Below, piece after piece: positions 1 to 64,000 of a stretch of DNA of 64,000 bases. The translations under genes and the position numbers were made by a program. The DNA lies in assembly GCA_003220535.1 (NCBI GenBank), contig QHSU01000068.1, positions 1 to 64,000 of the forward strand, written 5' to 3'. Each line of letters opens with the position of its first letter. Positions within the stretch are counted from its first letter, which is position 1. Source of the stretch: Candidatus Rokuibacteriota bacterium (lineage in GTDB: Bacteria > Methylomirabilota > Methylomirabilia > Rokubacteriales > CSP1-6). The notes beneath the pieces were generated by a model. The model was not told the origin of the DNA. It saw only the letters and a list, made by a program, of their open reading frames with translations, and ran no database searches.

Positions 1-1222
1 ACCCCTCGGCGTCGACGAAGCCGAGATCGCCGGTCCTGAGCCAGCCCCCGGGCATGAGCACGTTCGCGGTGGCGCCGGGGTTGTTGTAGTAGCCCTTCAT
101 GACCCCCGGGCTCTTCACGCAGATCTCGCCCTCGACGCCTACCGGGCGCTCGGCGGTGCCCTCGTCTCGCGGCGTCAGGATCCGGACGGAGACGCCGCGG
201 CACGGCTGGCCCACCGAGAGGAACCGCCCGCTCGCGTCGAGTCTGAGCGGAACGCCCCGCGGCCAGAGCGCGACCGCCAGCGTCGCCTCGGCGAGGCCGT
301 AGCAGGGCGAGATGATGCGCTTGAGGCCGAAGTGCGACTCGAACGCCTCGATCGTCGAAGGGCGCACGGGCTCGGCGCCGGAGAGCGCGGCCTTGAGGCT
401 CGTGAGGTCGAGCCCGGTCGTGTCGCGGACGTTGCGCACGCAGTTGCGGTAGCCGAAGTCGGGCGAGACGGTGAACGTCGCCCGGATCTCCGTGATCAGC
501 GCGAGCCACTGCCGCGGGTTCCGCAGATCGGGCGGCAGGAGCCAGATCGGGGTGCCCAGGAGCGGGGGCGTGAACGCGCAGCCGATCAACCCCATGTCAT
601 GGTAGAGCGGCAGCCACGAAACGACGCGGTCGTCGACGGTGATGCCGGCCGCTTCGGCCATGAAGTGAATCGTGGACACGACGTTCTTGTGGGTGAGCAT
701 GACGCCGCGGGGATGGCCTGTGCTTCCCGACGTGTACTGTAGGAAGGCCAGATCGTCCTCCGAGGCGGCGGCGAGCGGCGGTGGGGCCGCATCGAGGTCG
801 AGGTCGGGCGGCTCCAGGACCGTGTGGACGTTGGGTGCCTGCTCGCAGCTCTCGTCCACACCCATGCGGAACCAGCCGACGGTCGCGACGGCGACCACTT
901 CCGAGTCGCGAAAGATGTTCGCCGTCGTCTCCACGCCGAGCGTGGGATAGAGCGGCACGGGCACCGCGCCGATCCGCAGCGCGCCGAAGAACGTGTAGAA
1001 GAATTCGGCGCACGTCGGGTAGATGAGGCAGACCTTGTCGCCGGCGCCCACGCCCGCCCGCGCGAGCCCGGCGGCGTACCGGCCGCTCTGCGCCCACAGT
1101 CGCCCGTACGTCACGGTCTCGTCGTAGAGGCGGAAGTATTGCTGGTCGGGCGAGAGCGCCGCGCGCCGCCGCATCATCTCCGTGAGGGTCGACGCGGCTC
1201 TCACGTCATCGTGGGCGGTCAT
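1..1222 (-). CDS. Fatty acyl-AMP ligase / acyl-CoA synthetase, 3' end outside window
   Basis: The open frame reads from an ATG at 1222 to the window edge, about 407 codons, so the C-terminal part is missing. It belongs to the ANL superfamily of adenylate-forming enzymes, which activate a carboxylic acid with ATP. The AMP-binding loop YTSGSTGHPRGVMLTH is present near residue 165, followed by the PLYHDMGLIG segment typical of long-chain fatty acyl-AMP ligases (FadD32/FAAL type) and later by YGLAEATLAVA. The CoA-ligase versus AMP-ligase choice rests on the FAAL-like HDMGLIG motif only. The M28 peptidase gene lies 12 bases upstream on the same strand, so the two may be cotranscribed. Confidence 0.85.
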   Translation of the reverse strand, partial: MTAHDDVRAASTLTEMMRRRAALSPDQQYFRLYDETVTYGRLWAQSGRYAAGLARAGVGAGDKVCLIYPTCAEFFYTFFGALRIGAVPVPLYPTLGVETTANIFRDSEVVAVATVGWFRMGVDESCEQAPNVHTVLEPPDLDLDAAPPPLAAASEDDLAFLQYTSGSTGHPRGVMLTHKNVVSTIHFMAEAAGITVDDRVVSWLPLYHDMGLIGCAFTPPLLGTPIWLLPPDLRNPRQWLALITEIRATFTVSPDFGYRNCVRNVRDTTGLDLTSLKAALSGAEPVRPSTIEAFESHFGLKRIISPCYGLAEATLAVALWPRGVPLRLDASGRFLSVGQPCRGVSVRILTPRDEGTAERPVGVEGEICVKSPGVMKGYYNNPGATANVLMPGGWLRTGDLGFVDAEG

Positions 1223-1234
1223 TGTCGGCTGGTC

Positions 1235-2968
1235 CTAATCAACACGGGGGCCGAGCGGCGCCGAGGCCGCGTGCGCCTCGCCGTCTCTCAGATAGAGCAC
1301 CGAGACCGGGTCGCCGGGCCGGCGGTCGCGGACCAGCGCGCGGAGATCCTCGAGGCCGTCGATGGCGACCCCGGCGAAGCGCACGATCACATCGCCCTCG
1401 CGCAGGCCCACCTGTTCGGCGGCCGTTCCCGGCACCACACCGGACAGGCGAAGGCCCTCGGCCCCCGAACGGGGTCCGGCGGCGATACCGAAGAACGCGC
1501 TCCCGGGAGGGCCGGCGCTCTGGCGGCGCGGCGGCGAGGGAACCTTGGCGTAGAGCGGACGCGAATCGGTCGCGAGCCGCTCGATGGCGCGCATCCCCAC
1601 GGCGGCGACGCGAGCCATTCCGGCGGCATCGATCTTGTCCGCGGTGTCGGTCGGGCGGTGGTAGTCGGCGTGACCGCCGGTATAGAAGAAGAGGACGGGA
1701 ACGCCGGCCTCGTAGAACCGGGTGTGGTCGGAAGGGGCGTGTGGCGAGCCGTGGAGCTCGAGCGCCACGCCTTCCTTCTGCGCCGCCGCGTTCACGAGCG
1801 TGCGCAGCCTCCCGCCGCTGTCGCCGCCGCCCACGTTGAGACGGCCGCTCTGGAGCCGGCCGACCATGTCGAAGTTCACCATGGCGACGGTCTGCGCCAG
1901 CGGCACCACCGGGTGACCCACGTAGTGACGCGAGCCGATCAGCCCCAGCTCCTCGGCGCCGAACAGCGCGAAGACGAGCGTGCGGGCCGTCCCGCCGGAT
2001 GCCGCGAACGCGCGCGCCAGACCGAGGACGACCGCGGTGCCGGAGGCGTTGTCGTCGGCGCCGGGGTAGACGTCCCCGTCGACACGACCGAGATGGTCGA
2101 AGTGCGCGCCAATGACGACGGCCTCGTCGGCGAGCGCCGGGTCGTCGCCGGGCAGGATGCCGACGACGTTCACCGCGCGGACTTCGTCTGACACCATGTC
2201 GACCCGGATCCGCGCGCGAATCCCCGTCGCGAACGACGCGGGCGCGTGCGCCGCCGAGAGGGCGTTCGCCGCGTCGGCGGTTGTGCGGCCGGCGGCGGCC
2301 AGGACGGCGTCGGCAGCCTTGCGCGTCAGCGTGCCCGACACGAGGCCGACCTGGACCGCAGTCTTGCCCGGCGGCGGGAGCGCGGCGCCCACGAGCAAGA
2401 GCGCGACGGCGCCGCGGCGCTTCGCCGCGATCAGCTTGTCGAGGCGGCCGACCCGCACCGCGGCGAGGTGGGGAGGCGCTCCGTCCAGCGCGAGCGCGAT
2501 CTTTCCGCGGACGTCCACACCCGCGTAGTCGTCGTAGGCCGGGTCGGGGAGGTCGGCGCCGTAGCCGACGAAGACGACGTCTCCGCTGACCTCGCCGGCC
2601 GGCGAGCCCCCGTGCGGGATCCAGTCGCGGCCGACCTCGAGCCGCCACGGCGCGGGAGTGGAGATCTCCAGAGTGTTCGCCGAGCCCAGGCGTGACGAGG
2701 TCTCGAGGACGAACGTCTGGAGGAACGATCCCTGGTCGCCGCCCGGGCGGAGACCGGTGGCGGCCAACCAGTCGGCGATCTGGCGGGCGGCGCGATCGCC
2801 GCCGACGGTGCCCGACCGGCGGCCTTCCATCTCGGGCGCCGTCAGCGCGTTCACGGTCTCGCCGAGCCGCTCGGCGGAGGGCGGGACGACGGCGGCCCGC
2901 GCGAAGACGCCGGCCGCGCCGAGCACCAGGGACACCGCCAGAAAGAGAGTGACGTGACGGCGAGTCAC
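1235..2968 (-). CDS. Exported M28-family zinc aminopeptidase with PA and PDZ domains
   Basis: A 577-residue protein with an N-terminal signal sequence (MTRRHVTLFLAVSLVLGAAG), so it is probably exported. A protease-associated region (about residues 130-230) precedes the M28 metallopeptidase core. Zinc and catalytic residues are recognisable in HFDHLG, in GADDNASG, in FGAEELGLIGS (the Glu-Glu pair), in NFDMVGRL and in the histidine of GGHADYHRPTDT. A C-terminal PDZ domain (about residues 485-570, FFGIAAGP to YLRDGEAH) probably guides substrate binding or localisation. The likely role is hydrolysis of N-terminal amino acids from peptides in the periplasm. The exact substrate cannot be read from the sequence. 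Confidence 0.88.
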   Translation of the reverse strand: MTRRHVTLFLAVSLVLGAAGVFARAAVVPPSAERLGETVNALTAPEMEGRRSGTVGGDRAARQIADWLAATGLRPGGDQGSFLQTFVLETSSRLGSANTLEISTPAPWRLEVGRDWIPHGGSPAGEVSGDVVFVGYGADLPDPAYDDYAGVDVRGKIALALDGAPPHLAAVRVGRLDKLIAAKRRGAVALLLVGAALPPPGKTAVQVGLVSGTLTRKAADAVLAAAGRTTADAANALSAAHAPASFATGIRARIRVDMVSDEVRAVNVVGILPGDDPALADEAVVIGAHFDHLGRVDGDVYPGADDNASGTAVVLGLARAFAASGGTARTLVFALFGAEELGLIGSRHYVGHPVVPLAQTVAMVNFDMVGRLQSGRLNVGGGDSGGRLRTLVNAAAQKEGVALELHGSPHAPSDHTRFYEAGVPVLFFYTGGHADYHRPTDTADKIDAAGMARVAAVGMRAIERLATDSRPLYAKVPSPPRRQSAGPPGSAFFGIAAGPRSGAEGLRLSGVVPGTAAEQVGLREGDVIVRFAGVAIDGLEDLRALVRDRRPGDPVSVLYLRDGEAHAASAPLGPRVD

Positions 2969-3016
2969 ACGCGCATTTTACTCCAGCTCCGGCAGGCGTT
3001 ACCCTCACCAGCCGTA

Positions 3017-3064
3017 GTGTGCGCCGCAGGCCGTCGCGGGGCTGGGGCCCCGCCGGCCGAGGCG
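3017..3064. repeat. GC-rich intergenic repeat, inverted copy of 5016-5062
   Basis: This 48-base block reappears as its reverse complement at 5016-5062, differing by one substitution and about two single-base indels. It contains its own short hairpin, GCGGGGC pairing with GCCCCGC around TGG(G). It lies in the divergent gap between the M28 peptidase and aldehyde dehydrogenase genes. It looks like a REP-type extragenic palindrome, but only two copies were noticed in this window. Confidence 0.6.
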
Positions 3065-3076
3065 CAGCGAAGAACC

Positions 3077-3100
3077 GCAGCTAGCACCGCAGCTAGCACC
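3077..3100 (+). repeat. Perfect tandem 12-bp repeat in aldehyde dehydrogenase leader
   Basis: GCAGCTAGCACC occurs twice head to tail and ends exactly where the ribosome binding site AAGGAGG (3101-3107) begins. It could be a regulator site or a slippage duplication. Confidence 0.7.
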
Positions 3101-3115
3101 AAGGAGGGCGCTGCA

Positions 3116-4534
3116 ATGAAGATGTACCTGGCCGGCCAGTGGATCGACAAGGCCCAGACCATCGAGGTGCGCAACTCCTACGACGCGACCGTCATCGACA
3201 CGGTGCCGCGCGCCGACCGGGCCGACGTCGAGCGGGCGCTCCAGTCCGCCGAGCGTGGCGCTCGGGCGATGGCAAAGCTCACGAGCTACGAGCGATGGAA
3301 GATCCTCCATCGGGCGGCCGACCTGCTGGCCGCGCGCGCCGAAGAGCTCGGTACGCTGATCTCGAAGGAAGAAGGCAAGATCATCGCCGAAGGGCGCGCC
3401 GAAGCGCTGCGCGCCGTGGACACGATCATGGAGTCCGCGGAGGAGGCCAAGCGCGTCCACGGCGAGACGGTCGCCCTCGACGCGGCGTCCCACGGCAAGG
3501 GAAAGTTCGGGGTGACGATCCGCGTGCCCTGCGGCGTCGTGGTCGCGATCAGCCCGTTCAACTTTCCCCTGAACCTCGTCTGCCACAAGGTCGGGCCGGC
3601 GATCGCGGGTGGCAACGCGGTCATCGTGAAGCCGGCGACCGACACGCCTCTCTCGGCGCTCCGGCTGACGGAGATCCTGCTCGAGGCAGGCCTGCCGCCG
3701 GAGGGGATCAACACGCTCACCGGCTCGGGCGGGGAGGTCGGCGACCTGCTGGTCGCTGACCGACGCGTGCGCAAGATCACGTTCACCGGCAGCCGCGACG
3801 TCGGCGAGCACATCTGCAAGACGGCCGGCATCAAGCGGGTGACCATGGAGCTCGGCTCGAACGCGCCGGTGATCGTGATGCCGGACGCGAATCTGGACAA
3901 GGTCGCCGCCGCGGTCGCCTCCACCGGCTACGCGAACGCGGGCCAGGTGTGCATCTCCACGCAGCGCGTCCTGGCGGCGTCCGGCGTCTACAAGAACTTC
4001 CTCGACGCGCTCGCGCCCAAAGTCGCCGCGCTCAAGGTCGGCAACCAGCTCGATCCGACCGTGCACGTCGGCCCGATGATCCGCGAGAAGGAGGCCGTCC
4101 GGGTGGACGAGTGGGTGAAGGAGGCCGTTGCCAGCGGGGCGCGCGTCGTCACCGGCGGAACGCGTCAGAACGCGATGTACGCGCCGACGGTCGTGGCGGA
4201 CGTCAAGCCAGAGATGCGGATCTCCTGCGATGAGCTGTTCGGCCCCGCCGTCGCGGTCACGCCGTTCACCGATATCGACGAGGCGATCGCGCTGGCGAAC
4301 GATACGAACTACGGGCTCGCCGCGGGGATCTTCACCGAGAACCTCGAGTGGGCGTGGAAGTTCGCGCGCGAGGTCCAGTCCGGCAATCTGCACATCAACT
4401 GGGGACCGCAGTGGCGGGCCGACCGGATGCCATACGGCGGTCTCAAGGAATCCGGCTTCGGCAAGGAGGGGCCGGCGTACGCGATCGAGGAGATGACCGA
4501 GCTGAAGATGGTCATCTTCCATCTCCCGACTTGA
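3116..4534 (+). CDS. NAD(P)-dependent aldehyde dehydrogenase
   Basis: A 472-residue class 1/2 aldehyde dehydrogenase that oxidises an aldehyde to a carboxylate with NAD(P). The start at 3116 is chosen because AAGGAGG lies eight bases before it; an upstream in-frame ATG at 2954 has no such site. SPFNFPLNL carries the catalytic Asn, MELGSNAP the general-base Glu, and NAGQVCISTQRV the nucleophilic Cys279. The GSNAPVIV and YGGLKESGFGKEG segments resemble the GapN / non-phosphorylating or semialdehyde dehydrogenase branch, but the substrate is not determinable. The 3' end overlaps the convergent ybaK-like gene by 23 bases. Confidence 0.92.
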   Translation: MKMYLAGQWIDKAQTIEVRNSYDATVIDTVPRADRADVERALQSAERGARAMAKLTSYERWKILHRAADLLAARAEELGTLISKEEGKIIAEGRAEALRAVDTIMESAEEAKRVHGETVALDAASHGKGKFGVTIRVPCGVVVAISPFNFPLNLVCHKVGPAIAGGNAVIVKPATDTPLSALRLTEILLEAGLPPEGINTLTGSGGEVGDLLVADRRVRKITFTGSRDVGEHICKTAGIKRVTMELGSNAPVIVMPDANLDKVAAAVASTGYANAGQVCISTQRVLAASGVYKNFLDALAPKVAALKVGNQLDPTVHVGPMIREKEAVRVDEWVKEAVASGARVVTGGTRQNAMYAPTVVADVKPEMRISCDELFGPAVAVTPFTDIDEAIALANDTNYGLAAGIFTENLEWAWKFAREVQSGNLHINWGPQWRADRMPYGGLKESGFGKEGPAYAIEEMTELKMVIFHLPT

Positions 4535-5006
4535 CGGCGGCGACGCGGCCCCCGGTCATCCGCACGAGGTCGGCGGGCGTCAGCTTGAAGACCGTGCTCG
4601 GGTGACCGGCGGCCGCCCAGATCTCCGCCCACTGCATCAGATCCTCGTCGATCAGGATCGTCAGCGGCCCGGCGTGCGCGACGGGCGCGACGCCGCCGAT
4701 GGCGAAGCCCGTCCGGGCCCGCACGAAGTCGGCATCGGCTCGCGCCACCGGCTCGCTGACGAAGCCGGCCACCTTGCGCTCGTCGACCCGGTTCGCGCCG
4801 CTCGCGATGACCAGCACCGCCCGCTGGGTCTGCTCGCCGCGGAAGACCAGCGACTTCGCGATCTGGTCGACGCGGCAGCCGACGGCGCGCGCGGCTTCGG
4901 CCGATGTCCGCGCCGGCTGCTCGAGGGCGACGACGGTGTGGCCGCCGCCCGCAGCGGTGAGCGCCTCGTGGACGCGCCGGACGCTCGGGCCTAGCCCCGG
5001 GTGCAT
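4512..5006 (-). CDS. YbaK/EbsC-family aminoacyl-tRNA deacylase-like protein
   Basis: A 164-residue protein of the YbaK/ProX superfamily, which hydrolyses mischarged aminoacyl-tRNAs or acts as a related editing domain. Supporting segments are AARAVGCRVDQIAKSLVFRG, the run of hydrophobic strands around AVLVIASGANRVDERKVAG, FAIGGVAPVAHAG and HPSTVFKLTPADL, all in the family's usual order. The 3' end overlaps the aldehyde dehydrogenase tail. It is a stand-alone editing domain, as is usual for this family. The amino acid specificity is unknown. Confidence 0.85.
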   Translation of the reverse strand: MHPGLGPSVRRVHEALTAAGGGHTVVALEQPARTSAEAARAVGCRVDQIAKSLVFRGEQTQRAVLVIASGANRVDERKVAGFVSEPVARADADFVRARTGFAIGGVAPVAHAGPLTILIDEDLMQWAEIWAAAGHPSTVFKLTPADLVRMTGGRVAAVKSGDGR

Positions 5007-5015
5007 TTATAAGCT

Positions 5016-5062
5016 CGCCTCGGACGGCGGGCCCCAGCCCCGCGACGGCCTGCGGCTCGCAC
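5016..5062. repeat. GC-rich intergenic repeat, inverted partner of 3017-3064
   Basis: Nearly identical to the reverse complement of 3017-3064. It sits in the gap between the ybaK-like gene and the 3' end of the selenoprotein gene. The two copies flank the aldehyde dehydrogenase and ybaK genes in inverted orientation about 2 kb apart. Confidence 0.6.
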
Positions 5063-5067
5063 GGCCA

Positions 5068-5802
5068 TCAGAGGGCCCGAACGGCGCGTGCGACGTCGGT
5101 GGGATCGGGCCGCACCTGGTAATTGTCGGCGAGCTTGAGCCACCGGACGATCCCGTGGCGGTCGATGACGACCGTCGTCGGGATCGGCACGTCCTCGCCG
5201 TTGGGCCCGCCGCGGGCGTGGACGAGGCCGTAGCGGCGCGTCAACGCCAGGTCGCCGTCGGTGAGGAAGCGATACCGGGCCTTGAGCCGGTCCGCCAGCT
5301 CCTGGCTCTTCGTGTTCGGGTCGGGACTGATCGCCAGGATCTGCACGCCCGCATCGCCCAGCTCGGTGAGGACGGCTCCAAGTCCTTGGAGCTCCGAGAC
5401 GCAGAAGGGTCACCAGTAGCCGCGATAGAAGACGAGGACGACCGGCGTCCGGTCGCGGAAGGACGCGAGCGTGACCGGCGCTCCCGTGGCGTCCGATAGC
5501 GTGAAGTCGGGCGCGGCCTCACCGACCCGGAGTGTGGTCCCCGCCGCCGGAACCCTCGCGAAGACGAAATTGAAATACCCCCCGAGGACCAGCAGCACCG
5601 CCGAGATCGCGAGCGCCGTGAGGTTCGGCCAGCGTGGCGCTCGCCAGGACGCGACGGCGGCGATCGCCATCGCCAGGGCGCAAGCCAGAACGTAGAGCGC
5701 GGGGTGGTTGCGGATGGCCGGCACGCGCAGGAGGGCGAAATAGCCGACGACGGCGCCGAGCGACAGGACCACGCTCAGAAGCGCCGGCCAGGACCGGCTC
5801 AT
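5068..5802 (-). CDS. Selenocysteine-containing peroxiredoxin-like membrane protein (in-frame UGA)
   Basis: Read with the in-frame TGA at 5412-5410 as selenocysteine, this is a 244-residue protein. Three membrane segments (about residues 5-25, 34-52 and 62-82) are followed by an AhpC/TSA-type thioredoxin fold. The codon falls in FYRGYW-U-PFC, where homologues have FYRGYWCPFC, so Sec131 replaces the first Cys of a CxxC motif. The frame stays open on both sides and the fold continues correctly (QILAISPDPN, PIPTTVVIDRHGIVRW). A hairpin at 5375-5392, just downstream of the UGA, is a SECIS candidate. The likely role is membrane-anchored thiol or peroxide reduction. The start overlaps the PIG-L stop in an ATGA arrangement, so the two are probably translationally coupled. 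Standard annotation would split this gene or call it broken. Confidence 0.85.
5375..5392 (-). promoter_or_regulatory. SECIS-like hairpin after UGA of the peroxiredoxin-like gene
   Basis: On the coding strand GCTCCAAGGACTTGGAGC forms a seven-pair stem (GCTCCAA/TTGGAGC) with loop GGAC. The loop begins about 24 bases after the UGA. Bacterial SECIS elements have an apical loop roughly 16-37 bases past the UGA with a G among its first two loop bases, and both conditions hold here. Confidence 0.7.
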
Positions 5803-6497
5803 CGCCCGAGGACGACCCGGTCGAACGTCTCGGCGTACGCGTAGCCCTTTGGCTTGCCGAGCTCCGCCGAGCGCTCGCGCACGCGCTTTTCGAGTCCGGC
5901 GAAGTCGGCGAACTGACTCGCGTGGCACGCCAGCGCCTTGATCTTCAGGTCCATGACGTCCGTGATGTCGACCACCAGGTTCGGGTTCTCCCACTGCATC
6001 AGATGGATTTCGAGCACCTTGTGCGGCTCGTAGTCGGGCATGAGCTCCGGGAACGACAGATGGTCGCGGGCGAGCGGATACACACAGTCGAGCGCCACGC
6101 CCGCGGTGATCCGATGATCGCGGTGGGAGCCGCCGACGTTGTAGGTGCGGTGCGGGTTCATCGCGATGAGCAGGTCCGGACGCCACATGCGAATCTGCCG
6201 GGTCACGTCGCGACGGAGGTCGCGCGTGTCCTCGACCTCGCAGTCTGGATAGCCGAGGAACTCGACTCGCGCGACGCCGAGCGTACGGGCGGCGTTTCGC
6301 TGCTCGTCCTCGCGGATCCGCGCCAGGCGCTCGGATGTCATCGTGCGGTCGCCCGAGCCCTTGTTGCCGTTCGTCACGACGACGTACGTGACCTCGCAAC
6401 CTTCCTTGACCAGCTTCGCGACCGTCCCGCCGGCCCCGAACTCGGAATCGTCGGGGTGCGCGGTCACCAGCATGACGCGCTCGATCTTCTCGGCCAA
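5799..6497 (-). CDS. PIG-L / LmbE family deacetylase
   Basis: A 232-residue zinc-dependent N-acetyl hydrolase of the PIG-L family, which removes acetyl groups from GlcNAc-type substrates such as mycothiol or bacillithiol precursors. The metal motif AHPDDSEFGAGG lies near the N-terminus and the second histidine cluster is GGSHRDHRI. The apparent start is TTG at 6497 with GGAG about eight bases upstream. It is the first gene of a two-gene operon with the selenocysteine peroxiredoxin-like gene. PIG-L enzymes act in low-molecular-weight thiol synthesis in some bacteria, so the pairing could reflect redox metabolism; that link is inference. Confidence 0.88.
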   Translation of the reverse strand: MAEKIERVMLVTAHPDDSEFGAGGTVAKLVKEGCEVTYVVVTNGNKGSGDRTMTSERLARIREDEQRNAARTLGVARVEFLGYPDCEVEDTRDLRRDVTRQIRMWRPDLLIAMNPHRTYNVGGSHRDHRITAGVALDCVYPLARDHLSFPELMPDYEPHKVLEIHLMQWENPNLVVDITDVMDLKIKALACHASQFADFAGLEKRVRERSAELGKPKGYAYAETFDRVVLGR

Positions 6498-6597
6498 AAT
6501 ATTCTCCGTTGGAGCGGGGTTTGTTGTAGCGGGATCCGTGAGGCCGGATCAGACCGAGGGTGGCCTGAGAGAGATGCTCAGTGGCTCCGGTCGCCCG

Positions 6598-6619
6598 CTC
6601 AATCCTTACTCAATCCTTA
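6598..6619 (+). repeat. Perfect 11-bp tandem direct repeat upstream of membrane protein gene
   Basis: CTCAATCCTTA occurs twice back to back, giving an 11-base period close to one helical turn. It lies about 60-80 bases upstream of the inferred transcription start at 6679. OmpR/PhoB-type response regulators bind direct repeats of this spacing, so it is an operator candidate. No such regulator is encoded nearby. Confidence 0.55.
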
Positions 6620-6666
6620 TTGGATGTCTCTGCCCAGGATACCGATTCTGCCGGGCCGCGAACGGC

Positions 6667-6672
6667 TATAAT
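6667..6672 (+). promoter_or_regulatory. TATAAT -10 element six bases before the start codon (leaderless start)
   Basis: A perfect TATAAT is followed by six bases and then the ATG at 6679. No Shine-Dalgarno sequence precedes the ATG. Transcription from this box would begin at or next to the ATG, giving a leaderless mRNA. No good -35 box is visible. Confidence 0.6.
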
Positions 6673-6678
6673 CACGCG

Positions 6679-8419
6679 ATGTCGATCGCCGCCCGGCGCC
6701 GGGTGGGGGTCGTGGGTTTGCTCGGTCTCCTCGCCGGCGCGCTCGTGCTGATGCTCGCGCCCGGGAATCCAGGGGCTCTCAGACTCGCCGGCGTCGGTCT
6801 GTTCTGGTGGTACGCCGTCCTCGCCGCGCCGCTCGCCGCGGTCCTGCTGGTGGCCGTCGTTCAGCGTCTCGCCCCCTCGGCCGAATCCATCCCCGGCGGC
6901 TCGGCGGCCCTCGCCGTCGCGGCCTGGACCTCGCCGGTGGTGCTCGCCCTGGTCGGCGCGCGCATTTTTTCGGGCGCGGCGGACGGGCCGGCGATCGCGC
7001 TCGTCGTTCTCGTCGCGCCGCTGATCGCGCTGCTCGATCCAGTCGCGGGCCGCGGGGCGCGATCGAATCTCGTCGCCGCGCTGGCGATCAGCGCCGGCGT
7101 CGGATCGATCCTTTGGGCGAATCTTCTCTTGCTCGTGGATGTCTGGGGGCTGGTGGGCCTGCCGCGCTGGGTGGCGAGCATCATGGCGGCAGCGCTCGCG
7201 CTGCTGTCGGCCGCGCTGCCGCGTCGCGGTGGCGCCGTCGGCGCCACGCCACGCACTCGGGCGCCGTCCGGGCCAGGCCTCACGCTCCTCTACCACGGCG
7301 GCGCGCTGGGATTCCTGGTGTCGGTCGCGGTCATCGCCAGCACCCTGGCCGTCTCGCCCTGGGGTGCCTGGCGGGACGTCGCATCGCGTCCCGCCCTCAC
7401 GTTCGGTGCGCGCAATACCTGGGTGACCGAAGGCCGGACGCTCGCCGCGCCAACCGTGCTCGAATTCACGGAGGCTCACCGTGTCACGGCGCTGAGTCCC
7501 GCGACCTACCGTGTCGTGGAGCCCGGCCGATTTCGTGAGTGGCAGCTCCGCGCCGGCGAGTCGCTGGCGCTTCGCGCCGGCGATCGTCTGGTGCTCGACG
7601 CCGGCGCCCGTTTGAGATTCGAAGCCGGCAAGCGGGTGCCCGGAGCGCCCGCCTCGGGGGTCGCGTGGGCCGATCCGCCGGAGCGCGGCGCGTCCTCCAC
7701 GGCGGCGGCGGTCCTCGCCGTCGCGGTCACGCTAATCGGCGGCGCGCTCGCGCTCGCGGGACCCGGGCGAGGACTCAGCGGCCGGGGGGTCTACACCGGC
7801 TCGGGACTCGTGCTGGCGCTGGTGCTCGGGGCCCTCCACCTGGGCGTCTACGGGGCCTACGAGGCACCCGGGCTCTCGATCGGCGCCCCCGCGCTCGCGG
7901 CCGTCTTCGAGCTGCCGACCGCGGTCGTGCCGGGCGCAGCCGGCAGAGCGCTGGTCGTGCTGAGCGCGACCGCGCTCCTCGCCCTCTTCTCTGCGACCGC
8001 GCTGGCGCTTCGCGACGTTCTGGGTCGCGCGATGGGTGCCGCCCGCCGGGGTGACGCGGGTGGCACGGCTCCACGACACGAGCTTGCCGGCCCCGCGATG
8101 ACGACCTTTCTCGTCGCCGCATCCGTCGCCAGCCTCTGGCCGGCCGACGCTACGCGGGTCCTCCTGGCCGGCCTCGGGCTCGCCGCGTCGGCGGCCGTCG
8201 CGCCTCGTCTCGCCGGTCACGGCGCCGGGTCTCGGCTGGTGGGGTCGCTGGTCGGCGCCCTCGCGTTCGTCGGTCTCGCCGCGCTCGACCGGCACCTGCC
8301 GGCCTGGGCCGGCGTCGTGGGAACGTACCCCGTGCTCGCCGCGGCGCCGCTGGCGTGGCTGGCGGCGCGAGCCGGTGGAAGGTTGCCGCGGCCGCGCGAC
8401 GCTGACACAATAGACCGCC

Positions 8420-8430
<11 letters not shown>
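6679..8430 (+). CDS. Large integral membrane protein of unknown function
   Basis: A 583-residue protein of very hydrophobic, Ala/Leu/Val-rich composition. About six or seven membrane spans lie in the first 240 residues. A soluble domain follows (about residues 255-345, [16 protein letters not shown] to [10 protein letters not shown]), then another five or six spans to the C-terminus. The soluble part resembles a small beta domain facing the periplasm, but I do not recognise the family. The start is chosen at 6679 from the promoter position; in-frame ATGs further upstream lie before the promoter. The 3' end overlaps the uvrA start by 11 bases. Confidence 0.7.
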
Positions 8431-11197
<2,767 letters not shown>

Positions 11198-11200
11198 CGC

Positions 11201-12631
11201 ATGCGCCGGACCAAGATCGTCTGCACGATCGGTCCCGCGAGCAGCAGCACCGCCGAGCTCGATCGGCTGGTGGCGGCCGGCCTCGACGTCGCCCGCCTCA
11301 ACTTCTCTCACGGCACCCACGACGAGCACGCCGAGGTTGTCCGGCGGATCCGCGAAGGCGAGGCGCGCTGGGGCCGACCGGTCGCGATCCTGCAGGATCT
11401 CCAGGGGCCGAAGATCCGGCTCGGGACGTTCGGCCCCGCCGGCGGCGGCCGCGTGGACCTCGAGGCGGGTCAGCCGTTCACCCTCTTCGCCCGTCCGGTC
11501 GTGGGCACGGTGGAGCGGGCGTCGATCACGCATCCCGAATACTTGAAAGATCTGCAGCCCGACGACGAGATCTGGATGGACGACGGGATGATCCAGCTCC
11601 GCGTCGAGGCGACGTCGCCGGACGAGGTCCGGTGTCGGGTGGTGGTCGGCGGGCGCGTCAGCGACCACAAGGGACTCTCGTTGCCGCATGTCACGCTGCC
11701 CATCTCCTGCCTGACGCCGAAGGATCGCGAGGACTTGCACTTCGGCCTCCGCCACGGCGTCGACTTCGTCGCCGTCTCGTTCGTCCGCTCGGCCGACGAC
11801 ATCGAAGAGGTGCGGGGCTTCCTGCGTGAGCAAGGCGCCGACCTGCCGATCGTCGCCAAGCTCGAGCGCCACGAGATCCTCGCCAATCTTCCGGGCATCC
11901 TGAGCAAGGTCGACGCGGTCATGGTCGCGCGCGGTGACCTCGGCGTCGACGTCCCGCTCGAGGACGTGCCCCACATCCAGAAGGAGATCATCCGCCAGGC
12001 GCGCGGCGCGAAGATCCCGGTGATCGTCGCGACCCAGATGCTCGAGTCGATGGTCACGCATCTTCGGCCCACCCGCGCCGAGGTCTCGGATGTCTCGACG
12101 GCGATCTTCGACGGCGCCGACGCGATCATGCTCTCCGCCGAGACCGCCACGGGGCGGTATCCCGACGAAGCCGTCGCCGTGATGGCGCGGGTCGCCGAGC
12201 GCGCCGACGGCGCCGTGCTGGCGATCGACCGGGAGCGCCGGCGGCGCCCCGGCGGGAGCTTCCCCGAGGCCATCTCCGACGCGGCGGCGACGGCGGCGCA
12301 CGTGCTGGGCGCGCGCGCCATCGTCGCGTTCACCGAGTCGGGCTTCTCCGCCCGTCTCATCTCGCAGGCTCGACCCAGCGTGCCCATCATCGCGCTGACG
12401 CCGTTCGTCGAGGTCCAGCGGCGGCTGGCGCTCTCGTGGGGTGTCTCCTCTCGGCTGATCAGAAAGGTCGAGACGACCGACGAGATGATCGAGGAGGTCG
12501 AAGCGACGCTAGTGGGCGGCGGCGTGGTGCGCCCCAACGACGTGATCGTCATCATCTCCGGCTCGCCCATGTGGGTCCGTGGCACGACCAATCTGCTGAA
12601 GCTCCACCGGGTGGGCGAGCGCCGCGCGTGA
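11201..12631 (+). CDS. pyk: Pyruvate kinase
   Basis: A 476-residue pyruvate kinase, converting phosphoenolpyruvate and ADP to pyruvate and ATP at the end of glycolysis. Family hallmarks include RRTKIVCTIGPASSS at the N-terminus, ARLNFSHGTHDEH, ILQDLQGPKIRLG, the catalytic Lys/Glu region VAKLERHEIL and MVARGDLGVD, QMLESM and the C-terminal allosteric domain ending in RGTTNLLKLHRVG. The length is normal. The gene starts three bases after uvrA, and its stop overlaps the histidine kinase GTG start (GTGA), indicating one transcription unit. Confidence 0.97.
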   Translation: MRRTKIVCTIGPASSSTAELDRLVAAGLDVARLNFSHGTHDEHAEVVRRIREGEARWGRPVAILQDLQGPKIRLGTFGPAGGGRVDLEAGQPFTLFARPVVGTVERASITHPEYLKDLQPDDEIWMDDGMIQLRVEATSPDEVRCRVVVGGRVSDHKGLSLPHVTLPISCLTPKDREDLHFGLRHGVDFVAVSFVRSADDIEEVRGFLREQGADLPIVAKLERHEILANLPGILSKVDAVMVARGDLGVDVPLEDVPHIQKEIIRQARGAKIPVIVATQMLESMVTHLRPTRAEVSDVSTAIFDGADAIMLSAETATGRYPDEAVAVMARVAERADGAVLAIDRERRRRPGGSFPEAISDAAATAAHVLGARAIVAFTESGFSARLISQARPSVPIIALTPFVEVQRRLALSWGVSSRLIRKVETTDEMIEEVEATLVGGGVVRPNDVIVIISGSPMWVRGTTNLLKLHRVGERRA

Positions 12632-15600
12632 GGCCACGGCCCAGGCGTCGATCCGTCCGCCGCCTCGTTCTTCTCCTGATCGGCCTCCTGGCGCTCTGGT
12701 CCGTCGCGGGGGGGCTGCTCGCGAGGCACCTCGCCGCGCGTCACGACACGGCCGTCGCCGCCACGCTCACATCCGTCCGGGCCATCGTCGTCGCGACGCT
12801 CGACGAGGTGCGCCGCGAGGCGTGGCTACTGGCTCAAGACCCCGCCGTGGTCGAGGGGGCGACTCGGAGCGACTGGGCCACGCTCGCGAAGGGCGCGTGG
12901 CCGCGGATCCTCGCGCTGACGCAAGAACGCATCGCTGATCTGCTGCTGATCGTGGACGCGAGTGGTGCCCCACTCGTCCAGGTACCGGCCGCGCGTCAGC
13001 TCCTCGTGGGGACGGTCGCTCGCCCGCCGCAGGCCACCGCGCGGCTCGCCGTCGTCGACGGGCGGGCGTACGTTCTCGGCATCGCGCCGATGCCCGCCGG
13101 CATGGTGGTCGTCGGGCGGCGCTTCGAGGCTCTCGAGGCGGCGGTCGCGCGGCTGCCGTCGCGTCCGGTGCTCGCGGTGGTGGCGGACGATCGTGTCTTC
13201 GGCGCCGCGTTGCCCGCCCCGCCGCAGCTCGACTGGGACGCCGCGGTACGAGCCGGGCGGGTCACGATCCGGGGCGAGCCCTGGCTCGCGCGCCCGCTCG
13301 GCGAGGCGGACGGCGGTCTCTGGGCGCTCGTTCCGGTGCTGGAGCTCCGAGGCGAGGCGCGGCGGCTCTGGCTCTGGTGGGCGGCCTCGCTGGTCACGGC
13401 CCTGACGCTCGCGGTCGGGATCGCGATGGTGTCCGCGTCGGAGCGTGGGCACGGGGCGACCGGCGGCGAAGCGCCCGACAAGCGCCGGAGCCGGGAGCTG
13501 GAGGCGCTGCACGCGGTCGTGGTGGCGACTGGCAGCGGCGATGATCTGGCTCTCACCGCCGAGCGGACGCTCGAGGTCGTGTGCGGTGTCGCGCGGATCC
13601 ACTTCGGCGGCGTGTTCCGTTTCGACCGCGCGACCCAGACGCTGGTGCTGATCGCCCACCGCGGGCTCCAGCCCGACGACATCGAGCAGCTCCGCACCCG
13701 CGCGCTCGACCAGAGTCACGTCGGCGAAGTGATCCGCACCGGCCGGCCGGTCGTCACAGATCTCGCGGCCTCCCGCGTGCTGACGCCCGGCGTCGTCGAG
13801 CGCGTGAGGGTCGGCGGCTACCGGACGCAGCTGGCGCTGCCGATCCCGGTGAACGACGAGACGTGGGGCGTGATGGCGCTCATCTCACAGGAAGCCCGGA
13901 CCTTCGGCGCCGACGAGCTGACGCTCCTCGAGGCCGTCGCGCACCAGGTGGGCCAGGCGGTCGCGCGGGCCTCCCTCCTGGCCGAGAGCCGGGAGAAGAG
14001 CCGCCGGCTCGAGACGCTCGCGCGTCTGGCGCAGACGCTGAACGCCACGTTGTCGCTCGACGAGGTGTTCCGGCGGGTGGTCGACGCGGCGGTGGAGCTC
14101 TTCGGGTCGAGCGCCGCGCAGCTCTGGCTCGTGGACGACGACGGACAGCACGTCTCGCTGCGCGCCGAAGCGGGCACCGCGTCGCCGGCGGAAGGCGTCC
14201 CGCTGCGGGTGGGTGAAGGGCTCATCGGAACGGTCGTCGCGACGCGCGAGGCACTGGCGGTCGTCGACGTCCTCGGCGATCCGCGGACGCGCAACGTCGA
14301 GCGGATCCGGGCCGAAGGCGTGGTCAGCGTCGGCATCGTGCCGCTGCAGCTGGGCGAACGGGTCCTCGGCACGCTGGTGATCGGCGTCCGCGCTCGGCAC
14401 GAGCACACGTCCGAGGAGACGCAGCTGCTCACCTCGCTGGCCTCGCACGCGGCCAACGCGATCAACAACGCTCGGCTCTATCGAGAGGCGACCCGTCAGG
14501 CGCAGCGCATGAGCGCCCTGGCCGACCTCGGCCGGCTCCTCTCGGAGACGCTCGATCTGGACCTCGTGGCGCAGCGAGTCGCCGATAGCGTCTGTCAGCT
14601 GCTCGGCGCCCATTCCTCGAGCCTCTACCGGCTGGATCCGCGCTCCGAGGCGCTGGTAGCCTTCGCGGTCTCCGGCGAGGCCGCAGTCGCGCTCGGCCAG
14701 AACGTCACCTTCCCGCGAGGGCATGCCGTGGTGGGTCTCGCCGTTCAGGAGCGAGGCCCGGTCGCCACGTCCAACCTGTTGGCCGACCCGCGCTTCACGT
14801 TCACGGAGGAGATGCGGGCCCGCATCGAGCGCGCCGGCCATCGGTCCGTGCTCGCGGTACCGCTGCGCGTGGGCGAGCGGGTGATGGGCGCCCTCGCCGC
14901 CGCCGACGAGCCGGGACGGCGCTTCGGCGACGACGAGATCCGCCTGGCCGAGGCGTTCGCGGATCAGGCTGCGCTCGCGCTCGAGAACGCGCGGCTCTAC
15001 ACGGAGGCGATGCGCCGACGACTCGAGGCCGAGGAGCTGGCGCGGCTCGCTCAAACCCTGACCGAGAGCCTCGATCCGCGTGCGGTCGGTGATCGGATCG
15101 TCGAGAGTGTCCTGGCCCTCTTCCAGGTCAAGTCGTCCGCGCTCCGACTTCTGCGGCCCGACGGATCGCTGGTCACGCTCTCGCTCGGCGGGCGCCGTCG
15201 CGACATCACGCGGCTGGGCGCCGTCCTGCCCCCGGGCGTCGGGCCGTCCGGGCGGGCGGTGGTCGAGGGGCGAGCCGTGGCGTCGTCCGACGTCTTCAAC
15301 GACCCGACGATCGTGCTCAGCGAAGAGGTCGCGGCGGTGATGCGGCGGGTCGGCGACGGGGCGCTGCTCGCGGTGCCGCTCCGGGCGAAGGGCCGGATCA
15401 TCGGCACGCTGGCGCTGGGCGACGCGGCGGGCCGGGTCTTCTCGGAGGCTGAAATCGCGCTGCTCCAGACGTTCGGCGACCAGGCGGCGCTCGCGCTCGA
15501 GAACGCGCAGCTCTACGCGCAGAACCAGTGGCAGGTGAACGAGCTGTCGGTGCTCCACGAGCTCTCACGGGCGGTCACCGGCCAGCTCGATCGCGCCACG

Positions 15601-17190
15601 CTCCTCGAGGCCATCCGGACCCAGGTCGGCCGCATCCTCGACGCCGCCAACATGGCCATCGTGCTCCGCGACGACGAGCGGCAGGATCTCGAAGTGGTGC
15701 TCCGGACCGTGGACGGTGGGCGCGACATGCGGTTGCCCCTGCGCTACCCGAGCCGCTCGATGGGACTCATGTCGTCCGTGCTCGAGACGGGCGAAGCGAT
15801 TCGGACCGACGACTACCTCGCCGAGTGCGCGCGGCGCGGCGTCGAGCCCGTGGCGACCTTCACGCGCCCGCGACACTGGCTCGGTGTCCCGCTGAGGGCC
15901 GGGAACGCGGTGATCGGAGTTCTCACGTTGCGGAGCGCGGAGCGCGCATTCACCGAAGCCGACGAGCGTCTCCTGACGAACATCGCCGATCTCGCCGCGC
16001 TGTCGCTGCGCAACGCGCTGCTCTTCGAGGAGCGGATGCGAGCGTATGGCGAGCTGGCCGCGGCGCAGGACCAGCTCGTGCGCACCGAGAAGCTGCGCGC
16101 GCTCGGGGAGATGGCCTCGGGTGTGGCGCACGACTTCAACAACCTGCTCGCGTCGATCCTGGGACGCGCCCAGCTCACGCTCCAGCGGCTGCAGGATCCC
16201 CAGCTCCGCCGGTGGATCCAGGTCATCGAGCGCGCCGCCCTCGACGGCGCGCAGACCGTCCGCCGGCTGCAAGAGTTCACACGGATCCGGCTCGACCAGC
16301 CCTTCGTGGCGGTCGACCTCAACGAGGTCGTGCGCGGCGCGCTCGAGATCACCCAGTCGCGCTGGCGCGAGGAGACACGGAGCCGCGACGTCGCCGTCGA
16401 AGTGCAGACCGCGTTTGCGAGCCTGCCCTCGGTAGCCGGCGATCCCGCCGAGCTGCGCGAGGCCATGACGAACCTCATCCTGAACGCGGTGGACGCCATG
16501 CCGACGGGTGGCGCCCTCACGCTGACGACGGCGTTCGAGAACAACGAGGTCGTGGTGACGGTGGCGGACACGGGAGTCGGGATCCCCGAGGCGATCCGCG
16601 GCCGGATCTTCGATCCGTTTTTCACCACGAAGGGGCCGCAGGGGACGGGGCTCGGGCTCTCGATGACGTACGGGATTCTCTCGCGTCACGCCGCGCGTAT
16701 CACGGTCGCGAGCCACGAAGGTCGCGGCACCACGTTCCGCATGACGTTCGCGCCGGGCGGCGCCCCCGACGTCGAGGCGCCGGCCGAGGCCGCCGAGCCT
16801 CTCCCGCCCGGCGTGTCGCTCCGCTGCCTGGTCGTCGACGACGAAGACGAGGTCGGCACGGTGCTGGGCGACGTCCTCAAGACGGGCGGGCATCAGGTCG
16901 TGGTGCTCAACGACGGCGCCGAGGCGATCGCGCGGTTCCGCGCCGAGCCGTTCGACCTGGTCTTCACCGACCTGGCCATGCCGCGGGTCTCGGGCTGGCA
17001 GGTCGCCCAGGCGGTCAAGGCGATCGCGCCCGCGGTGCCGGTCGTCCTCGTCACCGGCTTCGGCGTCGAGCTCTCGGCCGAGGAGCGCCGGGCCCACGGC
17101 GTGGACCTGATCCTGGTGAAGCCGTTGAGGATCAAAGATGTCCTGGACGTCGTGGCGCGGGCGGCCCGCCGGCGCGCCCAGCGGACCTGA
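12628..17190 (+). CDS. Hybrid sensor histidine kinase with five GAF domains and C-terminal receiver
   Basis: A 1520-residue signalling protein. A first membrane helix (about residues 10-30), an extracytoplasmic sensor region and a second helix (about 240-265) are followed by five consecutive GAF domains (roughly 290-455, 465-625, 630-795, 800-965 and 970-1130). The kinase core has the phospho-acceptor His1168 in GVAHDFNNLLASILGR, then the HATPase motifs NLILNAVDAMP, DTGVGIPE and GTGLGLSMTYGI. The C-terminal receiver carries Asp1448 in FTDLAMPR and the conserved Lys in LVKPLRI. The HDFNN type is often linked to NtrC-like responses. No separate response regulator is adjacent. The GTG start overlaps the pyk stop; the frame is open further upstream but only inside pyk. 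Confidence 0.9.
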   Translation: MRPRPRRRSVRRLVLLLIGLLALWSVAGGLLARHLAARHDTAVAATLTSVRAIVVATLDEVRREAWLLAQDPAVVEGATRSDWATLAKGAWPRILALTQERIADLLLIVDASGAPLVQVPAARQLLVGTVARPPQATARLAVVDGRAYVLGIAPMPAGMVVVGRRFEALEAAVARLPSRPVLAVVADDRVFGAALPAPPQLDWDAAVRAGRVTIRGEPWLARPLGEADGGLWALVPVLELRGEARRLWLWWAASLVTALTLAVGIAMVSASERGHGATGGEAPDKRRSRELEALHAVVVATGSGDDLALTAERTLEVVCGVARIHFGGVFRFDRATQTLVLIAHRGLQPDDIEQLRTRALDQSHVGEVIRTGRPVVTDLAASRVLTPGVVERVRVGGYRTQLALPIPVNDETWGVMALISQEARTFGADELTLLEAVAHQVGQAVARASLLAESREKSRRLETLARLAQTLNATLSLDEVFRRVVDAAVELFGSSAAQLWLVDDDGQHVSLRAEAGTASPAEGVPLRVGEGLIGTVVATREALAVVDVLGDPRTRNVERIRAEGVVSVGIVPLQLGERVLGTLVIGVRARHEHTSEETQLLTSLASHAANAINNARLYREATRQAQRMSALADLGRLLSETLDLDLVAQRVADSVCQLLGAHSSSLYRLDPRSEALVAFAVSGEAAVALGQNVTFPRGHAVVGLAVQERGPVATSNLLADPRFTFTEEMRARIERAGHRSVLAVPLRVGERVMGALAAADEPGRRFGDDEIRLAEAFADQAALALENARLYTEAMRRRLEAEELARLAQTLTESLDPRAVGDRIVESVLALFQVKSSALRLLRPDGSLVTLSLGGRRRDITRLGAVLPPGVGPSGRAVVEGRAVASSDVFNDPTIVLSEEVAAVMRRVGDGALLAVPLRAKGRIIGTLALGDAAGRVFSEAEIALLQTFGDQAALALENAQLYAQNQWQVNELSVLHELSRAVTGQLDRATLLEAIRTQVGRILDAANMAIVLRDDERQDLEVVLRTVDGGRDMRLPLRYPSRSMGLMSSVLETGEAIRTDDYLAECARRGVEPVATFTRPRHWLGVPLRAGNAVIGVLTLRSAERAFTEADERLLTNIADLAALSLRNALLFEERMRAYGELAAAQDQLVRTEKLRALGEMASGVAHDFNNLLASILGRAQLTLQRLQDPQLRRWIQVIERAALDGAQTVRRLQEFTRIRLDQPFVAVDLNEVVRGALEITQSRWREETRSRDVAVEVQTAFASLPSVAGDPAELREAMTNLILNAVDAMPTGGALTLTTAFENNEVVVTVADTGVGIPEAIRGRIFDPFFTTKGPQGTGLGLSMTYGILSRHAARITVASHEGRGTTFRMTFAPGGAPDVEAPAEAAEPLPPGVSLRCLVVDDEDEVGTVLGDVLKTGGHQVVVLNDGAEAIARFRAEPFDLVFTDLAMPRVSGWQVAQAVKAIAPAVPVVLVTGFGVELSAEERRAHGVDLILVKPLRIKDVLDVVARAARRRAQRT

Positions 17191-17205
17191 ACGGAGGACG
17201 ATCCC

Positions 17206-17994
17206 ATGGACTTCCAGTTCCTGACGCTCGAGCGCCGCGACGGAGTCGCGACGATCACGCTCAACCGCCCCGAGGCGTTCAACGCGCTGAGTCTCGGCCT
17301 CGGCCGTGAGCTCTTTCACGCGGCCCTCGAGGTCGACGAGGACCCTACCGTCCGCTGCGTCGTCGTCACGGGCGCGGGCCGGGCCTTTTGCGCCGGCGGT
17401 GACGTCAGGGACTTCGCCGACAACCTGGAACACATCGGGGTGCTCATCAAGGAGCTGACGACGTACCTGCACGGGACCGTGTCGCGGTTCTGTCGGAGCG
17501 ACAAGCCCGTCATCATGGCGGTGAACGGCATCGCGGCGGGCGGCGGGTTGAGCTTTGCGCTTTCCGGAGACCTCGTGGTCGCCGCCGAGTCCGCGCGTCT
17601 CACGATGGCCTACTCGAGGATCGCCGCCACGCCCGACGGGTCGTCCTCCTACTTTCTCCCGCGACTCATCGGTCTCCGCCGCGCGATGGAGCTGTACTTC
17701 ACCAACCGCGTGCTCACGGCGCGCGAAGCCCTCGAGTGGGGCCTGGTGACCCGGGTCGTGCCCGACGCCGAGCTCGCGGCGGCGGTGGCGGCGCTGGCCG
17801 GAGAGCTCGCTCAGGGACCGTCGAAGGCGTTCGGCGGTGCGAAGCGGCTCTTCCACCAGGCGACGTGGGAAAGCCTCGAGACGCAGATGGAGCTCGAGGC
17901 GCAGGCGATCGCGGCGAGCGGCCATACCGAGGACTTCAAGAACGGCGTGACCGCGTTCGCCCGCAAGCAGGCGCCGACGTTCCACGGGAGGTGA
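17206..17994 (+). CDS. Enoyl-CoA hydratase/isomerase family protein (PaaG-like)
   Basis: A 262-residue crotonase-fold protein with a ribosome site (GGAGG) before ATG 17206. The oxyanion-hole segments GAGRAFCAGGDVRDF and NGIAAGGGLSFALSGD are intact. The second catalytic position reads ATPDGSSSYFLPRLIG, with Asp where hydratases have Glu. That pattern is typical of PaaG-type isomerases, such as 1,2-epoxyphenylacetyl-CoA isomerase, so isomerase activity is more likely than hydration. It acts on CoA thioesters in fatty acid or aromatic degradation. It lies 15 bases after the histidine kinase. Confidence 0.88.
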   Translation: MDFQFLTLERRDGVATITLNRPEAFNALSLGLGRELFHAALEVDEDPTVRCVVVTGAGRAFCAGGDVRDFADNLEHIGVLIKELTTYLHGTVSRFCRSDKPVIMAVNGIAAGGGLSFALSGDLVVAAESARLTMAYSRIAATPDGSSSYFLPRLIGLRRAMELYFTNRVLTAREALEWGLVTRVVPDAELAAAVAALAGELAQGPSKAFGGAKRLFHQATWESLETQMELEAQAIAASGHTEDFKNGVTAFARKQAPTFHGR

Positions 17995-18045
17995 GGCGAG
18001 GCCGCTCAACGATCGACCGTGGAAGCGACCGGCAGGAGGGACACC

Positions 18046-18318
18046 GTGCTCAACAGCATCGCGTTTGCTCACTCGCTTGCGATCCTCTCTGGCGGCCTCT
18101 ACATCGCCTTCTACGTCCTGGCCGTTGTCTGGAGGGACGCGTTCCGGTTCCTGTTCAATGCCCAGTTCTTCGGGGCCGATGTTGCCGCCCTCATGCCCCA
18201 GCAGCTCACCTACGGCGGCTTTCTCGGCACCCTCGTCGGCCTCATCGCGTGCGCCTGGGTGGTGGGGTTCGCCTGGGCCTGGCTCTACAATCGGCTCGCA
18301 GCGCAACAAGCTCCGTGA
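18046..18318 (+). CDS. Small two-helix membrane protein, DUF5676-like
   Basis: A protein of about 90 residues beginning at GTG 18046, which has AGGAGGG five bases upstream; an earlier in-frame GTG at 18019 lacks a comparable site. It shows hydrophobic helices around residues 5-27 (IAFAHSLAILSGGLYIAFYVLAV) and 55-85, and ends in WLYNRLAAQQAP. The arrangement and the LYNRL tail resemble DUF5676 small membrane proteins, but the assignment is tentative. The function is unknown. Confidence 0.65.
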   Translation: MLNSIAFAHSLAILSGGLYIAFYVLAVVWRDAFRFLFNAQFFGADVAALMPQQLTYGGFLGTLVGLIACAWVVGFAWAWLYNRLAAQQAP

Positions 18319-18367
18319 TCTCAGTGGCCTCGAGCGCGAACCGCGCGTGATAGGCTCGACGTAGCAG

Positions 18368-19057
18368 ATGGCGTCGCGCAAATCTCGCAAGCGTCGTGAG
18401 CGCCCTCATCGCACGGCGGCCGAGTGGCTGGCCCGGCTTACGAGCAACGACGGGAACGATGCCCTTCAACTGCCGCCGGACTTCGTGCTGTGGGTGCTCG
18501 CCGGTCTGCTCGCCCACCTCGATCGCCGGGGCGACTCGCACGTCGCGGACCTCGCGGGGGGCGCGCTCATCCATGGGGGCGGCCTGGCCGTACCCGACGG
18601 CGCACGCTGGCAGAGGGGCGGACCCGCTCACCGGGCGGCCCTCCAGACGATCGCTCAGGCGTTTGCCGACCTCGACCTCCGCCGCGGCCGGCGCCAGGAC
18701 AAGGGCGCGTGGGAACTTCTGAACACGGTCGAGGGGGCGTACACGGGACTTTGCGTCGGGCTCAAGCTCGACGGTTCGACGACCGACCGTGACTATCTCG
18801 AGGAGGAGATACAGCGGCTTGGGCAAAGAGATCTTGGCGACCCTGGGGTCCGGCAGCAATTCAGGACCAAGCTTCGGCGCCGACTCCTGAGTCTGGCGCT
18901 CGAGGAGGTCGCCCGCCGGCAGCTCCCAGCCCGCGCAACGGGACGAGACATCCGCGCACGAGGCCATGACATCCGCCGGCGCCTTCAGCGCGCGGGTCTT
19001 CTGAAGCTGGTGGCCGGCTCCGTCCCCTTCATCTCGCCCGAGGGGACCGAGCTCTGA
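18368..19057 (+). CDS. Hypothetical basic protein
   Basis: A 229-residue soluble protein that I do not recognise. The N-terminus is strongly basic (MASRKSRKRRERPHR), the middle is predicted helical, and the C-terminal half (about residues 145-215) is rich in Arg with heptad-like spacing. This could suit nucleic-acid binding, but no known domain is visible. The coding frame is unambiguous and codon use matches its neighbours. It precedes the selenocysteine glutaredoxin-DinB gene on the same strand, with a separate promoter-like TACAAT box between them. Confidence 0.6.
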   Translation: MASRKSRKRRERPHRTAAEWLARLTSNDGNDALQLPPDFVLWVLAGLLAHLDRRGDSHVADLAGGALIHGGGLAVPDGARWQRGGPAHRAALQTIAQAFADLDLRRGRRQDKGAWELLNTVEGAYTGLCVGLKLDGSTTDRDYLEEEIQRLGQRDLGDPGVRQQFRTKLRRRLLSLALEEVARRQLPARATGRDIRARGHDIRRRLQRAGLLKLVAGSVPFISPEGTEL

Positions 19058-19098
19058 GCGCTGCCCCGTCCGCTTCGACGGCCGAGGGACCCGTCGGG

Positions 19099-19104
19099 TA
19101 CAAT
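19099..19104 (+). promoter_or_regulatory. TACAAT -10-like element
   Basis: GGGTACAATCACG lies 29 bases before the first ATG of the glutaredoxin-DinB gene and would give a short leader containing the ribosome site. There is no clear -35 element. Confidence 0.4.
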
Positions 19105-19121
19105 CACGAGCGCGATTCCCC

Positions 19122-19163
19122 GAGGAGACGCCCATGACTATAGAGGAGACGCCCATGACTATA
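19122..19163 (+). repeat. Perfect tandem 21-bp duplication of ribosome site and start codon
   Basis: The unit at 19122-19142 (containing GAGGAGACGCCC then ATGACTATA) is repeated exactly at 19143-19163. Each copy carries its own Shine-Dalgarno-like GAGGAG and ATG (19134 and 19155). Because the unit is 21 bases both starts are in frame, so the gene has two equivalent initiation sites. Confidence 0.85.
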
Positions 19164-19934
19164 AAGGATGCCGCGCGGGTTTCCGGAACGGTGGTCAAGC
19201 TCTTCTATCGGCCGGGCTGATCGTCCTGCGCCAAGACGAAGGAGCTGCTCTCGTCTTGGGGGGTCGAGTTCGACCCGGTGGACGTGCAGGCGAACCCGGA
19301 GGGGTACGCCGAGCTCGCGCGGCTGGGGATCGGGCGCGTGCCGGCGGTGACCGTCGGCGATCGCGCGGCCCACGGATGGAACCCGCCGGCGTACGCCGAG
19401 CTGCTCGGCATCCCGTACGCGGCGGCCGCCAAGCTCTCTCCGACCGAGCTCGCCAAGCGGCTCGACATCATCCTCGACTCGACGCAGCGGCTCGTCCAGA
19501 TCGTGCCGGAGCAGCACCTGGACTGGCGACCGCCCGAACGGAACCGGACCCTGCGCAACCTCGGCTACCACGTCTTCCGGCTGTCGCTGGCCTTCGTGGA
19601 CGGGATGGACCTTGGCGAGTTCCCGGAGTCGTGGCTCCTCGACCAGGCGCCGGCCGACCTTCGCGACGGCCCGGCCATCGCGCGCTACGGCGCCCTGGTG
19701 CGCGGTCGCATCGGCGGGTGGTTCGAGGGCGCGTCGCCCCGTGAGTTCGAGCGCGTGATCAGGGTCTACTACGGTCCGCAGTCCGGCCACGACTTGCTCG
19801 AGCGCACGACGTGGCACGCGGCGCAGCACCTGCGGCAGCTCTATGCCCTGGCCGAGCGCCTCGCGATCACTCCGCCCGGTCCGATGCCGACCGACGCGTT
19901 CCAGGGACTGCCGTTGCCCGACGCCTTGTGGTAG
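19134..19934 (+). CDS. Selenocysteine glutaredoxin fused to a DinB-fold domain (in-frame UGA)
   Basis: With TGA 19218-19220 read as selenocysteine, the product is 266 residues from ATG 19134 (or 259 from ATG 19155). Residues 20-95 are a glutaredoxin/ArsC-like fold whose active site reads FYRPG-U-SSC, where relatives have CxxC; the cis-Pro region is GIGRVPAVTV. Residues 110-266 form a DinB-type four-helix domain with the metal-binding histidines of NLGYHVFRL and TTWHAAQHLRQL. DinB relatives include bacillithiol and mycothiol transferases, so a fused thiol oxidoreductase/S-transferase is plausible (inference). A nine-pair perfect hairpin follows the UGA. The frame is open from both ATGs through to 19934. 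An annotator treating UGA as stop would see only the part after 19278. Confidence 0.87.
19231..19259 (+). promoter_or_regulatory. SECIS-like hairpin after UGA of the glutaredoxin-DinB gene
   Basis: CCAAGACGA (19231-19239) pairs perfectly with TCGTCTTGG (19251-19259) around an 11-base loop beginning AG. The loop starts 19 bases past the UGA. Stem length, distance and an early G in the loop all match bacterial SECIS rules. Confidence 0.78.
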
Positions 19935-20713
19935 CGAAGGTCGACTACGACCGGGGCCTCTATCGCGCGTATCACGCCGGCCGCGCCCTCTCCGCGGACA
20001 CGGGGCGGCGCTGGATGGACGCGATCGCCGCACACCTCGCGGCGGCGCGTGCGGGCCTGAGGATCCTCGATCTCGGCGCCGGCACGGGGCGCTTCGCGGG
20101 GCTGCTGGCCGACGCGTTCGACACGAGCGTCGTGGCGGTCGAGCCGTCGGAAAAGATGCGCGAGGAGGCCCTCCGCCACCGCGCACATCCCCGGGTCGCT
20201 TACCGTGATGGTGCGGCGAGCGCCATCCCGGCCGCCGACGCCGAGTTCGACTTCGCGTTCCTGTCGATGGTCATCCATCACGTCCGGAACGTCGCCGCCT
20301 GCGCGCGCGAGCTCCACCGGGTCGTCAAGCCCGACGGGCTCGTGTTCATCCGCAATGTCTTCAGCGGACGCCTCGACAGCGTGCGCTACTACGAGTTCTT
20401 CCCGTCGGCCCGCGCCATCGACGAGGCGAGGCTTTCCACGGTGGACGGTGTCCGCGACGCATTCGTCGCGAGCGGGTTCACAGAGGTGGCGCTCGACTCG
20501 ATCGAGCAGCAGATCGACCCGAGCCTCCAGGCCCACTACGAGCGGATCGAGCGGCGGGCCCTGTCGACGTTCGAGCTGCTCACCGACGCCGAGTTTCACG
20601 ACGGACTCGAGCGCATGCGGCGCGCCGTCGAGCTCGAGGCCACGGCGGCTCCAGTGATCGAACGCGTCGAGCTGCTCGTCCTGCGCCGCCAGCGGGGCGG
20701 CGGCGCTCCGTGA
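19928..20713 (+). CDS. Class I SAM-dependent methyltransferase
   Basis: A 261-residue methyltransferase beginning at GTG 19928, overlapping the previous stop (GTGGTAG), so translation is probably coupled. The SAM-binding motif I is ILDLGAGTGRFAG near residue 42. It is followed by the acidic VVAVEPSEKM, the post-motif DFAFLSMVIHHV and VVKPDGLVFIRNVF. The architecture is the Methyltransf_11/25 type, acting on a small molecule. The substrate is not evident. Its coupling to a thiol-redox selenoprotein may point to a thiol or metalloid substrate, but that is speculation. Confidence 0.85.
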   Translation: MVAKVDYDRGLYRAYHAGRALSADTGRRWMDAIAAHLAAARAGLRILDLGAGTGRFAGLLADAFDTSVVAVEPSEKMREEALRHRAHPRVAYRDGAASAIPAADAEFDFAFLSMVIHHVRNVAACARELHRVVKPDGLVFIRNVFSGRLDSVRYYEFFPSARAIDEARLSTVDGVRDAFVASGFTEVALDSIEQQIDPSLQAHYERIERRALSTFELLTDAEFHDGLERMRRAVELEATAAPVIERVELLVLRRQRGGGAP

Positions 20714-20786
20714 GCCTCGTCTCGAGCTCGCCGGCCAGCCGTTGCGCGCGCTCGATCCCCCCGCCCCCAGCGCCGTCGCCGCCGCG

Positions 20787-21731
20787 CTAGTCCTCTTCGG
20801 CCCACGCGGCCGTCAGCCGGCGTGCGAGCGCGCGGTGCCCCTTGAAGAAGTACGCGAGCATGGCGGTGGTCGCGAGGAGGTTGCCGAGGAAGATCGTCCA
20901 CCCCGCCAGCTCGTCGAGCACCCACTTCGCCGCGATCAGGACCCAGCCGATGAAGAACACCTCGAACGCGGTGAAGAAGATCACCACGGCGAAGACGAAG
21001 AGGGGTTGACGCTCGGCGGCGGCGATCAGCACGGCGCCGGCGATGCCGAAGAGCGCGAACGCGATGCCGTGTACGACCGTGTAGAAGATGATCGCCGCCC
21101 CCGGATCGGGCTGGCCGAGGATCGCGGTGCCGAGGAGCTTCGGCGTTCGGAGCGGCGCGCCCTGGATCCAGTCGATCGCCAGGAACCAGAGCGCGACCAC
21201 GAGGGCGCCCAGGAGGCCGGCCACGATGCCCTCGCGGAGGACACTACCCCAGGAGCCGATCAGGGTCCGCGACAGCGCCCGGTGGGCGCGGAAGAAGTAC
21301 CAGAGCATCGCGAGCGAGGCGAGGAGGTTGCCGACCAGGATCGCCCACCAGACGAGCGCGCCCAGCATCGACTTGCTGAGTGCGCCGACGACGCCGAAGA
21401 CGAACACCTCGAAGCTGGCGAACAGGATCACGAAGGCGAGGAAGAGGGCGGGCTCGCGCTCGCTGACGGCCATGAGGCTCGCGGCGATGACGCCGAACGC
21501 GATGAACGCCAGACCGTGGACGATCGTGTAGCCCACCACGTTGCCCACGGTGGGCTCGAGCCCGATCGGGTTGGTCACGCCCTGGAACACCGCGGCGCCC
21601 AGCAGCCCCGGGGTGAGGAACGGTCGGCCCCGCCAGATGTCGAAGAGGAGGAACCAGACGGCGACGACCGCCGCGCCGATCAAGCCGGCCACGACCCCTT
21701 CCTTCAGGATCGACCGCTGCGCGGGCGCCAT
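20787..21731 (-). CDS. Membrane protein made of two tandem homologous four-helix units
   Basis: A 314-residue integral membrane protein built from an internal duplication. Residues about 5-155 (ILKEGVVAGLIGAAVVAVWFL to WYFFRAHRAL) and 160-310 (VLREGIVAGLLGALVVALWFL to AYFFKGHRAL) align closely, each with about four membrane helices. The family is unknown to me. Conserved features in both halves include the EG(I/V)VAG start, the VHG(I/L)AF helix and the YFF(R/K)(A/G)HRAL end. It is convergent with the methyltransferase, from which it is separated by 73 bases with nothing recognisable. Confidence 0.75.
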   Translation of the reverse strand: MAPAQRSILKEGVVAGLIGAAVVAVWFLLFDIWRGRPFLTPGLLGAAVFQGVTNPIGLEPTVGNVVGYTIVHGLAFIAFGVIAASLMAVSEREPALFLAFVILFASFEVFVFGVVGALSKSMLGALVWWAILVGNLLASLAMLWYFFRAHRALSRTLIGSWGSVLREGIVAGLLGALVVALWFLAIDWIQGAPLRTPKLLGTAILGQPDPGAAIIFYTVVHGIAFALFGIAGAVLIAAAERQPLFVFAVVIFFTAFEVFFIGWVLIAAKWVLDELAGWTIFLGNLLATTAMLAYFFKGHRALARRLTAAWAEED

Positions 21732-21761
21732 CGTGATCGGGGTATTGTAAGCCTTCTGCCG

Positions 21762-22406
21762 TCACTCCGGGTCGCGCGCGAATCTCACGCCATAGTCGGA
21801 GTAGCGCAGGTGTGGCGGCAAGGAAGAGCGGTGGGCGACCGGGCTCCACGGGTCGGCGTGACGCCACGCCCCGCCGCGGCTGACGCGCCGCGTGCCGGAG
21901 GCTGCGCCGCGCGGATTCCGCGCCCCCGACCGGCCGTAGTACTCCTCGTCGAACCAGTCGGCGCACCATTCGTGGCAGACGCCGGAGAGATCAGTGAGCC
22001 CGAGCGCGTTCCCCGGTGTCTCGCCGACGCGCGGCGGACGGTCGAACGTGACGCCGGGCTTGGCGTCACCCCACGGGTAGCGCGACGCCTCGAGGCCGCC
22101 GCGCGCGGCCTTTTCCCACTCGGCCTCCGTCGGCAGCCGCGCCCCCGACCACCCCGCAAAGGCGACGGCCTCGGTCCACGAGAGACCGACGACGGGCTGC
22201 CGAGGGTCGGCGAACGCGGGGTCGGACCAGAACGGGGGCGCCGGGGCGCCGGTCGCGGCCAGATAGGCGGCGAAGTCCGCATTCGTCGCGGGCGTGAGCG
22301 CGACCAGAAAGGCGTCGACCCACACGACGTGCGGTGGGCGCTCGCACGGATGGCCGTGCGTCCAGCCCATGGTGAACGGCCCCGCCCCGACGCATGTGAA
22401 GTCCAC
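21762..22406 (-). CDS. Formylglycine-generating-enzyme-like (SUMF1) domain protein
   Basis: A 214-residue FGE/SUMF1-fold protein, the family that oxidises sulfatase Cys to formylglycine or hydroxylates and sulfoxidises small molecules. Diagnostic segments are GPFTMGW, ATNADFAAYLAATG, PVVGLSWTEAVAFAGWSGARLPTEAEWEKAARGG, NALGLTDLSGVCHEWCADWF, RVSRGGAWRH and YGVRFARDPE. It is shorter than EgtB-type proteins and lacks a DinB domain. The start is GTG 22406, and an AT-rich box 5-12 bases upstream is shared with the divergent aminotransferase promoter. No sulfatase gene is nearby. Confidence 0.87.
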   Translation of the reverse strand: MDFTCVGAGPFTMGWTHGHPCERPPHVVWVDAFLVALTPATNADFAAYLAATGAPAPPFWSDPAFADPRQPVVGLSWTEAVAFAGWSGARLPTEAEWEKAARGGLEASRYPWGDAKPGVTFDRPPRVGETPGNALGLTDLSGVCHEWCADWFDEEYYGRSGARNPRGAASGTRRVSRGGAWRHADPWSPVAHRSSLPPHLRYSDYGVRFARDPE

Positions 22407-22410
22407 GCCT

Positions 22411-22416
22411 TATAAT
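22411..22416. promoter_or_regulatory. Symmetric TATAAT/ATTATA box between divergent genes
   Basis: TATAAT faces the aminotransferase gene (leader of about 50 bases). Its complement, TATTAT on the minus strand, ends five bases before the GTG of the FGE-like gene. One AT-rich block may therefore serve as -10 for both divergent genes. No -35 was identified. Confidence 0.45.
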
Positions 22417-22474
22417 AGAGGCCTTCCGAAAAGGGAGCGCGCCGTGCGAGGCGAGCCCATAAAGGAGAACCCCC

Positions 22475-23647
22475 ATGAACGTCGCCCCGCGGATGGCCCG
22501 GCTCGGAACCGAGTCGGCGTTCGAGGTGCTGGCCCGCGCGCGGCAGCTCGAGCGCGCCGGTCGCGAGATCATCCACCTGGAAATCGGCGAGCCGGACTTT
22601 GACACGCCCGCACACATCAAGGAAGCGGCGAAGCAGGCGCTCGACGCGGGCGCGACGCACTACGGCCCGGCCGCAGGGCTGCCGGAGCTCCGCGAGGCGA
22701 TCGCCAAGCACGTCGCCGAGACGCGTGGCATCGCCGTCGCGCCCGAGGAGGTGGTCGTCACCCCGGGCGCCAAGCCGATCATGTTCTTCACGATCATGGC
22801 CCTGATCGGTGAGGGCGACGAGGTCATCTATCCGAATCCCGGCTTTCCGATCTACGAGTCCGTGATCAACTTCGTCGGCGGCGTCCCCGTGCCGATTCCG
22901 TTGCGCGAAGACACTGGCTTCGGATTCGATCTTGAGCTGTTCGAACGCCGCGTCTCGCCGAAGACGAAACTGATCGTGATCAACTCGCCCGAGAATCCCA
23001 CGGGCGGCGTGCTCGACCGGGGCCAGCTCGAACGCATCGCGGCGATCGCGGCCGCGCGGGAGATCCCGGTGCTGACCGACGAGATCTACCGCCAGTTCCT
23101 CTACGAGGGCGAGTTCGCCTCGATCACGGGGCTGCCGGGCATGCGCGGGCGGACGATTCTCCTCGACGGGTTCTCGAAATCGTACGCGATGACCGGCTGG
23201 CGCCTCGGCTACGGCGTGATGCCGCCGCCCCTCGCCGAGCACGTGGCGCGGCTCATGGTGAACTCCAATTCCTGCACGGCGTCGTTCGTGCAGCTCGCCG
23301 GCATCGCCGCGCTCCAGGGCGACCAGACGCCGGTCGTCGGCATGGTGGCCGAGTTCAAGCGGCGCCGCGACCTGCTCGTGGACGGCCTCAATCGCTTGCC
23401 CGGCGTCCGGTGCGCACGGCCCCGCGGCGCCTTCTACGTCTTCCCGAACATCACCGCAACTCGCCGGTCGTCCGCTGAGGTCGCCGAGCGGCTCCTGACC
23501 GAGGCCGGCGTGGCTGCGCTGTCGGGCGCGGCGTTCGGTGCCCACGGTGAAGGGTATCTGCGGTTCTCGTACGCGAACTCGGAGGCCAATCTGCGCCTGG
23601 CGCTCGAGCGTATGCGCCCCCTGTTCGAGAGCTTCGCGAATCGATGA
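22475..23647 (+). CDS. PLP-dependent aminotransferase, class I/II
   Basis: A 390-residue fold-type I aminotransferase (AspC/AlaA branch) with AAAGGAG eight bases before ATG 22475. Features include HLEIGEPDFDTP, HYGPAAGLPELREAIA, VVTPGAKPIMFF, PNPGFPIYESV, INSPENPTGGVLD and the PLP Schiff-base Lys in DGFSKSYAMTGWRLGYG. The C-terminal Arg (YLRFSYANSEANL) that binds the substrate carboxylate is present. It transfers an amino group between an amino acid and a 2-oxo acid. Exact specificity cannot be set. Confidence 0.93.
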   Translation: MNVAPRMARLGTESAFEVLARARQLERAGREIIHLEIGEPDFDTPAHIKEAAKQALDAGATHYGPAAGLPELREAIAKHVAETRGIAVAPEEVVVTPGAKPIMFFTIMALIGEGDEVIYPNPGFPIYESVINFVGGVPVPIPLREDTGFGFDLELFERRVSPKTKLIVINSPENPTGGVLDRGQLERIAAIAAAREIPVLTDEIYRQFLYEGEFASITGLPGMRGRTILLDGFSKSYAMTGWRLGYGVMPPPLAEHVARLMVNSNSCTASFVQLAGIAALQGDQTPVVGMVAEFKRRRDLLVDGLNRLPGVRCARPRGAFYVFPNITATRRSSAEVAERLLTEAGVAALSGAAFGAHGEGYLRFSYANSEANLRLALERMRPLFESFANR

Positions 23648-23711
23648 CGGTCTTCGACTACGGTGTCCCCACTCCGGAGAGCGCCTCGGTCCCTCTCGCG
23701 TCCCGATCTGC

Positions 23712-25163
23712 GTGAGCCGTCGCACCGTCGCCGACGTCGTCGTCGACGGCCTTACGCGCGCCGGGACGCCGCGGCTCTTCGCCGTGCCGGGCGAGGGCGC
23801 CGACCTCACGCTGCTCCGTGCGGTGCGGGCGGCGGGGCTTCCGCTGACGCTTGCGTCTGGAGAGACCGGCGCATGCATCATGGCCGCGGTGACTGGCGAC
23901 CTCGTCGAGGCGCCCGGCGCGGCGCTCGGGGGCCGTGGCGTCACGGCGGCGATCGCCGGCCTCGCGCACGCGCTTGCCGACCGTGCGCCCATGGTCTTCC
24001 TCACCGACGGCCGCTCCGGGAAAATGCTCGTCTGCAAGGCGAGCCTCACCGTCGAGGCCGACTCCGCTGCGCGCCAGATCGTCGACGCGACGCGGCTCGC
24101 CACGACAGAGCCGCGCGGTCCCGTCCATCTGGAGATCCCGGCCGAGATCGCGCGGCAGTGGGCGCCGACCCTCGTGCCGTCGTCCCGACCCGATCCGCCG
24201 TCGGCCCCCGATCCTGCCGCGCTGGACGCGGCAGCCCAACTGCTAGCCCGCGCGTCCCGGCCGCTGCTCGTCGCGGGACTCCATTGCCGCTCGACCGGTG
24301 TCCAGCAATGGGTCCGCGCGCTGGCGGAGGCGCTGCCGGCGCCCGTGCTGGTGACGTGTCGGGCGAAGGGCGCGCTGCCGGACCCGCATCCGCTGATGCT
24401 GGGCGTTCTCGGCGCCGACGCCGTCGACGAGCGCTTGCTGCGACGCGCCGATCTCATCGTGGGCCTCGGGCTCGACGCGCTCGAGCCCGTGCCCGCGCCG
24501 TGGTGGTCGACGGTTCCAGTGCTCGCCCTCGGCCCGCCGCGGGCGCTGGACGATTGGTTCCCGGCGGTGGGCGTGTTGGGCGAGGTCGCCGTCGTCCTCG
24601 AAGAGCTGGCGCCGCGCCTGCATGACCGCAAACGGGCCGACTGGGACGTGGCCGAGCTCGACCGTCTCAAGCGCGAGCTCGCCGCAGGACCGACCGGGGC
24701 CCATCAGGTGCTCGCCCGGAGAGGGATCGTCCGTATCGCGCGCGAGGCGACGCCGGCCGGCACGATCGTCACGGCCGATGCCGGTCCGCATCTGCTGGAC
24801 GTCGCCGTCTCCTGGCACACCGTCGCCCCGCGCGAGTTCTTGGTGTCGAATGGGCTCGCCACGGCAGGTTTCGCTCTGCCGGCCGCGATCGCGGCGCACC
24901 TCGTCCATACCGATCGGCGCGTCGTCTGCTTCACCGGGGCTCGCGGGCTGGCGGCGGCGGCGACCGAGCTCGAGACCGCGGTGCGGCTTGGCGCGTCCAT
25001 CGTGGTGGTCGTGTTCGACGCAGACGAGTCCGATACGCCCGACCTCATGCGGGTGGCCCAGAGCTTCGGGATAACGGCGTTCGCCGCCGACAGCGAGCCG
25101 GGTTTCGGCGAGGCGTTCGGTCGGGCGCTCGGAGCGAGCGGACCGTCGCTGATCAGGGTCTGA
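23712..25163 (+). CDS. Acetolactate-synthase-like TPP-family protein with degenerate cofactor motif
   Basis: A 483-residue protein with the three-domain layout of acetolactate synthase/benzoylformate decarboxylase. An N-terminal Pyr domain (VADVVVDGLTRAGTPRLFAVPGEGADL, conserved Glu in SGETGACIM) is followed by a central Rossmann domain and a C-terminal PP domain (FLVSNGLATAGFALPAAIAAHL). The usual GDGGF...NN motif that holds Mg-thiamine diphosphate reads TGARGLA...DAD instead, so Mg-TPP binding is doubtful. It is also shorter than typical ALS (540-590). It may be a non-catalytic relative or use an altered site. The start GTG 23712 lies 65 bases after the aminotransferase. Confidence 0.75.
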   Translation: MSRRTVADVVVDGLTRAGTPRLFAVPGEGADLTLLRAVRAAGLPLTLASGETGACIMAAVTGDLVEAPGAALGGRGVTAAIAGLAHALADRAPMVFLTDGRSGKMLVCKASLTVEADSAARQIVDATRLATTEPRGPVHLEIPAEIARQWAPTLVPSSRPDPPSAPDPAALDAAAQLLARASRPLLVAGLHCRSTGVQQWVRALAEALPAPVLVTCRAKGALPDPHPLMLGVLGADAVDERLLRRADLIVGLGLDALEPVPAPWWSTVPVLALGPPRALDDWFPAVGVLGEVAVVLEELAPRLHDRKRADWDVAELDRLKRELAAGPTGAHQVLARRGIVRIAREATPAGTIVTADAGPHLLDVAVSWHTVAPREFLVSNGLATAGFALPAAIAAHLVHTDRRVVCFTGARGLAAAATELETAVRLGASIVVVVFDADESDTPDLMRVAQSFGITAFAADSEPGFGEAFGRALGASGPSLIRV

Positions 25164-25223
25164 CCTTGACGGTGACGACCATGAGTGGTAAAAACCGCAC
25201 AACCGTCTGAGCCGCGAGGGGGT

Positions 25224-25233
25224 GAGAGCTCTC
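25224..25233. promoter_or_regulatory. GAGAGCTCTC palindrome upstream of ABC operon
   Basis: A perfect 10-base palindrome, extended by GGG on one side and CC on the other. It lies 53 bases before the first binding-protein ATG in the only untranslated gap of this operon. It is an operator candidate only. Confidence 0.35.
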
Positions 25234-25285
25234 CCGGTCTCCCAGAACCTTCCCCATCGACCTTGCTGAGTTCAAGGAGTGCACT

Positions 25286-26587
25286 ATGCAAGGAACCTCG
25301 CGTCGACACTTTCTCCGCGGCGCTTCCGCCGCGACCGCCGGGATGGCGTCCTGGGTGGCCCTCGGCAAGCCGCCCGCGTTCGCCCAGAAACGCGAGCTGA
25401 CGTTCCTCAGCTGGAACCACTTCGTGCCTGCCTCCGACGACGAGTTGCGCCGACAGGCCGAGGTCTTCTCCAAGCAGACCGGCGTCACCGTGCGAGTAGA
25501 CACCATCGCTCACCTCCAGCTTCCGGCGAAACGGGCCGCGGAGGCCCAGGCACAGTCGGGCCACGACCTCATTTTTGTGGGTGGGGCCGACCCATTCCTC
25601 TTCGAGAGCCAGCTCGCCGACGTCAGCGACATCATCGACGAGCTCGGCAAGAAGTACGGCGGATGGTACCCGTTCGCCCGGGAGGGATCCCATACGACGT
25701 CCGGCTGGAAAGCGGTGCCGTGGTTCTGGATCTCGTTTCCGGCGACGTACAACATGACGCATTTCAAGAGCGCCGGGCTCGAGTACCCCAAGACGTGGGA
25801 CGAGTTGCTCAAGCACGGTCGGATTCTCAAGAAGCAGGGCAACCCGGTCGGGATCGCCGTCAGCCACTGCGCCGATGCCAATACCACCTTCTGGTCGGTG
25901 CTCTGGTGCTACGGCGGTAAGGTGCTCGAGGCCGACGGGAAGACTCCGGCCATCAACTCGGACAAGACTGCGCGGGTGATCGAGTGGTACAAAGAGCTCT
26001 ACAAGGACGCAATGGAGCCTGAAGTCCTGTCCTGGGACGACGCATCCAACAACCGTTGCATCCTGGCCGGAAAGTGCTCCTGGATTCATAACCCGATCAG
26101 CCCCTACAACCTGGCGCTGGCCAAGAGCATGCCGATCGCCGACGAGATCAATCATCACCCGAGCCCGGGCGGCCCGGCCGGCATTCACTCGGCGCCGCCG
26201 ATCAACGAGGTCGCCATCTGGAAGTTCTCGAAGAACGTCTCGCTCGCCAAGGACTTTCTGAAGTTCCTTTTCCAGAAGGAGAACTACGACGCCTGGATCG
26301 TCGCGTCCAACGCCTTCAATCACCCGCCGCTCAAGAACCTGGCCGACCACCCCATCTGGGCGCGGAACCCGAAGTTCGCGATGCTGCCCAAGGAGGCGGA
26401 ATATGCGCACGAGCGCGGCTGGCCGGCCAAGCCCAATGCCGCCGTCCAGCTCATCCAGGTCAACTACGTCCTGCCCGACATGGTGGCGAAGGCCGTCAAC
26501 GGCATGCCGACCAAGCGCGCCATGGCCTGGGCCGAGGACCAGGTGAAGCTGGCGGTTCAGGGCAAGCTCAAAGAGAGCGGCGCGTAA
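25286..26587 (+). CDS. Tat-exported ABC transporter substrate-binding protein, copy 1
   Basis: A 433-residue family-1 extracellular solute-binding protein with a twin-arginine signal (TSRRHFLRGASAATAGMASW, cleavage near AFA-QKR). It would be folded in the cytoplasm and exported. The mature sequence ELTFLSWNHFVPASDDELRRQAEVFSKQTGVTVRVDT is typical of sugar- or glycerol-phosphate-type binding proteins. AAGGAG lies upstream of the ATG. It is highly similar over its full length to the next gene, so the pair arose by tandem duplication. The ligand is unknown. Confidence 0.93.
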   Translation: MQGTSRRHFLRGASAATAGMASWVALGKPPAFAQKRELTFLSWNHFVPASDDELRRQAEVFSKQTGVTVRVDTIAHLQLPAKRAAEAQAQSGHDLIFVGGADPFLFESQLADVSDIIDELGKKYGGWYPFAREGSHTTSGWKAVPWFWISFPATYNMTHFKSAGLEYPKTWDELLKHGRILKKQGNPVGIAVSHCADANTTFWSVLWCYGGKVLEADGKTPAINSDKTARVIEWYKELYKDAMEPEVLSWDDASNNRCILAGKCSWIHNPISPYNLALAKSMPIADEINHHPSPGGPAGIHSAPPINEVAIWKFSKNVSLAKDFLKFLFQKENYDAWIVASNAFNHPPLKNLADHPIWARNPKFAMLPKEAEYAHERGWPAKPNAAVQLIQVNYVLPDMVAKAVNGMPTKRAMAWAEDQVKLAVQGKLKESGA

Positions 26588-26598
26588 CGGCAAGGAGC

Positions 26599-27906
26599 AT
26601 GGCCATGCGCAGCGCGATCACCCGCCGGCGATTCCTCAAGACCTCCACGGCCGTTCTTGCGGGCACGTCGGTCTCGCTCGGTCGCGCGCCGGCCTTCGCC
26701 CAGAAGCGGGAGCTGACGTTCCTCACGGGCAACCACTTCGTCCCGGCGTCAGACGACGAGCTGAGGCGGCAGGCCGAGGTCTTCGCCAAGCAGGCCGGGG
26801 TGACGGTGCGCGTCGACACGATCGCCTTTCCGCAGCTGTTCGCGAAGCGCGCGGCCCAGGTCGCGTCGCAGTCCGGCCACGATCTCATCATCACGGGCGC
26901 GGCCGACCCCTTCCTCTACGAGCAGCATCTGGTCGACATGGGCGATCTCGTCGACTACCTCGGCGGCCGGTATGGCGGCTGGTACGCGTTCGCCAAGGAT
27001 ACGTGTCAGACGGCATCGGGGTGGCGGGCGGTGCCGTGGTACTGGGTCGCGTTCCCGGGGTGCTACAACGAAGTGCACTTCAAGAAGGCCGGGCTGCAGC
27101 CGCCGAAATCCTGGGACGAGCTGCTCAAGGCGGGGAAGATCCTCAAGAAGCAGGGCAACCCCGTCGGCATCCCGATCAGCCATTGCACGGACGCCAACAT
27201 CTCGTTCTGGTCGATCCTGTGGTGCAACGGCGGCAAGGTGCTCGAGGCCGACGGCACGACGCCGGCGATCAACAGCGACAAGGCGGCCCAGGTGATCGAG
27301 TGGTACAAGGAGCTGTACCGGGACGCCATGGAGCCCGAGGTGCTGTCGTGGGACAACGCCTCCAACAACCGCTTCCTGCTCTCGGGCAAGGGCTCGTGGA
27401 TCCACAACGCGATCAGCCCCTACGTCGCCGCCGTCGTGAAGAAGATGCCGATCGCCGACGAGATCAACCACCACAACAGCCCCGGCGGCCCGGCCGGGAT
27501 CCATTCCTCCACCGGCGTCAACTCGCTGGCGATCTGGAAGTTCTCGAAGAACGTCGCGCTCGCGAAGGACTTTATCAAGTTCCTTTTCCAGAAGGAGAAC
27601 TACAACTCCTTCATCGTCGGCGGCAGTGCGTTCAACCAGCCCCCGCTCAAGCATTTTGCCGAGCACCCGATCTGGGCGAGTAACCCAAAGTACGCCATGC
27701 TGCCGAAGGAAGCCGAGTACGTGCACGAGCAGGGCTGGCCGGCCAAGCCCAATGCGGCGGTGCAGCTCATCATCGTCAACTTCGTCCTGCCCGACATCGT
27801 CGCCAAGGCCATCAACGGCATGCCTACCAAGCGCGCCCTGGCCTGGGGCGAGGATCAGATCAAGCTCGCGCTGCAGGGGAAGCTCAAGACGGAAGGGAAG
27901 AGCTAG
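26599..27906 (+). CDS. Tat-exported ABC transporter substrate-binding protein, copy 2
   Basis: A 435-residue paralogue of the preceding protein with its own Tat signal (ITRRRFLKTSTAVLAGTSVS, cleavage near AFA-QKR). Most of the mature protein aligns without gaps (for example KKQGNPVGI, ADANTTFWS versus TDANISFWS, and AVQLI.VN.VLPD at the end). It begins 11 bases after copy 1. Two adjacent ATGs (26599 and 26611) are possible starts. Differences cluster in ligand-proximal segments such as the WYWVAFPGCYNEVHF stretch, suggesting altered specificity (inference). Confidence 0.93.
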   Translation: MAMRSAITRRRFLKTSTAVLAGTSVSLGRAPAFAQKRELTFLTGNHFVPASDDELRRQAEVFAKQAGVTVRVDTIAFPQLFAKRAAQVASQSGHDLIITGAADPFLYEQHLVDMGDLVDYLGGRYGGWYAFAKDTCQTASGWRAVPWYWVAFPGCYNEVHFKKAGLQPPKSWDELLKAGKILKKQGNPVGIPISHCTDANISFWSILWCNGGKVLEADGTTPAINSDKAAQVIEWYKELYRDAMEPEVLSWDNASNNRFLLSGKGSWIHNAISPYVAAVVKKMPIADEINHHNSPGGPAGIHSSTGVNSLAIWKFSKNVALAKDFIKFLFQKENYNSFIVGGSAFNQPPLKHFAEHPIWASNPKYAMLPKEAEYVHEQGWPAKPNAAVQLIIVNFVLPDIVAKAINGMPTKRALAWGEDQIKLALQGKLKTEGKS

Positions 27907-27907
27907 T

Positions 27908-28846
27908 ATGGCCGTCAGCCAGCGTGCGCTCGAGGCGACCGGGCTCCCGCGGCTCGGCCGCCTCGCGCGCGTCCGCGAGTGGTGGGAGCAGGAGCACGTA
28001 TTCGGCTACAGCCTGATCGTGCCCGCGCTGGCCCTGATCCTGGGCCTCGTCGCCTACCCGTTCGGGATGGCGATCTACTTCAGCCTGTCGGACTACTGGG
28101 TCGGGTCACCCGGGCAGTTCATCGGGCTGCAGAACTTCCGAGACATTCTCGGCAACGAGATCTTTCGGCAAACCGTCTACAACTCGTTCGTCTTCTCCCT
28201 CATCGCCGTCGTCCTCAAGACGGTGCTCGGTGTCTGGCTGGCGATGCTCCTGTTCCGGAACTTCAAGTTCAAGCGGCTGATCCGGGGCGCCGTCCTGCTG
28301 CCGTGGGTCATCCCCACGGCGCTGTCGGTGCTCGCCTGGGGGTGGATGTTCGACTCGCTCTACAGCGTCGTGAACTGGACGGGTATCCACCTCGGGCTCA
28401 TCAGCCCGCCCGGCCCCAACTGGCTCGGCATGACGAGTTACGCCATGACTGCCGTGATCGCCGTCAACGTCTGGCGGGGACTGCCCTTCTTCGCCATCAT
28501 CGTCCTCGCCGGTCTCGTCTCCATTCCGCGCGAGTACTACGAGGCAGCCGAGGTCGACGGCGCCAACTCCTGGGGCCGCTTCCGCCACGTCACGCTCCCG
28601 CTGCTCAAGCCCGTCCTTGCCGTCGTCGTGCTGTTCTCGACGATCTTCACCTTCTCCGACTTCAACATCGTCCAGGTCCTCACGCGCGGCGGCCCTGTCA
28701 ACACCACGCACCTGTTCGCCACGCTCGCATACCAGATCGGGCTGACCGGCGGCAACCTCGGCCAGGGCGCGGCCGTCTCGCTCTTCTTGTTCCCGATGCT
28801 GGCCGCCATCGTGTTCCTCCAGCTCCGCTATATCCGGAGGGACTGA
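27908..28846 (+). CDS. ABC transporter permease (MalF/UgpA type)
   Basis: A 312-residue permease with six membrane helices. The cytoplasmic EAA loop reads EYYEAAEVDGANSWGRFRHVTLPLLKP and would contact the ATPase. A short cytoplasmic N-terminus (about residues 1-30) precedes the first helix FGYSLIVPALALILGLVAYP. The ATG at 27908 overlaps the end of the TAG stop region of the second binding protein, being separated from it by one base. Pairs with the next permease to form the channel. Confidence 0.93.
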   Translation: MAVSQRALEATGLPRLGRLARVREWWEQEHVFGYSLIVPALALILGLVAYPFGMAIYFSLSDYWVGSPGQFIGLQNFRDILGNEIFRQTVYNSFVFSLIAVVLKTVLGVWLAMLLFRNFKFKRLIRGAVLLPWVIPTALSVLAWGWMFDSLYSVVNWTGIHLGLISPPGPNWLGMTSYAMTAVIAVNVWRGLPFFAIIVLAGLVSIPREYYEAAEVDGANSWGRFRHVTLPLLKPVLAVVVLFSTIFTFSDFNIVQVLTRGGPVNTTHLFATLAYQIGLTGGNLGQGAAVSLFLFPMLAAIVFLQLRYIRRD

Positions 28847-28847
28847 G

Positions 28848-29708
28848 GTGGACGTCGGCGTTCGATCGCGCGGAGCAAGGATCCGGTCGACGGCGTTCGG
28901 TTACGCGAACATGATCCCCTTTCTCGCGTTCGCGCTGTTCCCGTTCTACTACATGGTGATCACCTCGCTGAAGAAGGACGCCGAGCTCTACAACCTCAAA
29001 GCGGTGCCCTTCCTGATCCAGACCGGCGTGATCACCGACCACTATCGCTACCTCTTCTTCAAGACCGAGTTCCTGACCTGGATAAAGAACAGCCTGATCA
29101 TCAGCGTCGTGGCGACCAGCGTCTCGCTCGTGATCGCCATCCTTGCAGGCTACAGCCTCGCGCGCCTCCGCTACCGCGGCGTCGGAGCGTTCGGCACAGC
29201 GGTGTTCATCACGTATCTTGTGCCGCCGACCCTGCTCTTCCTGCCGCTGTCTCAGGTCGTCGTCTGGCTCGGCATCTCGGACACGATCTGGGCGCTGGTC
29301 GTGACGTATCCGACCTTCCTGGTGCCCTTCTCGACCTGGCTCCTCATGGGCTACTTCCGGACGATTCCGCGGGAGGTCGAGGAGTGCGCGCTCGTGGACG
29401 GCGCGAGCCGGATGCAGACGCTCGTCCGCATCGTCTTGCCGATGGCCATCCCGGGGATCGTCTGCGTGACGCTGTTCGGCTTCACGCTGACCTGGAACGA
29501 GTTCACCTACGCGCTGACGTTCGTCTCGCAGACCGCCAACAAGACGGCGGTGGTCGGGGTGACTGCGGACCTGATCCGCGGCGACATCTACTACTGGGGG
29601 TCGCTGATGGCGGGCGCGGTGGTGGCGAGCCTTCCCATCGTCGTCATCTACGTCTGGTTCCTCGACTACTACGTCTCGGGCCTCACCGCCGGCGCCGTGA
29701 AGGGATAG
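28848..29708 (+). CDS. ABC transporter permease (MalG/UgpE type)
   Basis: A 286-residue permease with six helices and the EAA loop EVEECALVDGASRMQTLVRIVLPMAIPG. The GTG start at 28848 directly follows the previous TGA, indicating coupling. The operon ends here: the next gene is on the opposite strand, so no ATP-binding subunit is encoded with this importer. A small hairpin (CGTCGCC/GGCGACG) spans the junction at about 29737-29755 but has no U-tract. Confidence 0.93.
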   Translation: MDVGVRSRGARIRSTAFGYANMIPFLAFALFPFYYMVITSLKKDAELYNLKAVPFLIQTGVITDHYRYLFFKTEFLTWIKNSLIISVVATSVSLVIAILAGYSLARLRYRGVGAFGTAVFITYLVPPTLLFLPLSQVVVWLGISDTIWALVVTYPTFLVPFSTWLLMGYFRTIPREVEECALVDGASRMQTLVRIVLPMAIPGIVCVTLFGFTLTWNEFTYALTFVSQTANKTAVVGVTADLIRGDIYYWGSLMAGAVVASLPIVVIYVWFLDYYVSGLTAGAVKG

Positions 29709-29743
29709 GACGCCGGACGAGTCTCCCAGGAGCCTCGCGTCGC

Positions 29744-31603
29744 CTACGCGGCGACGATCGCCGGATCGATGCGCGCCACGACGTAGCCGGCGACCGCCCC
29801 GGCGCCGAACCCCGGAGCGAAGATGCGCATCGGTCGGTCGATGACTCCCTCGCGCACAGCGTCGTGGATCGCGATCGGGATGGACGCCGACGACGTGTTG
29901 CCGACCTTCTCGATGTCGAAGTAGAGGCGCTCGGGAGCGACGCCCGCGGCCTGCGCGAGCTTCACGACCATGGTCTTGTTGGCCTGGTGGGGCACGATCA
30001 TGTCGACCGCGTCCAGGAGCGCGCCTGGCGCCCCGTCGGGGCGAGGGAGGCTCCGGAGCTCGTCGATCATCTGGGTGAGATAGCGCTTCACCAGCGCCAT
30101 CACCTCCGGGCCGTAGACGGTGATGTTGTTGTCGAACTCGGGGTTGGGCCAGATGATCGAGTCCACTTCGCTCATCGGACCGCTCGCGTAGGTCTGGAGC
30201 CATTCGAGGTCGGGCGGGGTGCCGGCCGGCGCCGGGCCGACGACGAGCGCCGCGGCGCCGTCGCCGAAGATCATCCGCGACGTCCGCACCGTGCCGATCT
30301 TGTCCGAGAACTTCTCGCCGCAGACCACGAGCACCGGGCGGTCGACCTCCTGGAGCAGCCGCACCGCCTCGGCGAGGCCGTACGGCAGGCCGGCGCAGGC
30401 GGCGACCACGTCGCAGGAGGCATGGGTCTGGTAGAGGCCGAGCTGCCCCGAGAGCCACGTGGCGAGCGACGGCATCATTTTCGCGCTCGTGCACGAGCAG
30501 AAGAGCACGGCCCCGATCTCCTCGGGGCGCCGGCCCGATTTCTCCAGGGCCCGCTGCGCCGCCAGCAGCGACATGTGATCGAGGTCGAGCTCGGTGTAGA
30601 GCCGCTCGACGATGCCGGTCTTCTCCTCGATCTCTTTGGCCGTCATCGGTGACCAACAGTACGCGGTGTTCCGGATGAGGTCGTCGTTGGTGCAGACCCG
30701 CTCGCCCCGGTAGACGGCGAGGGACTCGAGGCGCGGCATGACGGAGAACCTGGCGCGCACGTCGATCGGCGAGAACGGCCGCGCCGGCGGGCGCGACTCG
30801 AGGGGCGCCGGCCGGCGGAGTCGCACGCGCCGTCCGCCCTTCACCCGACGGATGAACTGGAGCACGTCGCTGCTGCGCGGCTGGAAGACCACGACGAAGT
30901 CGTCGTCGTGCAGCTTGCCCACCTCGATCACGCGCGTCTTCGCGCGGTCCCAGCGGTACTGGTTGTGGAGCACCATTGTCTGGCGCATGAGCGCCTCGAC
31001 CTCCGGGACCCGGTGGGCGTACTCGATGATGTCGTCCCAGCCGTAGCCCGGATAGTCCGGGTTGTAGGCGAGGAGGTGATACGTGAGGTTCTTCGGGTTG
31101 GCGAGGATCTCGGCGACCGTCGGCTTGATCGGCGGCAGCTCGGCGCCAGCGCCCTTCTTGTGGCGGAAAATATCGAGGAGGATGCGCGAGATCTTGTCCT
31201 CGGTGCCCTCGTCGAAGCTCGGCGGCAGCGCCCGGTAGCCGGCCTCGATCGCGGCCGTCAGCTCCGTGCCTTCCCAGCCCTTGAAGACCGGCAGGAAGAC
31301 GTCGTCACGGCTCTTCGGCACATCGCACCAGCGCGTGGGGCGCTTCTCGTACATCGTCATGGCGTACCGGTTGACCCAGAAGAGGTTGAGGGCGAGGTCA
31401 CGCAGGAGGTCGTACCGCCCGGCGTACTGCCGCGCGTCGACGCGACCGACGATGTCGGTCTCGGTGGGCGCCTTTTCTTCGAAGTCCCGCTTGATGACAG
31501 CGGCGAACTGCTCGAGCGTCTGGAAGATCGAGAAGTCAAGCTCGGGGAAGAAGTTGAAGGGGAAGACGATTCGCCCGTAGCGATTGACGACGAACGGCTT
31601 CAT
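29744..31603 (-). CDS. 3-oxoacyl-ACP synthase III-like protein with a large N-terminal extension
   Basis: A 619-residue protein with SD AAGGAG before ATG 31603. Residues about 290-619 are a FabH/KAS III-like thiolase fold. The active-site Cys lies in CDVVAACAGLPYGLAEAV, the His in MIVPHQANKTM and the Asn in KVGNTSSASIPIA. Such enzymes condense acyl-CoA with malonyl-ACP or make beta-ketones. Residues 1-285 (start MKPFVVNRYGRIVFPFNFFPELDF) match no family I recognise; they are rich in aromatic and charged residues and contain no obvious membrane span. A Met begins the FabH part (MPRLESLAVYRGE), but no ribosome site precedes it, so a fusion is preferred. Confidence 0.8.
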   Translation of the reverse strand: MKPFVVNRYGRIVFPFNFFPELDFSIFQTLEQFAAVIKRDFEEKAPTETDIVGRVDARQYAGRYDLLRDLALNLFWVNRYAMTMYEKRPTRWCDVPKSRDDVFLPVFKGWEGTELTAAIEAGYRALPPSFDEGTEDKISRILLDIFRHKKGAGAELPPIKPTVAEILANPKNLTYHLLAYNPDYPGYGWDDIIEYAHRVPEVEALMRQTMVLHNQYRWDRAKTRVIEVGKLHDDDFVVVFQPRSSDVLQFIRRVKGGRRVRLRRPAPLESRPPARPFSPIDVRARFSVMPRLESLAVYRGERVCTNDDLIRNTAYCWSPMTAKEIEEKTGIVERLYTELDLDHMSLLAAQRALEKSGRRPEEIGAVLFCSCTSAKMMPSLATWLSGQLGLYQTHASCDVVAACAGLPYGLAEAVRLLQEVDRPVLVVCGEKFSDKIGTVRTSRMIFGDGAAALVVGPAPAGTPPDLEWLQTYASGPMSEVDSIIWPNPEFDNNITVYGPEVMALVKRYLTQMIDELRSLPRPDGAPGALLDAVDMIVPHQANKTMVVKLAQAAGVAPERLYFDIEKVGNTSSASIPIAIHDAVREGVIDRPMRIFAPGFGAGAVAGYVVARIDPAIVAA

Positions 31604-31635
31604 GGTGTTGCTCCTTCGCGCGCGATTCTAACAGG

Positions 31636-31641
31636 TATAAT
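31636..31641 (+). promoter_or_regulatory. Extended -10 box (GGTATAAT) six bases before ATG
   Basis: A perfect TATAAT with six intervening bases before ATG 31648 and no Shine-Dalgarno sequence. The spacing is the same as at 6667-6679, so a leaderless transcript is expected. Confidence 0.6.
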
Positions 31642-31647
31642 GGCTCC

Positions 31648-32298
31648 ATGCCGATCCTGACCGCACGTGACCAGGCCGCTGTCCGCAAGGAATTCGAGCG
31701 CATCGCCGGACCCGTGAAGCTCGTCATCTTCTCGCAGGAGCTCACCGCCGCCGAGCTCTGCCAGCAGAACGAGCAGCTCGTGCGCGAGGTCGCCGAGCTG
31801 TCCGACAAGATCACGGTGGAGGTGCTCAACCTCGCCATCGACCGCGAGCGCGCCGAGGCGTACGGTGTGGACCAGGTGCCGGCCATCGTCGTCGAAGGCA
31901 GCCGCGACTACGGCATCCGCTTCTACGGCGTCCCGCTGGGTTACGAGTTCAGCAACCTCATCGACTCGATCATCGTGGCATCCACCGGCGAGCCGGCGCT
32001 GGCCGAGGAGACGCTGGCCTCGTTGCGGGCGCTCGCGTCCGACGTCGAGATCAAGGTCTTCTCGACGCCCACCTGACCCCACTGTCCCCGGGCCGTGCGC
32101 CTGGCTCAGCACATGGCGGTGGCCTCGGACCGCGTGCGCTCGACCGTCATCGAGGCGACGGAGTTCCCCGAGCTGTCACGCGCCTATCAGGTGATGGGCG
32201 TGCCGAAGGTCGTGATCAACGACCGCGTACAGTTCGAGGGCGCCGTCCCTGAGCGGGACTTTCTCGGCGCGGTGCTCCAGGCGGTGGAGACGCCCTGA
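31648..32298 (+). CDS. Selenocysteine thioredoxin-like (PDO-type) protein with in-frame UGA
   Basis: With TGA 32074-32076 read as selenocysteine, this is a 216-residue protein with two thioredoxin folds, as in protein disulfide oxidoreductases (PDO/glutaredoxin-like). The N-terminal fold has lost its CxxC (VIFSQELTAAELC). The C-terminal fold has VFSTPT-U143-PHC146, where homologues read CPHC or CPYC. The cis-Pro segment QVMGVPKVVIND follows at the correct distance. The frame remains open for 222 bases beyond the UGA with clear family sequence. A hairpin lies just downstream. It probably reduces disulfides or feeds a reductase. It is divergent from the KAS III gene. Conventional calling would truncate it at residue 142. 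Confidence 0.86.
32092..32117 (+). promoter_or_regulatory. SECIS-like hairpin after UGA of the PDO-type gene
   Basis: GTGC (32095-32098) pairs with GCAC (32109-32112) around a 10-base loop beginning GC. It is extended by GCC/GGC across a two-base bulge. The loop begins 22 bases after the UGA. This is weaker than the other two candidates, and an alternative GGGCC/GGCTC pairing overlaps it. Confidence 0.5.
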
Positions 32299-32355
32299 CG
32301 GCTCCGAAACAGAACCTCCGCGCGCCGCAACAGCCCAGGCCATCCAGCTCGCAAC

Positions 32356-32738
32356 ATGCCGAATCCGCGCGGCTCCTGTTCGCGTACGGGACGCTGATGC
32401 GCGGCTACGCGTTGCATCGCGTGCTCGCGTCGGCCTCGACGTTCGTCGGCGAGGGCCGCGTCCGCGGACGACTGGTCGATCTCGGCCGCTATCCCGGGTT
32501 GATCGACGGTGTCGGCGACGTCCGCGGCGAGATCTACCAGCTGGACGATCCCCAACTTCTCGCGGTGCTCGATCGCGAGGAAGGGTACAATTTCGGTCGT
32601 CGCCGAGCCACCGTCACGCTCGCGAGCGGCCGGCGCGCGCGCGCGTGGGTCTACCGGTATCGCGGACGTCGGGAGACGGCCGTCCTCATCCCGGACGGAG
32701 ACTACCGGCGGGCGTACCCGTGCCCCGTCACTCGCTGA
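32356..32738 (+). CDS. Gamma-glutamylcyclotransferase-like protein with a suspected 1-bp frameshift at its start
   Basis: The family signature LLFAYGTLMRGYALH begins at about 32373 in the frame that ends at 32738, and the rest of the fold follows (LVDLGRYPGLIDG, VRGEIYQL, LDREEGYNFGRR, WVYRYRG). The YGTL loop is part of the active site, so it should be translated. The only in-frame ATG (32397) lies after it, and the frame upstream to the stop at 32250 has no ATG, GTG or TTG. ATG 32356 fits the usual N-terminus (MPESARLLF) only if one base is missing just after it. Either a recent mutation or a sequence error is likely. The fold is about 115-125 residues. Confidence 0.65.
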
Positions 32739-32754
32739 ACTGGGGAGGAAGCCA

Positions 32755-34137
32755 ATGGCGCTGACCGCGGCTGAGCTCGTCAAAGCTGACCAGGAGCACC
32801 TGATCCATCCGCTCCACCACCCCGTCGACAACGCGGAGCCCGTCATCTATGTCCGCGGGCGCGGCGCGACCATCCAGGAGATCGGGGGCCACGAGTACAT
32901 CGACGGTCTCTCGGGGCTCTGGAACGTCAACGTGGGCCACGGGCGCACCGAGTTGGCCGAGGCCGCGGCGGCGCAGATGAAGGATCTCGCGTACTTCTCC
33001 GGCTACGTCGGCTCCTCGAACGTCCCCGCGATCACGCTGGCGAACAAGCTCATGGAGATCACGTACGACAACATGCAGGCGGTGTTCTTCACGTGCGGCG
33101 GCGCCGAGTCGAACGAGTCGGCGTTCAAGACCGCCCGCTTCTACTGGAAGGCGCGGGGCAAGCCCGACAAGATCAAGATCATCTCGCGCGAGCAGGGCTA
33201 CCACGGCGTCACGCTGCAGGCGATGAGCGCGACCGGGATGGGTGCCTACTGGAAGATGTTCGAGCCGCGCGTTCCGGGGTTCGTCCACGTCCAGACGTGC
33301 TATCCGTACCGGTTCCACGGAGCAAAGCCGGGCGAGAGCGTCGGCCAGGCGGCGGCGCGGGAGATCGAAGAGGCGATCCTGCGCGAAGGGCCCGACACGG
33401 TCGCCGCGATGATCGGCGAGCCGATCCACGGCGGCGGCGGGGTCATCTATCCGACCGACGACTACTGGCCGCGGGTGCGAGAGATCTGCACGCGTCACAA
33501 CGTGCTCCTGATCGCCGACGAGGTCATCACCGGCTTCTGTCGCACCGGGCGCTGGTTCGCGCTCGGGCACTGGAACGTCAAGCCCGACATCGTCTCGTTC
33601 GCGAAGGGCGTGACGTCCGGATACCTCCCGCTCGGCGGCATCATGATCACCAAGGCGATCAAGGACGCCATGGACTCGGTCAAGCCCGAGGATCGCTGGA
33701 TGCACGCCTACACGTACTCGGGGCATCCGACGTGCTGCGCGGTCGGGGTGAAGAACGTCGAGATCATGGAGCGCGAGCGTCTCTGGGAGAACGCGGCGAA
33801 GATGGGCACGCGGCTCCACCAGGGGCTCGAGCAGGCGTTCGGCGACCACCCGAACGCGGGCGACATCCGGGGTGGCAAGGGGCTGCTCGCGGCGGTCGAG
33901 CTGGTGGAAGACCGCGTGACCAAGAAGAACTTCGCCGCCGACCGCAAGGTCGCTCCGCGTATCCAGGCCGAGATGATGAAGCGCGGCGTCGTCACGCGAA
34001 CCCGTCCGGTGGCCGGCGCCCATCCCGCGCCGGGCGACTCGGTCTACTTCGCGCCGCCCCTCGTCGTGACCGAGGCGGAGATCGACCGGCTCGTCAGCGT
34101 GACGCGCGACGCAATCAAGGTCGTGCTCGGCGCCTGA
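32755..34137 (+). CDS. Class III PLP-dependent aminotransferase
   Basis: A 460-residue omega-amino acid:pyruvate-type aminotransferase. GGGGAGGAA lies before ATG 32755. Motifs include the N-terminal HLIHPLHHP, GLSGLWNVNVGHGR, FFTCGGAESNESAFKTAR, YHGVTLQAMSATG, LLIADEVITGFCRTG and the Schiff-base Lys in SFAKGVTSGYLPLGG. Such enzymes transfer the terminal amino group of beta-alanine, GABA, polyamines or similar amines. The substrate is unknown. It follows the cyclotransferase-like gene by 16 bases, so the two may be cotranscribed. Confidence 0.93.
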   Translation: MALTAAELVKADQEHLIHPLHHPVDNAEPVIYVRGRGATIQEIGGHEYIDGLSGLWNVNVGHGRTELAEAAAAQMKDLAYFSGYVGSSNVPAITLANKLMEITYDNMQAVFFTCGGAESNESAFKTARFYWKARGKPDKIKIISREQGYHGVTLQAMSATGMGAYWKMFEPRVPGFVHVQTCYPYRFHGAKPGESVGQAAAREIEEAILREGPDTVAAMIGEPIHGGGGVIYPTDDYWPRVREICTRHNVLLIADEVITGFCRTGRWFALGHWNVKPDIVSFAKGVTSGYLPLGGIMITKAIKDAMDSVKPEDRWMHAYTYSGHPTCCAVGVKNVEIMERERLWENAAKMGTRLHQGLEQAFGDHPNAGDIRGGKGLLAAVELVEDRVTKKNFAADRKVAPRIQAEMMKRGVVTRTRPVAGAHPAPGDSVYFAPPLVVTEAEIDRLVSVTRDAIKVVLGA

Positions 34138-34149
34138 AGCCGGACGCGC

Positions 34150-34344
34150 GTGAAGCTGATCACCGCCCACCGCATCCTCATCGGCGCGGGGATCGCGTTC
34201 TTCGTCTTCTACGCGGCGCTTCAGCTCCGGCTCTTCGTCCGCGACGGGGCCACGGCATCGCTCGTTCAAGCCGTGATCGCGCTCGCGGTGGCCGCCGGCT
34301 TCATCCTCTATTACCGTACCCTGCGGGGATGGGGACGCCGGTAA
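34150..34344 (+). CDS. Small membrane protein
   Basis: A 64-residue protein starting at GTG 34150 with two predicted helices (about residues 9-26, LIGAGIAFFVFYAALQL, and 36-55, ASLVQAVIALAVAAGFIL) and a basic tail. I do not recognise a family. It overlaps the next start by 16 bases, which suggests coupled expression with the DCC protein. Confidence 0.55.
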   Translation: MKLITAHRILIGAGIAFFVFYAALQLRLFVRDGATASLVQAVIALAVAAGFILYYRTLRGWGRR

Positions 34345-34703
34345 CGGCGACGCCCGCCGTCCTGATCTACGACGGCGAGTGCGCGATGTGTCGGGCGAGC
34401 GCGCTCTGGCTCATGCGCCTGGCGCTCTCGGGTGGCCAGCTCGAGATCCTGCCGTGTCGATCGGCGCCCCGGCGCGAGCGCTTTCCCGGGATCTCGGACG
34501 AGGCGTGCATGACGGCGATGCAGCTCGTGCTGCCCGGCGGGCGCACGCTGGCGGGCGCCGACGCGGTGCCCGAGCTGCTTCGCCGCATCCGCGGGCTCGG
34601 GTGGCTCGCGACGGTGTTCGCGCTCCCGGGCGCACGTCCGGTGGCGCGCCGCGTGTACGCCTGGATCGCGAAGAATCGCATGCGCCTGTCGTGCGAGCGC
34701 TAG
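34329..34703 (+). CDS. DCC family (DUF393) thiol-disulfide oxidoreductase-like protein
   Basis: A 124-residue DUF393 protein. The family motif DGxCxxC appears as LIYDGECAMCRASALWLM near the N-terminus, followed by ILPCRSAP, TAMQLVLPGG, GADAVPELLRRI and an Arg-rich tail. These thioredoxin-fold proteins are thought to handle thiol redox chemistry. Unlike the three UGA-containing thiol proteins in this window, both cysteines here are encoded normally. Confidence 0.85.
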   Translation: MGTPVTATPAVLIYDGECAMCRASALWLMRLALSGGQLEILPCRSAPRRERFPGISDEACMTAMQLVLPGGRTLAGADAVPELLRRIRGLGWLATVFALPGARPVARRVYAWIAKNRMRLSCER

Positions 34704-35216
34704 CCCGCTGCTTTTTTCTTCGGCAGACCACGCCGCTTCCGCACTGAAATTCGGCAGCGCGACCTCGGGCGCCTCGGTGAAGAAATCGAGGCCGTCCGGT
34801 CGGCCGGGATCGCCTTCGAGGTCATCCCGGGCGTCACCGCGGCGACGGCGGCCGCCGCGCGGCTGGGCATCTCGCTCACGGAGCGCGGGAGCGCCTCGAT
34901 GCTCGTCTTCGCGACGGGTACCGACCAGACGGGCCACCATCCGGCCACGCTCGACTGGGACGTGCTCGCGCGCGTCGAGGGCACGCTCGCCTTCTACATG
35001 CCGGTGGGCGCGCTCGACTCGATCACGGCGTCGCTCACGTCGCTGGGCCGCGATCCGCGCGAGCCGGCGATCCTGGTCGAGCAGGCCGGCGTGGACGGCG
35101 AGCGGGTGATCGCCGGCCGGCTCGGCGACATCGCCGAAGAGGCGCGTGCCGCCGGCCTCGCGGCGCCCGCGGTGCTGATCACGGGCCCGACGGTCGCGCT
35201 CGCCTCCGTGCCCTGA
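34704..35216 (+). pseudogene. N-terminally truncated uroporphyrinogen-III C-methyltransferase remnant
   Basis: The frame from about 34761 to 35216 reads the C-terminal two thirds of a SUMT/CobA/CysG-C domain: LGEEIEAVRSAGIAFEVIPGVTAATAAAARLGISLTERG, then FATGTDQTG, GTLAFYMPVGALDSI and LITGPTVAL. The N-terminal 80-90 residues, with the SAM-binding GPGDPxLLT strand and most of the GDPFVFGR motif, are missing. Upstream is a T-rich stretch and then the intact DCC gene. No start codon precedes the conserved part; ATG 34899 is internal. With the adjacent precorrin-2 dehydrogenase it marks a damaged siroheme locus. Confidence 0.7.
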
Positions 35217-35254
35217 GCGTCCGGAGGGTGCTCGCCGACACTGCGACCTGAACG

Positions 35255-35830
35255 GTGCCGGACTACTTCCCCGCGTTTCTCTCGGTCTCCGCGGTCGCCG
35301 CTGCCTCGTCGTCGGCGGGCGCGGTCGCGGAGCGCAAGGTCCGTGCGTTGCTCGAGTATGGGGCGCAGGTCACGGTGGTGAGCCCGACCGTGACGCCGGG
35401 GCTGGCGGCGCTGGCCGCGAGCGGCCGGGTTGCGAATCGCGCGCGGGCGTTCCGGCGTTCGGACGTGCGCGGCTGCGCCCTGGCGATCGCAGCGACCGAT
35501 GACCCCGTCGTCGACGCCGCGGTCGCGACGGCGGCGCGTCGGCTGCGAGCGCTCGTGAACGTGGTCGACCGGCCCGAGCACTGCGACTTCATCCTGGCCT
35601 CGGTGCTCCGCCGCGGGGAGCTCCAGATCGCCGTCTCGACGGGCGGCCGCAGTCCGGCGTTGGCTCGCGAGATCCGACGCGGGCTGGAAGCGCTGTTCGC
35701 CCCGAACTACGGCGACGTGATCGCGCGGGCCGGCGAGGGGCGACGCCGCGCTCGTGCCGAGGCTACGACACGAGCCGCGCGGCTCGAGGCGGGCGAGCGC
35801 GTCGCGAGGCTGGCGCTCGTCCGTCGGTAG
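35255..35830 (+). CDS. Precorrin-2 dehydrogenase/ferrochelatase (CysG N-terminal domain) with paired compensating indels
   Basis: A 191-residue siroheme synthase N-terminal protein that oxidises precorrin-2 with NAD and may insert iron. GAVAERKVRALLEYGAQVTVVSP, ALAIAATDD, VNVVDRPEHCDFILASVLRRGELQIAVSTGGRSPALA and the tail fit well. Residues 9-22 read an anomalous Ser/Ala-rich stretch. In a shifted frame, 35281-35319 encodes LGLRGRRCLVVGG, the expected Rossmann strand. A CT insertion at about 35279 and a two-base loss at about 35320 explain this with no net shift. As sequenced, the NAD-binding GxGxxA motif is destroyed. Confidence 0.75.
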   Translation: MPDYFPAFLSVSAVAAASSSAGAVAERKVRALLEYGAQVTVVSPTVTPGLAALAASGRVANRARAFRRSDVRGCALAIAATDDPVVDAAVATAARRLRALVNVVDRPEHCDFILASVLRRGELQIAVSTGGRSPALAREIRRGLEALFAPNYGDVIARAGEGRRRARAEATTRAARLEAGERVARLALVRR

Positions 35831-35865
35831 CGTCGGTCGGAGCCCCGCTGATACAATCGCAGTCG

Positions 35866-36327
35866 GTGCACGCCTCGGAGATCCGGAAACTCATGCACTC
35901 GCTGCTTGGGCGCGGGCTGACCGCGCCGCAGGTCGAGCAGCTCGCCCAGGCCTCGGTCGGCCGGAACATCGCCGCCGGGCATGCGCTGATGACCGAAGGG
36001 GACCGGCCGACCGGCCTCGTGCTGCTGCTGGAAGGGCGAGTGGAGATCCTCAAGCGCGGACGCGACGGGCAGCAGCAGTCGCTCGGCAAGGTCGACGCGC
36101 CGACCGTGCTGGGCGAGATGAGCCTGATCACCGAGCGCCCCACCTCGGCGACGGTGATGGCCGTGAAGGATTGCGAGTGTCAGCTCCTGACCAAGGCGCA
36201 GTTCCAGCGGCTGATCGCGAGCGAGAGCCTCGCCGCGTACAAGCTCGTCGTGATGATCGCCGAAGTGCTCGCCGAGCGCCTCGCCCGACTCGACCGCAAG
36301 GTGCTCGAGCTGACCGCCCAGATCTAG
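35866..36327 (+). CDS. Cyclic-nucleotide-binding domain protein without DNA-binding domain
   Basis: A 153-residue protein starting at GTG 35866, eight bases after a TACAAT box (35852-35857), so possibly leaderless. A Crp/Fnr-type beta-barrel is visible: ALMTEGDRPTGLVLLLEGRVEILKRG, VLGEMSLITERPTSATVMAV and a C-terminal helix ERLARLDRKVLELTAQ. The helix-turn-helix of transcription factors is absent, so it is probably a ligand sensor or scaffold. The 3' end overlaps the convergent amidase by four bases. Confidence 0.85.
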   Translation: MHASEIRKLMHSLLGRGLTAPQVEQLAQASVGRNIAAGHALMTEGDRPTGLVLLLEGRVEILKRGRDGQQQSLGKVDAPTVLGEMSLITERPTSATVMAVKDCECQLLTKAQFQRLIASESLAAYKLVVMIAEVLAERLARLDRKVLELTAQI

Positions 36328-37728
36328 CCGCGCGCCGGCGCGACCGGCGCCGCGACGACACCGTCCGTCTCCAGACGCGCCGCCACCCGAAACAGGTGCG
36401 CCTCCATGAACGGCGCGGCCACCAGCTGCACGCCGAGCGGCAGCGGGGCGGCGCCCGCGATCGGCACCGAGATGACCGGCAGGCCCACGAACGACAGCGG
36501 CTGGGTGAACACACCCAGATGCGACCGCGTGAGGACCTCGATGCCGGCCACGGTCGTCGTGCGCGGCGCGCCGATCGGCGGGGCCGAGAACGGCGTGGTC
36601 GGCGCGAGGACGACGTCGACGTCGCGGAAGATCTCGCGCACGCGCTCCCTGAACCAGGCGCGGAACCGCTGCGCCTGGAGGTAGAGCGACGCGGGGACCA
36701 GGGCGCCGGCGCGGAACCGGTCTCGCGTCAGCGGGTCGAAGTCGCCGGCGCGGCGCTTGAGGTCGTCGAGGTGGCCGTGGGCGCCTTCGCTGGACGTGAT
36801 CACCATCGCCGCAGCGCGTGCGCGGTGGGCCTCGGGGAGGGTGACGCGCCGACTCGCGCCGAGCGCCTGGGCGGCCCGCTCGACCGCCGCCAGGGCGGCG
36901 GGCTCGGCGAGGCGTGCGAAGTGGCCGTCGGCGACACCGATCCGAAGGCCGGCGATGCCGCGGCCGAGGTCGCCGGCGCAGGGCTCGGCCGGACGCTCGG
37001 CGCAGACGGGGTCGGCGGGGTCCGGACCCTGGACCGCGTCGAACGCGACCGCGAGATCACGGACCGAGCGCGCGAACGGCCCGACGTGATCGAGGCTCGC
37101 GGCGAACAGCACGACACCGGCGCGCGAGACCCGGCCGTAGGTCGGCTTGAGCCCCAAGACGCCGCAGAGCGCCGCCGGGACGCGGATCGAGCCGTTCGTG
37201 TCGGAGCCGAGACTCAGCGGAACGAGGCCCGCCGCGACCGCCGCCGCGGAGCCGCCCGACGAGCCGCCGGCCACGCGCGCGGGGTCGTGCGGGTTGCGCG
37301 TCGGACCGTAGTGCGTGTTCTCGGTCGTGAAGCCGAACGCATACTCGTCCATGTTGAGACAGCCGACCAGCACGGCGCCGGCGCGACGCAGTCCGGCGAC
37401 CGCCGCCGCGTCGTGTTCCGCGGACGGCCGATCGCGGTTGATCCGCGAGCCCGCCAGCGTGGTGACACCGGCCACGTCGAACAGGTTCTTCACGGCGAAG
37501 GGCACGCCGGCGAGCGGGCCGGGATCGTCGCCGCCGGCGATCAACCGATCGATCCGCTCGGACTCGGCCATGGCGACGTCGCGCAGGACGGCGGTGAAGC
37601 AGTTGAGCGCGGGGTCACGCTCGCCGATCCGATCGAGCGCGGCCGTGACGACCGCGCGCCGACGTGCGGCGCGAGCGGACGTGCTGCGCGATCTCGATCG
37701 CGGAGGCGTCGTCGCCGCGCGCGCTCAC
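36324..37728 (-). CDS. Amidase-signature hydrolase (AtzE-like) with a frameshift near residue 25
   Basis: The amidase catalytic triad is intact: Lys in [13 protein letters not shown], cis-Ser in [11 protein letters not shown] and nucleophile Ser in [13 protein letters not shown]. The expected N-terminus ([19 protein letters not shown]...TSAR) begins at GTG 37728, overlapping the upstream stop. It lies in a different frame from [23 protein letters not shown] onward. The shift occurs at about 37653, within a GCGCGC-type run, and equals one extra or two missing bases. Without it the first possible start is ATG 37571, losing about 50 conserved residues. The gene order (C-terminal allophanate domain, AtzG-like, amidase) resembles cyanuric acid/biuret or urea-derived amide catabolism. 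Confidence 0.8.
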
Positions 37729-37895
37729 GGGCGGAAGATCGGCGCGGGCTCGACGTCGTCGGGCAGGGGGAACTCCGCAACGAGATGCGCCACGGTGAGG
37801 AGGCCGGCGAGCTGCTCGGCCACCGCGGCGGCGCTTTCCGGCTCGAGCGGGAGCCCGAGCAGCGCGGCCATCCGCTCGACGTCGGCCGCCGTCAC
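37725..37895 (-). CDS. AtzG-like small subunit (DUF4089)
   Basis: A 56-residue protein (GTG start 37895), VTAADVERMAALLGLPLEPESAAAVAEQL to [11 protein letters not shown]. It matches the GatC/AtzG-like DUF4089 pattern, including the ending EPAP.F.P that wraps around the partner amidase. The start overlaps the upstream stop (GTGA) and the stop overlaps the amidase start (GTGA), so the three genes are tightly coupled. In the Pseudomonas cyanurate pathway AtzG stabilises AtzE. Confidence 0.8.
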   Translation of the reverse strand: MTAADVERMAALLGLPLEPESAAAVAEQLAGLLTVAHLVAEFPLPDDVEPAPIFRP

Positions 37896-38278
37896 GACGT
37901 GCCCCGTGCCGCGAGGTAGGCGCGCCAGCCGCCGTACTCCGTGATCTCGCGCTGACCCTCGCAGAGCGCCGGCTCGCCGAGGACGCCGAGCGTCTCCTCA
38001 CCATCGGCCAGACAGACCTTGCCGACGCAGAGCCCGCGGGGCTCTCCGAGGACGATCGCCGCGAGCCCCGCGGCCGGCACCTCCCAGACCTCGACGGCGA
38101 TCGTCGTGCCGCCCTGCGCCACGCGGACCATCGCCGGATGCCGGTCGTCGATCGACCAGAGCCGGTAGCTCCGGCTGGTCGTGGTCTCGCGCGCGAACGT
38201 CGCCCCGACCGCGAGCAGGTTGCCGTTCAGCTCGAGGCCGCGCATCAGCGTGCCGTTGACCGCTAACCGAACGTTCAC
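37892..38278 (-). CDS. Stand-alone allophanate-hydrolase C-terminal-like domain protein
   Basis: A 128-residue protein starting at GTG 38278 with AAGGAG upstream. The sequence LAVNGTLMRGLELNGNLLAVGATF, SYRLWSIDDRHPAMVRV, IAVEVWEVPAAGLAAIVLGEPRGLCVGKVCL and EITEYGGWRAYLA matches the gamma-glutamylcyclotransferase-like C-terminal domain of allophanate hydrolase (AtzF), here as its own gene. In AtzF that domain decarboxylates the N-carboxy intermediate. It heads the three-gene amidohydrolase operon, divergent from the ammonium-transporter operon. Confidence 0.8.
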   Translation of the reverse strand: MNVRLAVNGTLMRGLELNGNLLAVGATFARETTTSRSYRLWSIDDRHPAMVRVAQGGTTIAVEVWEVPAAGLAAIVLGEPRGLCVGKVCLADGEETLGVLGEPALCEGQREITEYGGWRAYLAARGTS

Positions 38279-38544
38279 GGTGCTCTCCTTCGACCCCGCG
38301 ACGACCGCATGGCGAGGGCCTCCTGCGAGCGACCGTAGCACCGGTATCTGCCACCGACAACGGGTGGAGGGCGCCGCGCCGACCATCGACGCGAAGTCCC
38401 TCCACCGTGAGTCTCTCTCACGGCAGGAGTACCGCGGCGGCTGTGCCCGGCGCGTGAGCAATCCACGCTGTGTGCTTATTCGGCGGGCACCGGTCCTGAG
38501 TGGTCGTGGCGCTAAGTGGGCGTCTGTGTTGATGACCGTCTTGC

Positions 38545-38558
38545 GGCACGCGCCTTGC
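38545..38558 (+). promoter_or_regulatory. Sigma-54 (RpoN) promoter for amtB
   Basis: GGCACG-CGCC-TTGC with GG at 38545-38546, exactly ten bases, then GC at 38557-38558. This is the invariant -24/-12 arrangement and also matches the TGGCACG-N4-TTGC consensus. Transcription would start about 38570, giving a leader of about 100 bases. It fits NtrC-type nitrogen control of amtB-glnK. Upstream, 38279-38544 holds no gene and no other clear signal. Confidence 0.85.
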
Positions 38559-38602
38559 TGCCCGGGGGGACGCGCGACAACGTCGTCGCAGAAGCGGGTA
38601 AT

Positions 38603-38631
38603 GGCGCCCGAGGATGGGCGCCGATTTTTTT
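38603..38631 (+). terminator. Intrinsic terminator inside the amtB leader (candidate attenuator)
   Basis: GGCGCCC (38603-38609) pairs with GGGCGCC (38616-38622) around a six-base loop and is followed by GA and seven Ts. It lies about 35 bases after the expected sigma-54 start and 41 bases before the amtB GTG. No rightward gene upstream needs terminating. A preceding small stem (GCGAC/GTCGC at about 38574-38589) could take part in switching. The position suggests conditional termination. Confidence 0.75.
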
Positions 38632-38671
38632 CTGGGCGACGCGTCAGCGCGGCCCTGAGGAGGGCACGATC

Positions 38672-40709
<2,038 letters not shown>

Positions 40710-40725
40710 CATCGAGGAGGATCGG

Positions 40726-41973
40726 ATGACGCGACGGCTCAGAGTGATGTTGATCGCTGTGCTCTTCGGCGTGGCGTTCAATGCGCCCGTGTACGCCCAG
40801 GCGCCCAAGCCCGAGGAGACGAAACCAGCGGAGGCCAAGCCCGAGGAGAAGAAGGAAGAGAAGCCGAAGACACTGTGGGAGGAGCACACCCTCTTCGCCT
40901 ACATCGAGAACAGCGCTGTGTGGAACACGGGTCGCGCGAGCCGGGGTAATCACAACGAGCTGCGGCTCTACGACTTCGAGGGCGGGTACACGTTCAACGT
41001 CGCTGAGTTCAGCATCAAGAAGGACCCGACCGAGCAGTACCCGTTCGGGTACGGCCTGGTCCTCACGGCGGGCATTCCCGGGACCTCGAACGACTCGCAA
41101 AAGGACCACGCCCTCGGCATCTTCCGGGGCGACAACGACCAGTTCGCGTTCCGGAACACTCCGAACTTCGACCTGCAGGAGGCCTACGGCTCGTACCAGT
41201 TCCCGCTCGGCAGCGGCCTCACTCTGAAGGCCGGGAAGTTCGTCACGCTGCTGGGATACGAAGTCATCGAATCACCGAACGACCTGAACTTCTCGCGCGG
41301 GTTTCTGTTCACCTTCGCCATCCCCCTGACCCACGTGGGCGCCCTGCTCTCCTACTCGCCGCTGCCGTGGCTCTCGCTCACGGCCGGCCCGGTCGTCGGC
41401 TGGGATGTCGCCCGCGACAACAACAGCCGGATGTCCGTCATGGGGCAGGTCGGCGTGTCGGCGGTCAAGGATCTCGCGCTGTCGGTCAACTGGATCACGG
41501 GTCCCGAGCAGGCCCACCAGAACAGCAACCCCCGCACCGTGCTCGACTTCGTCGCCGCCTACACCGGCATCAAGAACCTCACGCTCGCCGCGAACGTCGA
41601 CTACGGCTGGGAGGAAGACGAGGCGTCGCTCGCCGCCTCGGGGACGCGAAAGGACAACAGCGCCTCGTGGTGGGGGTGGGCCGGCTACGTCGCCTACGAC
41701 TGGACCGAGCAGCTGCGCACCGCGCTGCGGCTCGAGTACTTCCAGGATTCCGACGGCATCCGCACGCTCGCGGTCGCGCCGGGCTCGCGGGTGGAGCTCT
41801 ACGAGGTGACCGCGACGGTCCAGTACAAGATCTGGAAAGGCCTGGTCGGCCGGCTCGAATACCGGCACGACTCCGCGGACGAAAAGGTCTTCGCGATCCG
41901 CGCGCCCGGCTATGTGCCGACCGGGAAGACGCAGAACACGCTCACCCTGGCGCTCTATTACTCGTTCTTCTGA
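40726..41973 (+). CDS. Outer-membrane porin (beta-barrel porin-2 / OmpL-like)
   Basis: A 415-residue protein with a signal peptide (MTRRLRVMLIAVLFGVAFNAPVYAQ) and a charged Glu/Lys/Pro-rich linker (about residues 26-48). About sixteen alternating beta strands follow, ending in the terminal Phe typical of outer-membrane barrels (LALYYSFF). LQEAYGSYQFPLGSGLTLKAGKFVTLLGYEVI and SRGFLFTFAIPLTHVG match the porin-2 (OmpL-like) family. GAGGAGG lies before ATG 40726. Its place in the amtB-glnK operon suggests a nitrogen-regulated pore for ammonium or small nitrogen compounds; that role is inference. Confidence 0.85.
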   Translation: MTRRLRVMLIAVLFGVAFNAPVYAQAPKPEETKPAEAKPEEKKEEKPKTLWEEHTLFAYIENSAVWNTGRASRGNHNELRLYDFEGGYTFNVAEFSIKKDPTEQYPFGYGLVLTAGIPGTSNDSQKDHALGIFRGDNDQFAFRNTPNFDLQEAYGSYQFPLGSGLTLKAGKFVTLLGYEVIESPNDLNFSRGFLFTFAIPLTHVGALLSYSPLPWLSLTAGPVVGWDVARDNNSRMSVMGQVGVSAVKDLALSVNWITGPEQAHQNSNPRTVLDFVAAYTGIKNLTLAANVDYGWEEDEASLAASGTRKDNSASWWGWAGYVAYDWTEQLRTALRLEYFQDSDGIRTLAVAPGSRVELYEVTATVQYKIWKGLVGRLEYRHDSADEKVFAIRAPGYVPTGKTQNTLTLALYYSFF

Positions 41974-41990
41974 TTCACAAGGCGGTCGAT

Positions 41991-42314
41991 ATGGTCCACG
42001 GCGCGGACGGTCGAGGCGAGGGAGCGGCGGATATCGAGAATGTTGCGCGCGCGCTCACCGAGGCCGTGCCGCTGCTCGTGGAGCGGCTCTCGGCGGCGCG
42101 ACCCGGACGGCTCTATCGTGATGCGATCAAGCTCCTCGAGCGGCCCCTGCTCGGGCACGTGCTCGCGATGACCGGCGGTAACCAGCTGCGCGCCGCCCGC
42201 CTGCTCGGGCTCAATCGCAACACGCTGCGCAAGCGCTGCCGCGAGCTGCGTCTGGCGTTGCCGCGGGGGCCGCGCCACGCCCCTGGCGGCCGAACCGCCG
42301 CGCCGCTCGCCTGA
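41991..42314 (+). CDS. Stand-alone Fis/NtrC-type DNA-binding protein
   Basis: A 107-residue protein. Its core LYRDAIKLLERPLLGHVLAMTGGNQLRAARLLGLNRNTLRKRCRELRL is the HTH_8 domain found at the end of NtrC-type activators and in Fis. No receiver or AAA+ domain is present. It begins 17 bases after the porin gene and closes the amtB operon. It may be an orphan nitrogen-linked regulator or nucleoid-type Fis. The N-terminal 40 residues are predicted helical and could dimerise. Confidence 0.8.
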   Translation: MVHGADGRGEGAADIENVARALTEAVPLLVERLSAARPGRLYRDAIKLLERPLLGHVLAMTGGNQLRAARLLGLNRNTLRKRCRELRLALPRGPRHAPGGRTAAPLA

Positions 42315-42468
42315 GCCCCGCGCGCGGAGAGCCGCGCCGAAGTCGGTGTCCGTCGGCCGTCGGTGCCGTAATATGGCACTTGACCATGTCGCCCGACCCG
42401 AGCCGTACCCTCTGCGAACCCGAGCGCGCCCTGTCCAGGCCGCGATCTCTCCGCCCGCCGCGAGAGCC

Positions 42469-43470
42469 ATGACACAAGACGTCGAGACGCTCGCGAGGCA
42501 GATCGTGGCGGGCTCGGCCCGCGCCCTCGCGCGCGGGCTCACCTGGGTCGAGGCCGGGGGCGCACGGGCCGAGGCCTTGTGCGCGCGGCTCTACCCGCAC
42601 ACCGGGCGCGCGCAGGTCGTCGGCGTCACGGGCGCGCCCGGGAGCGGCAAGAGCACGCTGGCGCGGGCGCTCGCGCTCGTGGCGCGCGCCCGCGGTGGCA
42701 CCGTCGGGATCGTCGCGGTGGATCCGTCCTCGCCATTCTCAGGCGGCGCGATCCTCGGCGACCGGATCCGCATGACCGACCTCGCCCTGGATCCCGGCAT
42801 CTTCATCCGCTCGATGGCGACGCGCGGCGCCCTGGGCGGGCTCAGTCGCGCGGCGGCGGACGCCGTCGATCTCATGGATGCGGCCGGGCTCAGCCTCGTG
42901 CTCGTCGAGACCGTCGGCGTCGGCCAGGACGAGGTCGACGTGATGCGGCTGGCTCACACGGTCATCGTCGTCTCGGTCCCCGGTCTCGGCGACGACGTCC
43001 AGGCGCTCAAGGCCGGCGTCCTCGAGATCGCCGACGTGCACGTCGTCAACAAGGCGGACCGTGAAGGCGCCGACCGGACGGTGGCGGAGCTCCGGGCGAT
43101 GCTCACTCTGCTCCCGGCAGCTGAGGGCACGTGGATGCCGCCGGTCCTGGCGGCGTCGGCGGCCCGTGAGGAGGGGATCGAGGCGATCGCCGACGCGTTC
43201 CACGCCCACATGGCCCATCTCAAGACGAGCGGCGAGCTCGAGCGCCGCCGCCGGCGGATGGTCACCGCGCGCGTGCTGAGGATCGCGCAAGACCTGGTCG
43301 CCGAAACGGTGCTTGGCGGCGGGGGCCTCGGCGCGGAGGGGGCGGCCGGCGCGAGCCTCGTGGACCGGGTGGCGCGGCGCGAGCTCACACCGCACGCGTG
43401 CGCGCGAGCGCTTCTGGCGCAGGCGGCGCAGCGAACGTCGAGCGGGAGGACGGAGGACGCTGTCGGGTAG
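42469..43470 (+). CDS. meaB: Methylmalonyl-CoA mutase-associated GTPase MeaB (ArgK)
   Basis: A 333-residue SIMIBI-class G protein that protects or reloads adenosylcobalamin mutases. The P-loop is GVTGAPGSGKSTLARAL, followed by VAVDPSSPFSGGAILGDRIRM, FIRSMATRGALGGLSRA, ETVGVGQDEVDVM and the base-specific NKAD. The start ATG 42469 matches the family N-terminus; an upstream in-frame start at 42346 has no ribosome site. No mutase gene is in the window. Confidence 0.93.
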   Translation: MTQDVETLARQIVAGSARALARGLTWVEAGGARAEALCARLYPHTGRAQVVGVTGAPGSGKSTLARALALVARARGGTVGIVAVDPSSPFSGGAILGDRIRMTDLALDPGIFIRSMATRGALGGLSRAAADAVDLMDAAGLSLVLVETVGVGQDEVDVMRLAHTVIVVSVPGLGDDVQALKAGVLEIADVHVVNKADREGADRTVAELRAMLTLLPAAEGTWMPPVLAASAAREEGIEAIADAFHAHMAHLKTSGELERRRRRMVTARVLRIAQDLVAETVLGGGGLGAEGAAGASLVDRVARRELTPHACARALLAQAAQRTSSGRTEDAVG

Positions 43471-43516
43471 ACGAGCGTACCATGTCGGGAGCCTGACCCA
43501 GAGAAGGAGGTGTCGG

Positions 43517-43960
43517 ATGAATATCGCGAACATCCTGGCACGGAAGGGATCGATGGCCGTGACGGTGCGCCCCGAGCAGTCGATCCGGGAGGCGCTCGCG
43601 CTGCTGGACCACCATAACATCGGGGCGCTGATCGCCGTCGAGGGCGGTCTCCCGGTGGGCATCCTCTCCGAGCGAGACATCGTGCGCGAGGCCGCACACA
43701 ACGAAGGCTTCCTGATGCGGACGGTCGGCGACCTCATGACACGCGACGTCATCACGGGCCAGCCACACGACGATCTCCCCTCGGTAGCCCACACGATGAC
43801 CGAGCGGCGGATCCGTCACCTGCCGGTCGTGGACAAGGGCCAGCTGGTCGGGATCGTGTCGATCGGCGACATCGTGAAAGCCCAGCGAGATCACTACCAG
43901 GGCGAGGTCGATACACTGCAGACGCAGCTCCTCGCGGACGAGGGCGGGCAGGCGCGTTGA
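43517..43960 (+). CDS. CBS-domain-pair protein
   Basis: A 147-residue protein with AAGGAGG six bases before ATG 43517. Two CBS motifs are clear: VTVRPEQSIREALALLDHHNIGALIAVEGGLPVGILSERDIVREAA and DVITGQPHDDLPSVAHTMTERRIRHLPVVDKGQLVGIVSIGDIVKAQ. CBS pairs bind adenosine nucleotides and usually regulate a partner. Its stop overlaps the TTG start of the FprA-type reductase, so coupling is probable and that reductase may be the partner (inference). Confidence 0.9.
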   Translation: MNIANILARKGSMAVTVRPEQSIREALALLDHHNIGALIAVEGGLPVGILSERDIVREAAHNEGFLMRTVGDLMTRDVITGQPHDDLPSVAHTMTERRIRHLPVVDKGQLVGIVSIGDIVKAQRDHYQGEVDTLQTQLLADEGGQAR

Positions 43961-45360
43961 CCCAGACGACGGGGACGCCGGCGCGGCCCTTGCGCGTCGC
44001 GGTCATCGGCGCGGGGCCCACCGGGTTCTACGCCACCGACCACCTGCTCCGGAACCCTCAAGTGGTCGTCGAGGTCGACATGTTCGATCGACTGCCGACC
44101 CCGTACGGGTTGGTGCGCCTGGGCGTTGCGCCAGACCATCAGAAGATCAAGTTCGTCACCACCACCTTCGACAAGGTCGCTGCGAATCCCCGCTTCCGCT
44201 TCTACGGCGGCGTCGAGTTCGACAAAGACGTGACGCTCGCCGACCTGAGAGCGCACTACCACCAGATCGTGTACTGCACCGGCGCCCAGACCGACCGCCG
44301 GATGGGAATTCCCGGCGAGGACCTGAGCGGCAGCCATCCGGCGACGGAGTTCGTCGCCTGGTACAACGGCCATCCCGACTACCAGCACTGCGCGTTCGAT
44401 CTCACGCAAGAGCGCGTGGCGGTCGTCGGCGTCGGCAACGTCGCGGTCGACGTCGTCCGGATCCTGTGCCGGACACCGGAGGAGCTGGCGACCACCGACA
44501 TCGCCGACTACGCGCTGGAAGCGCTGCGCAAGAGCCGCGTGAAGGAAGTCTACTTGCTCGGACGGCGCGGGCCCGCCCAGGCCGCGTTCACCAATCCCGA
44601 GGTCAGGGAGCTGGGCGAGCTCGCCGACGCCGACGTCGTCGCGTTGCCCGAAGAGGTCGAGCTGGATCCGCTGAGCCGTGCCGCGGTCGAGCGCAGCCAG
44701 GACCGGGCGACGCTGAAGAAGGTCGAGATCCTCAAGGAATACGCTCGGCGCCAGCCTACCGGCAAATCGCGCCGACTTGTGTTGAGGTTCCTGGTGTCAC
44801 CGGTCGAGCTGATCGGCGACGACGCGGGACGCGTCACTGCGATGCGTCTGGTCCGTAACGAGCTCTACGCCACGGCGACGGGCGCGCTGCAGCCGCGCGC
44901 GACCGACCGTTTCGAGGAGCTGACGGTCGGGCTCGTGTTTCGCTCGGTCGGCTACCGGGGCGTCCCGTTGCCGGGCGTGCCGTTCAACGAGAGCTGGGGC
45001 GTCATACTGAACGACAAGGGACGCGTGCTCGATCCCGACACCAGGCAACCGGTCGTCGGTGAGTACACCGCCGGATGGATCAAGCGCGGTCCCACGGGCG
45101 TCATCGGCACGAACAAGCCGGACGCCGCCGAGACCGTGGAGTGCATGTTCGAAGACCTCGCCCGGGGCGCGGTGCTCGAGCCAGCCCAGCCGGCGGCGGC
45201 CGCCGCCGAGGCGCTCGTCCGCCAGCGGCAGCCGAACTACGTCTCCTATGCCGACTGGCTCAAGCTCAACGCGATCGAGGTCGCGCGTGGGCGCACTGAG
45301 GGACGCCCGCGAGTCAAGCTCACGCGGGTCGAGGAGATGCTGGCGGCGCTCGGCCGCTGA
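43957..45360 (+). CDS. Ferredoxin-NADP reductase, FprA/adrenodoxin-reductase type
   Basis: A 467-residue two-dinucleotide-domain flavoprotein. FAD binding is by VAVIGAGPTGFYATDHLL near residue 14, NADP binding by VAVVGVGNVAVDVVRIL near residue 150. The substrate region TPYGLVRLGVAPDHQKIKFVTTTFD and the C-terminal GWIKRGPTGVIGTNKPDAAETV are diagnostic of the adrenodoxin-reductase family. It exchanges electrons between NADPH and ferredoxin. The start is TTG 43957 inside TTGA, overlapping the CBS stop. Confidence 0.93.
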   Translation: MTQTTGTPARPLRVAVIGAGPTGFYATDHLLRNPQVVVEVDMFDRLPTPYGLVRLGVAPDHQKIKFVTTTFDKVAANPRFRFYGGVEFDKDVTLADLRAHYHQIVYCTGAQTDRRMGIPGEDLSGSHPATEFVAWYNGHPDYQHCAFDLTQERVAVVGVGNVAVDVVRILCRTPEELATTDIADYALEALRKSRVKEVYLLGRRGPAQAAFTNPEVRELGELADADVVALPEEVELDPLSRAAVERSQDRATLKKVEILKEYARRQPTGKSRRLVLRFLVSPVELIGDDAGRVTAMRLVRNELYATATGALQPRATDRFEELTVGLVFRSVGYRGVPLPGVPFNESWGVILNDKGRVLDPDTRQPVVGEYTAGWIKRGPTGVIGTNKPDAAETVECMFEDLARGAVLEPAQPAAAAAEALVRQRQPNYVSYADWLKLNAIEVARGRTEGRPRVKLTRVEEMLAALGR

Positions 45361-45375
45361 GCACTCCACGGTTGG

Positions 45376-45543
45376 CGGCGGCGGGCCAGGCGGGGGTGGG
45401 CGGCCGGGGAGCCTCCCCTCCGCGACCCGGTAGCCACTACCCGCTTCGATCATTCCTCGGAATGTGTCTTCGGGACAGTCCTGACTACACGGGTCGCGGA
45501 GGGGAGGCTCCCCGGCCGCCCGCCCCCGCCTGGCCCGCCGCCG
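45376..45543. repeat. Giant inverted repeat A: 54-bp arms around a 60-nt conserved loop
   Basis: Arms 45376-45429 and 45490-45543 are reverse complements with one mismatch (53 of 54; G-U pairing in RNA). The loop 45430-45489 shares 47 of 60 positions with the loop of element B without gaps. It contains TAGCCACT near its start, GTCTTCGGGACAG and CCTGACTACA at its end. The 14 pairs next to the loop (CCTCCGCGACCCG side) are also the same in B. The element fills the convergent gap between the FprA-type reductase and an FAD oxidase. It could act as a bidirectional terminator or be a mobile or structured RNA element. Confidence 0.9.
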
Positions 45544-45589
45544 GGACCGGTGGGCGTTCAGCGGGTCGCCCTTCGGAACGGCGGAGAGG

Positions 45590-46780
45590 TCAGCGGGAGA
45601 TCGTGAGGCGGTCCAGGCCGTAGTTGTCGGTGTCCTGCCATGGTTGGCCTTCCGCGAAGCGGGTGGACCGGAAGGGCGTGAGGTCGACGGTGCTCGGCTT
45701 GCCGTCGACGATCCACTCGGCGAGGCCGCAGCCGATGGCCGGGCTGGTCTTGAACGAGGTCCCGGAGTCGCCGAGCATGCAGTAGAGCCCGCTGATCGAC
45801 GGAATCTGATCGATGATCGGCCGGCCGTCGGCGCTCATCATGATCATGCCCGCCCAGCCGCCGCGCATCGTCGCCTCGCCGAACGCCGGCAGCCGCGCGG
45901 CCAGCGCTTTGCGACAGAGCGCGACGAAATCCGGGTCGACGCCCTCGTCGAAGGCGTCCGGATCCGCGTGCCCCGTGCCGAGCTCGACGCCGATCAGCGT
46001 CGCCGCGCCGCCTTCGGGGCGAAACCACGAGTGATGGATCGCGTCGATGACCACGCAATGCCGGGACGTGAAGCCGGCCGGCCAGCGGAAGATCGTGATC
46101 TGGATGCGGTGGGGTACCAGCCCGAAATCGAGGCCGAGCGGCCCCAGCAGGGGCGCGGCCCAGGCGCCGGGCACGAGCACCACCACCGGGGCCTCGACGC
46201 GTCCGCGCGCGGTCTCGACGCCGACGACGCGATCGTGCTCGGTCACGATCCGCGTGACCTCCGAGCCCGTCTCGATCGTCGCGCCGAGGCGCTGCGCCGC
46301 CTCGGCGAAGGCGAACGTCGTCGCGTTCGGATCGGCGAATCCCGACTCGGGCTCCCACGCGGCGCCGCCGACGTCGTCGGCGCGACATCCGGGCAGGAGG
46401 TCTCTCAATCGATCCGGGGTGACCGCTTGCGTCGTGATGCCGAGGCGCTGCTGGCGGGCGACGTTGCGGGCGAGCGCTGCCTCGTAGCCCGGCGGGACGA
46501 TCTGGATGAAGCCGATCGGCTCGAAGCCGCAGTCGCCGCCGACGACATTCCGGAAGTCGCGGAAGACCTTGAGGCTTTCGAACGCGAGCCTGGATTCCGC
46601 TTCATTTGTATAGTGCATGCGCACCAGCGACCCAGACTTTCCAGTAGCGCCGGCGCCCAGGTGGCGCCGCTCGAGCAGCAGGACGCTCCTAACTCCGCGA
46701 GTCGCCAGGTGAAAAGCGGTACTCGTCCCGTTGGCTCCGCCGCCGATCACGATCACATCCGCTCGTCGAATGTGCGCCAT
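45590..46780 (-). CDS. FAD-dependent oxidoreductase of the DAO/glycine oxidase family
   Basis: A 396-residue flavoenzyme with GGAGGAAG before ATG 46780. The dinucleotide motif DVIVIGGGANGTSTAFHLATRG is at the N-terminus, then GKSGSLVRMHYTNEAESRLA. The C-terminal FAD contacts are GWAGMIMMSADGRPIIDQIPSISGLYCMLGDSGTSFKTSPAIG. It oxidises a secondary or primary amine such as glycine, sarcosine or a D-amino acid. The substrate is unclear. It is divergent from the GAF-PilB gene. Confidence 0.9.
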   Translation of the reverse strand: MAHIRRADVIVIGGGANGTSTAFHLATRGVRSVLLLERRHLGAGATGKSGSLVRMHYTNEAESRLAFESLKVFRDFRNVVGGDCGFEPIGFIQIVPPGYEAALARNVARQQRLGITTQAVTPDRLRDLLPGCRADDVGGAAWEPESGFADPNATTFAFAEAAQRLGATIETGSEVTRIVTEHDRVVGVETARGRVEAPVVVLVPGAWAAPLLGPLGLDFGLVPHRIQITIFRWPAGFTSRHCVVIDAIHHSWFRPEGGAATLIGVELGTGHADPDAFDEGVDPDFVALCRKALAARLPAFGEATMRGGWAGMIMMSADGRPIIDQIPSISGLYCMLGDSGTSFKTSPAIGCGLAEWIVDGKPSTVDLTPFRSTRFAEGQPWQDTDNYGLDRLTISR

Positions 46781-46839
46781 GCCTTCTTCCTCCGGTATGG
46801 GCTGCTAAGCTACCATGGTTTGTGAGCACCGGAGGAGAC

Positions 46840-49146
46840 GTGGCCCAGCAAGAGTCCGTCCAGATCCTTCAGCAGCGGCTCGCCTACGAGCAGAAGCTCG
46901 TCCAGGTCGTCGACCGCGTCCACGCGGCCAAGAGCATCGACAGCATCTTCATCGAGCTGCAGGGGGAGATCCTGGGGCTCCTCGATGCCGACCGGATGAC
47001 GATCTACGCCGTTGACCAGGCCAAGCAGGAGCTCTACTCGAAGTTCCTGGCCCTCGACACGGTCAAGGAGATCCGGCTGCCGGTCAGCGAGAAGAGCATC
47101 GCCGGCTACGTCGCGGCCTCGGGGCGGGTGGTGAACATTGCCGACGCCTACGACAAGGCCGAGCTGGCGCGGATCTCGCCAACCCTGAGCTTCGACGGCT
47201 CGTGGGACAAGAAGACGGGGTTCCGGACCCAGCAGATCCTGACCATGCCGATCCTGCACGAAGGACGGCCGATCGGCGTCGTGCAGCTCTTGAACAAGAA
47301 GCGCGGCACCCGGTTCACAAAAGAGGACGAGACGGGCGTCTCCCGGATCGCCAAGACGCTCGGGATCGCGTTCAACAACCAGACGCAGCTCAGCCAGAGT
47401 CAGGAGCTGATCCAGAGCGCCCGACCGAAGACCAAGTTCGACTACCTCCTGGCGCAGCATCGCATCACGCCCCAGGAGCTGAGCTCGGCGGTTGCCGAGG
47501 CGCGCCGTCGCCAGACCGATGTCGAGTCGATCCTGATCGAGCAATACAAGGTGCCGAAGGGCGAGCTGGGCGTTTCGCTGAGCCAGTTCTACGGGTGCCC
47601 GTTCGTCGAGTTCGACGAAAAGATCCTCCCGCCCCCGGATCTGATGAAGGACCTGCGGCTCGAGTACCTGCGGCGAAACTTCTGGCTGCCGCTCCGACGT
47701 GAGGACGCTGCGGTCGTGGTCCTCATCGACAATCCTCAAGATCTGCAGCGAGTGGACAACGTCAGCCAGGCGCTGAAGAACCGGAAGATCAGGTGGGCGG
47801 TCGGGCTGCGCAAGGACATCCTGCAATTCCTCAGTCAGGTGAGCGGCGAGCTCGCGGGCAGGGACTCGATCGGCACCATCCTGGGCGACCTGAGGGCCGA
47901 GGACGTCGCCGACACGCTGGACTTGAGCTCCGGCGAGGTCGACGAGAACGATAGCGCGGTCATCCGGTTGGCGAACCAGATCATCGTGGACGCGTACAAG
48001 GCGCGCGCCTCCGACATCCACATCGAGCCCTACGGCAGCCAGAAGGACACGGTGATCCGTTACCGCATCGACGGCGGCTGTGCGGAGTATCAGAAGATCC
48101 CCGGCGCCTATCGGCGCGCCATCGTCGCGCGGATCAAGATCATGGCCCAGCTCGACATCGCCGAGCGCCGGAAGCCCCAGGACGGCAAATTCAAGTTCAA
48201 GGTGGGCGACCGCGAGATCGAGCTGCGCGTCGCCACGATCCCGACCGCGAACCAGAACGAAGACGTGGTCATGCGGGTCCTCTCCTCGAGCGAGCTCATC
48301 GCCCTCGACAAGCTTGACATGACCCCGCGCAACGTCCGCGAGCTCAAGAGGGTCGCCGAGAAGCCGTACGGACTCATTCTCTGCGTGGGGCCGACCGGCT
48401 CGGGTAAGACGACGACGCTGCATTCGCTGCTGGGCCACATCAACAAGCCCGAGCGCAAGATCTGGACCGCCGAGGACCCGGTCGAGATCACGCAGTACGG
48501 CTTGCGGCAGGTGCAGGTGATGCCGAAGATCGGCTTCGACTTCGCCGCCGCCATGCGGGCCTTCCTGCGCGCCGACCCCGACGTGATCATGGTCGGCGAG
48601 ATGCGCGACGAAGAGACGGCGTCGACGGGCATCGAGGCCTCGTTGACTGGTCACCTGGTGTTCAGCACCCTCCACACGAACAGCGCGGTGGAGACCGTCG
48701 TCCGGCTGCTCGACATGGGGCTCGACCCGTTCAACTTCGCCGACGCGCTGCTCGGCATCCTCGGGCAGCGGCTCGTCAAGCGTATCTGCCCGGACTGCCG
48801 GGCAGAGTACCATCCCGAGCGCGCCGAGTACGACGAGCTCGCTCAGGCGTTCGGCGAGGAGGCGTTCGCGACGCTCAACCAGAAGTACGACGAGTCGTTC
48901 GTCCTCTACCACGGCAAGGGCTGCGTCTCCTGCAACAAGACCGGCTATCGCGGCCGCCTGGGCATCCACGAGCTTCTCCTCGCGACCGACGAGATGAAGC
49001 GACTCATCCAGACCCGGGCGCGCGTGGCCGAGATGCTGGAGCGGGCAAAAGCCGAGGGTATGACCACGCTCGTCCAGGACGGGGTACTCAAGACGCTCAG
49101 CGGTCAGACCGACTTTCGCCAGGTCAAAGCCGTCGCGATTAAGTAG
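46840..49146 (+). CDS. GspE/PilB-type secretion ATPase with N-terminal GAF domain
   Basis: About 768 residues from GTG 46840, chosen for GGAGG just before it; GTG 46822 is an in-frame alternative. A GAF domain covers about residues 15-180 (IELQGEILGLLDADRMTIYAVD to IAFNNQTQL). An MshEN/GSPII_E N-domain follows (210-330, TPQELSSAVAEARRRQTDVESILIEQ), then the ATPase. Walker A is GPTGSGKTTTLHSLL, Walker B DPDVIMVGEMRDEET, and the zinc Cys pairs are CPDC and CVSC. These hexamers drive type IV pilus or type II secretion assembly. No pilus genes are nearby, and a GAF domain in place of extra N-domains suggests ligand control. Confidence 0.9.
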   Translation: MAQQESVQILQQRLAYEQKLVQVVDRVHAAKSIDSIFIELQGEILGLLDADRMTIYAVDQAKQELYSKFLALDTVKEIRLPVSEKSIAGYVAASGRVVNIADAYDKAELARISPTLSFDGSWDKKTGFRTQQILTMPILHEGRPIGVVQLLNKKRGTRFTKEDETGVSRIAKTLGIAFNNQTQLSQSQELIQSARPKTKFDYLLAQHRITPQELSSAVAEARRRQTDVESILIEQYKVPKGELGVSLSQFYGCPFVEFDEKILPPPDLMKDLRLEYLRRNFWLPLRREDAAVVVLIDNPQDLQRVDNVSQALKNRKIRWAVGLRKDILQFLSQVSGELAGRDSIGTILGDLRAEDVADTLDLSSGEVDENDSAVIRLANQIIVDAYKARASDIHIEPYGSQKDTVIRYRIDGGCAEYQKIPGAYRRAIVARIKIMAQLDIAERRKPQDGKFKFKVGDREIELRVATIPTANQNEDVVMRVLSSSELIALDKLDMTPRNVRELKRVAEKPYGLILCVGPTGSGKTTTLHSLLGHINKPERKIWTAEDPVEITQYGLRQVQVMPKIGFDFAAAMRAFLRADPDVIMVGEMRDEETASTGIEASLTGHLVFSTLHTNSAVETVVRLLDMGLDPFNFADALLGILGQRLVKRICPDCRAEYHPERAEYDELAQAFGEEAFATLNQKYDESFVLYHGKGCVSCNKTGYRGRLGIHELLLATDEMKRLIQTRARVAEMLERAKAEGMTTLVQDGVLKTLSGQTDFRQVKAVAIK

Positions 49147-49290
49147 TCCGGGCGGGAGGGCGGGGTGGTGCCCTCCGCGACCCGCTAGCCACTGCCCTCC
49201 ACGATTATTCTTTGGCGCGGGTCTTCGGGACAGGCCTGACTACACGGGTCGCGGAGGGCACCACCCCGCCCTCCCGCCCGCCCGGACTAC
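49143..49290. repeat. Giant inverted repeat B: 42/46-nt arms around a 60-nt loop related to A
   Basis: Arms 49143-49184 and 49245-49290 are perfectly complementary apart from a four-base CGCC insertion in the right arm. The loop 49185-49244 is 60 bases, the same length as in A. The outer stem sequence differs completely from A, yet its two arms match each other. The left arm begins inside the stop codon of the GAF-PilB gene. It lies between convergent genes; 49291-49385 holds nothing else recognisable. Confidence 0.9.
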
Positions 49291-49385
49291 GTTGCGCGGT
49301 CGTCCGTAGGATTAGAGAAGACGGATCGGCGGAGGGGCGCTGCTGCATACGCTGGTCGGGCGTCGCGGCGGCTTAGAACCGGGGA

Positions 49386-51455
49386 TTAGAAGCGAACGGC
49401 GAGGCCGCCGAGGACGGATCTCGGGTTGCCGGGAGTGTAGTGGATGTCGGGGACGCCGCTTGCGGGCTCGCCGGCCAGGCGTGAGGTGAAGAAGAACTGG
49501 GCCTCGCGCCACTCGACGTTGGTGAGGTTCTCGATGCTGACGAACGCCTCGAGCCACTTGTAACGATACCGGGCGGTGAAATCGAAGAGCGTGTAGCCGC
49601 GAGCGGTCTGGTGGCGGTCCTCGTCGGCGTACCGGTCGCCGAGGTGGCGCATGGCAAGGCTCGACGAGAGCCCCCACGGCAGGCGGGCCGTCAGATCGGC
49701 GCGCGCGGTCAGACGCGGCGCTAGCGGCACGGCGGCGCCGGTGTCGAACTCGGCCCGGCTCGCCGATACGTCCCCCGAGAACGTGAGCCAGTCCAGGATC
49801 TTCACGCGCGTCGCGAACTCCAGCCCCTCGCGGTGGCTCGGCCCGCGCGCCTCGGTCGTGCCTTCGTCGCCCACGAAGACGAGCTCGCTGGCGAGATCGA
49901 TCACCCAGTAGGTCAGTGAGAATTCGGCCCGCGGCACGACCTTGCTCCTGACGCCGAACTCGTAGCCGCGCGCCGTCGGCAGCGCCGGCATGGTCGGGGC
50001 GCTGATCACGGCCCGTGCGTCGTTGCTGTGGAACCCGGTCCCGAAGTTCGCGAAGAGCTCCGTCTGGTACCAGGGGCCGAGGATCACGTTGGCCTTTACG
50101 TTCGGGCGCGACTTCGTGACGCTGCCGTTCAGGTCGTCGCCGGTCGTGTTGACTCTGGAGTGCACGTTGTAGCTGAAGAAGTCGCCCCGCGCGCCCGTGA
50201 CGAGGCGCAGCCATGGAAGCGGCACGAGGTCGAACTTCACGAAGGGCGAGTAGGATTGCTCGACGATCTCGACATCCTGGGTCCGCTCGAGCTGGTGGCG
50301 CTGGACGGAGTGGGCGAGGACGACGCGCGGGGTGTCGATGCGGTACTGGAACCCGCCCGTGCTGGTGAGGCTCACGCCGAGCGGTCGGCTCTGGTGCTGA
50401 TACTGGGCGTCGAGGCCCGCCAGGTAGCGGCGATCGCGCTGATTGATCCCGTCGCCGTTCTGGGGGTCGTTGAGGAAGAACGTGAAGTCGTTGAAGAGGT
50501 CGAGAACGTAGTAGGTCCCGTACCCCCGGATGCTGACCTGCTGGACGTCGTCAGGTCGCCAGCGCCATTCCAGATTGACGTTCGTCCGCTGGGTCTGACC
50601 GCCCTCGTTGGGGTCGACGGCGCCGAAGCGCGAGATGAGCCCCGCGCGCACCGCTCGCACGGGGATCTCGCCCGATCCATGCCAGTCCGCCTGGTAGTGG
50701 GAGGCCCAGGCGGTGACGTCCATTCCCTCGGACAGGGTTGCGCGCGCCTTGGCGAAGAGGTTCAAGCGCTCGTAGCCGTTCGGATGCTCGAAGGGGCCGT
50801 CGCTCCGGTAGTACTCGACCGCGACCAGAGTCTTCAGCGCGTCGCGGGTTGGAGAGAAGAGGGTCAGGTAGCGCTGGGTGGCGAACGAGCCGCCGGCGGC
50901 CTCGGCGATGTTCTCGTCGACCACGTCGCGCATGACGAAGTTGACGGCGCCCGCGGTGGCGAAGTCCCCGTACTCGACGAAGTACGGTCCTTTGAACGCC
51001 TCGAGACGCAAGACGGTCTCGGGGATCAGAAAGTGCAGGTCGGCGTAGCCCTGGCCGTGGGCGTGGCTGCGGAGGTTGACCGGGAGCCCGTCGATGAAGA
51101 GCGCGACGTCGGTGCCGTGATCGGCGTCGAAGCCGCGCAGGAAGTACTGCTCCGCCTTGCCGCCGCCCTGATGCTGGCTGATGACGAACCCGGGGATCAG
51201 GCGCACGACATCGGCCGGCCGACCCTGAGGGCGGAGCTCGAAGTCGAGCCCGGGGATGAAGACCTCCGAGGACGCGGAGACGGGCGGCGGCGCCGTCACC
51301 ACGACCGGCGGCAGTGTCGTCTCCTCCGTCCGGGGCGGCGCCTCCTGGGCTCGGGGCGGAGGCTCCTGGCCGTTGGCGGCGGGGGCCACGAGGACGCCGA
51401 GCAGGACGAGGCCGACGATGACGCTCGGGCGGGCCGCGTCCGAGAGTATGAGCAT
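49386..51455 (-). CDS. TonB-dependent outer-membrane receptor
   Basis: A 689-residue receptor from ATG 51455. A signal sequence (SVIVGLVLLGVLVAPAANGQ) is followed by a Pro-rich stretch, a TonB-box-like TTLPPVVVTA, the plug domain (RPADVVRLIPGFVISQHQGGGKAEQYFLRGFDADHGTDVALFIDGLPVN) and a 22-strand barrel ending in VLGGLAVRF. Such receptors import scarce metals or cofactors using TonB energy. It is divergent from nikR, 54 bases away, which makes a nickel chelate a reasonable ligand (inference). His residues occur in the plug (SHAHGQGYADLH). Confidence 0.92.
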   Translation of the reverse strand: MLILSDAARPSVIVGLVLLGVLVAPAANGQEPPPRAQEAPPRTEETTLPPVVVTAPPPVSASSEVFIPGLDFELRPQGRPADVVRLIPGFVISQHQGGGKAEQYFLRGFDADHGTDVALFIDGLPVNLRSHAHGQGYADLHFLIPETVLRLEAFKGPYFVEYGDFATAGAVNFVMRDVVDENIAEAAGGSFATQRYLTLFSPTRDALKTLVAVEYYRSDGPFEHPNGYERLNLFAKARATLSEGMDVTAWASHYQADWHGSGEIPVRAVRAGLISRFGAVDPNEGGQTQRTNVNLEWRWRPDDVQQVSIRGYGTYYVLDLFNDFTFFLNDPQNGDGINQRDRRYLAGLDAQYQHQSRPLGVSLTSTGGFQYRIDTPRVVLAHSVQRHQLERTQDVEIVEQSYSPFVKFDLVPLPWLRLVTGARGDFFSYNVHSRVNTTGDDLNGSVTKSRPNVKANVILGPWYQTELFANFGTGFHSNDARAVISAPTMPALPTARGYEFGVRSKVVPRAEFSLTYWVIDLASELVFVGDEGTTEARGPSHREGLEFATRVKILDWLTFSGDVSASRAEFDTGAAVPLAPRLTARADLTARLPWGLSSSLAMRHLGDRYADEDRHQTARGYTLFDFTARYRYKWLEAFVSIENLTNVEWREAQFFFTSRLAGEPASGVPDIHYTPGNPRSVLGGLAVRF

Positions 51456-51509
51456 CGGAGAAAAGGTAATATCACACGGCCCGCCGTGGATCCAGTACAT
51501 TTCGGTTCG

Positions 51510-51935
51510 ATGGGAGAGGAACGCGCGGTCCGCTTTACCGTCTCGCTGCCGGCCCGCCTGATGCGCACGCTGGATCGGCTGCGCGCCGGCCGGCGCTACG
51601 GCAACCGCAGCGAGTTCGTGCGCGATCTGCTCCGGGGCGAGCTCGTCAAGGAGGAATGGGCGGCGCGGCCCGGCGAGACGGTGGGCGTTCTCACCCTGGT
51701 CTACGACCACGAGACGCACGCGCTGGCGGACAAGCTCACGGACATCCAGCACCACGGCTACCGCACGATCACGGCGAGCCTGCACGTCCATCTCGACGAG
51801 CACTCCTGTCTCGAGGTGATTGCGCTCCGGGGGTCAGCTCGCCGGATTCGCTCGATCGCCAACCAGCTTCTCGCCGTTAAAGGTGTGCGCTATGGGCAGC
51901 TCGTGCCGGCTACTCGCGGGAAGCGCTTGACGTAA
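51510..51935 (+). CDS. nikR: Nickel-responsive regulator NikR
   Basis: A 141-residue ribbon-helix-helix regulator. The N-terminal DNA-binding part is VRFTVSLPARLMRTLDRLRAGRRYGNRSEFVRDLLR. The C-terminal ACT-like nickel domain has the full ligand set: the His-His of IQHHGYRT and the HVHLDEHSC motif (His-x-His-x5-Cys). It represses nickel uptake genes when nickel is bound. It is divergent from the TonB receptor, its probable target and a self-regulated neighbour. A GTATGA...TCACAC pair in the shared gap has a spacing of 20 rather than the E. coli 16, so an operator is not assigned. Confidence 0.93.
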   Translation: MGEERAVRFTVSLPARLMRTLDRLRAGRRYGNRSEFVRDLLRGELVKEEWAARPGETVGVLTLVYDHETHALADKLTDIQHHGYRTITASLHVHLDEHSCLEVIALRGSARRIRSIANQLLAVKGVRYGQLVPATRGKRLT

Positions 51936-51947
51936 TTTTCGTTGAGG

Positions 51948-52113
51948 CGGCCGGGCGGGGACGGGAAGCCGGGGGGGCGTGGGGGGCACGCGATCGGCAC
52001 CGTCACCCACACGCCCGAATCGCAGCTCTTCGAGCTGCGCACGGGACGCGGGGGTCCCACTACGCCGATCGCGTGCCCCCCACGCCCCCCGGCTTCCCGT
52101 CCCCGCCCGGCCG
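51948..52113. repeat. Giant inverted repeat C: 51/50-nt arms around a 65-nt loop
   Basis: Arms 51948-51998 and 52064-52113 are complementary except for one extra G in a G-run of the left arm. The loop 51999-52063 does not align with A or B overall. It contains an inner hairpin CGCAGCT/AGCTGCG whose tip is TCTTCG-like, as at the conserved GTCTTCGGGAC of A and B. It lies between convergent nikR and dctM, the same setting as A and B. Confidence 0.88.
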
Positions 52114-52323
52114 ATGGCGCGAGAGTTTCTCCCCGGCTTGACCGGTGCGGGTCGGCAGGGCATGATTCGGCGCTCTCAATCGCGAGCACTCTGAGCGGTC
52201 GGTGTCGTCCAGACCACAACCCTGGAGGAACTGCGTGGTGACGCCGCCCCATGGTGTCCGGAGATCTTCTGACGCCGCCGCGCCCGCCGCGAGCGAGCGG
52301 CGGAGCTGGCCGGCCCACCGAGG
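52114..52323. other. Intergenic stretch with no recognised gene or signal
   Basis: After element C, about 210 bases precede the dctM 3' end. Neither strand has a reading frame with recognisable protein sequence, and no terminator with a U-tract or tRNA-like fold was seen. Confidence 0.6.
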
Positions 52324-53610
52324 TCAGCGCATGGTGTTCGGAAGCCAGAGCACGATCTGCGGGAAGATCATGATGAGCACCGTGGTCAGGACGAGCGCGA
52401 TTGTCAGGATGCTCGTTCCTGTGTAGACCTTCACGAGGTTCACGTTGGCGCTCGAGCTGACGACGAACGCGATCATGCCGACGGGCGGGAACACGAGCCC
52501 CATCGACACCATGAGCATCGACATGACCCCGAACCAGATCGGGTCGAATCCCATCGAGACGATCAGCGGGAAGGTCAGCTGCAGCGTCAGCAGCAGCAGC
52601 GGCAGCTCGTCCATGAACATGCTCACCACGAAGTAAGCGACGACGATGCCGGTCATGACGACCCAGCGGTTGAGGTTCAAGTCGGCGACGACGGCCACCA
52701 CGTGCTGGGGGATCTGGCTCATCGCCATGTAGTAGCCGAAGATCGTCGCGCCGATGAGGATCATGAAGATCAGCCCGGACGTCTTGATGGTCTGCCGGAT
52801 CGCGTCCAGGGCGCCGGCCCAGGACAGGCGCTTGAGCGCGATGCCGATGGCCGCCGCCAGGAAGGCGCCGAGGGCGCCGACCTCGGTCGGCGTCGCGGCG
52901 CCCGTGTAGAGCAGCGCCACGACCAGCACGATCAGCAGCAGACTCGACCAGATGCGCCGGAGGCTCGCCCAGCGCTCGGCCCGGGGGACGGCGTAGGTCT
53001 CTGGAGCGTGGGCGGGGCGGACCCGGACCCAGACGAGGATGGCCAGGATCAGGAAGATGCCCACGATGATCCCGGGGATCACGCCGGCGATGAGCAGCTT
53101 GCCGATGGAGGTCTGGGTGGAGATGCCGTAGATCACCATGCCGACGCTCGGCGGGATGAGGATGTCGAGGGTCGCGCCGATCCCGATCGCGCCCGCGGCG
53201 AGCTCGTCCGAGTAGCCGTGGCGGCGCATCTCGGGCATCGCGATGCTCGACATCACCGCCGCCGCCGCAAGGCTCGCCCCGGACATGGCGCCGAAGATGC
53301 CGCACGCGAAGACGGTGGCGATGGCGAGGCCGCCCTTGACGCGCGAGAGCCACTGCGCCCCGGCCGTGTAGAGATCACGGGCGAGGCCGCCGGAGGCGGA
53401 GAAGTAGGCCATGAGGATGAACATCGGGATCGTGGTCAGCACGTATTCGGCCGCCGTGCTGAACGGCGTGGTCCCGAGGATGCGAAAGATCACGTTCCAG
53501 TCGCCGCCGAGCATGTAAATGCCGACGATGCCAGCCACCGCCAGCGAGAAGGCGATGGGTAACCCGAGGAGCAGCGCGCCGACCATCACCAGGAACGGAA
53601 CGTAGGCCAC
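52324..53610 (-). CDS. TRAP transporter large membrane subunit DctM
   Basis: A 428-residue DctM-type protein with about twelve membrane helices. It opens with FLVMVGALLLGLPIAFSLAVAG and contains the conserved SGASLAAAAVMSSIAMPEM and GAIGIGATLDILIPPSVGMVIYG re-entrant segments. It is the cation-coupled transport subunit for organic acids. The start lies three bases after the dctQ stop. The substrate is unknown. Confidence 0.95.
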   Translation of the reverse strand: MAYVPFLVMVGALLLGLPIAFSLAVAGIVGIYMLGGDWNVIFRILGTTPFSTAAEYVLTTIPMFILMAYFSASGGLARDLYTAGAQWLSRVKGGLAIATVFACGIFGAMSGASLAAAAVMSSIAMPEMRRHGYSDELAAGAIGIGATLDILIPPSVGMVIYGISTQTSIGKLLIAGVIPGIIVGIFLILAILVWVRVRPAHAPETYAVPRAERWASLRRIWSSLLLIVLVVALLYTGAATPTEVGALGAFLAAAIGIALKRLSWAGALDAIRQTIKTSGLIFMILIGATIFGYYMAMSQIPQHVVAVVADLNLNRWVVMTGIVVAYFVVSMFMDELPLLLLTLQLTFPLIVSMGFDPIWFGVMSMLMVSMGLVFPPVGMIAFVVSSSANVNLVKVYTGTSILTIALVLTTVLIMIFPQIVLWLPNTMR

Positions 53611-53613
53611 GGG

Positions 53614-54108
53614 CTAGCCGTCCATGAAGAGGCTCGAGCGCCCCTTTCGCACTTCGCGGAGGTCGATCAGCATCATGACGGTGGTGACGAACAACCCGAC
53701 GGAGACGATCAGGTGCGCAGGCCACATCGGTAGGTCGAGGGTCACGAAGGTCGTCTTGGTCATCAGGACGTGGCGGGCCTGCCGGAAGGTGGCGACGACC
53801 AGCGCCGCGCAGTAGGCAATGGAGACGATCTGGACGGCGTGGTCGATGACGAGCCGCGCGTTGCGGCCCAAGCGCTCGACGAGGAAGGTTACGCGGATGT
53901 TGGCTCCCTGCCGGTAGGCATAGGGCATCGCCAGGAAGACCGCGGCGATCATCAGGTAGTTGGTGGTGAGCTCGTAGGCCGCGAGGATCGGGCGGTTCCA
54001 GAGATAGCGCCCGCCCGCGTCGGCCGTCGTGAGCAGCATCATGCTGAAGGTGGCCAGGGCGGCGACCAGCGTCAGCGCGTGCTCGCAGCGGTCGAGCCAC
54101 CTCCGCAT
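53614..54108 (-). CDS. TRAP transporter small membrane subunit DctQ
   Basis: A 164-residue four-helix DctQ protein starting at ATG 54108. Helices are near residues 11-32, 45-64, 85-107 and 125-148, with the family segments RYLWNRPILAAYELTTNYLM and MPYAYRQGANIRVTFLVERL. It bridges DctM and the binding protein. It lies 14 bases after dctP. Confidence 0.93.
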   Translation of the reverse strand: MRRWLDRCEHALTLVAALATFSMMLLTTADAGGRYLWNRPILAAYELTTNYLMIAAVFLAMPYAYRQGANIRVTFLVERLGRNARLVIDHAVQIVSIAYCAALVVATFRQARHVLMTKTTFVTLDLPMWPAHLIVSVGLFVTTVMMLIDLREVRKGRSSLFMDG

Positions 54109-54122
54109 GACGGCGCCCGCGC

Positions 54123-55145
54123 CTACGGATCGTACTTCTTGATGGCTTCGCGGAGATCGTGGAGGAGCTGCTTCCCGGGCAGCTTCTTGGCCTCGAGGCT
54201 CTTCACCCATTCCTCCTCGACCGGCTTGAGCTTGGCCGCCCAGCGCTGGCGCTCCTCCTGGGGAACGGTGTAGATGGTCGATCCGGCTTTCTTGACCGCC
54301 GCGATCCCTTCGAGCTCGTTCTTGTCCCAGACACCGCCGGTGAACTCGGCGCCCCAGGCGCCGCTCAGGTCGTCGATGATCTTGCGGAGGTCGGGCGGAA
54401 GGCTGTCGTACTTCTTCTGGTTCATCAGCGTGAACAGCGGCGAGGCGTAGAGGCTGACGGCCGCGTGATATTTCAGGACCTCGGCGAGCTTGAAAGACCA
54501 GATCGCCTCCCACGGGAAGATCGTGCCGTCCACCGTGCCTCGCTCGAGCGCCGTGTACGTGTCCGGGGCGGGGATGCTCACCGGCACGGCGCCCAGGGTC
54601 TTGACCATGTTGGTCAACATGGGCGTGGCCGCGCGGATCTTGAGACCGCTCAGGTCCTCGAGCACCTTGACCTGCTTCTTGGCCAGGTGGAAATGGCCGG
54701 GCGGATGCACCCAGATCCAGAGCACCTTCATGCCCGCGAACTCGGTTTTGAAGTACTTGTCGAAGAGCGACCACACCGCGAGGCTGCCACCCTTACCGGA
54801 CTTGAACAGCAGCGGCAACTCGGCGACCGAGATGAGCGGGAACCGGCCGGGTGTCATCCCCGGCGAGGCGAAACCCATGTCGGCGATCCCGCCCGTGACG
54901 ATGTCGACGTGGTCCGCCGCTTTGCCGAGCGTGCTTCCCGGGTAGATCGTCACCTTGAGCCGGCCACTGCTCTTTTCCTCGATCATCTTGGCCCACGGCA
55001 CCATCACGCCGGTGTGATGGCCGTGAGCGATGCCGACCCAGCTCGAGAACTTCAGCTCGATCGACTTGTCCTGCGCGGCGGCCGGGGCGAACGACAGGCC
55101 GGCGAGCGCCAGCGTCAGGACAACGGCCACGCCGCGGTGTCTCAT
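54123..55145 (-). CDS. TRAP transporter substrate-binding protein DctP
   Basis: A 340-residue periplasmic binding protein with a Sec signal (VAVVLTLALAGLSFAPAAAQ). The mature part reads ELKFSSWVGIAHGHHTGVMVPWAKMIEEKSSGRLKVTIYPGSTLG. It includes the carboxylate-binding Arg in LSGLKIRAATPMLTNMVKTLGAVPVSI and PDTYTALERGTVDGTIFPWEAI. It delivers a carboxylate ligand to DctQM. GGAGG lies before ATG 55145. Confidence 0.95.
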   Translation of the reverse strand: MRHRGVAVVLTLALAGLSFAPAAAQDKSIELKFSSWVGIAHGHHTGVMVPWAKMIEEKSSGRLKVTIYPGSTLGKAADHVDIVTGGIADMGFASPGMTPGRFPLISVAELPLLFKSGKGGSLAVWSLFDKYFKTEFAGMKVLWIWVHPPGHFHLAKKQVKVLEDLSGLKIRAATPMLTNMVKTLGAVPVSIPAPDTYTALERGTVDGTIFPWEAIWSFKLAEVLKYHAAVSLYASPLFTLMNQKKYDSLPPDLRKIIDDLSGAWGAEFTGGVWDKNELEGIAAVKKAGSTIYTVPQEERQRWAAKLKPVEEEWVKSLEAKKLPGKQLLHDLREAIKKYDP

Positions 55146-55228
55146 CGCGGTCTCCTCCGTTTGAAATCAGCGCCTGAGAGTACCAGAAGTCCGCACGTTC
55201 GGCGGGCAACGTCTGGAGGCCGCCGGCA

Positions 55229-56683
55229 TCAGGCGCGTTTGGGATCGGGACGACTGTCGCGATCGAGGAAGTAGTTGATCCACGAGCTGGTGTCGCGCAG
55301 CCGGCGGTCGGGCGGTGGGACGTAGGTCTTCAGCGCGTCGAGACGGCCGGACGCCCTGGCGCGGTCATAGACCGTGACCCAGATGCACGGCTTGTCAGGG
55401 ACGACCTCGCAGCGGCCGGGGTAATTGGTCCCGCCGCACGGCCCATTGCGCAGCTGCTTGGGACACGTTTGCGGACAGACGTACTCGAGGTGGCCGAGCA
55501 CGCAGTTCCCACACGCCTGGCAACCGAAGAGGGGCTTCTTGATCGCGAGCTCCGCGCGCTCGAGGAGAGCGGCCGCGGGACGGCGGTGGTCGATCCACGC
55601 GAACACGCGCGCGAGGGCCCGACGGAGTCGTGTGTCGTGAGTGACGGAGAACACTCGCCCGAACCGGTCGAGGAGGCGCGGCAGCAGATCGGCCCATAGT
55701 CGTGGCGGCGCTGCGCGAGCCCCGCTTCTCAGTGACTCCCGGGACGTGGCGAGATAGAACCCGCCAGCGGCGCCGTAGCGGAGCTCGGCCGTAAGCGCCT
55801 CCCAGCCCGGCGCCAGCTCATCGGCCCGGCGAATGATCCACGCGAGGTGCGCCGCGTCGTGGGTGCCGCCGATGTAGGCGCCGGCGTAGCCGAGCCCCCG
55901 CAGGACCGCCACCGTGCGGGCCGCCCGCTCGAGCCGCGCCAGCCGCCCGCCGTCCTTCGCAAGGCTCTCGGCTCGCACGGCGGCGAGGAGCTCGGGCGAG
56001 ACCCAGCAGCCCGGCGGGCGGCCGGTCGCCATCCGCTCCGCCGTCTTTGGACCAAGGACGTAGACGTTGCCGAGCAGCGGGGTTCGCAGCCCTCGCTCGT
56101 CGAGGTAGCGCTTGAGCTCTTCGAACTTTCGCGCGTCCCAGCCGACCTGCGTGATGGCGACGTCGGCGCCGTCGGCGATCTTCTTCTCGAGCTTGATGTA
56201 CTGGTACACGCAGTCGGCTTCTGTGTACTTGAAGGGCGAGACCGCCACCGCGATGTGAAAGGCCATGCCGCCACGGCGTCGTTCGTCGATGAGCCGCACG
56301 AGTTGAACCGAGTCCAGATCGAACACCGGCGGCTGGTCCCCGGCGCTCGGGTAGTCGCCGGTCAGCGCGAAGACGTTTTCCAGGGACAGCGCGTGCATAT
56401 CGTCCAGGGTCTTCTCGAGCCCGCTGCGGTCCTGGCTCACGCACGTCACGTGGATGTTGGGCGTCAGCCCACGCGCGCGGGCGGCCGCGGCGACGCGCAG
56501 GGGGTCGTGCCCCATGGCGCCGCCCGCGTAGCTGGTGACGCTGCCCGCGACCACCGCCGGAATGCGGGCCAGGCCCGACGCCGCCTCGAGCAGGCGCGCC
56601 TCGCGCGTGAGCGCGGAGGCGACGAGCTCCACGACGTAGCAGAAGCGGCCCGTCGCCAGCGCCTCCCGCAGCGGGTTGCTCAT
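55229..56683 (-). CDS. Methylenetetrahydrofolate reductase fused to MTHFR C-terminal (MetV-like) Cys domain
   Basis: A 484-residue protein. Residues about 1-300 are a MetF-type TIM barrel (YVVELVASALTREARLLEAASG, FALTGDYPSAGDQPPVFDLDSVQLVRLI, GADVAITQVGWDARKFEELKRYLDERG, LLGNVYVLGPKTAERM). Residues about 400-450 hold a Cys-rich segment, CQACGNCVLGHLEYVCPQTCPKQLRNGPCGG, as in the small MetV subunit of acetogen-type MTHFR. The reaction is 5,10-methylene-THF to 5-methyl-THF, with electrons possibly delivered through the Cys domain. The ATG at 56683 overlaps the MetE-like stop (ATGA). Confidence 0.88.
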   Translation of the reverse strand: MSNPLREALATGRFCYVVELVASALTREARLLEAASGLARIPAVVAGSVTSYAGGAMGHDPLRVAAAARARGLTPNIHVTCVSQDRSGLEKTLDDMHALSLENVFALTGDYPSAGDQPPVFDLDSVQLVRLIDERRRGGMAFHIAVAVSPFKYTEADCVYQYIKLEKKIADGADVAITQVGWDARKFEELKRYLDERGLRTPLLGNVYVLGPKTAERMATGRPPGCWVSPELLAAVRAESLAKDGGRLARLERAARTVAVLRGLGYAGAYIGGTHDAAHLAWIIRRADELAPGWEALTAELRYGAAGGFYLATSRESLRSGARAAPPRLWADLLPRLLDRFGRVFSVTHDTRLRRALARVFAWIDHRRPAAALLERAELAIKKPLFGCQACGNCVLGHLEYVCPQTCPKQLRNGPCGGTNYPGRCEVVPDKPCIWVTVYDRARASGRLDALKTYVPPPDRRLRDTSSWINYFLDRDSRPDPKRA

Positions 56684-57681
56684 CCGTGGAGCTCGCGGCG
56701 CACGAGCTGCGTGCCCTCCACCATGGCGCCGAGCTTGGCGAAGGCGACCTCGCGGGGGAGGTGGAGGAGACCGCAGTCGGGATTGACCGACAGCCGCTCG
56801 GCCGGCAGGATGGCGAGCGCCTCGCGGATGCGCTCGGCCACCACGGCGGGGGTCTCGACGTCGTGGGCCTTCACGTCGACGACGCCCAGGCCCAGCGTGA
56901 ACGGTGCATCGAACTCCTTGAAGAGACGGAGATCCTCGCTGCCCCGCCGCGCGAACTCGAGGGTGATCTGGTGGATGCGGGTCTCGAGAATCGCCGGGAA
57001 GAGGTAGCGGTAGCTGCCCTCCCACGAGGGCTTGCCGTAGCGATTGCCGTAGCACACGTGCAGGCTCAGCCGCGCGTCGACCCCTTCGACGAGCGTGTTG
57101 ATGGCGCGCACGCCCCACGGCAGATCCTCGGGGAACCCGGAATAGTAGGGCTCGTCGATCTGGATCTGCTCGGCGCCGGCGCGGACCAGCTCGCGCAGCT
57201 CGAGGTTCATGATCCGGGCGATCTCGAGCGCGAAGGCTTCCTCCGTCGGGTAGTACTCGTTGCGAATGCGCTTGACCAGGGAATGGGGCCCCGTGATCGA
57301 GACCTTCGTCCCCCGGTCCGTGAAGCGGCGCAGGAAGCGGAAGTGCTCGACGAGGCCGAGCGGCGCCGTCGGCATGCGGCCACGCACCACGCTCTCGTAG
57401 AAGTCGTAGTACGACGTCTTGGAGGTGCGATCGATCTCGACGCCGGGCAGCCGCATCGCGAAGTAGTCGATCATGTTGTCGCGGCGGAGCTCGCCGTCGG
57501 AGACGACGTCGAGCCCGGCGACCTCCTGATCCTTGATCGCCGCCTTCACGGCCGCGTCGTGCATCTCGTCGAGGTCGTGGGCGGTGATACGCCGGCGGAG
57601 GAAATCGTTCTTCGCGCGCTCGAGCCAGCCGGGCATCGAGTAGCTGCCGACGACGGCGGTGAGAAGGTACCGGCCTGCCAT
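56680..57681 (-). CDS. Cobalamin-independent methionine synthase (MetE C-terminal) family methyltransferase
   Basis: A 333-residue protein with GAGGGAG before ATG 57681. It has the UROD/MetE-like barrel with zinc-thiol ligands in RLSLHVCYGN and in SVNPDCGLLHLP. The segment EQIQIDEPYYSGFPED is the conserved IDEPA-type site. It lacks the MetE N-terminal half, so it resembles the short core MetE/MtaA-like enzymes that methylate a thiol from a methyl donor other than triglutamyl-folate. Partner genes MetF-MetV and MidA-like point to one-carbon or methyl-group handling. Confidence 0.88.
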   Translation of the reverse strand: MAGRYLLTAVVGSYSMPGWLERAKNDFLRRRITAHDLDEMHDAAVKAAIKDQEVAGLDVVSDGELRRDNMIDYFAMRLPGVEIDRTSKTSYYDFYESVVRGRMPTAPLGLVEHFRFLRRFTDRGTKVSITGPHSLVKRIRNEYYPTEEAFALEIARIMNLELRELVRAGAEQIQIDEPYYSGFPEDLPWGVRAINTLVEGVDARLSLHVCYGNRYGKPSWEGSYRYLFPAILETRIHQITLEFARRGSEDLRLFKEFDAPFTLGLGVVDVKAHDVETPAVVAERIREALAILPAERLSVNPDCGLLHLPREVAFAKLGAMVEGTQLVRRELHG

Positions 57682-57689
57682 GATCTCCC

Positions 57690-59138
57690 TCACTCGCGCA
57701 GTGTTGTGTAGAGGATGGTCGTCCGCGAGCCCGGACGATACCGAAAGGGCGCAAAGTGCACGTCGTACCCCGCCCGCGCGCCGGCCACGCGGAGCAGGGC
57801 ACCGTTGACCCAGTTCACGACGGATCCGTCGAGCTTGCCCGGCCCCCGAAACCCCTGACGATACTCGTCCATCGTGGCGACGAAGATGTCCTGCACCTGG
57901 AGATAGCCGCGCGGGTGGAGCAGGGGGACGGTGTTCACGAAGCTCTCCACGGCTCCGCGCGAGATGTGGAAGCGGATGTCCGCGGGCGCCGTCCCGAGCA
58001 GCTCCTCGAGGTCGTCGCCGTGAAGCCCGGGTGGCAGCGGCACGTCGGCGAATCCCGGCAGGCGACGGAGGCGCTCCTGGAGACAAAGACCGTCCCAGAC
58101 CGTGCGCCAGAAGGCCACGCCGCGCTCGCGATCCCCGAAGAGATCGGGGCCCGTATCGAGCAGACGGGCGACGGTCGCCCGGAGCTCGGACAGACCGAGA
58201 CCGTGGGCCGCGGCCACGGCCCGCGCGGCCGGCTCCGGCAGATACGCGCGCGTCTCCACGAGGTAGAGCTGGCCGTCTCGTCGGACCAGCTCGTCCACCG
58301 GCAGGTTGTCGTAGACGTTCGTCAAGTGGACGTAGAGGATCTTGTAGCGGAGGAACGACAGCGCGCGGAGCGGGTTGAGCGCGTCAGTGGCGATCATGCT
58401 CACGACGTCGCGGTGCGCCTCCACCGCGCTCATGGCCCGATCGAGCGTGGGCAGGGAATAGTCGGCGAGAAGGAAGCGCAGCCGCGCATAGAAGCCGGTC
58501 GCGCGGGCTTCGTCGATGGCCTTGAAGCGATCGAGCCAGAGCCCCGCCCGCGTGCCGGAGCCGACGCCGATCTCGAGCGCGAAGATCTCGGGCGGCAGTT
58601 GAGCGCGCTTGTCGAGCTCGACCAGCAGCGTCCAGAAGTCGGCGACCGCATCGGCCACCGCCGCGGGATGGTTGGCGTCCGAGCGGCCGCTCGGCAGCGC
58701 CGCCTCGAAGCCGCGGCCGGCCTGACGCTCCCAGTCGGTGACACGCTGCCAGAAGAGTCGGTTGAACTGCCAGATGGAGCTTTCGCCGAGCGGTGTCCAG
58801 TCCTCGAGGATGACGCGGCCCCCGGCCTCGCGCTCGTCGGCGCCGATGGAGGCCACCGCGCCGGCGAGATCGTCGATCAGGCGCTCCGGCCGCGCCCGGC
58901 GCACGTCGACCGCGAGCTCGGCGAGCGCCATCGGCTCACCGCTCGCGTCGGTGGCGTGGCGAACCGTGACCGCCTCTCGAAAGTTCGCCTTGTACTGGAT
59001 CCAGTCGAGGTGCAGGCGAAGGCGCGGGAGCAGCTCCGGGTCGAGCCGGCCCTGGTCGAGCAACGCGAAGAGCGCCGCGACGACCCGGCTGGATCCGGCC
59101 TCGCCGGGCTTCGGTAAGAAGTTGACGTGGATGATCAC
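57690..59138 (-). CDS. MidA-like (DUF185) SAM-dependent methyltransferase-type protein
   Basis: A 482-residue soluble protein beginning MIIHVNFLPKPGEAG. The region FALEIGVGSGTRAGLWLDRF (about residues 185-204) is a SAM-binding motif I. ILYVHLTNVYDNLPVDELVRRDG resembles the N-E/D-x-x-D-x-L-P strand of MidA/NDUFAF7-type methyltransferases. It is longer than typical MidA, with an extra N-terminal 110-120 residues. It is the first gene of the operon. Its function here is unknown; family assignment is from motifs only. Confidence 0.7.
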   Translation of the reverse strand: MIIHVNFLPKPGEAGSSRVVAALFALLDQGRLDPELLPRLRLHLDWIQYKANFREAVTVRHATDASGEPMALAELAVDVRRARPERLIDDLAGAVASIGADEREAGGRVILEDWTPLGESSIWQFNRLFWQRVTDWERQAGRGFEAALPSGRSDANHPAAVADAVADFWTLLVELDKRAQLPPEIFALEIGVGSGTRAGLWLDRFKAIDEARATGFYARLRFLLADYSLPTLDRAMSAVEAHRDVVSMIATDALNPLRALSFLRYKILYVHLTNVYDNLPVDELVRRDGQLYLVETRAYLPEPAARAVAAAHGLGLSELRATVARLLDTGPDLFGDRERGVAFWRTVWDGLCLQERLRRLPGFADVPLPPGLHGDDLEELLGTAPADIRFHISRGAVESFVNTVPLLHPRGYLQVQDIFVATMDEYRQGFRGPGKLDGSVVNWVNGALLRVAGARAGYDVHFAPFRYRPGSRTTILYTTLRE

Positions 59139-59175
59139 GGGGTCCCCATAGCATGCCCGGAAAAGCTTGTCATCG

Positions 59176-59187
59176 AAAATCGATTTT
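59176..59187. promoter_or_regulatory. AAAATCGATTTT palindrome between divergent operon and GntR regulator
   Basis: A perfect 12-base palindrome in an unusually AT-rich patch, 37 bases before the MidA-like start and 71 bases before the regulator ATG. The position and symmetry suit an operator bound by the adjacent GntR dimer, controlling both directions. Confidence 0.55.
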
Positions 59188-59257
59188 TCACTTGAGGCCC
59201 TCGATCGGCGGCGCTATAGTCGCGCCGGCCGGAGCGGCAGCCGGCCGGGAGGAACGC

Positions 59258-60010
59258 ATGACCGTTCGCTCATCATCGCGCCAGGGTCTGTCGATCGGGC
59301 TGACGCACGACGGCCAGCCGGTCCGGAGCCTGACGAGCGCCGTGTTCGCGCAATTGCGCGCCGAGATCCTCTCCTGCCGCCTCAAGCCCGGCGAGAAGCT
59401 CCTGATCGCCGGGCTGGCGCGGCGCTTCGGCGTGAGCCTCAGCGCCGTCCGCGAAGCGCTGTCGCGTCTGGGGGCCGAGGGCCTGGTGAAGGCCGAGGAC
59501 CAGCGAGGCTTTCACGTGAGCCCCGTGTCCATCGACGGGCTGCGCGACCTGACACGGACGCGGATCGACATCGAGGGACTGGCCCTGCGACGGGCGATCG
59601 AGCTCGGCGACGCGCGATGGGAAGACGCGGTCCGGGCCGCCTACGCGCAGCTGGCGGAGGTAGCGCTTCCGCGCCCCGGGGATGCGGGGCCACGCTTCGA
59701 GAACTGGCGTGCCCTGCACCACCGATTCCATCTCGCGCTCGTGTCGGCGTGCGGCTCCGCCTGGCTGCTGCGCTTCCGTCAGACGCTCTACGAGCAGTCG
59801 GAGCGCTACCGGTTTCTCGCGCATCGAATGCGGCAGCGGCCCGTCGAGGCCGAGCACGCGGCGATCGTGCAAGCGGTCCTCGCCCGCGACCCCGACGCGG
59901 CGGTCAACGCGCTGGGCGACCACTTCGCGCTGACGGCCGAGATCATCGCGGAGAGTAGCTGGGGCGAGGCTCACAGGTCGACCCCCGTGTCTCGATCCGT
60001 CCGCGTGTAA
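59258..60010 (+). CDS. GntR-family (FadR/FCD type) transcriptional regulator
   Basis: A 250-residue regulator from ATG 59258, chosen for GGGAGG seven bases upstream. The winged helix is LTSAVFAQLRAEILSCRLKPGEKLLIAGLARRFGVSLSAVREALSRLGAEGLV. The helical FCD ligand domain follows, with metal-binding residues in DIEGLALR, FHLALVSACGS and ERYRFLAH...EAEHAAIVQAVLARD. It probably senses a carboxylate and controls the divergent one-carbon operon, perhaps also the TRAP transporter beyond it. Confidence 0.9.
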   Translation: MTVRSSSRQGLSIGLTHDGQPVRSLTSAVFAQLRAEILSCRLKPGEKLLIAGLARRFGVSLSAVREALSRLGAEGLVKAEDQRGFHVSPVSIDGLRDLTRTRIDIEGLALRRAIELGDARWEDAVRAAYAQLAEVALPRPGDAGPRFENWRALHHRFHLALVSACGSAWLLRFRQTLYEQSERYRFLAHRMRQRPVEAEHAAIVQAVLARDPDAAVNALGDHFALTAEIIAESSWGEAHRSTPVSRSVRV

Positions 60011-60120
60011 CGTTTCCGTCGAGGTGTACCGTGAAGAGTGGTCAGGGCTCGTGCCCCCTGTTCTCAAGAATCGTCAACCCGGAGCGTCCAAGAGCGCTCC
60101 GGACGCGTGGAGGATAAGAG

Positions 60121-60594
60121 ATGAGCAAGGGCAAGGTGAAGCCGGTTCCCGATGGGTATCATAACGCCACGCCTTACCTGATCGTCGACGGCGCAGCCAA
60201 GGCGATCGACTTCTACAAGCGGGTCTTTGGCGCCACCGAGCGAATGCGAATGCCGAGCCCCGGCGGCAAGGTGGGCCATGCCGAGATCAGCATCGGCGAT
60301 TCGATGATCATGCTGGCCGACGAGCACCCGGAAATGGGGGCGCGGGCGCCCGGGGCGTTCGGAGGCTCGGCCGTGAGCCTCATGCTCTATGTCGAGGACG
60401 TCGACGCGACGGTGAAGACTGCCGTGGGTGAGGGAGCCAAGCTCGTCCAGCCCGTCGAGGACAAGTTCTATGGCGACCGAACCGGGACCATCGAGGACCC
60501 GTTCGGGCACCGCTGGCACGTCGGGACGCACAAGGAGGACGTGGCGCCCGATGAGATGAAGCGCCGCATGGCCGCCATGACCAAGACTGGCTGA
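60121..60594 (+). CDS. VOC superfamily (PhnB/glyoxalase-like) protein
   Basis: A 157-residue protein of the PhnB-like VOC family. The paired beta-alpha-beta-beta-beta modules read TPYLIVDGAAKAIDFYKRVFGATERMRMP and SLMLYVEDVDATVKTAVGEGAKLVQPVEDKFYGDRTGTIEDPFGHRWHVGTHKEDV. Candidate metal ligands include the His of VGHAEI and the Glu of GTIEDPFG. Such proteins bind or transform small molecules; the exact activity is unknown. The 110-base gap before it is not otherwise assigned. Confidence 0.88.
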   Translation: MSKGKVKPVPDGYHNATPYLIVDGAAKAIDFYKRVFGATERMRMPSPGGKVGHAEISIGDSMIMLADEHPEMGARAPGAFGGSAVSLMLYVEDVDATVKTAVGEGAKLVQPVEDKFYGDRTGTIEDPFGHRWHVGTHKEDVAPDEMKRRMAAMTKTG

Positions 60595-60685
60595 TCGCGC
60601 CGCGCTCGTCATCGCGTGGCACGGTCCTCGATCTCCCAGGCGTGATCGAGGGCGTGCCACGCCGAGATCGTCGCCGGCCGGCGTC

Positions 60686-60964
60686 TTGCTGCTCGTCGGC
60701 GTGGCCACAGCCGCTCGCGGCACGCGCGCGCTGGTGAGAGGTCTTCGCGAGGCCAGGTCGCTCGACGTCGTTCGCGGGATCCGCGGCTGCGTCCTCGCCC
60801 TCAGCGCGGGCGCGTTCGCCGGCGGTGTGCTGCTGGCCGAAACGGGGCCCCTCGTCATCGGAGCCGTCTTCCTCGGCGAGGAGCTCTACGAGACCGGACT
60901 GCTCGCCATGATCATCCGGTCTGGCGAGCGCCGCGGGCCGAACGACGCGCGCGACTACCGGTAG
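60686..60964 (+). CDS. Small hydrophobic hypothetical protein
   Basis: A frame of 92 residues whose only available start is TTG 60686; no ATG or GTG lies upstream in frame. It contains two hydrophobic segments (about residues 34-50, RGCVLALSAGAFAGGVLL, and 54-68) and an Arg-rich tail. The frame may be a decayed membrane protein or a real small one. It overlaps the convergent alcohol dehydrogenase by ten bases. Confidence 0.45.
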   Translation: MLLVGVATAARGTRALVRGLREARSLDVVRGIRGCVLALSAGAFAGGVLLAETGPLVIGAVFLGEELYETGLLAMIIRSGERRGPNDARDYR

Positions 60965-62052
60965 ACGATGACGCTCCGCTTGACCTCGCCTTGCAGCATG
61001 AGGTCGAAGGCGTGGTTCAGCTCGCCGAGCGGAAGGCGTCGGCTGATGAGCTCGTCGAGCCGGTACTTCCCGCTCATGTAGAGATCGATCAACATCGGTA
61101 CGTCCGTCCGCTGATGCCCTCCGCCGAACGAGCTCCCGGTGAGCACGCGCTGCTGCAAGAGCAGCGACGGATCGATGGAAAGGCGCGTGCCCGCGGGCGA
61201 CACGCCGACGACCACGCAGGTGCCGCCGCGGTGGGTCGAGAGCAGCGCCTGCTCCATGGTCCGCTGAGTTCCCACGACCTCGAACGCGAAGTCCACGCCA
61301 CCCCGGCCGGAGAGCGCCTGGACGCGCGCCACGGGATCTTCCCGCGAGGCGTCCACGACGTGCGTCGCGCCGAATTCTTCGGCCCAGGCGAGCTTCTGCT
61401 TCATCACGTCCACGCCGATGATCTTCCCCGCGCCCACGAGGCGCGCCGCCTGGATCGTGTTGAGGCCGACCCCGCCGCAGCCCCAGACGGCCACGCTCGC
61501 CCCCGGCGGCACCTTGGCGCGGTTGAAGACCGGGCCCGCTCCGGCCAGGACCCCGCAGCTCACCAGACACACCACGTCGAGCGGCGCGTCCTTCCTGATG
61601 GGGATGACGCTCTCCTCGGGGAGCACCGCGTGCGTGGCGTAGCCCGAGACCTGCAGGAAGTGGTGGAGTCCCCGCCCGTCCTTCTGGAGGCGTGGCGTGC
61701 CGTCGAGCATGAACCACCGAGGCTTGTCGCGGAGCGCGCACATGGTCGGCTGGCCGCCGATGCAATACCAGCACTTGCCGCACGACGGGATGTAGCTCGA
61801 GCAGACGTGATCGCCCGGCGCGACCGTCTCGACTCCTGGGCCGACCTTCTCGACGACGCCCGCGGCCTCGTGACCGAGCACCACGGGGAGGGGATGGGGC
61901 GAGTCGCCCGTGATCACGTGCAGGTCGCTGTGGCAGACGCCGTTGGCCGCCCACCGCACCTGCACCTCGTGGGGACCGGGCTCGAGCAACTCGACCTCTT
62001 CCACCACGACCGGCTTCTTGGTGTCGTACAGAACGGCCGCCGTCACACGCAT
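60955..62052 (-). CDS. Zinc-dependent medium-chain alcohol dehydrogenase
   Basis: A 365-residue MDR-family dehydrogenase with AAGGAAGG before ATG 62052. Catalytic zinc ligands lie in NGVCHSDLHV, the GHEAAG His-Glu pair and SCGVLAG. The structural zinc lobe is CGKCWYCIGGQPTMC. The Rossmann motif VWGCGGVGLNTIQAARLVGAGKIIGVD ends in Asp, favouring NAD. It resembles class III/aryl-alcohol and NDMA-dependent dehydrogenases (SSFGGGHQRTDVP near the C-terminus). It oxidises an alcohol to an aldehyde. Confidence 0.93.
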   Translation of the reverse strand: MRVTAAVLYDTKKPVVVEEVELLEPGPHEVQVRWAANGVCHSDLHVITGDSPHPLPVVLGHEAAGVVEKVGPGVETVAPGDHVCSSYIPSCGKCWYCIGGQPTMCALRDKPRWFMLDGTPRLQKDGRGLHHFLQVSGYATHAVLPEESVIPIRKDAPLDVVCLVSCGVLAGAGPVFNRAKVPPGASVAVWGCGGVGLNTIQAARLVGAGKIIGVDVMKQKLAWAEEFGATHVVDASREDPVARVQALSGRGGVDFAFEVVGTQRTMEQALLSTHRGGTCVVVGVSPAGTRLSIDPSLLLQQRVLTGSSFGGGHQRTDVPMLIDLYMSGKYRLDELISRRLPLGELNHAFDLMLQGEVKRSVIVYR

Positions 62053-62197
62053 AGTTGACCTTCCTTTGCCTGAGGTCGTCCCGGGTAGTCTGCGCGAGCG
62101 CGCTCGTCTTCGCAAGGCCGCCTAACGTCGGGCGCGCCTATTTGCCTTGCCCGACGGGGTCGCGTACTGTTCTCAGCGCGGAGGCGTCGATGGCGAC

Positions 62198-62974
62198 ATG
62201 AACGACGAGGCGAGAAACCGCCACGACGCGGCGGGCACCAACACGGCGCCGCTTCCCGTTCTCAAGAAGTATTACGAGAGCGAGAGCGAGCGAAGGCCCT
62301 TCGTCAGCGCCCTGTTCGACAACGCCGCGGAGCACTACGACTGGGTCTGCGGGATGGGCTCGCTCGGCTCCGGAGGGTTCTATCGACGCTGGGTGCTGAC
62401 GCGGTCCGGCCTGCGAGTCGGCATGAAGTTCCTCGACGTCGCGACGGGCACGGGCATGATCGCCCGGGGCGCGACGCGGATTCTCCACGAGCCGGGGGCC
62501 GTGGTCGGGCTCGATCCGAGCGGCGGCATGTTGCGCGAAGCTCGCAAGACGCTCGCGATTCCTCTGGTGCAGGGGACCGTCGAGGAGCTGCCGTTCGCGG
62601 ACGGCCACTTCGACTTCCTGTGCATGGGCTATGCCCTGCGCCACATGGCCGACCTCGGCGTGGCGTTTCGGGAATGCCTGCGGGTCTTGAAGCCGGGAGG
62701 ACGCGTCCTGATCCTCGAGATCACGCTGCCGCGCTCGCCCCTCGGCCGGCGGTTTTTCCGTGTCTACTTCGAGAAAGTCCTACCGCTCATCACGCGGATC
62801 AGCACCAGGAGCGCCAATGCGGAGCTGCTGATGAAGTACTACTGGGACACGATCGCCCATTGCGTTCCGCCCGACATGATCCTGGGCGTGCTGAAGTCGA
62901 GCGGCTTCGTCGGCATCGAGCGCCGCGTGCGCGGCGGGCTCCTCAGCGAATACCTGGGCCTGAAGCCCGCGTAG
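62198..62974 (+). CDS. UbiE/COQ5-like methyltransferase
   Basis: About 258 residues from ATG 62198. It shows SERRPFVSALFDNAAEHYDWVCGMGSLGSG, motif I FLDVATGTGMIARGATR, GLDPSGGMLREAR, the post-motif DFLCMGYALRHM and RVLKPGGRVLILEITLPRSPLGRRFFRVYF, typical of quinone-biosynthesis methyltransferases. A GGAGG at 62180-62184 sits closer to an out-of-frame ATG (62190) that encodes only three residues and ends in ATGA over the true start. It may methylate a quinone or other aromatic. Confidence 0.88.
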   Translation: MNDEARNRHDAAGTNTAPLPVLKKYYESESERRPFVSALFDNAAEHYDWVCGMGSLGSGGFYRRWVLTRSGLRVGMKFLDVATGTGMIARGATRILHEPGAVVGLDPSGGMLREARKTLAIPLVQGTVEELPFADGHFDFLCMGYALRHMADLGVAFRECLRVLKPGGRVLILEITLPRSPLGRRFFRVYFEKVLPLITRISTRSANAELLMKYYWDTIAHCVPPDMILGVLKSSGFVGIERRVRGGLLSEYLGLKPA

Positions 62975-62983
62975 CGCCGGGAG

Positions 62984-64000
62984 CTACCGGATCGCCATCT
63001 CGGCCGGCTCGACCCCGCGCAGTCCGTAGCGCCCCATGAAGCGCAAGAGGCCCCGGCTGTAGCGCCGCATGGTGCCCGTCCCCGACGCCTGGAGCGCGAT
63101 GTGGCGCTCGATGTGGCTCTGGGCCGCGCTCTTGAGGACGCTGGACCCGGTCGCCATCCAGTCACGCCCGGCTCGGAAGAGAGCCGCCATCCTTCCGTCG
63201 TAGAACGTGGCCACGAGATCGAGCCAGGCGGCGAGCATGGCGGTCTGAGTCGTCGCGTACGGCCGCAGCGCTGCTTCGAGCTCGAGGGGCGATGGTGTCG
63301 CGCCTGTCTTCGAGAATGGCGCGAGGGCGTCCGCCACCAGCTCGGCCGAGCGGAGTGCCAGGAGGACGCCGGGCGAGAGCATCGGATCGACGAAGCCGAA
63401 GGCGTCCCCGACCATCACCCAGCCGGGGCCGACGCCGCGCTGCGAGATCAGCTGGTAGTTGGCGTAGGTGGCGACGGACGTGACACGCTTGCTGCCGCCG
63501 GCGATCGATGACAGCCAGGCGTCGTCCGCGATGGCGCGCTCGAGCCGCTCGGTCGGGCTCGCGCCGAGACGAGCGGCGTCCTCGCGGCCGAGCACGATGC
63601 CCACCGACAGCCGATCTTGAAGCGGGATGCACCAGCTCCAGCCGGCGTCCAGGCGCCGGATGAGCACCTGGCCCGGCTCGTCGTCCCAGCTGAAGTTCTC
63701 GAAGTGGGCGAAATGCGCCACGTCCTTGCGCGGCCCGAGGTGGGCGGAGATGTTCAGGGCGCGTGCGCTGAGCCGGGCGCGCCCGGTGGCGTCGACGACG
63801 AGGTCGGGCTGACGGCCGCCGAGCTCCGGCGCCGCGGCCAGCGTCTCGTGTGCGAGGTCGAGCTCGCGACCGTCTTCCGTGACCGACTCCAGATGCGCGT
63901 GGGCGACAACGCGCTCGACTCCGGACGCGACGGCTCGTGCGAGCAGGGCGTCGTCGAAGCGTGGGCGGGGGATGTTGTACGCATACGGGAACACGCCCGG
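62984..64000 (-). CDS. FAD-dependent oxidoreductase (halogenase/geranylgeranyl-reductase type), 5' end outside window
   Basis: The frame runs from the stop at 62984 to the window edge, at least 338 codons, and continues without a natural start. FPYAYNIPRPRFDDALLARA usually lies near residue 90 in this family, so the N-terminal FAD GxGxxG motif is missing here. Present are LVVDATGRARLSARA, SWCIPLQDRLSVGIVLG and VMVGDAFGFVDPMLSPGVLLAL, the FAD C-terminal motif. It is a flavin monooxygenase-like or saturating reductase. It is convergent with the methyltransferase, with ten bases between. Confidence 0.87.
   Translation of the reverse strand, partial: PGVFPYAYNIPRPRFDDALLARAVASGVERVVAHAHLESVTEDGRELDLAHETLAAAPELGGRQPDLVVDATGRARLSARALNISAHLGPRKDVAHFAHFENFSWDDEPGQVLIRRLDAGWSWCIPLQDRLSVGIVLGREDAARLGASPTERLERAIADDAWLSSIAGGSKRVTSVATYANYQLISQRGVGPGWVMVGDAFGFVDPMLSPGVLLALRSAELVADALAPFSKTGATPSPLELEAALRPYATTQTAMLAAWLDLVATFYDGRMAALFRAGRDWMATGSSVLKSAAQSHIERHIALQASGTGTMRRYSRGLLRFMGRYGLRGVEPAEMAIR

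Follow-up and report, generated by a model that had tools for sequence, protein, structure and literature searches.

How can a long hairpin stem stay almost perfectly paired when its sequence is not conserved? Two hairpins, A and B, in the genome of Candidatus Rokuibacteriota, a soil bacterium, raise this question. They lie in a window of 64,000 nt (the whole stretch of DNA analysed), each behind the stop codon of a gene on its own strand, and a third element, from another family (F2) of like design, lies further along:

43957-45360, + strand: pyridine-nucleotide/FAD oxidoreductase-like gene (PF07992); A follows its stop codon
45376-45543, + strand: element A (family F1); covariance-model score 106.9 bits, A being among the sequences behind the model (R1)
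45590-46780, - strand: FAD-dependent oxidoreductase (DAO) gene (PF01266), convergent to A
46822-49146, + strand: GspE/PilB-type ATPase gene (GAF + MshEN + T2SSE); B follows its stop codon
49143-49290, + strand: element B (family F1); 109.7 bits, B also being among the model's sequences
49386-51803, - strand: TonB-dependent receptor-like gene (PF07715), convergent to B
51948-52113, + strand: F2 element with a 65-nt head; 118.2 bits with model R2 at 51984-52088, the copy being also in that model

The arms of A (45376-45429 and 45490-45543, 54 nt each) enclose a head at 45430-45489, and those of B (49149-49184 and 49245-49280) form a perfect 36-bp stem around a head at 49185-49244. As an earlier note on this DNA had described, both loops are 60 nt long and agree at 47 of 60 positions in an ungapped alignment, and the 14 pairs next to the loop are the same in A and B (CCCTCCGCGACCCG). 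The near-perfect pairing of each stem holds as well: with matches scored +1 and mismatches -2, the arms of A score 51 and those of B 36; no hairpin in a shuffle control (216 gene 3′ ends, one mononucleotide shuffle each) scored above 11. That the outer stems share no sequence is a fair description of their 5′ arms (19 of 40 aligned columns identical), but it passes over their common G-rich composition. The sense strand of A is that of the FAD gene upstream, and under gapped extension its stem reaches the TGA stop codon of this gene (45358-45360); likewise, beyond a small bulge, the palindrome of B includes the TAG stop codon of the pilB-like gene (49144-49146) and GGACTAC at 49284-49290. The F2 element, which the earlier note's finding did not include, lies upstream of the TonB receptor gene, 144 nt away, and has a bulge between the outer and inner parts of its stem.

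A dispersed family and its turnover among relatives

A covariance-model search for more copies, proposed in the earlier note as the way its idea of a family could fail, returned 35 matches in the genome, of which 29 are distinct after dropping six opposite-strand self-hits; A and B are thus two of at least 29 F1 copies. At most 40-150 candidates per genome were scored, which makes the numbers of copies minimum values; the E-values of the models are rough. F1 is found in all nine genomes of the genus, in 24 of 57 genomes of the same taxonomic family (the weakest positives, G042 and G047, may be stem-only matches), and in none of 38 elsewhere in the phylum. Its design is a conserved head of about 60 nt, about 14 conserved flanking pairs, and a stem of 17-55 bp; heads span 57-78 nt among the copies measured. 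The same design recurs in two or more other head families (F2 and F3 among them).

Other genomes have orthologous copies at matching junctions, so the palindromes are not assembly artefacts. The empty orthologous sites for which the earlier note had asked were also found, and other sites are reversed or differently headed in relatives. For this comparison 35 sites were fetched, and L249, L253, and L256 were left out as mis-located. At the A site the hairpin is absent in all seven genus genomes fetched, in five of which the two stop codons nearly abut, and an eighth (G003) has a reversed element. We considered whether recombination between the arms had flipped the head in place; a flip alone would be insufficient, because A and the G003 element each adjoin the stop codon of their own-strand gene. 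No target-site duplication was identified by eye at the A site. The pilB 3′ site is occupied in four and empty in four of the eight assessable genus genomes. At another site (L049/L247) two species share the base of the stem but differ in the head, which belongs to F1 in one and to F2 in the other. The L029 site also varies among species, from F1 heads to a hairpin lacking a head and a deletion of the head. Part of the presence/absence patterns could be losses (L271, for example, resembles a head deletion). Some F1 sites are old; F1 is present at two sites in seven of the nine genus genomes.

Placement at gene ends and inside genes

The placement of F1 is directional: in 92 of 103 intergenic copies the upstream gene is on the same strand, with the element mostly within 30 nt of its stop codon; the other 11 break this rule. 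Among the 92 co-directional copies, 90 have a stem score of at least 15 and lie within 60 nt, and, when extended with gaps, 29 of these 90 stems enter the last sense codon; those that run on for more than about 15 nt inside the gene probably do so by chance. At convergent junctions the element is closer to the stop codon of its own-strand gene in 45 of 48 cases (median 9 vs 74 nt). The orientation and stop-codon adjacency could reflect a host function and not an insertion preference.

A minority of copies (12 of 115) lie in-frame inside ORFs, and two ORFs with an inserted copy have insert-free orthologues. For example, among 24 nitroreductase-family (SagB-like) homologues the linker measures 64-74 aa in 17 and 93-124 aa in seven; for the second insert-bearing gene, the corresponding lengths among 10 homologues are 29-40 aa in five and 66-77 aa in five.

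Likeness to known palindromic repeats

The earlier note knew of no described family with this design, which is too strong: in design, Rickettsia palindromic elements (RPE) and REP/MITE repeats come close. RPE comprise several dispersed palindromic families of about 150 bp, many of them in-frame in ORFs (PMC10969869, PMC3733652), and the present genomes likewise have several families of dispersed palindromes (F1, F2, and F3), about 100-150 nt in length, with in-frame insertions in ORFs whose orthologues lack the insert. They differ from RPE in lying mostly behind stop codons in a fixed orientation, with only the above minority in ORFs, and in having GC-rich stems that diverge in concert, in another phylum. 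By design and behaviour alone, the elements appear to work like RPE, and we liken them to RPE without assigning them to that group. If this is right, in-frame palindromes of the RPE kind exist in a second bacterial lineage, and three or more head families have an architecture and a landing zone, the gene end, in common. Titles and abstract openings in the open-access literature yielded no description of such repeats in Rokubacteria.

REP/BIME repeats, which are also palindromic and mainly extragenic, are described as 20-40 bp hairpins that bear a GTAG tag and go with a Y1 transposase, and occur inside genes too (PMC3733652). A REP-like repeat moved by a RAYT (Y1) transposase would accord with the GTAG/CTAC found at the head boundary in part of 19 aligned copies, which equals the GTAG REP tag. 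However, we consider this origin highly improbable, and it is contradicted for the present genus: none of the nine genus genomes searched has a match to PF01797 (Y1/RAYT transposase), compared with five of 14 controls, and stems of 17-55 bp and heads of 57-78 nt are much longer than REP hairpins.

MITEs (ERIC, CIR, NEMIS, and others) are small non-autonomous repeats with inverted arms and with both empty and filled sites, all of which applies here. The terminal repeats of MITEs are common to the copies and match a parent IS, whereas the outer arms here are copy-specific, and no parent IS was found. Integron attC sites are characterized by R and L boxes and by an integron integrase.

Concerted change of the two arms

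The stems do stay paired without conserved sequence, as claimed: the outer arms are 0.965 identical within an element and 0.66 between orthologues (within exceeds between in 106 of 109 pairs), and across 22 stem pairs in 85 aligned elements there are 439 two-sided and seven one-sided changes. Both the within-element identity and the pair counts are inflated, since the stems were defined by pairing and the alignment (A4) was fitted to the structure of the model. In the 62 of the 109 orthologue pairs that have an arm identity of at least 0.7, we counted 336 two-sided changes (317 of them from one Watson-Crick pair to another) and 139 one-sided ones, where independent arms would give 63.7 and 683.5; 220 gap columns are mirrored in both arms of the same pairs. 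Orthologue pairs within one site are non-independent; with the closest pair per site only, the counts are 62 and 40 against an expected 10.8 and 142.4 (15 of 23 sites). G-U pairs are few among the hundreds of two-sided changes, and mismatches on the sense strand are more often A·C (77) than G·T (30). The excess of two-sided changes argues for arm copying, one of the mechanisms that the earlier note had raised.

We consider it probable that A and B belong to a palindromic repeat that is dispersed and non-autonomous, with RPE-like behaviour, whose arms are rewritten by replication template switching. The head or the whole element would be inserted by a trans-acting activity that prefers gene 3′ ends; afterwards, template switching (quasi-palindrome correction) would copy one arm onto the other and could also draw adjoining host sequence into the stem. 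The stems would be copy-specific yet near-perfect because the arms are rewritten from each other and extended into the host sequence. In an mRNA the element is predicted to form a very stable 3′-terminal hairpin, which might protect the transcript or bring it to an end. Template switching is a published route to making and keeping such stems, with arms homogenised by copying (PMC8794818), and palindromes inside coding genes are described from Nematomorpha mitochondria (PMC6649704); compared with those accounts, a conserved head dispersed over many loci appears to be particular to the present case. If this reading is right, the family documents template switching in nature, with more than 100 palindromes whose arms were rewritten in step across species, and whether RNA selection or DNA copying keeps long paired stems becomes directly measurable. 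A possible variant, which we hold only tentatively, is that the head alone is mobile, heads of the unrelated families F1, F2, and F3 settling at gene 3′ ends and host replication writing the stem later. Each arm would then be an inverted copy of local sequence, including the stop codon and last codons, with locus-specific stems and interchangeable heads; the head swap at L049/L247, the variants at L029, and the stems that cross stop codons are the reasons for proposing it.

Pairing might instead be maintained by compensatory selection on RNA, the element being a structured RNA in mRNA 3′ UTRs (a stabiliser, processing site, or protein-binding site). Its fixed orientation, its adjacency to stop codons, and a head conserved in one orientation are consistent with this, as are the folding of the 90-nt cores of A and B (z of -4.9 to -8.3, on either strand) and the giant hairpin found at 15 of 30 pilB loci across genera. 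However, compensation in RNA proceeds mainly via G-U (in rRNA, 78.5% of two-step compensatory changes pass through it, as reported in PMC8794818), unlike the changes observed here, with their scarce G-U pairs, A·C excess, and very few one-sided changes. Moreover, many orthologous sites have no copy, some copies are inside ORFs, and no Rfam 15 match in the window is above the gathering score; with one locus per head, Rfam gave only nine sub-threshold matches, eight of them to microRNA models. RNA selection is therefore unlikely as the main cause of the pairing. The possibility that these are native, perhaps bidirectional, transcription terminators of unusual size draws on their position at gene 3′ ends and on their being commoner between convergent genes (9 of 34 junctions, vs 11 of 189 tandem and 1 of 67 divergent, in 862 kb of contigs picked for holding hits). 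But these 21 hairpins leave most of the 290 junctions without one, at least four T within 8 nt past the 3′ arm occur in only one of the 21 when the + strand is read and in none when the - strand is read, and occupancy varies between species. The orientation of the head, which tracks one gene only, disagrees with a bidirectional terminator in particular, and we regard a terminator of either kind as improbable.

Pairing within the F1 head (CCCG/CGGG; 61.8% of cells paired) was set aside. Of 106 elements, 67 have an antisense strand that folds better than the sense strand, but shuffled heads reproduce most of this bias; for heads only, the mean strand bias is -2.55 kcal/mol vs -1.73 kcal/mol in shuffled heads (paired P 0.012), which we take only as a lead.

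Giant hairpins and their head families

Elements A and B of the window are copies of a dispersed palindromic repeat element, with arms that change in concert and a landing zone at gene ends. Both carry a head (the conserved loop region atop a copy-specific stem) of family F1, about 60 nt long with about 14 conserved flanking pairs. The earlier note had described the two loops as alike, and indeed 47 of 60 positions are in common; the family it proposed from them was borne out by further copies, found by covariance-model search of the genome and its relatives.

45376-45429 / 45490-45543: element A, arms of 54 nt each, loop of 60 nt
49149-49184 / 49245-49280: element B, perfect stem of 36 bp, loop of 60 nt
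51948-52113: copy of head family F2, with a stem that is long and interrupted, lying upstream of the TonB receptor gene at a distance of 144 nt

The outer base of B takes in the TAG stop codon of the preceding gene (pilB, encoding a GspE/PilB-type ATPase). No Rfam family scored above threshold in the window, and the hairpin score never exceeded 11 in shuffled sequence (216 gene 3′-ends, one shuffle each). The outer 5′ arms of A and B contain G runs (G-quadruplex-like by eye) and the 3′ arms are C-rich, alike on both strands.

The F1 covariance model, built from 19 elements, gave at least 35 match rows (at least 29 distinct) in this genome, and matches in all 9 genomes of the genus set, in 21 of 40 genomes sampled within the taxonomic family (E 0.001), and, across the phylum, in 24 of 95 genomes (E 1e-5); all 24 are among the 57 genomes of the same taxonomic family, and at this threshold F1 was not found in the 38 phylum genomes outside it. 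An exact 20-base motif occurs in two records, both labelled Candidatus Rokuibacteriota.

We also scanned 862 kb of this genome without using homology; the sample (the window and four contigs) is not random, since the contigs were picked because they held hits. The scan yielded 25 hairpins with score ≥18, and 21 with score ≥20 in junctions of at least 60 nt between called genes (calls from a hexamer-based finder with the window as training set); loops of these 21 are 59-108 nt long in 20 and 16 nt in one. In the scanned contigs, giant hairpins are found at 9 of 34 junctions between convergent genes, at 11 of 189 between tandem genes and at 1 of 67 between divergent genes. Two further head families came out of the scan: F2, which has a 65-nt head and is matched in 7 of the 9 genus genomes, and F3, with a head of about 93 nt containing GGCTGGGCTCCATC and GGGAACGGGTCC, matches in 9 of 9, and up to 52 match rows in a single genome (F3 loci: L127, L129, L144, L162, and L251). 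The best 60 F2 and F3 loci include 52 with arms of 26-61 bp and 8 with shorter arms. There is also a small additional kind of hairpin, whose head is GAGTGGGGTT(C)TCGAA or close to it, and two giant hairpins have loops of 15-16 nt:

G000 (the genome with element A), C64, 53709-53814: loop GAGTGGGGTTCTCGAA
G000, C64, 157215-157305: loop GAGTGGGGTTCCGAA, inside a called ORF

Gene ends and turnover at orthologous sites

The genus yielded a set of 115 F1 copies, 103 of them intergenic and 12 inside called ORFs. The upstream gene is co-directional in 92 of the 103, with its stop codon at most 60 nt away in 90 of these (stem score ≥15), and 11 break this orientation rule; at 45 of 48 convergent junctions, F1 is closer to the stop of the gene on its own strand (median 9 vs. 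74 nt). F2 and F3 are less strict: in the best 30 loci per family, the upstream gene is co-directional for 20 of 26 F2 copies and 19 of 27 F3 copies outside ORFs. The stop codon before F1 is TAG in 62 of 90 cases, counting orthologues that are not independent, vs. a background of 29%, and in 13 of 26 in this genome alone (P 0.03). Within the genus, the four pilB orthologues that lack the element end in TAG as well, and TAG may thus be preferred as a target.

Turnover was followed at 35 orthologous 3′-ends for eight G000 elements. At the A site the hairpin is absent from 7 of 7 orthologous 3′-ends (the stops nearly abut in five), and the A junction in G003, another genus genome, holds a reversed element. 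Heads also differ between genomes: locus L049 combines one stem base with two heads, F1 in G000 and F2 in G003, and L048 has F1 in G000 and F3 in G003. At L029, F1 is present in five species, G008 has a head-less hairpin (15 bp, ungapped scan), G001 has nothing, and G007 has what looks like a head deletion. F1 is kept at two sites in 7 of 9 genus genomes, which counts against pure mobility.

After pilB, a hairpin with score ≥14 and a loop of at least 59 nt occurs in 15 of 30 taxonomic-family loci, with F1 heads in five and related or other heads in ten; within the genus it is present in 4 and absent in 4 of 8 assessable genomes, G008 being left out for want of an intact gene end. In G008, a pilB-like gene (L348) lacks the usual last codons, and a partial match to the 3′ arm of the element lies nearby. 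In other genera, F1-like variant heads after pilB (L346, L351, L352, L353, L355, and L357) start with CGACCACGCT(A/G)GC and end near AGAAG..ACGGGTC; the motif pattern misses them.

Concerted change of the two arms

The two outer arms of an element share an identity of 0.965, vs. 0.66 between orthologues (109 orthologue pairs), and within-element identity is the higher in 106 of the 109. Restricting the count to pairs whose arm identity is ≥0.7 (62 pairs), we observed 336 two-sided and 139 one-sided changes, where independent arms would give 64 and 684, and 220 gap columns are common to both arms. With each site represented by its closest pair alone (15 of 23 sites are eligible), there are 62 two-sided and 40 one-sided changes, vs. 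10.8 and 142.4 expected. Across 85 aligned elements, 22 stem pairs show 439 two-sided and 7 one-sided changes, a ratio that leans towards pairing because the alignment was fitted to structure and the stems were picked for pairing.

Selection on a sense RNA could also keep arms paired, and in rRNA a G-U intermediate is reported in 78.5% of two-step compensations (PMC8794818). Sense-strand mismatches in F1 are A.C in 77, G.T in 30 and other in 62 among 4,570 pairs, the opposite of what such selection would leave; the A.C excess perhaps reflects strand-specific mutation or repair. F3 leans the same way (22 A.C to 12 G.T), and F2 does not (10 to 15). By gapped extension, 29 of 90 stems at least reach the last sense codon, although the longest extensions are probably chance; where a stem reaches into the gene, its 3′ arm resembles an inverted copy of the gene's own sequence. 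Arm pairing, mismatches and stem extension together favour a process acting on DNA, in which one arm is rewritten from the other. Template switching is the likely agent of this rewriting, and both a mechanism of insertion and any effect on mRNA are putative. Against a RAYT-moved repeat, no Y1/RAYT transposase (the transposase of REP repeats) was found in the 9 genus genomes, and against an intrinsic terminator, a T-tract follows just 1 of 21 giant hairpins. The boldest reading, that the heads alone are mobile and the stems are written by host replication, strikes us as rather unlikely.

Copies inside genes

F1 elements resemble Rickettsia palindromic elements in behaviour. In-frame elements are found in a two-domain gene of the nitroreductase family (PF00881, two stretches; SagB-like by eye) and in a membrane-protein-like gene that matches no Pfam family. 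The linker of the former is 64-74 aa in 17 and 93-124 aa in 7 of 24 homologues; that of the latter is 29-40 aa in 5 and 66-77 aa in 5 of 10, and holds an F1 head in G001 and G008 and an F2 head in G000. The hairpin is no longer present in some long linkers. Antisense in-frame copies also occur, in a gene for which Pfam gave no match and, as a C-terminal extension, in a histidine-phosphatase gene.
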